In this document: in pieces, positions 1 to 34,824 of the stretch | Layout: the number at the start of each line of letters is the position of its first letter | How positions within the stretch are numbered: the stretch's first letter is position 1 | Assembly: GCA_013375375.1 (NCBI GenBank) | Contig: JABXJX010000011.1 | Span: 1 to 34,824 of the forward strand | Source: Desulfobacterales bacterium | GTDB lineage: Bacteria > Desulfobacterota > Desulfobacteria > Desulfobacterales > C00003060 | Length of the DNA stretch: 34,824 bases | Direction of reading: 5' to 3' | Made by a program: the position numbers and the translations under genes | The notes under the pieces: generated by a model | Told to the model about the DNA's origin: nothing | Database searches by the model: none | What the model saw: the letters and a program-made list of their open reading frames with translations, nothing else

Positions 1-225
1 TGCATCGGTTGTCAAGCCGACCGAGTCGGCCGCGGCCCGATTTGTCCATAAGATCTTCATGTTTGTGTCCACATAAACTACATGTTCCGATATGGTTTCC
101 AAAATAATTGTTCTTTCTTCTTCGGACTTTCTCAGCGCCTCCTCAACCCGCTTGCGCTGATCAGCCTCTTCTTCTAACTCCTTGACCCTTTGTGCCAATT
201 CCTCATAGGAAGGTTTATCAGCCAT
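1..225 (-). CDS. PAS-domain sensor protein, N-terminal part (truncated by window edge)
   Basis: An open frame starts at an ATG at 225 and runs leftward to position 1 without a stop, so only the first 75 residues are visible. A good ribosome binding site (GGAGG, near 234-238) precedes it. The protein begins MADKPSYEELAQRVKELEEE, a predicted coiled coil. About residue 35 it enters a PAS-like segment (KSEEERTIILETISEHVVYV, then a DTNMKILWTNRAA-type core). Such N-termini are common on PAS/histidine-kinase sensor proteins of Desulfobacterota; that family statement is general knowledge. The output domain (kinase, GGDEF or other) lies outside the window, so the type of signalling protein is not known. 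Confidence 0.75.
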   Translation of the reverse strand, partial: MADKPSYEELAQRVKELEEEADQRKRVEEALRKSEEERTIILETISEHVVYVDTNMKILWTNRAAADSVGLTTDA

Positions 226-398
226 CAGAATATCCTCCAATTGCCCCAAGAACACGAAAGGCCCCAAACCACTCTGGGAATATCATAATATCAAAACCAT
301 ATCGAAACCCAAATGTTTCTTTTATCCCCACACGATCTTCCCCCGGCCCCAAAAAGCACAAAACCCAGCCTCTGTTCACAAGAAAGGGGATAGGGTTA

Positions 399-422
399 TT
401 GGAAAGCGCAAGGCGCTTCCAA
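399..422 (-). terminator. Stem-loop downstream of coaX, possible weak terminator
   Basis: The arms GCGCTTCCAA and TTGGAA-A-GCGC pair around a 3-nt loop, with one bulged A. The hairpin lies just past the coaX stop in the minus direction. The T-run after it is poor, so it may be a weak terminator or an RNA-end stabiliser. The rest of 226-435, between coaX and the PAS gene, shows nothing else I recognise. Confidence 0.35.
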
Positions 423-435
423 CAGGCAAGAAATA

Positions 436-1209
436 CTATTTCTTCCGTACCTTGTCATAGATGATCCTAAGCCCCTCCAGGGTGAGATGTGGTTCGACTG
501 CCTCGATGGTCTCCGACTCCTTTTCCATAAGTTCGGCCAGGCCGCCCGTGGCAATAACCTTGGGCGCCGGAGTCAACTCCTTTTTGATACGTCTTACGAT
601 CCCATCTACAAGACCTGCATAACCGTAGATGATACCTGCGTTCATACTGCTGATGGTATCCTTGGCGATCACGCGTTTTGGTGAGGCAAAGATCTCCACA
701 CGCGGCAGCTTGGATGCCTTTTGAAACAGCGCTTCCGAAGAGATAAGGATACCCGGGCTGATGGCACCACCCAGATAGGCCCCGTCTTCTGAGATGCAGT
801 CAAATGTCGTGGCGGTGCCGAAGTCGACCACAACCAGGCTCGTCCGGTATTTATGAAAGGCGGCAACGGCATTGACGATCCTGTCCGCCCCAACTTCCTT
901 CGGGTTATCATAGAGTATAGGCATGTCGGCAAAGGTTTCGGAATCGACGAATATCGGCTGGTGATGAAGATATCTTGAGCAAAAGCTGTTGGCGATGTTT
1001 ATCATAGGGGGCACCACACAGGATATAATAATCCCGGTGATGGTCTCCATCTTTGCACCCTCAGAGGCAAACAGGTTTTTGATCAGCAGGAGAAACTCGT
1101 CCTCTGTTGCATCCTTTTCGGTCCGTAGGCGCCAATGATGGATGAGGCGATTACCGTTATAAATACCTATCACGGTGTTGGTATTACCTATATCAATGGC
1201 TAGTAACAT
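436..1209 (-). CDS. coaX: Type III pantothenate kinase
   Basis: Phosphorylates pantothenate with ATP, the first step of coenzyme A synthesis. The protein is 257 aa, the usual length. It starts MLLAIDIGNTNTVIGIYNG, the phosphate-binding motif of the acetate/sugar kinase-Hsp70-actin fold. The second motif VVDFGTATTFDCI and the glycine-rich segment GGAISPGI follow. The open frame extends 51 codons upstream to 1362, but that extension is translated palindromic repeat, so the ATG at 1209 is the real start; its ribosome binding site is weak. It is the last gene of the tilS-ftsH-folP-ybbR-coaX run. A repeat element fills the gap from ybbR, so readthrough or a separate promoter are both possible. Confidence 0.93.
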   Translation of the reverse strand: MLLAIDIGNTNTVIGIYNGNRLIHHWRLRTEKDATEDEFLLLIKNLFASEGAKMETITGIIISCVVPPMINIANSFCSRYLHHQPIFVDSETFADMPILYDNPKEVGADRIVNAVAAFHKYRTSLVVVDFGTATTFDCISEDGAYLGGAISPGILISSEALFQKASKLPRVEIFASPKRVIAKDTISSMNAGIIYGYAGLVDGIVRRIKKELTPAPKVIATGGLAELMEKESETIEAVEPHLTLEGLRIIYDKVRKK

Positions 1210-1241
1210 TTGTGTTTGTTGGGTTCGTGCTGTTTGTCGTG

Positions 1242-1391
1242 TTACTAAAAAGTATATTAAGTACCCGACATCACAGAAAGGGCACAATGATGTCTTTTCT
1301 GTAGTGACTGTCGGTAGAGGGAGACTCGGAACGAAAGAAAAGAGATCATTTGCCCAAACCAATGTCGAGCAGAAAAGGTTCTCATTAGTAA
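1242..1391. repeat. Palindromic interspersed element, copy A
   Basis: The outermost inverted ends are TTACTAA (1242-1248) and TTAGTAA (1385-1391). Inside them lie CCCGACATC (1264-1272) and AATGTCG (1361-1367). Inner arms around GATGTCTTTTCT (1289-1300) and AGAAAAGAGATCATTTGCCC (1335-1354) can form a long stem. The reverse complement matches the element at 6723-6846 over most of its length, except that this copy lacks about 17 bases in the centre. It fills the gap between ybbR and coaX and lies in the orientation opposite to copies B and C. Confidence 0.85.
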
Positions 1392-1413
1392 ATCAACAAA
1401 CTTAATCACAACT

Positions 1414-2334
1414 TTATTTAAGCACCGTTACAGTAAAGACCTCCGGCTTTGCTTCCACCAGCGTGGTGTTTAAAGGCGGTTTGATAACGGCACGGCGTTC
1501 ATACGTGCCCGGTTTTAATCCTTTCAGGTCCACATAAACCTGTATCCCATTTCCCTGTGCCAGTTTTTTTACTGTGTTCACGGGGCCTCTTAGCAAGATC
1601 TCGATGCGATCAGGCGTGATCACGTATTTGTTGCCGCCTTTAGCTTGAATGGCGATATCAAGCCATTTTTCGTCTATTTTTTCCTCGACTACGATTTCGA
1701 CTTCAGCAAGGCTATCGCCGATTACCTGGACATTGGGATTATAATTCAGGTTCAAGGCCACCTTCTTCTTTATTGTCTCGGTTAACCCCACTACATCAAT
1801 GGGTGTGGTGCGCACGGCCGATATCTCTTCCAACATACTTGCGGGTCCTGTAAGCCGGACCATGGAAGGTGCCGCCACCACACGGGATATGGCATAGCCG
1901 GGGGCTGGATCGTTTTTCAAGTCAGGTACAACAGGGATCATTTTTTCCATCCGTGTCTCAATGATCACGGTGAATGAGACCGGATCGATTTCAACGACAG
2001 ATACCCGTCGCGGGAGTTTGATCATCTCGGGGGATATCTTGATAGATAAGGGCCCGGGTTTTGCCGTGGACAGGTCAATCTTGTAAGAGAGCTGTGAATC
2101 GTCTTTGAGACCTTCGAGTATCCTCGAAGGCCCTTTTAAACGGGTCTCTGGTATGGGAATATTTTGGACAGCGATCAGGCCATCGGGAATCTGCTCGAAG
2201 CTGACAGGGATGGCCAGTGTGACTTCGTCCTGTTTTTCATAAAACAGTAGGCCGGCTACGAGCAAAAGGACAAGCGCGGCAAGAATCAGGCGGACGGATT
2301 TATAGGATTGCTTTGCGGGCGCAGTTCTGGTCAT
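1414..2334 (-). CDS. YbbR-domain protein (CdaR-like)
   Basis: A 306-aa protein with one N-terminal membrane segment (about residues 14-31, VRLILAALVLLLVAGLLFYE). It is followed by repeated YbbR domains, each about 80-90 residues of beta-rich sequence, seen as motifs such as ISPEMIKLPRRVSVVEIDP, VRLTGPASMLEEIS and IEILLRGPVNTVKKLAQGN. The bulk should lie outside the cytoplasmic membrane. In many bacteria YbbR/CdaR binds and regulates the membrane diadenylate cyclase CdaA encoded just upstream. Here the gene overlaps the folP stop by 4 bases (ATGA) and no cdaA lies between, so its partner is not evident. Translation is probably coupled to folP. Confidence 0.9.
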   Translation of the reverse strand: MTRTAPAKQSYKSVRLILAALVLLLVAGLLFYEKQDEVTLAIPVSFEQIPDGLIAVQNIPIPETRLKGPSRILEGLKDDSQLSYKIDLSTAKPGPLSIKISPEMIKLPRRVSVVEIDPVSFTVIIETRMEKMIPVVPDLKNDPAPGYAISRVVAAPSMVRLTGPASMLEEISAVRTTPIDVVGLTETIKKKVALNLNYNPNVQVIGDSLAEVEIVVEEKIDEKWLDIAIQAKGGNKYVITPDRIEILLRGPVNTVKKLAQGNGIQVYVDLKGLKPGTYERRAVIKPPLNTTLVEAKPEVFTVTVLK

Positions 2335-3230
2335 TGGCTATGAACTTTATTGGCTTCGCTCCGATCACTTATTACCGAATTCCTGATGGCATCCACCAGT
2401 TTCAGGGTCTTTCTGGTCCTTTCCACATCATGGACGCGTACTATGTGCGCTCCATTCAATGCGGCGGTTGTTACCACGGCTTGTGTCCCTATCTCACGAG
2501 ATTCGTTCTCGGGATCCAATATCTTTGATATAAAGGACTTGCGAGAAGGACCGATCAAGACAGGGACTTCAAGGGACTTCAATGCCCAAAGCTCTTTGAT
2601 AAGGCGTAGATTATGGGTAACTGTTTTGCCAAAACCGATTCCCGGATCTACGATGATCTTCTTGCGCTTAATGCCCGCCTCTTCAGCCCTGTGAACGGCA
2701 TCAGCCAAAAAGTTTTTTACCTCCCCGACCACATCTTCATACTGTGGTTCAATCTGCATGGTTTTCGGGGCGCCTTTCATGTGCATCAAAACCACCGGGA
2801 CATCTGCATCAGCAACCAGACCCGCCATGTCCGGATCGCCCCTGAGCGCTCCTATATCATTAACCATAGCCGCCCCGGCTTCAATGGCCTGTTCTGCCAC
2901 GCGAGCCTTGGTTGTGTCAATCGATATGGGAACAGAAAGGCGAGGGGCAAGTTCTTCAATGACCGGAATTACGCGTCGAATCTCTTTATCTTCCGGAACA
3001 GGCTCTGAAAAGGGGCGCGATGACTCTCCTCCTACGTCGATAATATCGGCTCCGGCTGCTGCAAGCGCCTCCCCTTGAGCGATTGCAGCTTCTTTGTCAA
3101 AATAAAGGCCTCCGTCTGAGAATGAATCGGGCGTTACGTTTAAGATGCCCATGATTAAAGTCCGAGGCCCCAAGGTCAACGAACAGGAGCCGCATTGAAG
3201 CTCAAACACGGTTCGCCGGTTCATCTCCAT
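2331..3230 (-). CDS. folP: Dihydropteroate synthase
   Basis: Condenses p-aminobenzoate with hydroxymethyl-dihydropterin pyrophosphate in folate synthesis. The protein is 299 aa. The classical signatures are present in order: ILNVTPDSFSDGG (pterin/pyrophosphate loop), GGESSRPF, IDTTKARVAEQAIEAGA, NDIGALRGDPDM, DPGIGFGKTVTHNL and GPSRKSFI. It follows ftsH by 5 bases and overlaps ybbR by 4. Two in-frame ATGs at 3230 and 3224 are possible starts; GGAG sits too close to the second, so 3230 is kept. The ftsH-folP pairing is common across bacteria. Confidence 0.95.
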   Translation of the reverse strand: MEMNRRTVFELQCGSCSLTLGPRTLIMGILNVTPDSFSDGGLYFDKEAAIAQGEALAAAGADIIDVGGESSRPFSEPVPEDKEIRRVIPVIEELAPRLSVPISIDTTKARVAEQAIEAGAAMVNDIGALRGDPDMAGLVADADVPVVLMHMKGAPKTMQIEPQYEDVVGEVKNFLADAVHRAEEAGIKRKKIIVDPGIGFGKTVTHNLRLIKELWALKSLEVPVLIGPSRKSFISKILDPENESREIGTQAVVTTAALNGAHIVRVHDVERTRKTLKLVDAIRNSVISDRSEANKVHSQ

Positions 3231-3235
3231 AAACC

Positions 3236-5122
3236 CTAACCGGGAAGTGGTTGAAGTTTGCCGGGTGCCGCGGTATCATCCTCGGTGCGCGCCTCTGATT
3301 TTGTCTCTTCTTTCTCGGCCTCCGCGGTCTTTGAGACATCTCCAGCGATGATGGCATCTATTTCACTTTCAACAAGGGTCTCTCTCTCGAGCAGGGCATG
3401 TGCCAGGGCATGCAGGGCTTCCATGTTATCCGTAATGATCTTCCTGGCCCTTTCATAAGCCTCGGTAACGAGTTGCCTGATCTCCTGATCGATAAGTATG
3501 GCGGTCTCTTCACTATAGTCCTTATGTTGAGCAAACTCTTTCCCAAGGAAGATCTGCTCTTCTTTCTGGCCGAAGGTAAGCGGCCCCAATTTCTCGCTCA
3601 TGCCCCACTGACAGACCATTTTGCGAGCGGTTTCCGTGGCTCGCTCAATGTCGTTACCGGCCCCGCTCGTCATCTCATTCAGGACCAGTTCTTCGGCTAC
3701 CCGACCACCCATGAGTACTGCAAGGCCGGATAGAAGGTATCGTTTTGGGTAAGTATGCTTTTCATCCATGGGGAGTTGTTGGGTAAGTCCCAATGCACGT
3801 CCCCGCGGGATAATGGTAACCTTGTGAATTGGATCGGTTCCAGGGATCATTTTGGCTACCAGGGTATGGCCCGCTTCATGATAGGCGGTATTCTTTTTCT
3901 CTTCGTCGTTTATGATCATACTCTTGCGGGCCGTTCCCATCAGCACCTTGTCTTTAGCCTCTTCAAAATCGACCATCTCAAGACGGTCTTTACTAAAACG
4001 GGCAGCCAAAAGAGCAGCTTCGTTTACCATGTTTTCAATGTCCGCCCCGGAGAACCCTGGTGTGCCTCTTGCGAGGACGGATAAGTCCACATCATTGGCT
4101 ATGGGTGTCTTACGAGTATGAACCCTGAGAATTCCCTCCCGGCCTTTAATATCAGGTACGGGAACCACTACCTGGCGGTCAAAACGCCCGGGACGCATAA
4201 GGGCGGGATCCAGGATATCGGGTCTGTTTGTGGCTGATATCAGAATGACCCCTTCGTTCGATTCAAATCCATCCATCTCTACTAAGAGTTGGTTCAAGGT
4301 TTGCTCTCTTTCGTCGTGCCCTCCGCCGAGGCCGGCGCCCCTGTGCCGGCCCACTGCGTCAATTTCATCAATAAAAATGATGCATGGCGCATTTTTTTTG
4401 CCCTGGACAAACAGGTCCCTGACACGGGAAGCCCCGACACCTACAAACATCTCCACAAAATCAGAACCGCTGATACTGAAAAACGGGACACCGGCTTCTC
4501 CGGCAATTGCCCGTGCCAAAAGTGTTTTGCCGGTTCCGGGCGCACCCATCAGAAGCACACCTTTTGGGATTCTTCCACCCAAGCGTGTAAATTTCTTCGG
4601 GTCTTTCAAAAAATCGATGATTTCACCTAACTCTTCCTTGGCTTCATCAATGCCTGCAACATCATCAAATGTTACATTTCCGGACTGGTCCGATAGAAGC
4701 CGTGCCCTGCTTTTTCCAAAAGAGAGCGCCTTTCCCCCGCCAGCCTGCATCTGACGCATGAAGAATATCCATACGCCGATCAACAGAATCATGGGAAACC
4801 ACGATACCAGCAGATTCATATACCATGGGGATTCAATAGGAGGCTTGGCTTTAATGGATACCCCACGACTTCTAAGGATCTTAATCAAGTCTGCATCCTG
4901 AGGTGTAAAGGTCTTAAAACGCCTACCGTCAGCCTGTGTACCGGAGATCTCTTGGCCCTGGATCACGACCCCGACAACGTTGCTGTTTTCGACTTGAGTC
5001 ATGAATTCCGTGTAACTGATCTCACTGTCCTGGATCCTCGACTGGTTGAACAGGTTAAAGAGTAAGATCATCATGAGGCTGATTACCAGCCATAGGGCCA
5101 GATTTTTATAAAAAGGGTTCAC
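3236..5122 (-). CDS. ftsH: ATP-dependent zinc metalloprotease FtsH
   Basis: Membrane-bound AAA+ protease that degrades damaged or regulated membrane and cytosolic proteins. The protein is 628 aa. Membrane segments lie at about residues 8-26 and 103-122, flanking a small periplasmic domain. The AAA module has Walker A GAPGTGKT (193-200), Walker [11 protein letters not shown] (about 247-256) and the second region of homology [20 protein letters not shown]. The zinc site HEAGH is at 415-419. The C-terminal tail is acidic. Translation starts at GTG (5122), with GGAGGT 8 bases upstream supporting this start. It lies between tilS and folP. Confidence 0.97.
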
Positions 5123-5144
5123 GAAAAAATAACCTCCCTGCTTG

Positions 5145-5177
5145 TAAGTTTCTTGAGTTCGTTAAGTTTCTTGAGTT
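5145..5177. repeat. Short direct repeat in tilS-ftsH gap
   Basis: The 15-mer TAAGTTTCTTGAGTT occurs at 5145-5159 and again at 5163-5177, a period of 18 bases. It lies in the 148-base gap between tilS and ftsH, upstream of the ftsH ribosome binding site. The function is unknown. No second copy of this motif was noticed elsewhere in the window. Confidence 0.6.
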
Positions 5178-5270
5178 TATGAGGGCCTTAAAAAGGTACC
5201 TTGAACGACCATCATGAACTCTCCATAAAAAATAATAATACAATAAAGCCGGAAATTCAATCTTTATTAA

Positions 5271-6689
5271 TCATTTGGGCAGGAGTTCGGCTTTCAAGAT
5301 CTTTTTTGTTTTTTCGGTGACCTTGACCGAATCATCTATGCGATATCCACCTACCCATATAATCCTCCCTTCGCTAAGGAGAATGGGGCAGAGCAGCCTC
5401 TTTGAGCGCGGAACCTTGGAGTTGATAAAAAAGGACTTTACCTTCTGTGAGCCGGCCATCCCCAAGGGCCTGAATCGGTCTCCCTGCTTAAAGTTTCTAA
5501 CCTTGAGTGGAAAACCGGCCGCAGCAAGATCAAAGAGCGCCGTGGTCGGAGGATAGTTTTTAGTGTGAGAGACTTCACTGCCATCGCACACCGAAAGTTT
5601 TAGAAAGGTACCGATTTCACGGATAAAGGTAGTCTGTATGCGTGGTATATCATATTCAAATCCGGCATTTTCCTCAGGAGGAGCCGATAAAAAGCTGATC
5701 TCTTCTTGATCACGGACTACACTAATCCCCTGCGGCAGGTCCAGTCGCCCCGAAGGTGAAGCCGCGGCTATGAGCCGGGCCACTGCCTCGACGTGAACAT
5801 GTCCTAATCGTTTCAGCCCTCCTGTTAATGACAAGACAGCGTGGCGTATCAGACGACGCAGCAGGGCCGGGTGCAGGCCGGAGAGCTTGCGAGTCGTAAG
5901 AGATAGGCGATCCGGCGTCTGTTCCAATACAAGATCCTGGAATCTTCGTCTAATCTCTTGGCCCCAGAAATCCTCCTCATCCCTGAGAATGGAAGCAAGC
6001 CGATTCAGGGCGTGAGCCGTATTCGGGTTATAGCGCTCCTTAAGGTGTGGCAACAGTTCATGACGCATCCGGTTCCGGAGGTATTTTGTATCGAAATTGG
6101 AGCGATCCCTCATGTACTCAGAGCCGCCAATTTCGAGGAAGGCCGATATTTCCTTCTTAGTCAAGCCAATGAGCGGTCGGATGATCCGCCCCTGACGCAC
6201 AGGAGGTATGCCGATAAGTCCCAAGGGACCTGTCCCTCGCAGTAAATGCATGAGGATCGATTCAGCATTGTCATCCGCATGATGCCCAAGGGCGATCTTG
6301 TCGGCAGAATACTTGGCAGCCGCCTCATCATAGAAGGCATAACGAACCATTCTCGCTGCTTCCTGGAGGGATAATCTATGCTCAGTACCATATTTTGCTA
6401 CGTTTCTTGAACCTATTTCACAGCGGATGCCCAAATCCGCAGCTATTCTCTCGACAAAGGCGGCCTCCTGATCTGCTGTAGCTCCGCGTAATTGATGGTT
6501 CAGGTGTGCTATGATTAGATTAAGAGACCACTTAGGACCAAGGGTCACAAGGCTGTGAAGAAGCGCCATGGAGTCCGGCCCGCCTGAAACGCCCACCAGG
6601 ACGGTATCTCCTTCATCAAGCATGTGATAGTGTCGGATAGTGGTCTCAACTACAGACAAGAACCCGTAATTTTTTCCGGTGATTGGCAT
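5271..6689 (-). CDS. tilS: tRNA(Ile)-lysidine synthetase
   Basis: Attaches lysine to C34 of tRNA-Ile(CAU), so that it reads AUA codons. The protein is 472 aa, a full-length three-domain form. The N-terminal PP-loop motif SGGPDS is at residues 35-40, in the context VLVGVSGGPDSMALLH. LGHHADDNAESILMHLLRGTG and IIRPLIG follow, all typical of TilS. The C-terminal TilS domain contains the segments FKQGDRFRPLGM and KVPRSKRLLCPIL. The start at ATG 6689 has no strong ribosome binding site, so a slightly later start is possible. It is the first gene of the minus-strand unit running through ftsH. Confidence 0.95.
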   Translation of the reverse strand: MPITGKNYGFLSVVETTIRHYHMLDEGDTVLVGVSGGPDSMALLHSLVTLGPKWSLNLIIAHLNHQLRGATADQEAAFVERIAADLGIRCEIGSRNVAKYGTEHRLSLQEAARMVRYAFYDEAAAKYSADKIALGHHADDNAESILMHLLRGTGPLGLIGIPPVRQGRIIRPLIGLTKKEISAFLEIGGSEYMRDRSNFDTKYLRNRMRHELLPHLKERYNPNTAHALNRLASILRDEEDFWGQEIRRRFQDLVLEQTPDRLSLTTRKLSGLHPALLRRLIRHAVLSLTGGLKRLGHVHVEAVARLIAAASPSGRLDLPQGISVVRDQEEISFLSAPPEENAGFEYDIPRIQTTFIREIGTFLKLSVCDGSEVSHTKNYPPTTALFDLAAAGFPLKVRNFKQGDRFRPLGMAGSQKVKSFFINSKVPRSKRLLCPILLSEGRIIWVGGYRIDDSVKVTEKTKKILKAELLPK

Positions 6690-6722
6690 AGGACGTGTAT
6701 AGATGTTAAAGGCGAAACTTTT

Positions 6723-6846
6723 GTACCTGGTATTAGTTTGGGCTAATGATGTCTTTTCTTTCGTTCCGAGTCTCCCGGGCTACAGCGCCCTCCCGACAGT
6801 CACTACAGAAAAGACATCATTAGCCCATATTTGCGATGTCGGGTAG
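6723..6846. repeat. Palindromic interspersed element, copy B
   Basis: Perfect 20-base inverted arms GGGCTAATGATGTCTTTTCT (6740-6759) and its complement (6807-6826) flank a 47-base centre, which holds a smaller GGGC/GCCC hairpin. The outer right end is GATGTCGGG (6835-6843). The outer left end is degenerate (TACCTGGTATTAG, 6724-6736). It lies 34 bases upstream of the tilS start and is in the same orientation as copy C, opposite to copy A. Confidence 0.9.
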
Positions 6847-6910
6847 TTAATGTATTAAAAGTCGTCGTGGAGCTTGAGTCAAGGTAAAAGAGGCCGGAGA
6901 GGTGCCGTGA

Positions 6911-7096
6911 TTAGCCGAAAAAGCGGCCTATGCCGTGCATACAAGTCGTCAGGGGCCTGAGCCACGAGTAAACAAGCAGCTCATAGTTACGGCTCAGGAC
7001 CATAGAAAAAGGCCGGCTCAGACCAATATTAACCAGACGGCAATACAGATGGAGCGGGTTCGATGTGTGCTGTAGCCAGAGGGCAAAATGTTCCAA
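6911..7096 (-). CDS. Possible small hypothetical protein
   Basis: A 61-codon open frame from ATG 7096, with the central segment NPLHLYCRLVNIGLSRPF and then SMVLSRNYELLVYSWL. Its codons end mostly in G or C, unlike the AT-rich sequence immediately downstream of 7100, which suggests past or present coding. The segment resembles short Desulfobacterota hypothetical proteins I half-remember, but I cannot name a family. No clear ribosome binding site is visible. It lies between the tilS-proximal repeat and the SRP RNA. It may be a real small gene, a decayed one, or a chance frame. Confidence 0.35.
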   Translation of the reverse strand: MEHFALWLQHTSNPLHLYCRLVNIGLSRPFSMVLSRNYELLVYSWLRPLTTCMHGIGRFFG

Positions 7097-7484
7097 AAGG
7101 CCTACCCTTTAATGATACTAAAATTAGCCATCTTTTTTATATCCAAAGGAAAAAGATGTCAAGCAAAAAATCTATATATAGTATTTTCTTTTTAGCCTTG
7201 CACTATATACGGTATCCGCTATACAGCGGTCCATTGACCTCGGCTTTTCATTTTAAAGACGCTTTATCAGTCTCTGGTGCTTTGAAAAAAACCTTTATAT
7301 AAGGCACAATCCAATAAATGCAAGTTAAAAATAGTACCATGCGTGTAAACGGCAAAACATACCGCATCCCCACGCTATCTAAGAGAAACGCCAACCTCGT
7401 GGATCCAACCAATTCCGATTGAAACCTTGATAGTGTAATCGAATTAACCTCTTTGAGGATCATACTACTTCTTTTCTTTTGTGG
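7097..7484. other. AT-rich stretch with no recognised gene
   Basis: Open frames here (for example 7063-7302 on plus and 7248-7463 on minus) have low-complexity, AT-driven compositions and no convincing ribosome binding sites. TTGCAC (7199-7204) and TATACA spaced by about 16 bases could be a promoter, but nothing follows to support it. I see no further features before the SRP RNA promoter. Confidence 0.5.
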
Positions 7485-7513
7485 TTGAAATAGAGCATCC
7501 CTTAAGCTATAAA
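7485..7513 (+). promoter_or_regulatory. Sigma-70 type promoter of the SRP RNA
   Basis: TTGAAA at 7485-7490 and TATAAA at 7508-7513 are separated by exactly 17 bases. The predicted start, about 7 bases further on, coincides with the 5' end of the SRP RNA closing stem at 7520. This agreement makes the call fairly secure. Confidence 0.75.
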
Positions 7514-7519
7514 GTGATT

Positions 7520-7790
7520 GCTTGGTTGCGCTAAGCGGGGAGCTAGCGGTGTCCTGTTACCCGAAATCCGCTTAATGCGGGGCTGAATTCCCTTTTGAGG
7601 GCCTGCACTTCCATCTGCCAAGGGCTGTACAAGGCCGGGTACCACGCAACAGGCGGTTACGAACCCCGTCAGATCCGGGAGGAAGCAGCGGTAAGTAATT
7701 CAGCCTGTGTCGTGGACTCACTTCGGCCTAATTATTACAGACCGAGGTATACTGGAAAGGGTTCGATCATGGGTGCGCAACCAAGCCTCC
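7520..7790 (+). ncRNA. ffs: Signal recognition particle RNA, large bacterial type
   Basis: The RNA scaffold of the signal recognition particle, which binds Ffh and targets nascent membrane proteins. The conserved helix-8 region, with CCGTCAGATCCGGGAGGAAG and then CAGCGGTAAG, lies near 7666-7695. The 5' segment GCTTGGTTGCGC (7520-7531) is exactly complementary to GCGCAACCAAGC (7775-7786) and forms the terminal helix. The RNA is therefore about 270 nt and includes an Alu-like 5' domain, in contrast to the roughly 114-nt 4.5S form of enterobacteria. No clear intrinsic terminator follows. Exact ends are approximate. Confidence 0.9.
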
Positions 7791-7854
7791 AAAAAAACTG
7801 TATATTTACCTCCCGGGAGTTGTCCCGCCACGCATTGCCATTCGGCCATATCAT

Positions 7855-8775
7855 ATGATTCTAAGACGATACAATGATTTTAACAGCTATCTCAGGAAAC
7901 GGTTTGGAAGCAGGGTTCAAAAGATTACCATAGATGCCGGCTTTTCCTGTCCTAACCGTGACGGAACCCTATCCTCTAATGGGTGTATCTATTGCGATGG
8001 TAAGGGCTCCGGTACTGGAGCGGCCGGCAGGGCCGAATCAATTAAAGAGCAGATTCAGCAGGCAAAAGCTTGGTTGGCAGCCCGATATAAGGCCGAGAAG
8101 TTCATAGCCTATTTTCAGGCTTTTACCAATACCTACGCCCCCCGTGACACCCTCCGCAAACGCTACGATGAGGCCGTGGCAGATTCCGAGATAGTGGGAC
8201 TTGCTATCGGCACTAGGCCGGACTGCATTGATGAGGCAAGATTAGATCTTATTGAAGAATACACGGCCACGCACATGGTTTGGGTTGAGTACGGACTTCA
8301 ATCCATACACAATCGCACGCTCAAAAAGATTAATAGGGGGCATACCTTTGAGGATTTTGTTCGGGCTGTGCGTATGACCAAGGGCCGTAACATCCTGATC
8401 TGTGCCCATGTTATCGTGGGTCTTCCCGGTGAATCAACTGATGACATCCTTGATACTGCCACAGTCTTAGCGGACCTTGGCATAGACGGCATTAAGATTC
8501 ATAGTTTGTATATCCTTAAAGAGACTCAGCTGGCACGGCTTTTCCTGGCGGGTGGTTGTACGGCCCTGGACCAGGAGACCCACGTAGAGCTGGTCGTGGA
8601 GTTCCTGGAACGCCTTTCTCCGGGTATTATCGTACAGCGTCTTACAGGTGATCCTGAACCCTCGGCCCTTGTTGCCCCTGAATGGGCCTTAAACAAACAA
8701 CAGACACTTTCCCTTATCCACAAAACATTAGAGGCCAGAGAGACCTGGCAGGGGAGGTTGTACACTTTGGCATAG
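7855..8775 (+). CDS. Radical SAM protein, TIGR01212/YhcC family
   Basis: A 306-aa protein with radical SAM cysteines C32, C44 and C47 (C-X11-C-X2-C, in FSCPNRDGTLSSNGCIYCDG). FQAFTNTYAP, IGTRPDC, WVEYGLQS, HVIVGLPGES and GIKIHSLYIL follow. These are the signature blocks of the TIGR01212/YhcC family, which is related to the Elp3-like radical SAM proteins. Its substrate in this organism is not known; a role in RNA modification has been suggested for relatives. It starts at ATG 7855 with a weak ribosome binding site, soon after the SRP RNA, and the two may share a transcript. It is not obviously in an operon with grpE. Confidence 0.9.
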   Translation: MILRRYNDFNSYLRKRFGSRVQKITIDAGFSCPNRDGTLSSNGCIYCDGKGSGTGAAGRAESIKEQIQQAKAWLAARYKAEKFIAYFQAFTNTYAPRDTLRKRYDEAVADSEIVGLAIGTRPDCIDEARLDLIEEYTATHMVWVEYGLQSIHNRTLKKINRGHTFEDFVRAVRMTKGRNILICAHVIVGLPGESTDDILDTATVLADLGIDGIKIHSLYILKETQLARLFLAGGCTALDQETHVELVVEFLERLSPGIIVQRLTGDPEPSALVAPEWALNKQQTLSLIHKTLEARETWQGRLYTLA

Positions 8776-8801
8776 ATAGCGACTATTTAAGCGGGTGTGC
8801 C

Positions 8802-8830
8802 TTGACAAATGCCTAAGTGGTTCTTATTTT
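8802..8830 (+). promoter_or_regulatory. Sigma-70 type promoter upstream of grpE-dnaK
   Basis: TTGACA (8802-8807) and TATTTT (8825-8830) are separated by 17 bases, about 70 bases before the grpE start. I looked for a CIRCE operator (TTAGCACTC-N9-GAGTGCTAA) and a sigma-32 type promoter in 8776-8900 and saw neither. Confidence 0.6.
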
Positions 8831-8900
8831 GATAGCAACTTTTGGCTAAATATGGATAAATACATCACAAACAGGATCAAGTGGAAGTCAGGAGGTACCC

Positions 8901-9551
8901 TTGAGCAAGAGGGAAAGAAAGCGCCCGTCCGGCAAACCGGCTGAAACTAAAGTGGCCGAAAAACTCGAGGGAGATTCTTCTGAGAAGGCAAAGAAAAGGC
9001 CGGTCGAAGAGGAAAGTCTTGAAGAACGCCTTAAAGCTGCTGAAGCAAAAGCCAAAGAAAACTACGACCGATTTTTGAGAATATCGGCAGAATTTGAAAA
9101 TTACAAGAAGCGTATGGAGCGGGAGATGAACGATTTTAGAAGATTCGCTAATGAATCGCTTGTCAAAGATATTCTGCCGATCGTGGATAACTTGGAAAGG
9201 GCACTCGAAATCCCTCACGAAAACAATGAGAAGTCCTTTGATGGTATGCTGGAGGGCGTCCAGATGACCCTAAAGGGGCTCTTGAGCAGCCTTGAAAAGT
9301 TTGGTGTTGTCCCTATTGAGTCCCTGGACAAGGCTTTTGATCCAAATTTTCACCAGTCCGTCGCGCAGGAAGAATCCAAAGGGCATCCCGATAATACGGT
9401 TTTGCGTGAATTTCAGAAAGGATACACGATGAAGGACCGGCTTCTTAGACCCACCATGGTCGTGGTTTCTAAAAAGCCTGATTCCAAGCCGAAGGTGAAA
9501 TCCGATGACACAGAAGAGAGCGAACACAAGATTGATGTAACGGTTCAATAG
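8901..9551 (+). CDS. grpE: Nucleotide exchange factor GrpE
   Basis: Releases ADP from DnaK during the chaperone cycle. The protein is 216 aa with a charged, disordered N-terminus of about 45 residues. A long coiled coil follows (about residues 45-90, EERLKAAEAKAKENYDRFLR and on to the ISAEFENYKKRMERE signature). The C-terminal beta domain contains FGVVPIESLDKAFDPNFHQS and GYTMKDRLLRPTMVVVSKKP. Translation begins at TTG 8901, with GGAGGT 4 bases upstream and no better start nearby. It is followed by dnaK after 21 bases; the two form an operon that ends at a terminator. Confidence 0.96.
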   Translation: MSKRERKRPSGKPAETKVAEKLEGDSSEKAKKRPVEEESLEERLKAAEAKAKENYDRFLRISAEFENYKKRMEREMNDFRRFANESLVKDILPIVDNLERALEIPHENNEKSFDGMLEGVQMTLKGLLSSLEKFGVVPIESLDKAFDPNFHQSVAQEESKGHPDNTVLREFQKGYTMKDRLLRPTMVVVSKKPDSKPKVKSDDTEESEHKIDVTVQ

Positions 9552-9572
9552 TTCAGGATAAGGAGGAAAGTA

Positions 9573-11498
9573 ATGAGCAAAGTAATAGGTATTGATCTTG
9601 GCACGACCAACTCATGCGTAGCCATTATGGAAGGGAAGGATCCAAAGGTGATCCCCAACCCTGAAGGAGGACGAACTACGCCCTCCATGATCGCTTCAAC
9701 CAACGGCGGGGAACGGCTTGTGGGCCAGATTGCTAAAAGACAGGCCGTTACCAATCCGGAAAATACGGTTTTTGCGGTCAAGCGTCTTATTGGTCGAAAG
9801 TATGCTTCACCGGAAGTTCAGAATGACAAGAAAGTCTGTCCATATAAGATCACCCAAGCTTCCAATGGCGATATCAGGGTTGAGATCAACGGTAAGGCAT
9901 ACAGCCCTGCCGAAATCTCATCGCATATCCTGCAAAGCATGAAAAAGACCGCCGAGGAATACCTGGGTGAGAAGGTGACCGAGGCTGTTATAACGGTCCC
10001 GGCCTATTTTAACGACAGCCAGAGGCAGGCTACCAAGGATGCAGGGCGGGTTGCCGGCCTGAACGTCTTGAGGATCATAAACGAGCCGACTGCAGCATCC
10101 CTGGCTTACGGTCTTGATAAGAAGAAGGATGAAAAAATTGCCGTCTTCGATCTGGGCGGGGGGACCTTTGATATCTCATTGCTTGAGATCGGTGAGGGTG
10201 TCTTTGAGGTAAAGTCCACCAATGGCGATACCCATCTTGGTGGTGAGGATTTTGATCAAAGGGTTATCGACTACATCGCGGACGAATTTAAGAAAGACCA
10301 GGGGATCGACATCCGTAGTGACAAGATGGCCCTGCAGCGCTTAAAGGAGGCTGCTGAAAAGGCCAAGATGGAACTTTCGACCTCTATGGAGACCGAAGTC
10401 AACCTCCCTTTTATCACGGCTGATGCCAGCGGTCCCAAGCATCTGAATTTGAAGCTGACACGGACCAAGCTGGAAGCTCTGGTTGATGACTTGCTGGACA
10501 AGCTGGCCGGGCCCTGTAAGACGGCGTTAAAGGATGCAGGCATGAGCGCTTCAGATATCAACGAGGTTATCTTGGTCGGCGGCATGACACGGATGCCGGC
10601 TGTTCAGAAGAAGGTGAAGGATCTGTTTGGTAAAGAGCCTCATAAGGGTGTAAATCCTGATGAAGTGGTGGCCCTTGGAGCGGCTATTCAGGCCGGGGTC
10701 TTGAAGGGTGATGTCGAGGATGTGCTTCTCCTGGATGTGACGCCGCTTTCCCTGGGGATTGAGACACTTGGTGGTGTATTTACCAAATTGATCGAAAAGA
10801 ATACCACGATACCCACCAAGAAGAGTCAGGTATTTTCCACCGCGGCCGATAATCAGCCCGCGGTTTCGATTCACGTGCTTCAAGGCGAACGCGAAATGGC
10901 AGAATACAACAAGACCCTGGGCCGCTTTGAATTGGTCGGCATACCGCCGGCGCCACGTGGCATGCCCCAGATTGAGGTAACCTTCGACATCGATGCCAAT
11001 GGTATTGTCCATGTCTCGGCCAAAGATCTGGGGACCGGAAAGGAACAATCAATAAAGATCACGGCGTCAAGCGGACTTTCAGAAGAGGAGATTCAAAAGC
11101 TGACGAAGGATGCCGAGTTGCACGCTGAGGAGGACAAAAAGAAGAAAGCCCTGGTAGAAGCCCGGAACCATGCGGACAGCCTTATCTATCAGACTGAAAA
11201 GTCAATGCGAGAACTGGGCGACAAGATAGATTCAAGCCTCAAGTCAAATTTGGAAGAGGCCATAGAACGGCTTAAGAAGGCCATGGAAGGGACGGATACC
11301 GAGGAGATCAAGCGCCTGAGCGAAGAATTGATGCAAACCTCTCACAAGTTGGCTGAAACCATGTATGCTAAGGCTGCCAGCGCACAACAGGCAGGTGAGC
11401 AAGCCGGCGGCGGCCCTTCTGCAGAGTCTGAAGCCAAGGCCCCCGAAGACGAGGATGTGGTGGATGCCGATTTTGAAGAGGTCCAGGATAATAAATAA
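9573..11498 (+). CDS. dnaK: Molecular chaperone DnaK (Hsp70)
   Basis: ATP-driven chaperone of 641 aa, full length. The ATPase domain begins [17 protein letters not shown]. It carries [45 protein letters not shown] and [12 protein letters not shown]. The substrate-binding domain follows, with [16 protein letters not shown] and [15 protein letters not shown] helical lid and the conserved acidic C-terminus ([12 protein letters not shown]) end the protein. AAGGAGG precedes the ATG at 9573. dnaJ does not follow; the unit ends at the terminator near 11529. Confidence 0.98.
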
Positions 11499-11528
11499 TC
11501 GTATAAGTCCGAGCCGCAAAACGAATAA

Positions 11529-11563
11529 AAACCCGCAGTACTTATGATGCTGCGGGTTTTTTT
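11529..11563 (+). terminator. Rho-independent terminator of grpE-dnaK
   Basis: The arms AAACCCGCAG (11529-11538) and CTGCGGGTTT (11550-11559) pair around an 11-base loop and are followed directly by a T-run. This is a textbook intrinsic terminator 30 bases past the dnaK stop. Confidence 0.93.
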
Positions 11564-11605
11564 CTTTATTATGGCCGAAATGTATGATAAAAAAATAAAA
11601 TTACT

Positions 11606-11640
11606 GATGTCGGGTAGTTAATGTGCTTTTTAGTAAGTTA
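11606..11640. repeat. Solo end of the palindromic element, copy D
   Basis: GATGTCGGGTAGTTAATGT (11606-11624), followed by a segment ending TTTTTAGTAAG, matches the right end of copy B and the reverse complement of the left end of copy A. No matching inner arm or left end precedes it, so this appears to be a deletion remnant or half element. It lies just past the dnaK terminator. Confidence 0.7.
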
Positions 11641-11701
11641 TTCCTGCTGCTGTTAAGATCCAGTCCGACGCAAGCGGAGTCTCCGTAAGGGCGCTGAGAC
11701 C

Positions 11702-12034
11702 ATGAAGCAGTATCGCATTGATGAGTTGCGGTTAGAGGATTATGAAAAGATCAGGAGATATTTTGATGATCGATTTGGTTCTTCCAGTATGGAAGGTGTT
11801 TATTGGGTCCCTCTCGATTCTGATCTGCTGGATCAGGTTCAAGCTGCCCATGTCGATTGCCAGCCATTCTATTTTGCTGTCGTACTGGAGTCATCGGTCA
11901 TCTCTTTTGAATTCTTGATCCGAACGCGAAGCCGTGTTCGATGTGACTGTATCCATTATGCCAGTGAGACACAAAGAGATCACATTGTTCAGTTTGCGGA
12001 TTCAATTTTTGAAACGCTGAAGATTTTGACCTGA
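11702..12034 (+). CDS. Hypothetical protein
   Basis: A 110-aa protein, MKQYRIDELRLEDYEKIRRYF at its start, with the later segment FYFAVVLESSVISFEFLIRT and C-terminal HIVQFADSIFETLKIL. It has no signal peptide or membrane segment and looks like a small alpha/beta cytosolic protein. Codon use is like the neighbours and no other frame competes, so I believe it is real. I do not recognise the family. The ribosome binding site is weak (GAG before the ATG). It lies 54 bases upstream of the acyltransferase gene and may be cotranscribed with it. Confidence 0.72.
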   Translation: MKQYRIDELRLEDYEKIRRYFDDRFGSSSMEGVYWVPLDSDLLDQVQAAHVDCQPFYFAVVLESSVISFEFLIRTRSRVRCDCIHYASETQRDHIVQFADSIFETLKILT

Positions 12035-12088
12035 AAGGCAGGTCTAAATGCATCAAGATATGATTCTTGAAGTTGTTATTAAATAAGC

Positions 12089-12823
12089 ATGTGGAATACG
12101 ATACGAACAGCCCTGATCTCAAGCTTGTTGATTTTGATTACGCTCTTTTGCGCTTTGCTCGCCATTGTTGTGTCGTTTTTGAAAAATGGTGATAAGTTCG
12201 CACACTTGGTTGGAAGATTCTGGGGAAGGTCCATTATCTTTGTAAGCCGTGTCAAGGTATCTGTTCAAGGGTTAGAACATATAGATAACGGCGCGTCTTA
12301 CGTTTATATGGCCAATCACCAGAGCATGTTCGATATCCTGGCACTTCTGGGGTATCTGCCGGTTCAGTTCAGATGGCTGGCCAAGATGGAACTCTTCCGG
12401 ATACCTGTTTTTGGGTATTCAATGGCTCGTGCGGGGTATATCAGTATTGACCGGTCTAATCGAAAGTCGGCCTATAAAAGTCTCCAGGCTGCGGCTCAAA
12501 AGATTGCACATGGGGTTTCTGTAGTGATATTTCCAGAGGGTACGCGGAGCCTTGACGGCCGGATCAAGCCGTTTAAGGGTGGTGGTTTTTACTTGGCTAT
12601 TCGCGCAGGGCGCCCAATTGTACCTGTGGTGATTTGCGGGAGCCACCATGTTATGCCAAAGGGGACGCTTTGCATAAGACGCGGTCAAATTATTATCAGC
12701 GTCAACCCGCCCATTGAGACTGCTCCTTACAACAGCAATACCAAGTCGGTTCTGATGGAATCCGTCAGGTCCACAATGAAAAGAGACCTGGAAAGGATAA
12801 AAGCTCGTGGAGGTATGAAGTAA
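12089..12823 (+). CDS. plsC: 1-acyl-sn-glycerol-3-phosphate acyltransferase
   Basis: Transfers an acyl chain to lysophosphatidic acid to give phosphatidic acid, the precursor of membrane phospholipids. The protein is 244 aa with an N-terminal membrane segment (about residues 6-30, ALISSLLILITLFCALLAIV). The catalytic H-X4-D box is in the segment MANHQSMFDILALL, the glycerol-phosphate site is FPEGTRSLDG, and IVPVVICGSH follows. This is the usual motif order for the PlsC family. The start ATG at 12089 has little ribosome binding site. The gene ends 3 bases before ftsK. Related acyltransferases acting on other lipids cannot be fully excluded. Confidence 0.92.
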   Translation: MWNTIRTALISSLLILITLFCALLAIVVSFLKNGDKFAHLVGRFWGRSIIFVSRVKVSVQGLEHIDNGASYVYMANHQSMFDILALLGYLPVQFRWLAKMELFRIPVFGYSMARAGYISIDRSNRKSAYKSLQAAAQKIAHGVSVVIFPEGTRSLDGRIKPFKGGGFYLAIRAGRPIVPVVICGSHHVMPKGTLCIRRGQIIISVNPPIETAPYNSNTKSVLMESVRSTMKRDLERIKARGGMK

Positions 12824-12826
12824 GAG

Positions 12827-15001
12827 ATGCGCAAGGAAATCTTGGGGGTTTTGCTCGTATTTGCACTCATATTTACGGCTGTAAGCCTCCTTTCTTACCA
12901 TCCTGCTGATCCGTCAATTAATCGCGCCGCGATTTCCGGCGAGGTTCAAAACCTGTTTGGACCGGCAGGTGCTCACTCGGCAGGATTTCTTGTCTACTTG
13001 TTTGGGCTTGGTGCCTTCTCAATACCTATCCTATTGCTTATTATCAGTCTATACACCTTCAAGGGTTATGCCAGGGGGGTAATCATACTGGCCGTTGTGG
13101 GTGGGCTGCTTTTGGCGGTTGCGAGTGCCGGTCTTCTCTCGGTGTATCAAAGTTACTTTCTGGTCTTTGGAAAGCGGTTTTCGAGCGGCGGGATTGTGGG
13201 AATTCCATTAGCCAAGATCGTGGTTAAGTATTCCAACAGGACCGGGGGGCTCATTTTTCTTTTCACTATCTGGACCATTGCCTTTATTATGACCACCCGG
13301 CTGTCTCTTCTTGCTTTGTCTAAATCGCTTACCAGGGTCTGTACCGGGGTGCTCAGCAGGGCAACTACTGCCTGGATCATCTGGAGGGAACGTCGCAATA
13401 AGGCCAAGAGAAGCACCGAGGCAAGATATAAGTATTCACCCAGAAAAAAAGCTTCTGTAAAAGTCATGGAATCCCGGCCGAAACGAGTCAAGGGGGTCCC
13501 GGCCGGCAGACAGGAAGCTTTTGAATTCATGGCTGGTGGGTATAGGCTCCCTTCCATAAACCTGCTGGAGGGCTCTGAACTTGATGTCAAGCCAATGGAC
13601 CATGAAAGCCTCCAGATGCAGTCGAAGCTCCTGGAAAAGAAGCTCAGCGATTTTGATGTATCGGGCAGAGTGGTGGCTGTATCCCCCGGGCCGGTGGTTA
13701 CCATGTACGAATACGAGCCCGCACCGGGTGTTAAGATTAACAAAGTGGTGAGCCTGGCCGATGATCTGGCCATGGCACTTCGGGCTACCGGCATTCGCAT
13801 TGTTGCCCCCATTCCAGGCAAATCAGTCATCGGGATAGAGGTCGCAAACGCAAACAGGGAACCCGTAAGACTGGAAGATATTGTTGCCTCTGAGACCTTT
13901 GAACATTCGAAATCGAAACTAACCCTGGCGCTGGGCAAGGATATTATAGGTAATCCTGTTGTAGCCGATTTGGCAAAGATGCCCCACCTTTTGATCGCGG
14001 GTGCTACGGGGTCCGGCAAGAGCGTGGCCTTGAATGCCATGATCTGCAGTATCCTCTATAAGGCAACCCCCAACGAGGTAAAGCTCCTTCTAATCGATCC
14101 AAAGCGTATTGAGCTGTCAGCTTACGAAGGTATCCCGCACATGATCTCACCAGTGGTCATGGATGCCAGGAAGGCAACCCGGGTCTTGCAGTGGGCGGTT
14201 CATGAGATGGAACGTCGCTATACCCTTATGGCCGAACAGAGAGTTCGAAATATATACCAGTATCATCGTAAACTGGCCAAAGAGATAAAGACACTCAAGC
14301 AGGCCGGAGGATCAGGGGATAGGCCGACGGCCGAAACTAAAAGTACGCTTGAAGCGTTCCCATTCATCGTGGTTGTTATTGACGAGCTGGCCGACCTCAT
14401 GCTGGTAGCCTCCAGGGATGTTGAACTGGCCCTGACACGGCTGGCACAGATGGCCCGCGCGGCAGGAATTCACTTGTTGATTGCCACGCAAAGGCCTTCG
14501 GTGGATGTCTTGACCGGCACTATTAAGGCCAACTTCCCGACCAGGATCTCCTTCCAGGTTTCTTGCCGAACGGACTCCAGGACCATCTTGGATACCAATG
14601 GTGCCGAGAGCCTTCTTGGAAAGGGCGATATGCTCTTTCTCCCTCCAGGTACCGCCAAGCTGGAGCGTGTCCACGGGGCCTATGTTTCGGGGGTAGAGAT
14701 TCGTCAAATCACGGAGTTTTTGAAGAAACAACAAAACCCGGTTTATAAGGAAGAAATCATTAAGGCCGGAACTGAGGATAATAATAAGAATAGCGAAGAA
14801 GAATACGATGAAAAATATGATGAAGCCGTCGCCCTGGTTACGGAGACCAGGCAGGCCTCCATTTCAATGATTCAGCGTCGTCTTAGAGTGGGGTATAATC
14901 GAGCGGCCCGAATGATCGAAACGATGGAACGCGATGGCGTGGTTGGTCCCTCTGATGGAAGCAAGCCCAGAGATGTGCTTGTTAAGGGATATGGGGATTG
15001 A
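12827..15001 (+). CDS. ftsK: DNA translocase FtsK
   Basis: Septum-located, ATP-driven double-strand DNA pump that clears and aligns chromosome ends and activates XerCD at dif. The protein is 724 aa, a compact form with a short linker. The N-terminus holds about four membrane segments within residues 1-170. The motor domain has Walker A GATGSGKS at 392-399, Walker B VVVIDELADLM, and the segments IDPKRIELSAYEGIPHM and RAAGIHLLIATQRPSVDVLT. The C-terminal winged-helix gamma domain, which reads KOPS-like sites, includes RRLRVGYNRAARMIETMERD. A strong GGAGGT lies within the end of the preceding gene. A XerC/D-type recombinase is encoded at 27211. Confidence 0.96.
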   Translation: MRKEILGVLLVFALIFTAVSLLSYHPADPSINRAAISGEVQNLFGPAGAHSAGFLVYLFGLGAFSIPILLLIISLYTFKGYARGVIILAVVGGLLLAVASAGLLSVYQSYFLVFGKRFSSGGIVGIPLAKIVVKYSNRTGGLIFLFTIWTIAFIMTTRLSLLALSKSLTRVCTGVLSRATTAWIIWRERRNKAKRSTEARYKYSPRKKASVKVMESRPKRVKGVPAGRQEAFEFMAGGYRLPSINLLEGSELDVKPMDHESLQMQSKLLEKKLSDFDVSGRVVAVSPGPVVTMYEYEPAPGVKINKVVSLADDLAMALRATGIRIVAPIPGKSVIGIEVANANREPVRLEDIVASETFEHSKSKLTLALGKDIIGNPVVADLAKMPHLLIAGATGSGKSVALNAMICSILYKATPNEVKLLLIDPKRIELSAYEGIPHMISPVVMDARKATRVLQWAVHEMERRYTLMAEQRVRNIYQYHRKLAKEIKTLKQAGGSGDRPTAETKSTLEAFPFIVVVIDELADLMLVASRDVELALTRLAQMARAAGIHLLIATQRPSVDVLTGTIKANFPTRISFQVSCRTDSRTILDTNGAESLLGKGDMLFLPPGTAKLERVHGAYVSGVEIRQITEFLKKQQNPVYKEEIIKAGTEDNNKNSEEEYDEKYDEAVALVTETRQASISMIQRRLRVGYNRAARMIETMERDGVVGPSDGSKPRDVLVKGYGD

Positions 15002-15011
15002 AGTGAGCTAA

Positions 15012-15096
15012 AGTGTCTAAAGTGAACTAAAGTGCCTAAAGTTGAGGCGCATTCCTTAACTTTAGGCGCTTTCAATTTTAGTTCACTTTAGGCACT
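15012..15096. repeat. Imperfect palindrome of AGTGCCTAAAGT units
   Basis: The left arm (15012-15043) is built from tandem units of the type AGTGNCTAAAGTGAACTAA. The right arm (15058-15096) carries their reverse complement, ending GTTCACTTTAGGCACT. The arms can fold into a long imperfect hairpin. It sits between the ftsK stop and the lolA start and ends 4 bases before the lolA ATG. It could attenuate transcription, stabilise the upstream mRNA end, or be a mobile repetitive unit. Confidence 0.8.
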
Positions 15097-15100
15097 GGAA

Positions 15101-15769
15101 ATGATGATAAAGATCATGAATAGATATCTTTTCATTTATATTGTTCTGCTTAGTTCCTGGCATAACACGTGCTGGGGCCTGGAAGCGGCCGAGATCCTGG
15201 ACCGTGTTCAACGCAGGTACGGAGCAGGCGATTTTGAAGCCGGCTTCGTCCAGGAGTCGCATCTAAAGGCGATGGGCATGGTTGACACGGCCAGGGGCCG
15301 GCTCTATTTTGGGCGTCCCGGCATGATGCGCTGGCACTATAAGACCCCGGAGGAATATTTCATTATAACAGATGGAGATACGGTTTGGATCTACAGGCCG
15401 GGGGAAAACCAGGTCATATTGGGCCGGGCCGTCGACTATTTCGGCGCCAAAAAGGGTGGGGATTTCTTTACCAAGCCCGGGGAGCTTTCCGGGGAATTTA
15501 TTGTTAAACAGGCACCAAAGGAGTTTCAGGAAAAGGGCTGTTATGTATTGAGGCTTGTTCCCAGGACGGAACAGCCCGGCCTGACCGAACTTTACCTGTT
15601 CATTTCAAAGGAGACTTTTAACATTGCACGGACCGTCGCCTATAATGCCTTTGGAGATATAACAACACTCAGGTTTCAAAGCTATATATTTAACCAGGGG
15701 CTGAATCCATCCTTGTTTGTATTTGAGATCCCGAGAGGTGCAGAGGTGGTGCAGCTTAAGGGCGAATAG
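15101..15769 (+). CDS. lolA: Outer-membrane lipoprotein carrier protein LolA
   Basis: Periplasmic carrier that takes lipoproteins released by LolCDE to the outer membrane. The protein is 222 aa including an N-terminal signal peptide (hydrophobic core YLFIYIVLLSSW, cleavage near residue 25-27, in the region of CWGLEA). The mature part shows FEAGFVQESHLKAMG, ARGRLYFGRPGMMRWHYKTP and DGDTVWIYRPGENQV, which are typical LolA blocks. ATGs at 15101, 15104 and 15116 are all possible starts. ftsK-lolA-nadA is a usual order in this group. The gene confirms a diderm envelope. Confidence 0.92.
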   Translation: MMIKIMNRYLFIYIVLLSSWHNTCWGLEAAEILDRVQRRYGAGDFEAGFVQESHLKAMGMVDTARGRLYFGRPGMMRWHYKTPEEYFIITDGDTVWIYRPGENQVILGRAVDYFGAKKGGDFFTKPGELSGEFIVKQAPKEFQEKGCYVLRLVPRTEQPGLTELYLFISKETFNIARTVAYNAFGDITTLRFQSYIFNQGLNPSLFVFEIPRGAEVVQLKGE

Positions 15770-15785
15770 AACGGATATCAAAGCT

Positions 15786-16712
15786 GTGACTGAGAGTGAG
15801 AGTATTGCACGGGAGATCAGGGCGCTTCTAAAAGAGCGCAATGCGATTTTACTCGCCCACAACTATCAACGGCCGGAGATTCAGGATGTTGCCGACCTGA
15901 CCGGGGACTCCCTTGAACTTAGTATAAAGGCGGCCAAGACCGATGCGGATGTGATTGTCTTTTGTGGGGTTCACTTCATGTCCGAGACCGCCTCAATCGT
16001 ATCGCCGGACAAAACAGTTCTCATGCCTCGCCCGGACGCGGGATGTCCCATGGCCGACATGATCACACCTGAAGCCCTCAAGACCAGGCTGGCTGAATTG
16101 GGTGATATGCCTGTGGTTACCTATGTCAATTCGACTGCCTCGGTCAAAGCGCATTCCACGATCTGCTGCACTTCCGCCAATGCGGTAGCTGTAGTGAACA
16201 GCCTGGCGGAAGATGAAATCTTGATGACCCCGGATCGGAACCTTAGTCAATATGTAGCTTCCAAAACCAGCAAGAAAATACATTACTGGGATGGTTACTG
16301 TCCCATCCATGATCGATTAAGCGCCGAACAAGTGCTGAATACCAAGGCCGCCCATCCCGAGGCCCTTTTTATGGCCCACCCGGAATGCCGTCCCGAGGTG
16401 TTGGCTTTGGCTGATGCAATACTAAGCACCTCCGGGATGCTCGATTTTGCCGAACGCTCTGATAAGGAGTCTTTCATTGTGGGCACCGAGGAGGGGCTTA
16501 TATATCCTCTTCAGAAGGCAAATCCGAACAAATCGTTCTACAGGGCCTCGGAAGCGATGGTATGTGAAGACATGAAGCTGACCACGCTTGGCGATGTCCT
16601 GACCGCCATATCCGATATGACCTATGAGGTGAAGGTTAGCGAAGATGTGCGCATACATGCCTCCCGCGCTGTGGAACGAATGCTCGAGATTACAGGGAAG
16701 TTAGATGATTAG
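15786..16712 (+). CDS. nadA: Quinolinate synthase
   Basis: A 4Fe-4S enzyme that condenses iminoaspartate with dihydroxyacetone phosphate to quinolinate in NAD synthesis. From GTG 15786 the protein is 308 aa, a normal length. Residues before this point overlap lolA and are not family-like, which decides the start. Motifs include ILLAHNYQRPEIQDVAD, GDSLELS, VFCGVHFMSETA, TYVNSTASVKAHSTICCTSA, MAHPEC and EAMVCEDMKLTTL. Cluster cysteines are probably C60, C201 and C260, judged by context. No nadB or nadC lies in the window. The 3' end overlaps the convergent GcvH-like gene by 23 bases. Confidence 0.95.
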   Translation: MTESESIAREIRALLKERNAILLAHNYQRPEIQDVADLTGDSLELSIKAAKTDADVIVFCGVHFMSETASIVSPDKTVLMPRPDAGCPMADMITPEALKTRLAELGDMPVVTYVNSTASVKAHSTICCTSANAVAVVNSLAEDEILMTPDRNLSQYVASKTSKKIHYWDGYCPIHDRLSAEQVLNTKAAHPEALFMAHPECRPEVLALADAILSTSGMLDFAERSDKESFIVGTEEGLIYPLQKANPNKSFYRASEAMVCEDMKLTTLGDVLTAISDMTYEVKVSEDVRIHASRAVERMLEITGKLDD

Positions 16713-17163
16713 GAAAGATTATTTTTGGTAGGTGTTTTGTCAGTATGTATTCTTCATAATCATCGGCGGACATGAGCATGCTCAGGTCATCTAAGGAAAA
16801 GATCTCGGCCCGGATGATCCAGCCTTGGTTGTAGGGTGAGAAATTGATCAATGTGGGGTTGTCAATAACGTCTTGATTGACCGAAACAACGCGGCCACAG
16901 ATTGGGGCGTAAATATCGTTAAACAGCCTACCACATTCGATACTTCCAAATGACTCGCGGGTAGTAATCGCATCACCCTCGTTAGGGAGTTCCACATAAT
17001 TGAGTTTTCCAAGGTGCAATTGGACAAAATCAGTTATGCCGAGAGTGACCGTGTGATTCTCTTCGTATCGGACCCAGACATGGTCCTCAGAGTACCATAG
17101 TTCGTCCAGTACCAGCAAAGCCTCGCTTCCCTCCTCTTTGCCTGAACCGCAAAACGAATGCAT
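16690..17163 (-). CDS. GcvH-like protein lacking the lipoyl lysine
   Basis: A 157-aa lipoyl-domain protein of the glycine cleavage H family. It has LWYSEDHVWVRYEEN at about residues 22-36, GITDFVQLHLGKLNYVELP and then ESFGSIECGRLFNDIYAPIC. The latter aligns with the swinging-arm segment ES-V-K-A-A-S-DIYAP. At the position of the lipoylated lysine there is arginine (R79, codon AGG). DNPTLINFSPYNQGWIIR matches the end of the fold. No other glycine cleavage genes are nearby. It probably cannot carry lipoate, so catalysis in GCV is unlikely; the role is unknown. The ATG at 17163 lies within a REP-like hairpin. A TTG at 17118, with AGAGGAGGG upstream, may be the true start. Confidence 0.82.
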   Translation of the reverse strand: MHSFCGSGKEEGSEALLVLDELWYSEDHVWVRYEENHTVTLGITDFVQLHLGKLNYVELPNEGDAITTRESFGSIECGRLFNDIYAPICGRVVSVNQDVIDNPTLINFSPYNQGWIIRAEIFSLDDLSMLMSADDYEEYILTKHLPKIIFPNHLTSL

Positions 17164-17194
17164 TCCCCGTCCGCCTAGGCGGACTGCAGGGAAT
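17162..17194. repeat. REP-like hairpin, copy 1
   Basis: ATTCCCC-GTCCGCC-TA-GGCGGAC-TGCA-GGGAAT forms a tight hairpin. Related units occur at 19105 and 24392. Its left end contains the candidate start codon of the GcvH-like gene, on the minus strand. Confidence 0.7.
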
Positions 17195-17283
17195 CTTGGA
17201 TCATGTAGCCGGGGATGCCTATATACTGAAAAAAAGTCGCTTTGCAAGCATTTTTTACAAAAAAACGTCGCACAACCCTAAGC

Positions 17284-18036
17284 CTATCCCCTGCCTATTT
17301 GCTCAAGCGTCTTATCATCAATGTCAAAATTCGAATAGGCCTTCTGGACATCGTCTGAGTCTTCTAAGCTGTCCATGAGCCGAAGCATTTGTTCGGCCTC
17401 CTTGTCTTTCAGCTTGACCGTAGTTTTGGGCAACATGGTAATCTCGGCAATCAAGTAGCGCATATTCCTTTCATCCAGCGCCTTTTTCACCGGCTCGAAG
17501 TCCTTCAGGGACGTGATGACCTCTAGTGTGCTTTCTTCATCCCGCATATCCTCTGCCCCTGCATCCAGGACCGCCTCCATGAGCGTCTCTTCATCTGTGT
17601 CGTTCTTTTCAAATACGAACAGCCCCTTTTTTTCGAACATCCAGGCCACGCAACCGGCCTCACCCATGTTTCCCCCGGATTTGCTAAAGATGTAACGGAT
17701 ATCAGCAACCGTGCGCTTTTTGTTATCGGTCAAGGATTCCACCAAAACCGCCGCCCCACCAGGACCGTATCCTTCATAACAGATCTCTTCGTAGTTAACC
17801 CCTTCCAGTTCTCCTGTCCCTTTTTTAATTGCCCTTTCAGTGTTGTCCTTGGGCATATTTTCCGCCTTGGCCGCAGTAATGGCGGCGCGAAGACGCGGGT
17901 TCGCATCCGGATCACCTCCCCCGAATCGTGCAGCCACGGTAATCTCTTTGATCAACTTTGTAAAGATTTTGCCGCGTCTAGTATCTGTCGCACCTTTCTT
18001 ACGCTTGATTGTACTCCACTTTGAATGTCCGGACAT
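17284..18036 (-). CDS. yebC: YebC/PmpR family protein
   Basis: A 250-aa protein starting [20 protein letters not shown], the hallmark N-terminus of the family. [56 protein letters not shown] and [19 protein letters not shown] follow. Members act as DNA-binding regulators, and some relieve ribosome stalling on proline-rich stretches; which applies here is not visible. It follows rlmE by 9 bases on the same strand. ruvC, a frequent neighbour, is absent. The length is typical and there are no oddities. Confidence 0.95.
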
Positions 18037-18045
18037 GCTCCCTCT

Positions 18046-18633
18046 CTAAGTTTTTTCCAAGCCGATAATATAGATCTCTTTGCTTGCTTTTCTGCTCGAT
18101 TTCGGCTTGAAGTGCGCAATCCGGCCAAAGGACCTCCTGACCATATCTGAAAAGCTTTTGAAATCACAGCCGTGAAAAATCTTACAGACAAAGCTTCCTC
18201 CCGGCCTCAATACGCGGTCCGAAATGGCTAAAGCCGATTCGCTCAGTTCAAGCGACCTCTGCGCATCTACAAACTTGGTCCCCGTGGTAGATGGGGCTAT
18301 ATCGCTCAGAACTGTTTCGAAATTTGTCCCAACAGCTTCCAGGAATGACTCGTTCCAGGCAAGCACATCGTGCTGTACGAAGCGAACATTGGACGGGAGC
18401 CGCAGGGTAAGCGGGGTTATGTCCACTCCAACAACAAGAGATTTTGCTCCCACAATCCTTGAAGCAAATAGCAGCCAGGAACCCGGACAACAGCCTAAAT
18501 CAAGTACTTTGCCCCCTTTTTTGAAGATGCGAAACTTTTTTTGGATCTCTTCAAGCTTGTAAACGGATCGCGCGGGATATCCTTCCCGGCGAGCACGTTT
18601 TGAATAATAATCATGCCATAGATCAGGTTTCAC
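18046..18633 (-). CDS. rlmE: 23S rRNA 2'-O-methyltransferase, RlmE/FtsJ family
   Basis: Methylates the ribose of U2552 (E. coli numbering) in the ribosomal A loop, using SAM. The protein is 195 aa. The SAM-binding motif is GGKVLDLGCCPGSWLLFAS. The catalytic tetrad K-D-K-E is recognisable in ARSVYKLEEI, ETVLSDIAPSTTG, SFVCKIFHG and KASKEIYI. DYYSKRARREGYPARSVYKL is the family's usual N-terminal block. It is probably cotranscribed with yebC. The radA remnant lies immediately upstream, so its original promoter may have been lost or replaced. Confidence 0.93.
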   Translation of the reverse strand: MKPDLWHDYYSKRARREGYPARSVYKLEEIQKKFRIFKKGGKVLDLGCCPGSWLLFASRIVGAKSLVVGVDITPLTLRLPSNVRFVQHDVLAWNESFLEAVGTNFETVLSDIAPSTTGTKFVDAQRSLELSESALAISDRVLRPGGSFVCKIFHGCDFKSFSDMVRRSFGRIAHFKPKSSRKASKEIYIIGLEKT

Positions 18634-18669
18634 CGAGGTATATATAGCAGCAAATACACCTTTTTCAAG

Positions 18670-18981
18670 TCAAAACAGCAAATCAACCACCCCTGAGATT
18701 GTTTGTACTCCGACCATCTCAATATCGGATAACCCCTTGAGGTCTTTCAGATTGTTTTCTGGTATAGGGTAGACTCCTTGACGGGTTTATCATAGAAACT
18801 CGAAGCGATAGCCGAGACGATTCCAAGATCTACAGCAGGTTCATCCACCTTAACGCCGCCGGTCACGTTCCACCAAGCTATTCCATTCGCCGCACTCAGG
18901 GCATTTACCCATCCATTTAAGTGATTGATATCCGCAGCCCTGACATACAAAGATAGTTTTACTTAGTTTGTAATTTTTCAA
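18670..18981 (-). pseudogene. radA: radA remnant with ATPase core deleted
   Basis: Three pieces of RadA (Sms) lie in order but in shifting frames. First, from TTG 18979-18981 (or an in-frame ATG at 19014), [20 protein letters not shown] continues into [11 protein letters not shown], the zinc finger with C-x2-C and C-x2-C. This frame stops at 18850. Second, about 18867 to 18757, [20 protein letters not shown] and then IASSFYDKPVKEST come from the Lon-like C-terminal domain. Third, 18760-18670, PENNLKDLKGLSDIEMVGVQ ends VVDLLF and stop, the normal C-terminus. The RecA-like ATPase domain and part of the Lon-like domain are missing: about 0.3 kb remains of a normal 1.35 kb. It cannot encode working RadA. 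Confidence 0.9.
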
Positions 18982-19104
18982 GATTGATTTTCCTTGAGGT
19001 GTCGGTCTATCCATATTCACTTGATGTTATACTGTTTAATTTCAAAATAGCATGAAATTGGATGTAAGAAAAAGGAAATATTTTTGTAGCATTGAATTTT
19101 TTTT

Positions 19105-19140
19105 ATTCGCCTCAGGCGGACTGCAGAGAGCTTCAAAAAT
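19105..19140. repeat. REP-like unit, copy 2
   Basis: ATTCGCCTCAGGCGGACTGC, followed by AGAGAGCTTC, shares the CGCCT-AGGCGGACTGCAG core with the unit at 17162. Its hairpin is shorter. It lies in the intergenic region before the nucleotide-sugar dehydrogenase operon. Apart from this and the promoter, 18982-19240 shows nothing further. Confidence 0.55.
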
Positions 19141-19161
19141 ATGCTAAAGGAAAGGTTTTAT

Positions 19162-19190
19162 TTGACAATTTGGAGCAAACAACATAATAT
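19162..19190 (+). promoter_or_regulatory. Sigma-70 type promoter of the five-gene operon
   Basis: TTGACA (19162-19167), a 17-base spacer and TAATAT (19185-19190). A second TATAAT overlaps just downstream but has a poor spacing. The start codon of the first gene lies about 45 bases past the expected start site. Confidence 0.65.
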
Positions 19191-19240
19191 ATAATGTCTT
19201 ATTCATAAAAAAATAAGCACAAGTCGGCACGGAGACATGG

Positions 19241-20581
19241 ATGGGAAGAACTGCTCTGACTAAGATTTCTGTGATCGGTATGGGTTATGTGGGCATACCG
19301 GTGGCTGCCCTCCTGGCAGACCAAGAAGGCCTGGATGTGACCGGGATCCAGAGGCGCTCTCAGCGTTCGGGGTGGAAAATAGATGTTCTAAATACAGGCA
19401 GGTCTCCTTTTGAAGGCGATGAACCCGGGCTGGACAGACTGATCAGCCGCGTTGTAAAAAAGAGGCGTTTCCGGGTGACTGAGGATTTTTCGGTCATCAA
19501 GGATATGGATATTGTATTAATTGATGTGCAAACCCCCACCGACGGCGCAGATCACAAGCCACGGTACCTTTCCCTTAAAGAGGTTTCAAGGCAGGTAGGG
19601 ACTCATCTGAAAAAAGGGAGCCTGGTGGTGATCGAGTCAACCGTCGCGCCGGGCACCACACAATTCGTTGTGCAGCCCATATTAGAGCGAAAGTCCGGAT
19701 TAAAAGCGGGCCGGGATTTTTATCTGGCTTATTCTTACGAGCGGATTATGCCCGGCCGGCTCCTTGATTATATCATTAACCTTCCGAGGATCGTGGGAGG
19801 GGTTAACAAGAAAAGTCGCGACAAGGCAGTTAGAATGTACAAGAAGATTGTCAAGGCCGACGTCTTGTCGACGGACATCCTTACGGCCGAAACCTCCAAG
19901 ACCATCGAGAATGCTTATAGAGACGTGAACATAGCCTTTGCCAACGAGATGGCAATGGTGTGTGAAAGTCTGGGTATTGATGTGTATGAGGTGCGTGAGC
20001 TGATTAATTCCCGCGCCGAACGGCATATGCATATACCGGGGATTGGAGTGGGGGGACACTGTCTTCCGAAAGATACCTGGCTTTTAGGCTATGGAGTTAA
20101 ACAGTACGGCAGGTCACCTATCAATCCGGAGTTTGTTCAGTTGGCCAGAAAGATAAATAATTTTATGCCGATCCATGCTACGGAGATGATTAAAGAGGCT
20201 TTTGCATCCAGGAAAGTCTCCCTTCGGAACGCCAGGGTTGCAATTTTCGGTGTGGCATATCTTGAAGACTCTGACGATGTCCGAAACACCCCTGCCTATG
20301 ACCTAATACGGGAGCTTGAGGCGCATGGCACTGAAGTTGTCGCCCATGATCCGTATGTACAAACCTTTCCCGAGGCCGAACTGAGCCGTGATTTGTATCA
20401 TGTGGTAAAGGGATCTGACTGTATAGTGATTGCTACCAAGCATAAATCTTACTTTAAGCTAAATCTAAATAAGATTAAATCACTGATGCGTACCCCAATT
20501 ATTGTTGACGGACGAAACGTTTTGGATCAAACGAAGGCTGAAAAAGCGGGCTTTCTATATAAAGGGATCGGCAAAGGGTAG
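19241..20581 (+). CDS. Nucleotide-sugar dehydrogenase (UDP-glucose/GDP-mannose DH family)
   Basis: NAD-dependent two-step oxidation of a nucleotide sugar to its uronic acid, supplying envelope polysaccharides. The protein is 446 aa. The Rossmann motif is GMGYVG (13-18), followed by ESTVAPGTT (132-140). The helix ETSKTIENAYRDVNIAFANE carries the family Lys and Asn. The catalytic Cys274 is in GVGGHCLPKDTW. The C-terminal NAD-binding domain contains VAIFGVAYLEDSDDVRNTPA. The usual VPTP motif reads VQTP. It resembles WecC-type enzymes, but the substrate cannot be told. The histidine kinase gene starts 9 bases later, so the two are cotranscribed. No glycosyltransferases accompany it. Confidence 0.9.
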   Translation: MGRTALTKISVIGMGYVGIPVAALLADQEGLDVTGIQRRSQRSGWKIDVLNTGRSPFEGDEPGLDRLISRVVKKRRFRVTEDFSVIKDMDIVLIDVQTPTDGADHKPRYLSLKEVSRQVGTHLKKGSLVVIESTVAPGTTQFVVQPILERKSGLKAGRDFYLAYSYERIMPGRLLDYIINLPRIVGGVNKKSRDKAVRMYKKIVKADVLSTDILTAETSKTIENAYRDVNIAFANEMAMVCESLGIDVYEVRELINSRAERHMHIPGIGVGGHCLPKDTWLLGYGVKQYGRSPINPEFVQLARKINNFMPIHATEMIKEAFASRKVSLRNARVAIFGVAYLEDSDDVRNTPAYDLIRELEAHGTEVVAHDPYVQTFPEAELSRDLYHVVKGSDCIVIATKHKSYFKLNLNKIKSLMRTPIIVDGRNVLDQTKAEKAGFLYKGIGKG

Positions 20582-20590
20582 CTTGGGTTT

Positions 20591-21949
20591 ATGGGCGTAT
20601 TTAACGCTATTATAGAACGGGTTGAGGGAAAGAAGGAAGATTATGCTGCCTATGGTTTTGAAAAACTTGAAATGGCCGCATTAAATACCTTTTTTGACCT
20701 GGCCCAGGAATATGACGGTCTGGATAACCTCTATATAGTGAGCGTTACCGTGCCCAGGGTCTTTTTCGGACTGCAAAGCAATCTGTACCTTGTCGATCCT
20801 AAAACTGAGACCATAGCGTGGGTGGCGGAAAGTGATCCCGTTGCGGGCCGTACAGAGATCAAAGTGCCGCGGTATATCAAAATCTCAGAGGCCCCTTATC
20901 GACACGGCAACTCCTACATAGTTCCCATCCACGGCAAGAAAACACCTGCCAGTCACATTTTCTTTCATGGTTCACGAGATGTTATCGGTATCTTTGAAGT
21001 AGCCCGGGCCGACGACCTTGGCGATGCCCAGCTTTTCTTTATTCAAAAATATGTCAACCGCATAGGCTACAATATGTATAATAGATTTCTCGCCGAACAA
21101 AACATTCAGCACCTTAAGTTTATCAACAATTTGGTGGCAGACATAGAACACAATGTGATCGTGCCCAACATGCGCTACAAGCGTTACTTCAGGAAGATCA
21201 GAAAATATCTGAACACAAACAAGGAGGTCGAAGGTGAGTTTGACAACATCCTTGATGATCTCAAATCTCAGGGCCGAAGCCTGTATGCCAAGATGAGTGA
21301 AGCGCTGGAAAGGATGATCATGATCAACAGGGCCATATTCAACGATCAGGAAAAGATAGAGCAACATTATAAACATACCAGCCTCTTCTTGGAAACCTTG
21401 TTGCGTCCGGACCACTTCTTGTTAGGCGAATATATCCTGAAAAAAACTCCCTGTTACTTTTGGCATGATATTATACTGCCTCAACTGGAACGATACAGGA
21501 ATCGGCTCGCGCAACAAGGTATTATGATTGACCACATCGTCAAGGAACGTAAGGCATCCGAGGATGTACAGGTTAAGGTGGACAAAGGGTTGATGGCCCA
21601 GGTGGTTTCAAATCTCTTTTCAAATGCCGCAAAGTACGCTGAAACAGTCGCGGACTCTTCAGGGAAAAAAAACAGAAAGATTGATTGCAGGGTATCGCGC
21701 GCCAAAAAGTTTTTTGGAAGTGGACATCATGGTGTGCGCTTAGATGTTTTTACTTCAGGACATCCTATTGACCAGGAAGATGCAGCCCACATTTTTGATG
21801 AGGGTTTTCGACTCACGCAGCGCGACTCAGTGGAAGGGTCGGGTCACGGGCTTCATTTTGTAAAGAATGTGGTTGAGGTACATGGAGGGATAGTTGGTTG
21901 TGAAGCAGTCGAGCTTGGAAACGAATTTTACTTTATTATTCCGGCATAG
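20591..21949 (+). CDS. Soluble histidine-kinase-like protein
   Basis: A 452-aa protein with no membrane segment. Residues about 25-165 form a GAF-like sensory region (NLYLVDPKTETIAWVAESDP, DVIGIFEVARADDLGDAQLF). A helical DHp-like part has the candidate phospho-acceptor H187 in NNLVADIEHNVIVPN. The HATPase domain has an N box, QVVSNLFSNAAKYA (337-350), and a glycine-rich lid GSGHGLHFVKNVVEVHGG (416 onward). The G1 box reads VFTSGHPI, without the usual Asp and second Gly, so ATP binding may be altered. No response regulator lies nearby. The C-terminus overlaps the transglycosylase start. It could act as a kinase or as an ATP-binding regulator. Confidence 0.85.
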   Translation: MGVFNAIIERVEGKKEDYAAYGFEKLEMAALNTFFDLAQEYDGLDNLYIVSVTVPRVFFGLQSNLYLVDPKTETIAWVAESDPVAGRTEIKVPRYIKISEAPYRHGNSYIVPIHGKKTPASHIFFHGSRDVIGIFEVARADDLGDAQLFFIQKYVNRIGYNMYNRFLAEQNIQHLKFINNLVADIEHNVIVPNMRYKRYFRKIRKYLNTNKEVEGEFDNILDDLKSQGRSLYAKMSEALERMIMINRAIFNDQEKIEQHYKHTSLFLETLLRPDHFLLGEYILKKTPCYFWHDIILPQLERYRNRLAQQGIMIDHIVKERKASEDVQVKVDKGLMAQVVSNLFSNAAKYAETVADSSGKKNRKIDCRVSRAKKFFGSGHHGVRLDVFTSGHPIDQEDAAHIFDEGFRLTQRDSVEGSGHGLHFVKNVVEVHGGIVGCEAVELGNEFYFIIPA

Positions 21950-22856
21950 TTATCAGAGATCCGCCCTATGGTTCTTGGCAACGGCGGCCTTGAGCCTTGT
22001 CTGGCTGCTGGGCCACACTGACTGCGCCGCCGGCAAACCGCCGGTTAGACCTGATTTCTTTGCTACACTGAAAACACGTCTTGTTAAGGACGGATTTGAC
22101 AAGTCACTCATCCGATCGCTTTATTCAAAGCCGGGAGTAACCTTTGACCAACGGGGCGTTTCCGCCTACTTTTTGCACCGTGAGGCAACCTTAAACTATA
22201 ATCAGTTTTTGACCCGTTCTTCGATCGGCCAGGCGATCGACTATCTTGGCCGACATCAAAAGACCTTAAAACGGGCACAAGGCGTGTACGGTGTAGACGA
22301 AGAGGTCATTACCGCCATCATCCTGGTGGAGTCAAGGTTAGGCACTTCAATCGGGAAGCGCCTGATATTCAATACCCTGTCGGCTCTTGCGGCCCTGGAT
22401 AATAAGAATACCCGGGACGGTCTCTGGCACTCTTATTTGAAAAACAAGACAAAAGAATCAAGACGCCGATTTGACACATGGGCCTCTCGAAAATCCGCAT
22501 GGGCATACAGTGAACTCAAGGCATACCTGAAATACGTAAAGGTACAAGACATTGATCCTCTTTCTATACGCGGCTCTTATGCCGGTGCGTTGGGGATTTC
22601 CCAGTTCGTGCCTTCGAGTGTACTACGATTTGCTCAGGACGGTAACAGAGACGGCCGTATTGATCTGTATGACCATGAAGATGCTATTGAGAGTATCGCC
22701 AATTACCTGAAACAGCACGGGTGGCGTCCTTCTTTGAAACGCCGTGAGGAGTTTCGCATTCTGCTTTCCTACAATCAAAGTAAATATTATGCAAACACGA
22801 TTCTTAATATTGCCGAACGTCTGGCAAAACTCCGTACTAAAGTGCGTACAAATTAG
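21900..22856 (+). CDS. Lytic murein transglycosylase, MltB family
   Basis: Cleaves peptidoglycan between MurNAc and GlcNAc with 1,6-anhydro product formation. From GTG 21900 it is 318 aa; GGAGGG about 10 bases upstream supports this start, which overlaps the kinase gene by 50 bases. The N-terminus carries a signal anchor or signal peptide (ALWFLATAALSLVWLLG). The catalytic Glu is in the segment ITAIILVESRLGT (about E144). GSYAGALGISQFVPSSVLRF and DLYDHEDAIESIANYLKQHG are diagnostic of the SLT_2/MltB family. The cysteine in HTDCAAG is not in a good lipobox, so a lipoprotein is not certain. Confidence 0.92.
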   Translation: MKQSSLETNFTLLFRHSYQRSALWFLATAALSLVWLLGHTDCAAGKPPVRPDFFATLKTRLVKDGFDKSLIRSLYSKPGVTFDQRGVSAYFLHREATLNYNQFLTRSSIGQAIDYLGRHQKTLKRAQGVYGVDEEVITAIILVESRLGTSIGKRLIFNTLSALAALDNKNTRDGLWHSYLKNKTKESRRRFDTWASRKSAWAYSELKAYLKYVKVQDIDPLSIRGSYAGALGISQFVPSSVLRFAQDGNRDGRIDLYDHEDAIESIANYLKQHGWRPSLKRREEFRILLSYNQSKYYANTILNIAERLAKLRTKVRTN

Positions 22857-22864
22857 GGTTTCAT

Positions 22865-23089
22865 ATGAGCCACACCTTCATTGTTATACTCTTGCTTCCA
22901 ATCATCTTTACCTTCTGGGCGATTATTGACCTTGCCCATCGAGATTTTGCTTCAATAAAGAAAAAAGCACTTTGGGGAATATTCGTGGTTTTCGTTCCGT
23001 ACATCGGAGGACCTGTCTATCTTATTTTTGGCCGCAGGCGAGTAAGCAACAGCTCATTGAGGGAAAAAGATGAAAAAAAGGCCGAATAA
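22865..23089 (+). CDS. Small membrane protein, PLDc_N-like
   Basis: A 74-aa protein with two predicted membrane helices (about 5-23 and 36-54), joined by IIDLAHRDFASIKKKALWG, with YIGGPVYLIFGRRR after the second. This is the arrangement of the phospholipase D N-terminal (PLDc_N) domain, which occurs alone or in front of cardiolipin synthases. No PLD catalytic domain follows. AGGG precedes the ATG, and the 3' end overlaps the PGK gene by 20 bases, so translational coupling is likely. Its function alone is unknown. Confidence 0.82.
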   Translation: MSHTFIVILLLPIIFTFWAIIDLAHRDFASIKKKALWGIFVVFVPYIGGPVYLIFGRRRVSNSSLREKDEKKAE

Positions 23090-24386
23090 GGATCGATTCC
23101 CCTTGATTCAGGATGCGGATCTTGCAGGCAAGGTCGTGCTGGTACGCGTGGATCACAATGTGGTGAAAAACGGTGTTATCCGCGATCCTTACCGCATCGA
23201 CCGGACTATCGGCACGCTTTATAACATTGTCGAGAGGGGCGGGCGTATTATACTCATGACGCATGTTGGAAGACCACGGAACAAAAAAACCGGGAAGATA
23301 ACCTGTAATCCCTCCACCTCCGTAGAGCCGATCGCCGCCTACCTGGAACATAAGCTTCATTCCAAGATTCACGTACCTGCCTTTCGGGTTGAAGAAAAAC
23401 GTGGAATTATAGGAATTGATACCTCGATTAACCTGGCTATCAAAGATCTCAAGCAGCACAAGATCGGCGGGATCTATTTCCCCAACACGCGATGGTTTGA
23501 GGGGGAGGAAGCGACCGGAGAGATCAGGGATGCTTTTGCGCGTCAGCTGGCAGGCCTGGCGGATATTTTTGTCAACGACGCTTTCGGATCATGGCAGCCT
23601 CACGTGTCCACTTACGACATTGCCGGTTTACTGCCGTCGTATGCCGGTTTTCTCATGCAAGAAGAGATCGCACACCTGGACAAGGTCCTACGCCCTGATC
23701 GTCCTTTTGTGGCTGTAGTGGCGGGCGCCAAATACGACACCAAGATAGGGCCGCTTAATGAACTTTACAAAAAGGTGGATTATCTTATCTTGGGTGGCGT
23801 GATTTACAATACCTATCTGTGTGCCAAGTATAACATCCGGATCGCCGGGGTTTCAGAAGATGATATTGATGCGGCCAAGAAACTTGTGTCCAGGGACAAG
23901 AAGGCCAATAAGATTGTGGAGCTTCCATACATAGTGGAGTCGGACACCTTGGGCAAAAAGGTTCGGGGAAGATACAAAACCATAGCGATACGGGACCTTG
24001 TATCCAACAGTTCCTATGGTTATGTTTTAGACATTGATCCCAAGTCTTTTTCCGACAAAAGAGTTGCCGAGGTTGTTGGTTCGGCCCGGACCATCTTTGT
24101 CAATGCAGTTATGGGATATACACCGCATTTTACCGATGGCTCTGAGGCCCTTGACCGAACAATCGACAAAAACGCTACCGCATGGAAATTTTACGGCGGC
24201 GGCGATACCCTCCAGGAGTTTAAGAGCCTTTGCCCCGGTCTCTATCTTTCGGTATTGGATGATGCTTTATATTATTTTTTTACAGGCGGGGGGTCGGTCC
24301 TTAAAGCGATCGAAAAAAGCGATCCCTTTGGTATGAAACCGGTGCGGGCGCTCATAGAGAACAAAAAGTCGATTGAACCGCAATAG
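23070..24386 (+). CDS. Divergent phosphoglycerate kinase family protein
   Basis: A 438-aa protein with the PGK layout: VRVDHNVVKNG (residues 25-35), DPYRIDR, MTHVGRPR (63-70), NDAFGSWQPHVST (169-181), AGAKYDTKIG (219-227) and GGGDT (376-380). The usual D28, N30, R42, H65, R68, R141, K221 and K225 equivalents are present. Differences are notable: DHN for DFN, WQPH where GTAHRAH would place a substrate-binding Arg, and VNAVMGYTP for NGPxGVFE, which loses the ribose-binding Glu. The start overlaps the small membrane protein gene. It may phosphorylate 3-phosphoglycerate poorly or act on another substrate. I leave the symbol blank because a standard pgk is probably elsewhere. Confidence 0.82.
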   Translation: MKKRPNKDRFPLIQDADLAGKVVLVRVDHNVVKNGVIRDPYRIDRTIGTLYNIVERGGRIILMTHVGRPRNKKTGKITCNPSTSVEPIAAYLEHKLHSKIHVPAFRVEEKRGIIGIDTSINLAIKDLKQHKIGGIYFPNTRWFEGEEATGEIRDAFARQLAGLADIFVNDAFGSWQPHVSTYDIAGLLPSYAGFLMQEEIAHLDKVLRPDRPFVAVVAGAKYDTKIGPLNELYKKVDYLILGGVIYNTYLCAKYNIRIAGVSEDDIDAAKKLVSRDKKANKIVELPYIVESDTLGKKVRGRYKTIAIRDLVSNSSYGYVLDIDPKSFSDKRVAEVVGSARTIFVNAVMGYTPHFTDGSEALDRTIDKNATAWKFYGGGDTLQEFKSLCPGLYLSVLDDALYYFFTGGGSVLKAIEKSDPFGMKPVRALIENKKSIEPQ

Positions 24387-24391
24387 CGCTC

Positions 24392-24426
24392 GCATTCCCC
24401 ATAGCAAGCTGCGGGGATCTTCAAAA
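24392..24426. repeat. REP-like hairpin, copy 3
   Basis: GCATTCCCC-ATAGCAAGCTGC-GGGGATCTTC: CCCC and GGGG, with AGC and GCT within, form a small hairpin. The flanks GCATTCCCC and GGGGATCTTC resemble copy 1. It follows the PGK-like gene and precedes the tRNA promoter. It may serve as a weak transcription end. Confidence 0.6.
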
Positions 24427-24430
24427 GGGA

Positions 24431-24459
24431 TTGACAATGTAGGGTTTTTTCTATAGTTT
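24431..24459 (+). promoter_or_regulatory. Promoter of tRNA-Glu
   Basis: TTGACA at 24431-24436 is followed by TAGTTT at 24454-24459 (17-base spacer) or by TATAGT at 24452-24457 (15-base spacer). The predicted start lies about 28 bases before the mature tRNA. Confidence 0.6.
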
Positions 24460-24493
24460 ATCAATTATGCAATGATCCAAAGTATTTTTGAAG

Positions 24494-24569
24494 GGTCCCA
24501 TCGTCTAGCGGTCTAGGATACTGGCCTCTCACGCCAGAGACACGGGTTCGATCCCCGTTGGGACTACCA
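24494..24569 (+). tRNA. tRNA-Glu (anticodon CTC)
   Basis: A 76-nt cloverleaf. The acceptor stem GGTCCCA pairs with TGGGACT, with a G-U at position 1. The anticodon stem CTGGC/GCCAG holds the loop CTCTCAC, giving anticodon CTC. The T arm is ACGGG-TTCGATC-CCCGT. CCA is encoded at 24567-24569. It reads GAG codons. It has its own promoter and terminator, so it is a single-gene transcription unit. Confidence 0.96.
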
Positions 24570-24596
24570 TATAAAATCAATAGGTTATAAGACGAT

Positions 24597-24632
24597 AACC
24601 CTCAAGATCCAAACTAATCTTGAGGGTTTTTT
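24597..24632 (+). terminator. Rho-independent terminator after tRNA-Glu
   Basis: The arms AACCCTCAAGAT (24597-24608) and ATCTTGAGGGTT (24617-24628) pair perfectly and are followed by a T-run to 24632. It lies 28 bases past the tRNA. Confidence 0.93.
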
Positions 24633-24695
24633 GTATCAATCGTTTCATAGTTTAGTAACCAATAAAATCTTGATTTACAACAGGGCTCACTTCAC

Positions 24696-24724
24696 TTGAC
24701 AGACAAGGCCATTTTTCATACACT
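24696..24724 (+). promoter_or_regulatory. Sigma-70 type promoter upstream of small charged protein and slipin
   Basis: TTGACA (24696-24701), a 17-base spacer and TACACT (24719-24724). The first gene starts about 50 bases past the expected start site. Confidence 0.6.
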
Positions 24725-24780
24725 TATTAAGAGCCTTGAAAAACTCCTTTAGATAAAAACAGAATAAGGAGGTTTCCGTC

Positions 24781-24990
24781 ATGGATATTGAAATTGAGGG
24801 CGCATCACCGGTCAAGATGGATCCATCGGAAGAGGAAGGCACTTTTCTTGCCTACAAAAGGGTGCTTCGCAAAGACCGCCGAAAGAATCAACGGGATCGT
24901 CGGAGGAGTGTGAGGGAAGGGATCTTTGTTTCTCTTTCTGTAGATAATGACCGGCGTTTTTTAAGAGATAGAAGAAAAGTAAAGTCTTAG
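24781..24990 (+). CDS. Small charged hypothetical protein
   Basis: A 69-aa protein with a strong ribosome binding site (AAGGAGG before the ATG at 24781). The N-terminus is acidic (MDIEIEGASPVKMDPSEEEG). The rest is very rich in Arg, Lys and Asp, with repeated DRR/RDRR motifs (KDRRKNQRDRRR, then DNDRRFLRDRRK). There are no membrane segments and it is probably partly unfolded. I do not recognise a family; nucleic-acid or membrane-surface binding would suit the composition but is a guess. It ends 9 bases before the slipin gene, with which it is probably cotranscribed. Confidence 0.78.
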   Translation: MDIEIEGASPVKMDPSEEEGTFLAYKRVLRKDRRKNQRDRRRSVREGIFVSLSVDNDRRFLRDRRKVKS

Positions 24991-24999
24991 GGGGCTTTT

Positions 25000-25764
25000 A
25001 TGATTACGATAATTTCGGGTATAGTCCTGCTGGCGTTTTTTCTGGCTTCGGCCATACGAATCCTAAATGAATATGAGCGCGGGGTCATCTTCCGCTTAGG
25101 GCGGGTGATCGGGGCCAAGGGTCCGGGCTTGATCATTTTAATACCCATTATTGACAAGATGGTTAAGGTAAGCCTGCGCCTGATCGCTATGGATGTCGAT
25201 CCACAGGATGTAATTACGCGGGACAACGTGTCCATCAAGGTCAATGCAGTTATCTACTTTAGGGTCATGGACCCGGTGAAGGGTGTTATTGAGGTAGAGA
25301 ACTACATGTATGCGACATCCCAGCTTGCTCAAACCACGCTTCGGAGTGTGTGCGGCCAGGCCGAGTTGGACGAGCTTCTTTCTGAACGGGAACAGATCAA
25401 CTCCCAACTCCAGGAGATATTAGATACTCATACTGATCCATGGGGGATCAAGGTCTCCACAGTGGAAGTCAAGCATATTGATCTCCCACAGGAAATGCAG
25501 AGGGCCATGGCTAAGCAGGCCGAAGCCGAGCGTGAACGACGTTCCAAGGTGATTAATGCAGAAGGAGAATTTCAGGCCGCGACAAAATTGGCCGAGGCGG
25601 CGACTATTATCCGGGATCACCCCATGGCCTTGCAGTTGCGGTATCTCCAGACCCTCCGCGAGATATCGGCTGAAAACAATTCTACAACCGTGTTCCCTAT
25701 TCCCATTGATCTTTTCAAACCTTTCCTCTCCCTGGTTGAGAAGACAAAGTCAGAAGAAAAGTAA
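25000..25764 (+). CDS. Slipin, SPFH/band-7 (stomatin-like) protein
   Basis: A 254-aa membrane scaffold protein. An N-terminal membrane segment (about residues 3-20) is followed by the slipin block [16 protein letters not shown]. The SPFH domain contains [20 protein letters not shown] and [21 protein letters not shown] coiled coil rich in Ala and Glu is at about 165-200 ([20 protein letters not shown]). Slipins form oligomeric membrane microdomains and are usually encoded beside an NfeD-type protease or membrane protein. No nfeD is adjacent here; instead the small charged protein precedes it. GGGGG precedes the ATG. Confidence 0.93.
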
Positions 25765-25772
25765 TAGTGAAC

Positions 25773-26007
25773 TACTAATGAGAACGTTTTGTACCCGACA
25801 TTGGTTTGGGGTCATGATGTCTTTTCTTTCGTTCCGAGTCTCCCGGGCTGGTGTTTTTAGTAACTTATCTGCGGGGGATTCTTACCCCCTCCGCATTCTC
25901 CCGCAAGCGGGAGCTGCGGTTTCCCCCACAAATAAGTTACAAAAACACGGCGCCCTACCGCCAGTCACTCCAGAAAAGACATCATGACCCCCGTGTATGA
26001 TGTCGGG
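25773..26007. repeat. Palindromic interspersed element, copy C
   Basis: The left end TACTAATGAGAACGTTTT leads into CCCGACATTGG (25794-25804) and the right end is GATGTCGGG (25999-26007). The inner arms, GGGGTCATGATGTCTTTTCT and its exact complement, pair over 20 bases. The arms differ from those of copy B at two positions, and the complementary bases change with them. The centre is interrupted by a nested palindrome at 25851-25948. It lies between the slipin and Rho-N-like genes. Confidence 0.9.
25851..25948. repeat. Nested palindrome inserted in copy C
   Basis: The ends GTGTTTTTAGTAACTTAT (25851-25868) and ATAAGTTACAAAAACAC (25932-25948) are inverted repeats that differ by one extra A. Within them TGCGGGGG pairs with CCCCCACA, and CTCCCGC-AA-GCGGGAG forms a tight central hairpin. 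Copies A and B lack this block at the same point. Confidence 0.85.
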
Positions 26008-26131
26008 TAGTATATAGGGCAATGATTTGGGGTAGTACATATCTATTGCTGATATAGCTTATCCGTAAAGACAATGGCGACGATGATCTAAAATTCTGTA
26101 TTATACTGAACAGGAAAAGGAGAGTTTAGTT

Positions 26132-26464
26132 ATGGGGAAAAAAGAGAAAAAGGAAAAAAAAGAAAAACCCTTGGATCGCATGACGGCCAAAGAGCTCCGG
26201 GAGACGGCCCTGAAGATTCCTGAGATAACCGGCGTACACGGCCTGAATAAGGCCGAACTGCTCGCTGCTATCAAAAAGGCACGCGGCATTGCGGATGATG
26301 TCGAGACCGAGAAATCTTCAGTTTCAATACGTGAGACTAAGGCGAAAATTCAGGCCCTCAAGGCCCAAAGAGCCGGGGCTTACGAAAGCGAGGACAAGGC
26401 TAAAGCGAAGATATTGAGACGACGTATAAGCCGTCTCAAGAAAAAGACAAGGAGGGCCGCATAA
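26132..26464 (+). CDS. Rho N-terminal-like (SAP-type) small basic protein
   Basis: A 110-aa protein. It has a Lys/Glu-rich N-terminal tail (residues 1-15), then a helix-extended loop-helix module, LDRMTAKELRETALKIPEIT and GVHGLNKAELLAAIKKARGI, resembling the Rho termination factor N-terminal domain. A basic C-terminal helix follows (KAKILRRRISRLKKKTRRAA). It probably binds nucleic acid; whether it affects termination is unknown. AAGGAGAG precedes the ATG. It ends 16 bases before the nucleotidase-like gene. Confidence 0.85.
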   Translation: MGKKEKKEKKEKPLDRMTAKELRETALKIPEITGVHGLNKAELLAAIKKARGIADDVETEKSSVSIRETKAKIQALKAQRAGAYESEDKAKAKILRRRISRLKKKTRRAA

Positions 26465-26480
26465 GGCCTGTCTGCCACAT

Positions 26481-27059
26481 ATGGTCACCCCTGATAACAT
26501 AGCCTTTGACATAGATGGGGTGTTTGCCGATACCATGGGGTTGTTCTTGGAAATTGCAGGCAGGGATTATGGTATCAACCATATTAGATACCAGGACATC
26601 ACCGAGTATTTCCTGGAAAACTGCTTAGATATAGATCCGGAGATCATTAGAGTAATCATAAATCGCATACTCGAAGGAAACTTTGAGCCGGAGCTCAAAC
26701 CGATTAACGGAGCTGTTGAAGTACTTTCTGAAATTGGAAAGACACACCCGCTCCTTTTCGTGACAGCGCGGCCCCAGCTTTCGGCCATCCAGGAATGGGT
26801 GCATGGAATACTTCCGTTGAGACAGTCCGACATTGAAATTATTGCCACAGGTACATTCGAAGGGAAGTCCGACGTGCTCAACGCACGCGGGATTAGATAT
26901 TTTGTGGAAGATTGCCTTGAAATCTGTAATATGTTGAGTGAGCACGCAATCACCCCCGTCCTGTTTAGGCAACCCTGGAACCGCTCTCCCCACCATTCTT
27001 TCATGGAGGTTGACAGTTGGGCAGAGATTAGGACTCTTGTTAAACTCCATTCCAATTAG
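26481..27059 (+). CDS. HAD-superfamily protein, 5'-nucleotidase-like (NT5C family)
   Basis: A 192-aa protein with the HAD motif I FDIDGVFADTMG (about residues 9-20), a helical cap and motif II LLFVTARPQLSAIQEW. The later segments RYFVEDCLEICNML and PVLFRQPWNRSPHH are in the positions of motifs III/IV. The arrangement resembles the small deoxyribonucleotidase-like family (PF06941). The substrate is not known from sequence. It probably shares a transcript with the Rho-N-like gene. Confidence 0.8.
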   Translation: MVTPDNIAFDIDGVFADTMGLFLEIAGRDYGINHIRYQDITEYFLENCLDIDPEIIRVIINRILEGNFEPELKPINGAVEVLSEIGKTHPLLFVTARPQLSAIQEWVHGILPLRQSDIEIIATGTFEGKSDVLNARGIRYFVEDCLEICNMLSEHAITPVLFRQPWNRSPHHSFMEVDSWAEIRTLVKLHSN

Positions 27060-27210
27060 TCCTTGCTTTTTTCTTTGACTAATCGAAAAACTGTGGTATT
27101 TATTTATTTTTTCTGGAGGGACAGCTCCCTTAATCGAGAGCCTTGAAGCGCTCCTTTTCATTGCTCTCAAACCAAGAAGGATAGTTGGCTATAGAGTTAC
27201 CGGGATTGCC

Positions 27211-28122
27211 ATGAGAAGATGGGTAGAGAATTTTATCGAAGCCTTATCGGCTGAGAAGGGTTTTTCGCCCAACACCTGCCGGGCCTATCAAAACGACCTT
27301 GAACAATTTGCAGCCTACCTTGAAGATTCGGCGAACGGTCTGCCCGCGATGGAGGAAAAGGTAGATGTCCGTGATGTGGATGAGATAGTAATCCGGTCAT
27401 ATCTGGGCTTTTTATACAAAAAAAACCAAAAGAGCACCATCGCCAGGAAACTTTCAACCCTGAGGTCCTTTTTTCGATTTTTGGTCAAAAGGGGGGTTGT
27501 AATAAGAAATCCCGCAGAGACAGTCGTGACCCCAAAGCGAGGAAGTTTCGTACCGAACTATCTGCCGGTCGATGAGATATTTCGTCTGTTGGATGGGATG
27601 AAAGGGGAGTCAATACTTGATTTGCGGAATCTGGCCATTATAGAGACCTTATACTCTACAGGCGTACGGGTGGCTGAACTGGCGGGCATGGATGTCGAGG
27701 ATGTAGATTTCGATAAGGGCCTTGTGCGGGTGATCGGAAAAGGGGACAAGGAACGCTTGCCCCCTGTGGGGGAAAAGGCGCTGGGCTGCATACGTGCCTA
27801 CTTAGACAAAAGGACCTATGCCACGGGATCAGGCATCGCAGGGAACGATCCATTGTTTTTAAACAGCAGGGGAGGGCGTTTAAGCACCCGTTCCATTGCA
27901 CGGTTGCTGGAAAAAGTGGTTCGACAGTTGGGGCTGTTGCGTCCAATAAGTCCGCATGGTCTCCGGCACACCTTTGCCACCCACTTGCTTGATGCCGGAG
28001 CGGACCTCCGTGCGGTGCAGGAATTACTGGGTCATGCAAGCCTGACTACAACCCAGAGATATACTCATGTGAGTATTGACCGGTTGATGGAGGTTTATGA
28101 CAAAGCTCATCCAAGACGATAG
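27211..28122 (+). CDS. xerC: Tyrosine recombinase XerC/XerD family
   Basis: Resolves chromosome dimers at dif together with FtsK. The protein is 303 aa, the normal length. An N-terminal core-binding SAM-like domain (about 1-100) contains FSPNTCRAYQNDLEQFAAYL. The catalytic domain shows the full set: R153 (STGVRVAEL), K177 (VIGKGDKE), H249 and R252 (SPHGLRHTFATH), H275 (LGHASLTTTQRYTHV) and nucleophile Y284. XerC is the better guess because it precedes hslVU, a known order, but XerD cannot be excluded. The 27060-27210 gap may hold a promoter (TTGACT 27075, TATTTA 27097). Confidence 0.92.
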   Translation: MRRWVENFIEALSAEKGFSPNTCRAYQNDLEQFAAYLEDSANGLPAMEEKVDVRDVDEIVIRSYLGFLYKKNQKSTIARKLSTLRSFFRFLVKRGVVIRNPAETVVTPKRGSFVPNYLPVDEIFRLLDGMKGESILDLRNLAIIETLYSTGVRVAELAGMDVEDVDFDKGLVRVIGKGDKERLPPVGEKALGCIRAYLDKRTYATGSGIAGNDPLFLNSRGGRLSTRSIARLLEKVVRQLGLLRPISPHGLRHTFATHLLDAGADLRAVQELLGHASLTTTQRYTHVSIDRLMEVYDKAHPRR

Positions 28123-28175
28123 TGACGGGGATTGACCCCAGTTGGAGAAATGGAGTGTAGGTGTTATGGACAATA

Positions 28176-28243
28176 ATCACGAAAGCACGAAAAATGACTT
28201 TCCTTTTCCCTTTCGTGTTTTCCAGATTTCGTGTTTTCGTGAT
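28176..28243. repeat. CACGAAA inverted repeat between xerC and hslV
   Basis: ATCACGAAAGCACGAAA (28176-28192) faces TTTCGTGTTTTCGTGAT (28227-28243), with one mismatch and about 34 bases between. An extra TTTCGTGTTTTCC lies at 28211-28223. The hairpin is followed by T-rich sequence and may act as the xerC terminator. Confidence 0.7.
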
Positions 28244-28306
28244 GAATTTTTTATTTTTGTTTTTGATCTGGCTTTTCCGGGTTAAAAAGCTGGGAGAGGA
28301 TTGAAA

Positions 28307-28855
28307 ATGAACGGAAGCAATACAGGCCTTCATGGAACCACGATTTTGGCTGTACGGCGGGGCAGACACGTGGCCGTGGCGGGCGACGGCCAGGTGACCA
28401 TGAAGGATACCATTATGAAACACCACGCCAAGAAGGTTCGAAAAATATATAACGATAAAATTATCGTAGGCTTTGCCGGGGCCACGGCCGACGCCCTGAA
28501 TCTATATGAGCGCTTTGAAGGGAAGCTTGAGCAATTCAACGGGAACCTAACCCGGTCCGCGGTTGAGTTGGCCAAGGACTGGAGGACCGACAAGTATTTG
28601 AGACGACTGGAGGCGATTCTGGTGGCCGTTGACTCGGATCATTTATTCCTGATATCCGGAAGCGGCGATGTAATCGAGCCTGATGAGGGGCTTCTGGGGA
28701 TAGGATCGGGAGGTGCGTACGCTCAGGCGGCTGCGACCGCCCTGATCCGTCACACCGACTTAGATGCGAAAACGATTGCGGATACCGCCATGAAGATTGC
28801 AGCCGGTATTTGCGTTTACACCAATGAAGAGATTACCATTGAAGAGATTAAATAA
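28307..28855 (+). CDS. hslV: ATP-dependent protease subunit HslV
   Basis: Proteolytic subunit of the HslVU (ClpQY) complex, related to proteasome beta subunits. From ATG 28307 it is 182 aa, with GGGAGAGGA placed well upstream; a TTG at 28301 is less likely. The catalytic N-terminal threonine is T11 in [12 protein letters not shown], so about ten residues should be removed on maturation. Further family blocks are [50 protein letters not shown] and [13 protein letters not shown]. hslU follows after one base. Confidence 0.96.
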
Positions 28856-28856
28856 T

Positions 28857-30230
28857 ATGCAACAATTAATGCCGCGTGAAATCGTATCAGAGTTGGACAA
28901 GTACATCATTAGTCAGGAGGATGCCAAGCGCTCCGTGGCCATTGCCCTTAGGAACCGTTGGCGCCGACAGCAAGTCGCGGAAGACTTGCGAGATGAAATT
29001 GCCCCGAAAAACATCATTCTAATTGGGCCCACAGGGGTTGGAAAGACCGAGATCGCAAGACGCCTTGCACGGCTTGCGAATTCTCCCTTTTTGAAGATTG
29101 AGGCCTCCAAGTTTACTGAAGTAGGGTATGTGGGACGGGATGTGGAGTCTATGATCCGGGATCTAACAGAGCTGGCCGTCAATATGGTAAGATCCGATGA
29201 GCAGGAAGCGGTTAAGACAAAGGCTCAAAAGATTGCAGAGGAGCGGATGCTTGATCTCCTCCTTCCGCCGAAGAGAGAGACTGAGAAACCCAAGGATACC
29301 GAGGCTGAAGAAAAGACGCTGGAGTTAGTCAGGACGGACGTAAACGAGGCCCCTTCGACACGTGAGAAGATTAGGAAGATGTTACGGGAAGGCAAGCTTG
29401 ACAACCGTTATGTTGATCTGGAAGTGGCGGAACACAACATGCCCGTGGTGGAGATATTTTCGAGTGCCGGGCTTGAGGAGATGGACATCAACTTGAAAGA
29501 CATGTTTGGCGGTATGTTTCCGAAGCGGACCAAGAAACGGAAAGTAAAGGTTCCGGAAGCAATGGAAATCCTTGCCCAGGAGGAGGCCAAACGGCTGGTC
29601 GATATGGACAAAGTAGTAAAGAAAGCGATTGCCAAAGTCGAGCAGTCAGGGATTATTTTCCTTGATGAGATCGACAAGATCACAGGACGAGAGAGGGCAC
29701 ACGGGCCGGATGTATCGAGGGAGGGCGTGCAAAGGGATCTCCTTCCGATTGTGGAAGGGTCAACGGTTACCACAAAGTACGGTTTGGTGAAGACCTACCA
29801 TATCCTTTTTATAGCCTCCGGGGCCTTTCATACCAGCAAGCCCTCCGACTTGATTCCGGAGCTACAGGGCAGGTTCCCGATCCGGGTCGAACTCAAGTCC
29901 TTGGGCAGGGAGGATTTTGTCAGGATACTGACCGAGCCGAGGAACGCACTATCTCTTCAGTACAAGGCCTTGCTCAATACCGAGGGCATAGATTTGGTGT
30001 TTAAAGATGATGCGATTTCCGCCATCGCGGAGATTGCCACGGAAGTGAACGAGCGTACCGAAAACATAGGTGCCAGAAGGCTCCATACGGTTATGGAACG
30101 GCTCCTTGATGAGATTCTATTTCATGCGCCGGACCTTCCCGAAAAACAAATTATAATAGATGCCAAGTACGTGTATGAAAAGTTAAAAGACATAAAGGAC
30201 GACGAAGACCTGAGCCGATATATTCTTTAG
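28857..30230 (+). CDS. hslU: ATPase subunit HslU of the HslVU protease
   Basis: AAA+ unfoldase that feeds substrates to HslV. The protein is 457 aa. It opens with [20 protein letters not shown]. Walker A is [15 protein letters not shown], followed by [18 protein letters not shown], the pore-loop GYVG. The intermediate I-domain is about residues 110-230. Walker B is [10 protein letters not shown], and the sensor-2 block is [17 protein letters not shown]. The C-terminal tail DLSRYIL docks into HslV. Its start is one base after the hslV stop and has a poor ribosome binding site, so coupled translation is likely. Confidence 0.96.
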
Positions 30231-30271
30231 ACCACTGCAAGACTCAATCGTCAATCATCAATAATTAATGA

Positions 30272-32354
<2,083 letters not shown>

Positions 32355-32358
32355 TGAG

Positions 32359-33273
32359 ATGAAAAAAGACCTTTTAACACTCAGGGATCTAAATGCCGAT
32401 GATTGCCGTGCACTGTTTAAACGCTCGCTCGAGATGAAAGAGCAACATGCGTCCGGCACTTTCGATCGGCCCCTTGAAGGCAAGGTCCTTGGGCTTATTT
32501 TTGACAAGCCTTCTACGCGAACCCGGATCTCCTTTGAGGCGGCTATGGTCCAGCTCGGCGGGACGCCACTTTTTTTGAACGCCCAGGACACTCAATTGAT
32601 TCGAAATGAGCCGATCGCCGATACAGCCCGTGTGCTCTCAAGATATCTGGATGGTTTGGCAGTACGGACTTATTCTCAGGATTTACTCAAGGACATGGGA
32701 GCGGAAGCGTCGATTCCTATCATTAATGGCCTGACCGATCTTTATCACCCCTGTCAGGTTTTGAGCGACCTTATGACAATATTGGAAAAAAAGGGGAAGC
32801 TGGAAGGCCTCAAGATTGTTTGGGTTGGGGACGGAAACAACGTGGCGCATTCCTGGCTGAATGCGGCGGCCATTTTGCCGCTGAATCTGGTGCTCTCCTG
32901 TCCCGAAGACTATCAGCCCGACGAGACCATTCTGGAGGCTGCTCTAAAAGATACGAAAGGCGAAATTGAAATCCTTTCTGATCCTAAAAAAGCTGTTCGC
33001 GATGCGGATGTTATCTATACGGATGTGTGGGCAAGTATGGGCAACGAGAGTGAACACGGGTTGCGAAAGAAGTTTTTCAAGCCCTACCAGGTGAATCAGG
33101 ATTTATTGGCCTTGGCTAAACAGGACGTAATGGTTATGCACTGTCTGCCGGCCCACAGGGGAGAGGAGATTTCCTCCGATGTCCTGGAGGGAGACCATTC
33201 AGCCGTGTGGGACCAGGCGGAAAACAAGATGCACATGCACAAGGCGATCCTGGAAAGGTGTATGAGTGATTAG
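32359..33273 (+). CDS. argF: Ornithine carbamoyltransferase
   Basis: Joins carbamoyl phosphate to ornithine to form citrulline. From ATG 32359 it is 304 aa. The carbamoyl phosphate motif is in IFDKPSTRTRISFEAAM. HPCQVLSDLMTI, WVGDGNNVAHSWLNAAAILP, TDVWASMGNE and HCLPAHRGEEI are the ornithine transcarbamylase signatures. It starts 4 bases after argD and is part of the arg unit. A longer frame from 32302 runs into argD and is not family-like. Confidence 0.96.
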   Translation: MKKDLLTLRDLNADDCRALFKRSLEMKEQHASGTFDRPLEGKVLGLIFDKPSTRTRISFEAAMVQLGGTPLFLNAQDTQLIRNEPIADTARVLSRYLDGLAVRTYSQDLLKDMGAEASIPIINGLTDLYHPCQVLSDLMTILEKKGKLEGLKIVWVGDGNNVAHSWLNAAAILPLNLVLSCPEDYQPDETILEAALKDTKGEIEILSDPKKAVRDADVIYTDVWASMGNESEHGLRKKFFKPYQVNQDLLALAKQDVMVMHCLPAHRGEEISSDVLEGDHSAVWDQAENKMHMHKAILERCMSD

Positions 33274-33344
33274 TGGTCACTGGTCACTAGTCATCAGGCA
33301 TCCGTAATCAACACTAATAACCACTGAGCTCACAGGAGGTTTTT

Positions 33345-34568
33345 TTGTCAGGAGAAATCAAGAAAATCGTATTAGCCTATTCAGGAGGCCTTGACACATC
33401 GGTTATCCTGAAGTGGTTGATAGAGACCTATGATTGTCCGGTTATTGCCTTTGCGGCTGATATCGGCCAGGGAGAAGAACTGGGCGGTCTGAAGGAAAAG
33501 GGCCTGGATTCAGGTGCTGCCAAGGTAGTCGTAGAGGACCTGAAAGAGGACTTTGTACGAGACTATGTATTCCCGGCCTTTCGCGCAAATGCCGTATATG
33601 AAGGCCACTATTTGCTGGGGACCTCCCTGGCGCGCCCCCTGATTGCCAAGCACCAGGTTGAGGTCGCGCAAACAGAAGGCGCGAATGCGGTCAGTCATGG
33701 AGCCACAGGCAAGGGAAATGACCAGGTGCGGTTTGAGCTGGCCTATCATGCTTTGGCTCCCGGATTGAAGATTATTGCGCCATGGCGGGTATGGAACTTG
33801 AGTTCGCGCCAGTTGCTTATGGATTATGCCAAAGAGCACGGTATTCAAGTGACTGCAACCCGGGAAAAGCCCTACAGCATGGATCGAAACATGCTGCATG
33901 TAAGCTATGAGGGTGGGATACTCGAAGATCCATGGGAAAGTCCTCCGGAGGAAATGTTCACGATGTCCGTGTCTCCTTTTGACGCGCCCGACAGACCGGA
34001 GGTCGTAGAGATTTTGTTCGAGCGAGGAGACCCTGTGGCCGTCAATGGCGAAAGGCTTTCTCCTGCCGAACTCCTTGCCAAGCTCAATACGCTTGGAGGC
34101 CGAAATGGTATAGGGCGGGTCGATCTTGTGGAAAACCGATTTGTAGGGATGAAGTCTCGAGGCGTGTATGAGACCCCGGGCGGTACTATCCTGAGGGTAG
34201 CCCACATGGCAATAGAGTCGATTACCATGGATCGCGAAGTCATGCACCTTCGGGACTCATTGGTTCCAAAATATGCTGAACTCGTCTATTATGGATTTTG
34301 GTTCTCGCCGGAGATGAAGGTACTTCAGACGATGATAGATGAAACACAAGAGACGGTTTCAGGCACGGTACGGTTGGAGCTTTACAAGGGACACAGCCGT
34401 GTTTTGGGCCGCAAATCGGACATGTCCCTCTACAGACCTGATTTTGCTACGTTTGAGGAAGACCAGGTCTATCGCCAGCAGGACGCGGAAGGCTTTATCC
34501 GGCTTAATGCCCTTAGACTTCGAATTCAGGCATTGATGAAGCAAGGGAAACGGGGGCCGGATGCATGA
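33345..34568 (+). CDS. argG: Argininosuccinate synthase
   Basis: Joins citrulline and aspartate with ATP to argininosuccinate. The protein is 407 aa. The N-terminal PP-loop reads [68 protein letters not shown] and [20 protein letters not shown] are type blocks for the enzyme. The start codon is TTG (33345), with AGGAGGT ending 4 bases before it. The 71-base gap from argF contains repetitive GGTCACT/AGTCATCAG-like sequence. argH, the usual next gene, is not within the window. Confidence 0.96.
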
Positions 34569-34824
34569 TGCAGGATGCCAGTCATGGAATTCAGCATTGG
34601 GCGATATGAGAACATCAGGCATCAGGGATCGGGTATCTGCCCGCCGAACTAGTGACGAACAATTTATAACTAATGACAATTGACCATTGACGGGCTGTTG
34701 CCCAAACAGCTGCGCGCCTGGCATGAGGAGGGCCGTCAAGGGGGATTTCTTTTTGAGTCAGGTCAAATCTCGTCCTGCTTGTTAACGGCAGTGTAACGAA
34801 CCTCACGAACCAGGCACACGTCAA
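34569..34824. other. Region after argG with possible structured RNA or truncated gene
   Basis: TTGACGG (34687-34693) and CCGTCAA (34733-34739) can pair around an inner hairpin GCTGTT/AACAGC; a T-rich run follows, so this may terminate argG. On the minus strand an open frame from the right edge ends at TGA 34763-34765, reading VREVRYTAVNKQDEI at its end. It could be the C-terminus of a convergent gene. On plus, LLPKQLRAWHEEGRQGGFLF is also open from about 34680 to 34795. Both have plausible codons and at most one is likely real. I recognise neither. Confidence 0.3.

Follow-up and report, generated by a model that had tools for sequence, protein, structure and literature searches.

The window, a stretch of 34,824 nucleotides of Desulfobacterales DNA (contig JABXJX010000011.1), comes from a genome of 2.18 Mb that is 87% complete. 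Its open reading frame listing contains five genes, all on the forward strand, packed in one run at positions 19241–24386. The positions and families given to them in a sequence-only reading agreed with both this listing and Pfam, where matches above cut-off were obtained to UDPG_MGDP_dh (three domains), HATPase_c only for the kinase, SLT_2, PLDc_N, and PGK. The features of the block and its border are as follows:

18747..19020, minus strand: remnants of radA (Sms), a zinc-ribbon start and a C-terminal piece, at the upstream border of the block
19162..19190, plus strand: sigma-70-like promoter, TTGACA-17-TAATAT, a 10/12 consensus match
19241..20581, plus strand: nucleotide-sugar 6-dehydrogenase, of the UDP-HexNAc dehydrogenase type by its nearest solved relatives (Pfam, NCBIfam, structure relatives)
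20591..21949, plus strand: soluble histidine kinase with a GAF-like N-terminal domain, a helical DHp with the invariant His187, and HATPase_c
21900 (GTG) or 21894 (TTG)..22856, plus strand: MltB-type lytic transglycosylase (SLT_2) with an N-terminal signal sequence
22865..23089, plus strand: PLDc_N-type small membrane protein of 74 aa, without a phospholipase domain (Pfam)
23070..24386, plus strand: divergent phosphoglycerate kinase of the PGK-II subfamily, with a 20-nt overlap with PLDc_N

Successive genes are spaced by 9 nt, −50 to −56 nt, 8 nt, and −20 nt, in keeping with the tight packing (a 9-nt gap and overlaps of 20–50 nt) described from the sequence. A scan for the sigma-70-like consensus returned the 10/12 site upstream of the block, where 0.12 such sites were expected in 350 nt. 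Plus-strand sites inside the window's block reached 9/12 at most, near the chance level. One good promoter had been claimed; a 10/12 site upstream with none strong inside agrees with this, as a consensus match only. Promoter-like sites at 10/12 were also seen at the head of the block in G000, G008, and G012, and consensus scanning of the internal gaps of 20 relatives returned no site at this threshold. At the upstream border, radA has decayed in the window (18634–19240), where what remains in place is the zinc-ribbon start and, from the C-terminal end, a short piece. G015 has also lost radA, which is intact in G016, G017, and G005, and no other RadA was found above cut-off in the window's genome or in G015.

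The dehydrogenase scored 397 bits against TIGR03026 (cut-off 189.8), with its N-terminal, central, and C-terminal domains all matched. It resembles the WbpA/WecC/Cap5O-type UDP-HexNAc dehydrogenases in its three domains, in the catalytic GGHCLPKD motif read in its sequence, and in its best solved relatives (3g79, 4r16, and 3ojl), yet it scores below every equivalog cut-off, and its substrate is thus not fixed by family. The longest open reading frame of the transglycosylase begins at TTG 21894; GTG 21900, which has GGAGG about 10 nt upstream and lies 50 nt inside the kinase gene, is the likely start. The start must be inside the kinase gene because the signal sequence begins there. The protein is like the MltB lytic transglycosylase in its SLT_2 domain and in a VE[ST]RxG-like catalytic stretch, but its 144.9 bits against the MltB equivalog TIGR02282 are below the cut-off of 281.4, with only the SLT_2 superfamily threshold passed, and it sits in a metabolic operon.

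Gene order was compared with relatives in public contigs, which are Desulfobacterales MAGs. Counting only where the contig permits, the PLDc_N gene lay upstream of PGK in 18/18 testable genomes (17/17 genus members plus G026, from another family), with another gene intervening in some genomes and a gap of up to about 220–720 nt in some relatives. The kinase gene was found in 20/21 same-genus genomes, the exception being G019, whose contig starts inside the transglycosylase gene. It lay directly upstream of the transglycosylase in all 18 genomes having both, and the overlap between the two is kept in most relatives; G011 is without a transglycosylase. PGK-II was present in 18/22 genus members, and in the remaining four the block is interrupted by a contig end. 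Conservation across relatives rules out a chance order in one genome. Order within the genus does not by itself say much for a shared role, because the upstream flank of yebC, rlmE, and radA is also syntenic in most members. The block persists, however, while its downstream border turns over: the downstream neighbour of PGK is common to G000 and G016 only and otherwise differs in nearly every genome. The upstream flank also changes in G006, G009, and G012, where an AsmA-like gene replaces radA/rlmE and the block is unbroken for as much of it as the contigs cover. A unit is therefore favoured.

A fixed set of five genes is not supported. A dehydrogenase ortholog was found in 17/22 genomes and nowhere in the genomes of G006, G008, G009, G012, and G013. 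The G026 block is without a kinase and has a PHP-domain gene where the window has the dehydrogenase and kinase. A sixth gene, encoding a protein with cNMP-binding and PilZ domains (cNBD-PilZ), lies between PLDc_N and PGK in G006, G011, G012, G013, and G026; remnants are present in G004 and G019, and none in the window, where PLDc_N and PGK overlap. The two-domain protein can be seen at L068:12360–13061 and L083:8465–9202; several members, the window among them, have lost its gene or retain it in decayed form. The part common to the genus and one other family (G026) is the MltB-type transglycosylase, the PLDc_N protein, the cNBD-PilZ protein, and PGK; these, and not the five window genes, are the predicted ancestral core. 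The kinase was probably added in the genus, and the dehydrogenase in part of the genus. Because cNBD-PilZ has been lost and the dehydrogenase and kinase are variable among relatives, the tightly packed five genes of the window most likely represent a derived arrangement that has been compacted. What stands of the five-gene operon first described is one transcription-unit-like block, its order kept in the genus and, in part, in another family. The run is taken to be a real, lineage-specific operon.

The last gene had been called a divergent PGK-like kinase. Its divergence was borne out, as it falls in a divergent clade that we call PGK-II, but it is a full PF00162 member and not merely PGK-like, scoring 278.7 bits (cut-off 27) over profile positions 1–377 of 379. 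Its closest solved relatives are bacterial PGKs such as 1VPE, and its AF2 model (pLDDT 87, pTM 0.85) matches solved PGKs at E about 1e-28. In a tree of 42 sequences, PGK-II was monophyletic (branch support 100/100) on a long stem branch, separate from the canonical PGKs of Desulfobacterota and from a third type of 544 aa, with the relative placement of these long branches unsure.

With bacterial PGK (PF00162; T. maritima 1VPE and human PGK1), PGK-II shares the fold, a whole-length alignment, and most substrate residues. In PGK, the roles of the basic patch (Arg65, Arg122, His62) and of Asp23 and Asn25 have been described, with Arg65, Arg122, and Arg170 binding the 3-phosphate of 3PG and Arg65 and Arg170 making closure salt bridges (PMC7729029). 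PGK-II retains the equivalents of Asp23, Asn25, Arg38, His62, Arg65, Arg122, Lys215, and Lys219, and D28, N30, H65, R68, and R141 were invariant in an alignment of 23 sequences. It differs at the Arg170 equivalent, which is Q176 in the window and Gln in 43/45 PGK-II sequences (Arg in 2/45), and in an invariant SW[QR] that replaces the [AS]HR of canonical PGK with one residue deleted there. NAVMGxTP replaces NGPMGxFE, the Glu being absent in 45/45, and about 7 residues are inserted after GGGDT. In PGK, the Glu following NGPMGxF contacts the ATP ribose. Loss of Asp218 was dropped as a hallmark, since canonical Desulfobacterota PGKs vary there too (D, N, G, T). Three variants were also noted (L135, L136, and L137), two with Arg for Gln at the Arg170 position and one with the KYDTK loop changed to KGITH, and three PGK-II matches (L204, L206, and L215, in G434, G379, and G328) have one in-frame stop each. 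The trypanosomatid PGK-like proteins have likewise lost 3PG-site residues and are linked to a cyclic-nucleotide-binding module, although theirs is fused within one protein, while here it is a neighbouring gene in relatives. They are thought to be catalytically impaired (PMC7729029), whereas PGK-II is likely active.

A survey of Desulfobacterota found PGK-II in 46 of 395 sampled genomes, many of them from other families and without the envelope genes. PGK-II thus reads as a general PGK rather than as a component specific to an envelope system. No conserved partner was found across the PGK-II neighbourhoods examined; the neighbours include genes that, from reading their sequences, we take to be pgi and pyk (G034) and, presumably, enolase (f104/f119, cluster C19). 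Among the 35 carriers searched, 23 have a further PF00162 match. In the other 12, all at least 91% complete and including the single-contig G416, PGK-II is the only PF00162 protein; GAPDH was found in 11 of them. It is because of these genomes that we consider PGK-II probably a working phosphoglycerate kinase rather than an off-pathway kinase; they make a pseudo-enzyme, or a non-glycolytic protein by default, unlikely. Canonical PGK was not found in the window's genus, except in G007. In most genus members there is also an archaeal-looking protein of 544 aa whose PGK domain is flanked by N- and C-terminal extensions (G000:C79; L096:7262–8896). Its gene adjoins a DedA-like one, with a UDP-glucuronate decarboxylase-like gene close by, and the protein could carry PGK activity in the genus.

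The kinase matched the profiles of KdpD, WalK, and HK853 over its catalytic half, and a fold search agreed. It shares with these orthodox sensor histidine kinases the DHp-CA architecture, an H-box His with Pro at +5, the N-box, and the G2 box, but has no transmembrane or periplasmic sensor, and instead its own GAF-like N-terminal domain and a long DHp. Across 27 sequences, H187 (the phospho-acceptor, in DIEHNVIVPN), N188, and P192 were invariant, as were N341/N345 of the N-box and the G2 box; unlike in the orthodox kinases, the Asp of the G1 box (DxGxG) was Ser/Thr in all. The structure model is of moderate confidence (pTM 0.45), with long DHp helices, and the order of alpha and beta elements in its first 160 residues fits GAF. 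GAF profile matches of 14–15 bits (E 0.04–0.08), below the Pfam cut-off, were obtained in paralogs only, and on the model the N-terminal domain looks GAF-like, with a ligand-type fold.

Outside the genus, the kinase family was found in family f64 only. Several genus members (L090, L091, L093, L094, and L095) have a second paralog with about 41% identity, directly upstream of glycerate 2-kinase, GpgS-like, and GlgA genes and in the same orientation, with a transketolase gene oriented divergently. Most of the genus has the GckA/GpgS/GlgA cluster, including members without the second paralog. Metabolism of 3PG/glycerate and glycans is the common element of both paralogs' settings, which is suggestive and no more, and the paralog's position before the glycerate-kinase/GpgS/GlgA genes hints that the family may sense carbon status. 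This lends indirect support to the metabolite signal proposed from the sequence. A partner response regulator was looked for and not found in the neighbourhoods examined for either paralog or for G084/G535. A regulator two genes after PGK-II in G058 (L085) looks unlinked, as do scattered regulator-containing proteins elsewhere (cluster C9).

We favour, with a probability of about 0.6, a reading in which a Desulfobacterales genus has a single transcription unit that places a probable housekeeping PGK-II behind envelope genes and a kinase, has the dehydrogenase as a late addition, and co-expresses carbon supply and envelope growth. Transcription would start upstream of the dehydrogenase, and the overlapping starts may couple translation from kinase to transglycosylase and from PLDc_N to PGK. 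PGK-II would interconvert 3-phosphoglycerate and 1,3-bisphosphoglycerate for gluconeogenesis/glycolysis, as the sole-PGK genomes suggest. By their families, the dehydrogenase may oxidise UDP-N-acetylhexosamine for surface glycans and the transglycosylase may trim peptidoglycan. The kinase might read the cell's carbon/energy state through its GAF-like domain, to which the paralog's neighbours weakly point. The joint function that we infer would be central-carbon supply co-expressed with envelope growth and not a dedicated pathway; the shared role in envelope remodelling suggested by the sequence-only reading is plausible.

The adjacency could also be accidental, with unrelated housekeeping and envelope genes that became neighbours in an ancestor staying adjacent through vertical inheritance as the gaps shrank, and with no functional link. 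The equally syntenic upstream genes, the gains and loss within the block, and the occurrence of PGK-II in other contexts are consistent with this. We nevertheless consider it rather unlikely, as the block has held together through changes at its downstream border, four of its genes are common to another family, and the genes overlap rather than being separated by gaps. Still less probable is that PGK-II phosphorylates a carboxylate other than 3PG, such as one linked to surface polymers. The invariant SW[QR] with its deletion, the lost Glu, the long stem branch, and the 23 carriers with a further PF00162 match point that way, but no other PGK was found in 12 high-completeness genomes, most of which have GAPDH, PGK-II has presumed pgi, pyk, and enolase neighbours, and the eight residue equivalents listed above are kept.

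Dedicated signalling, in which the kinase senses a triose/3PG-type metabolite under the control of PGK-II and in response tunes the wall cleavage and the making of surface sugars that the same operon encodes, is similarly improbable. Both paralogs stand with 3PG/glycerate enzymes (PGK in one case, glycerate 2-kinase and GpgS in the other) and glycan genes, the GAF-like domain has a ligand-type fold, and the kinase–transglycosylase overlap is widely kept; against this are the lack of a nearby response regulator, GAF scores below cut-off, the replaced G1-box Asp, and the absence of the kinase from the G026 block and of the dehydrogenase from five relatives. More speculative still, and in our estimate very unlikely, PGK-II would be a distinct PGK class with rebuilt 3PG and nucleotide sites, and soluble GAF kinases would sense the 3PG/glycerate node, coupling lower-glycolytic flux to envelope growth and carbon storage; one kinase paralog accompanies PGK and the wall-cleaving enzymes, and its counterpart accompanies glycogen/glucosylglycerate synthesis.

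What is most new here is the PGK-II subfamily rather than the mixture of five genes. The subfamily is undescribed; the literature searched held nothing on the clade or the operon, in agreement with the earlier view that this combination is not a described system. Annotators should note that proteins called 'PGK' in Desulfobacterota come from two or more deeply separated lineages, and that the genus adds a third, long type. The operon offers a specific connection, open to testing, from lower glycolysis to a new kinase family and to the cell envelope. A PGK clade without the textbook substrate-binding Arg that nonetheless seems to be the sole PGK of several near-complete genomes would mean that the 3PG site of a core glycolytic enzyme can be rebuilt.
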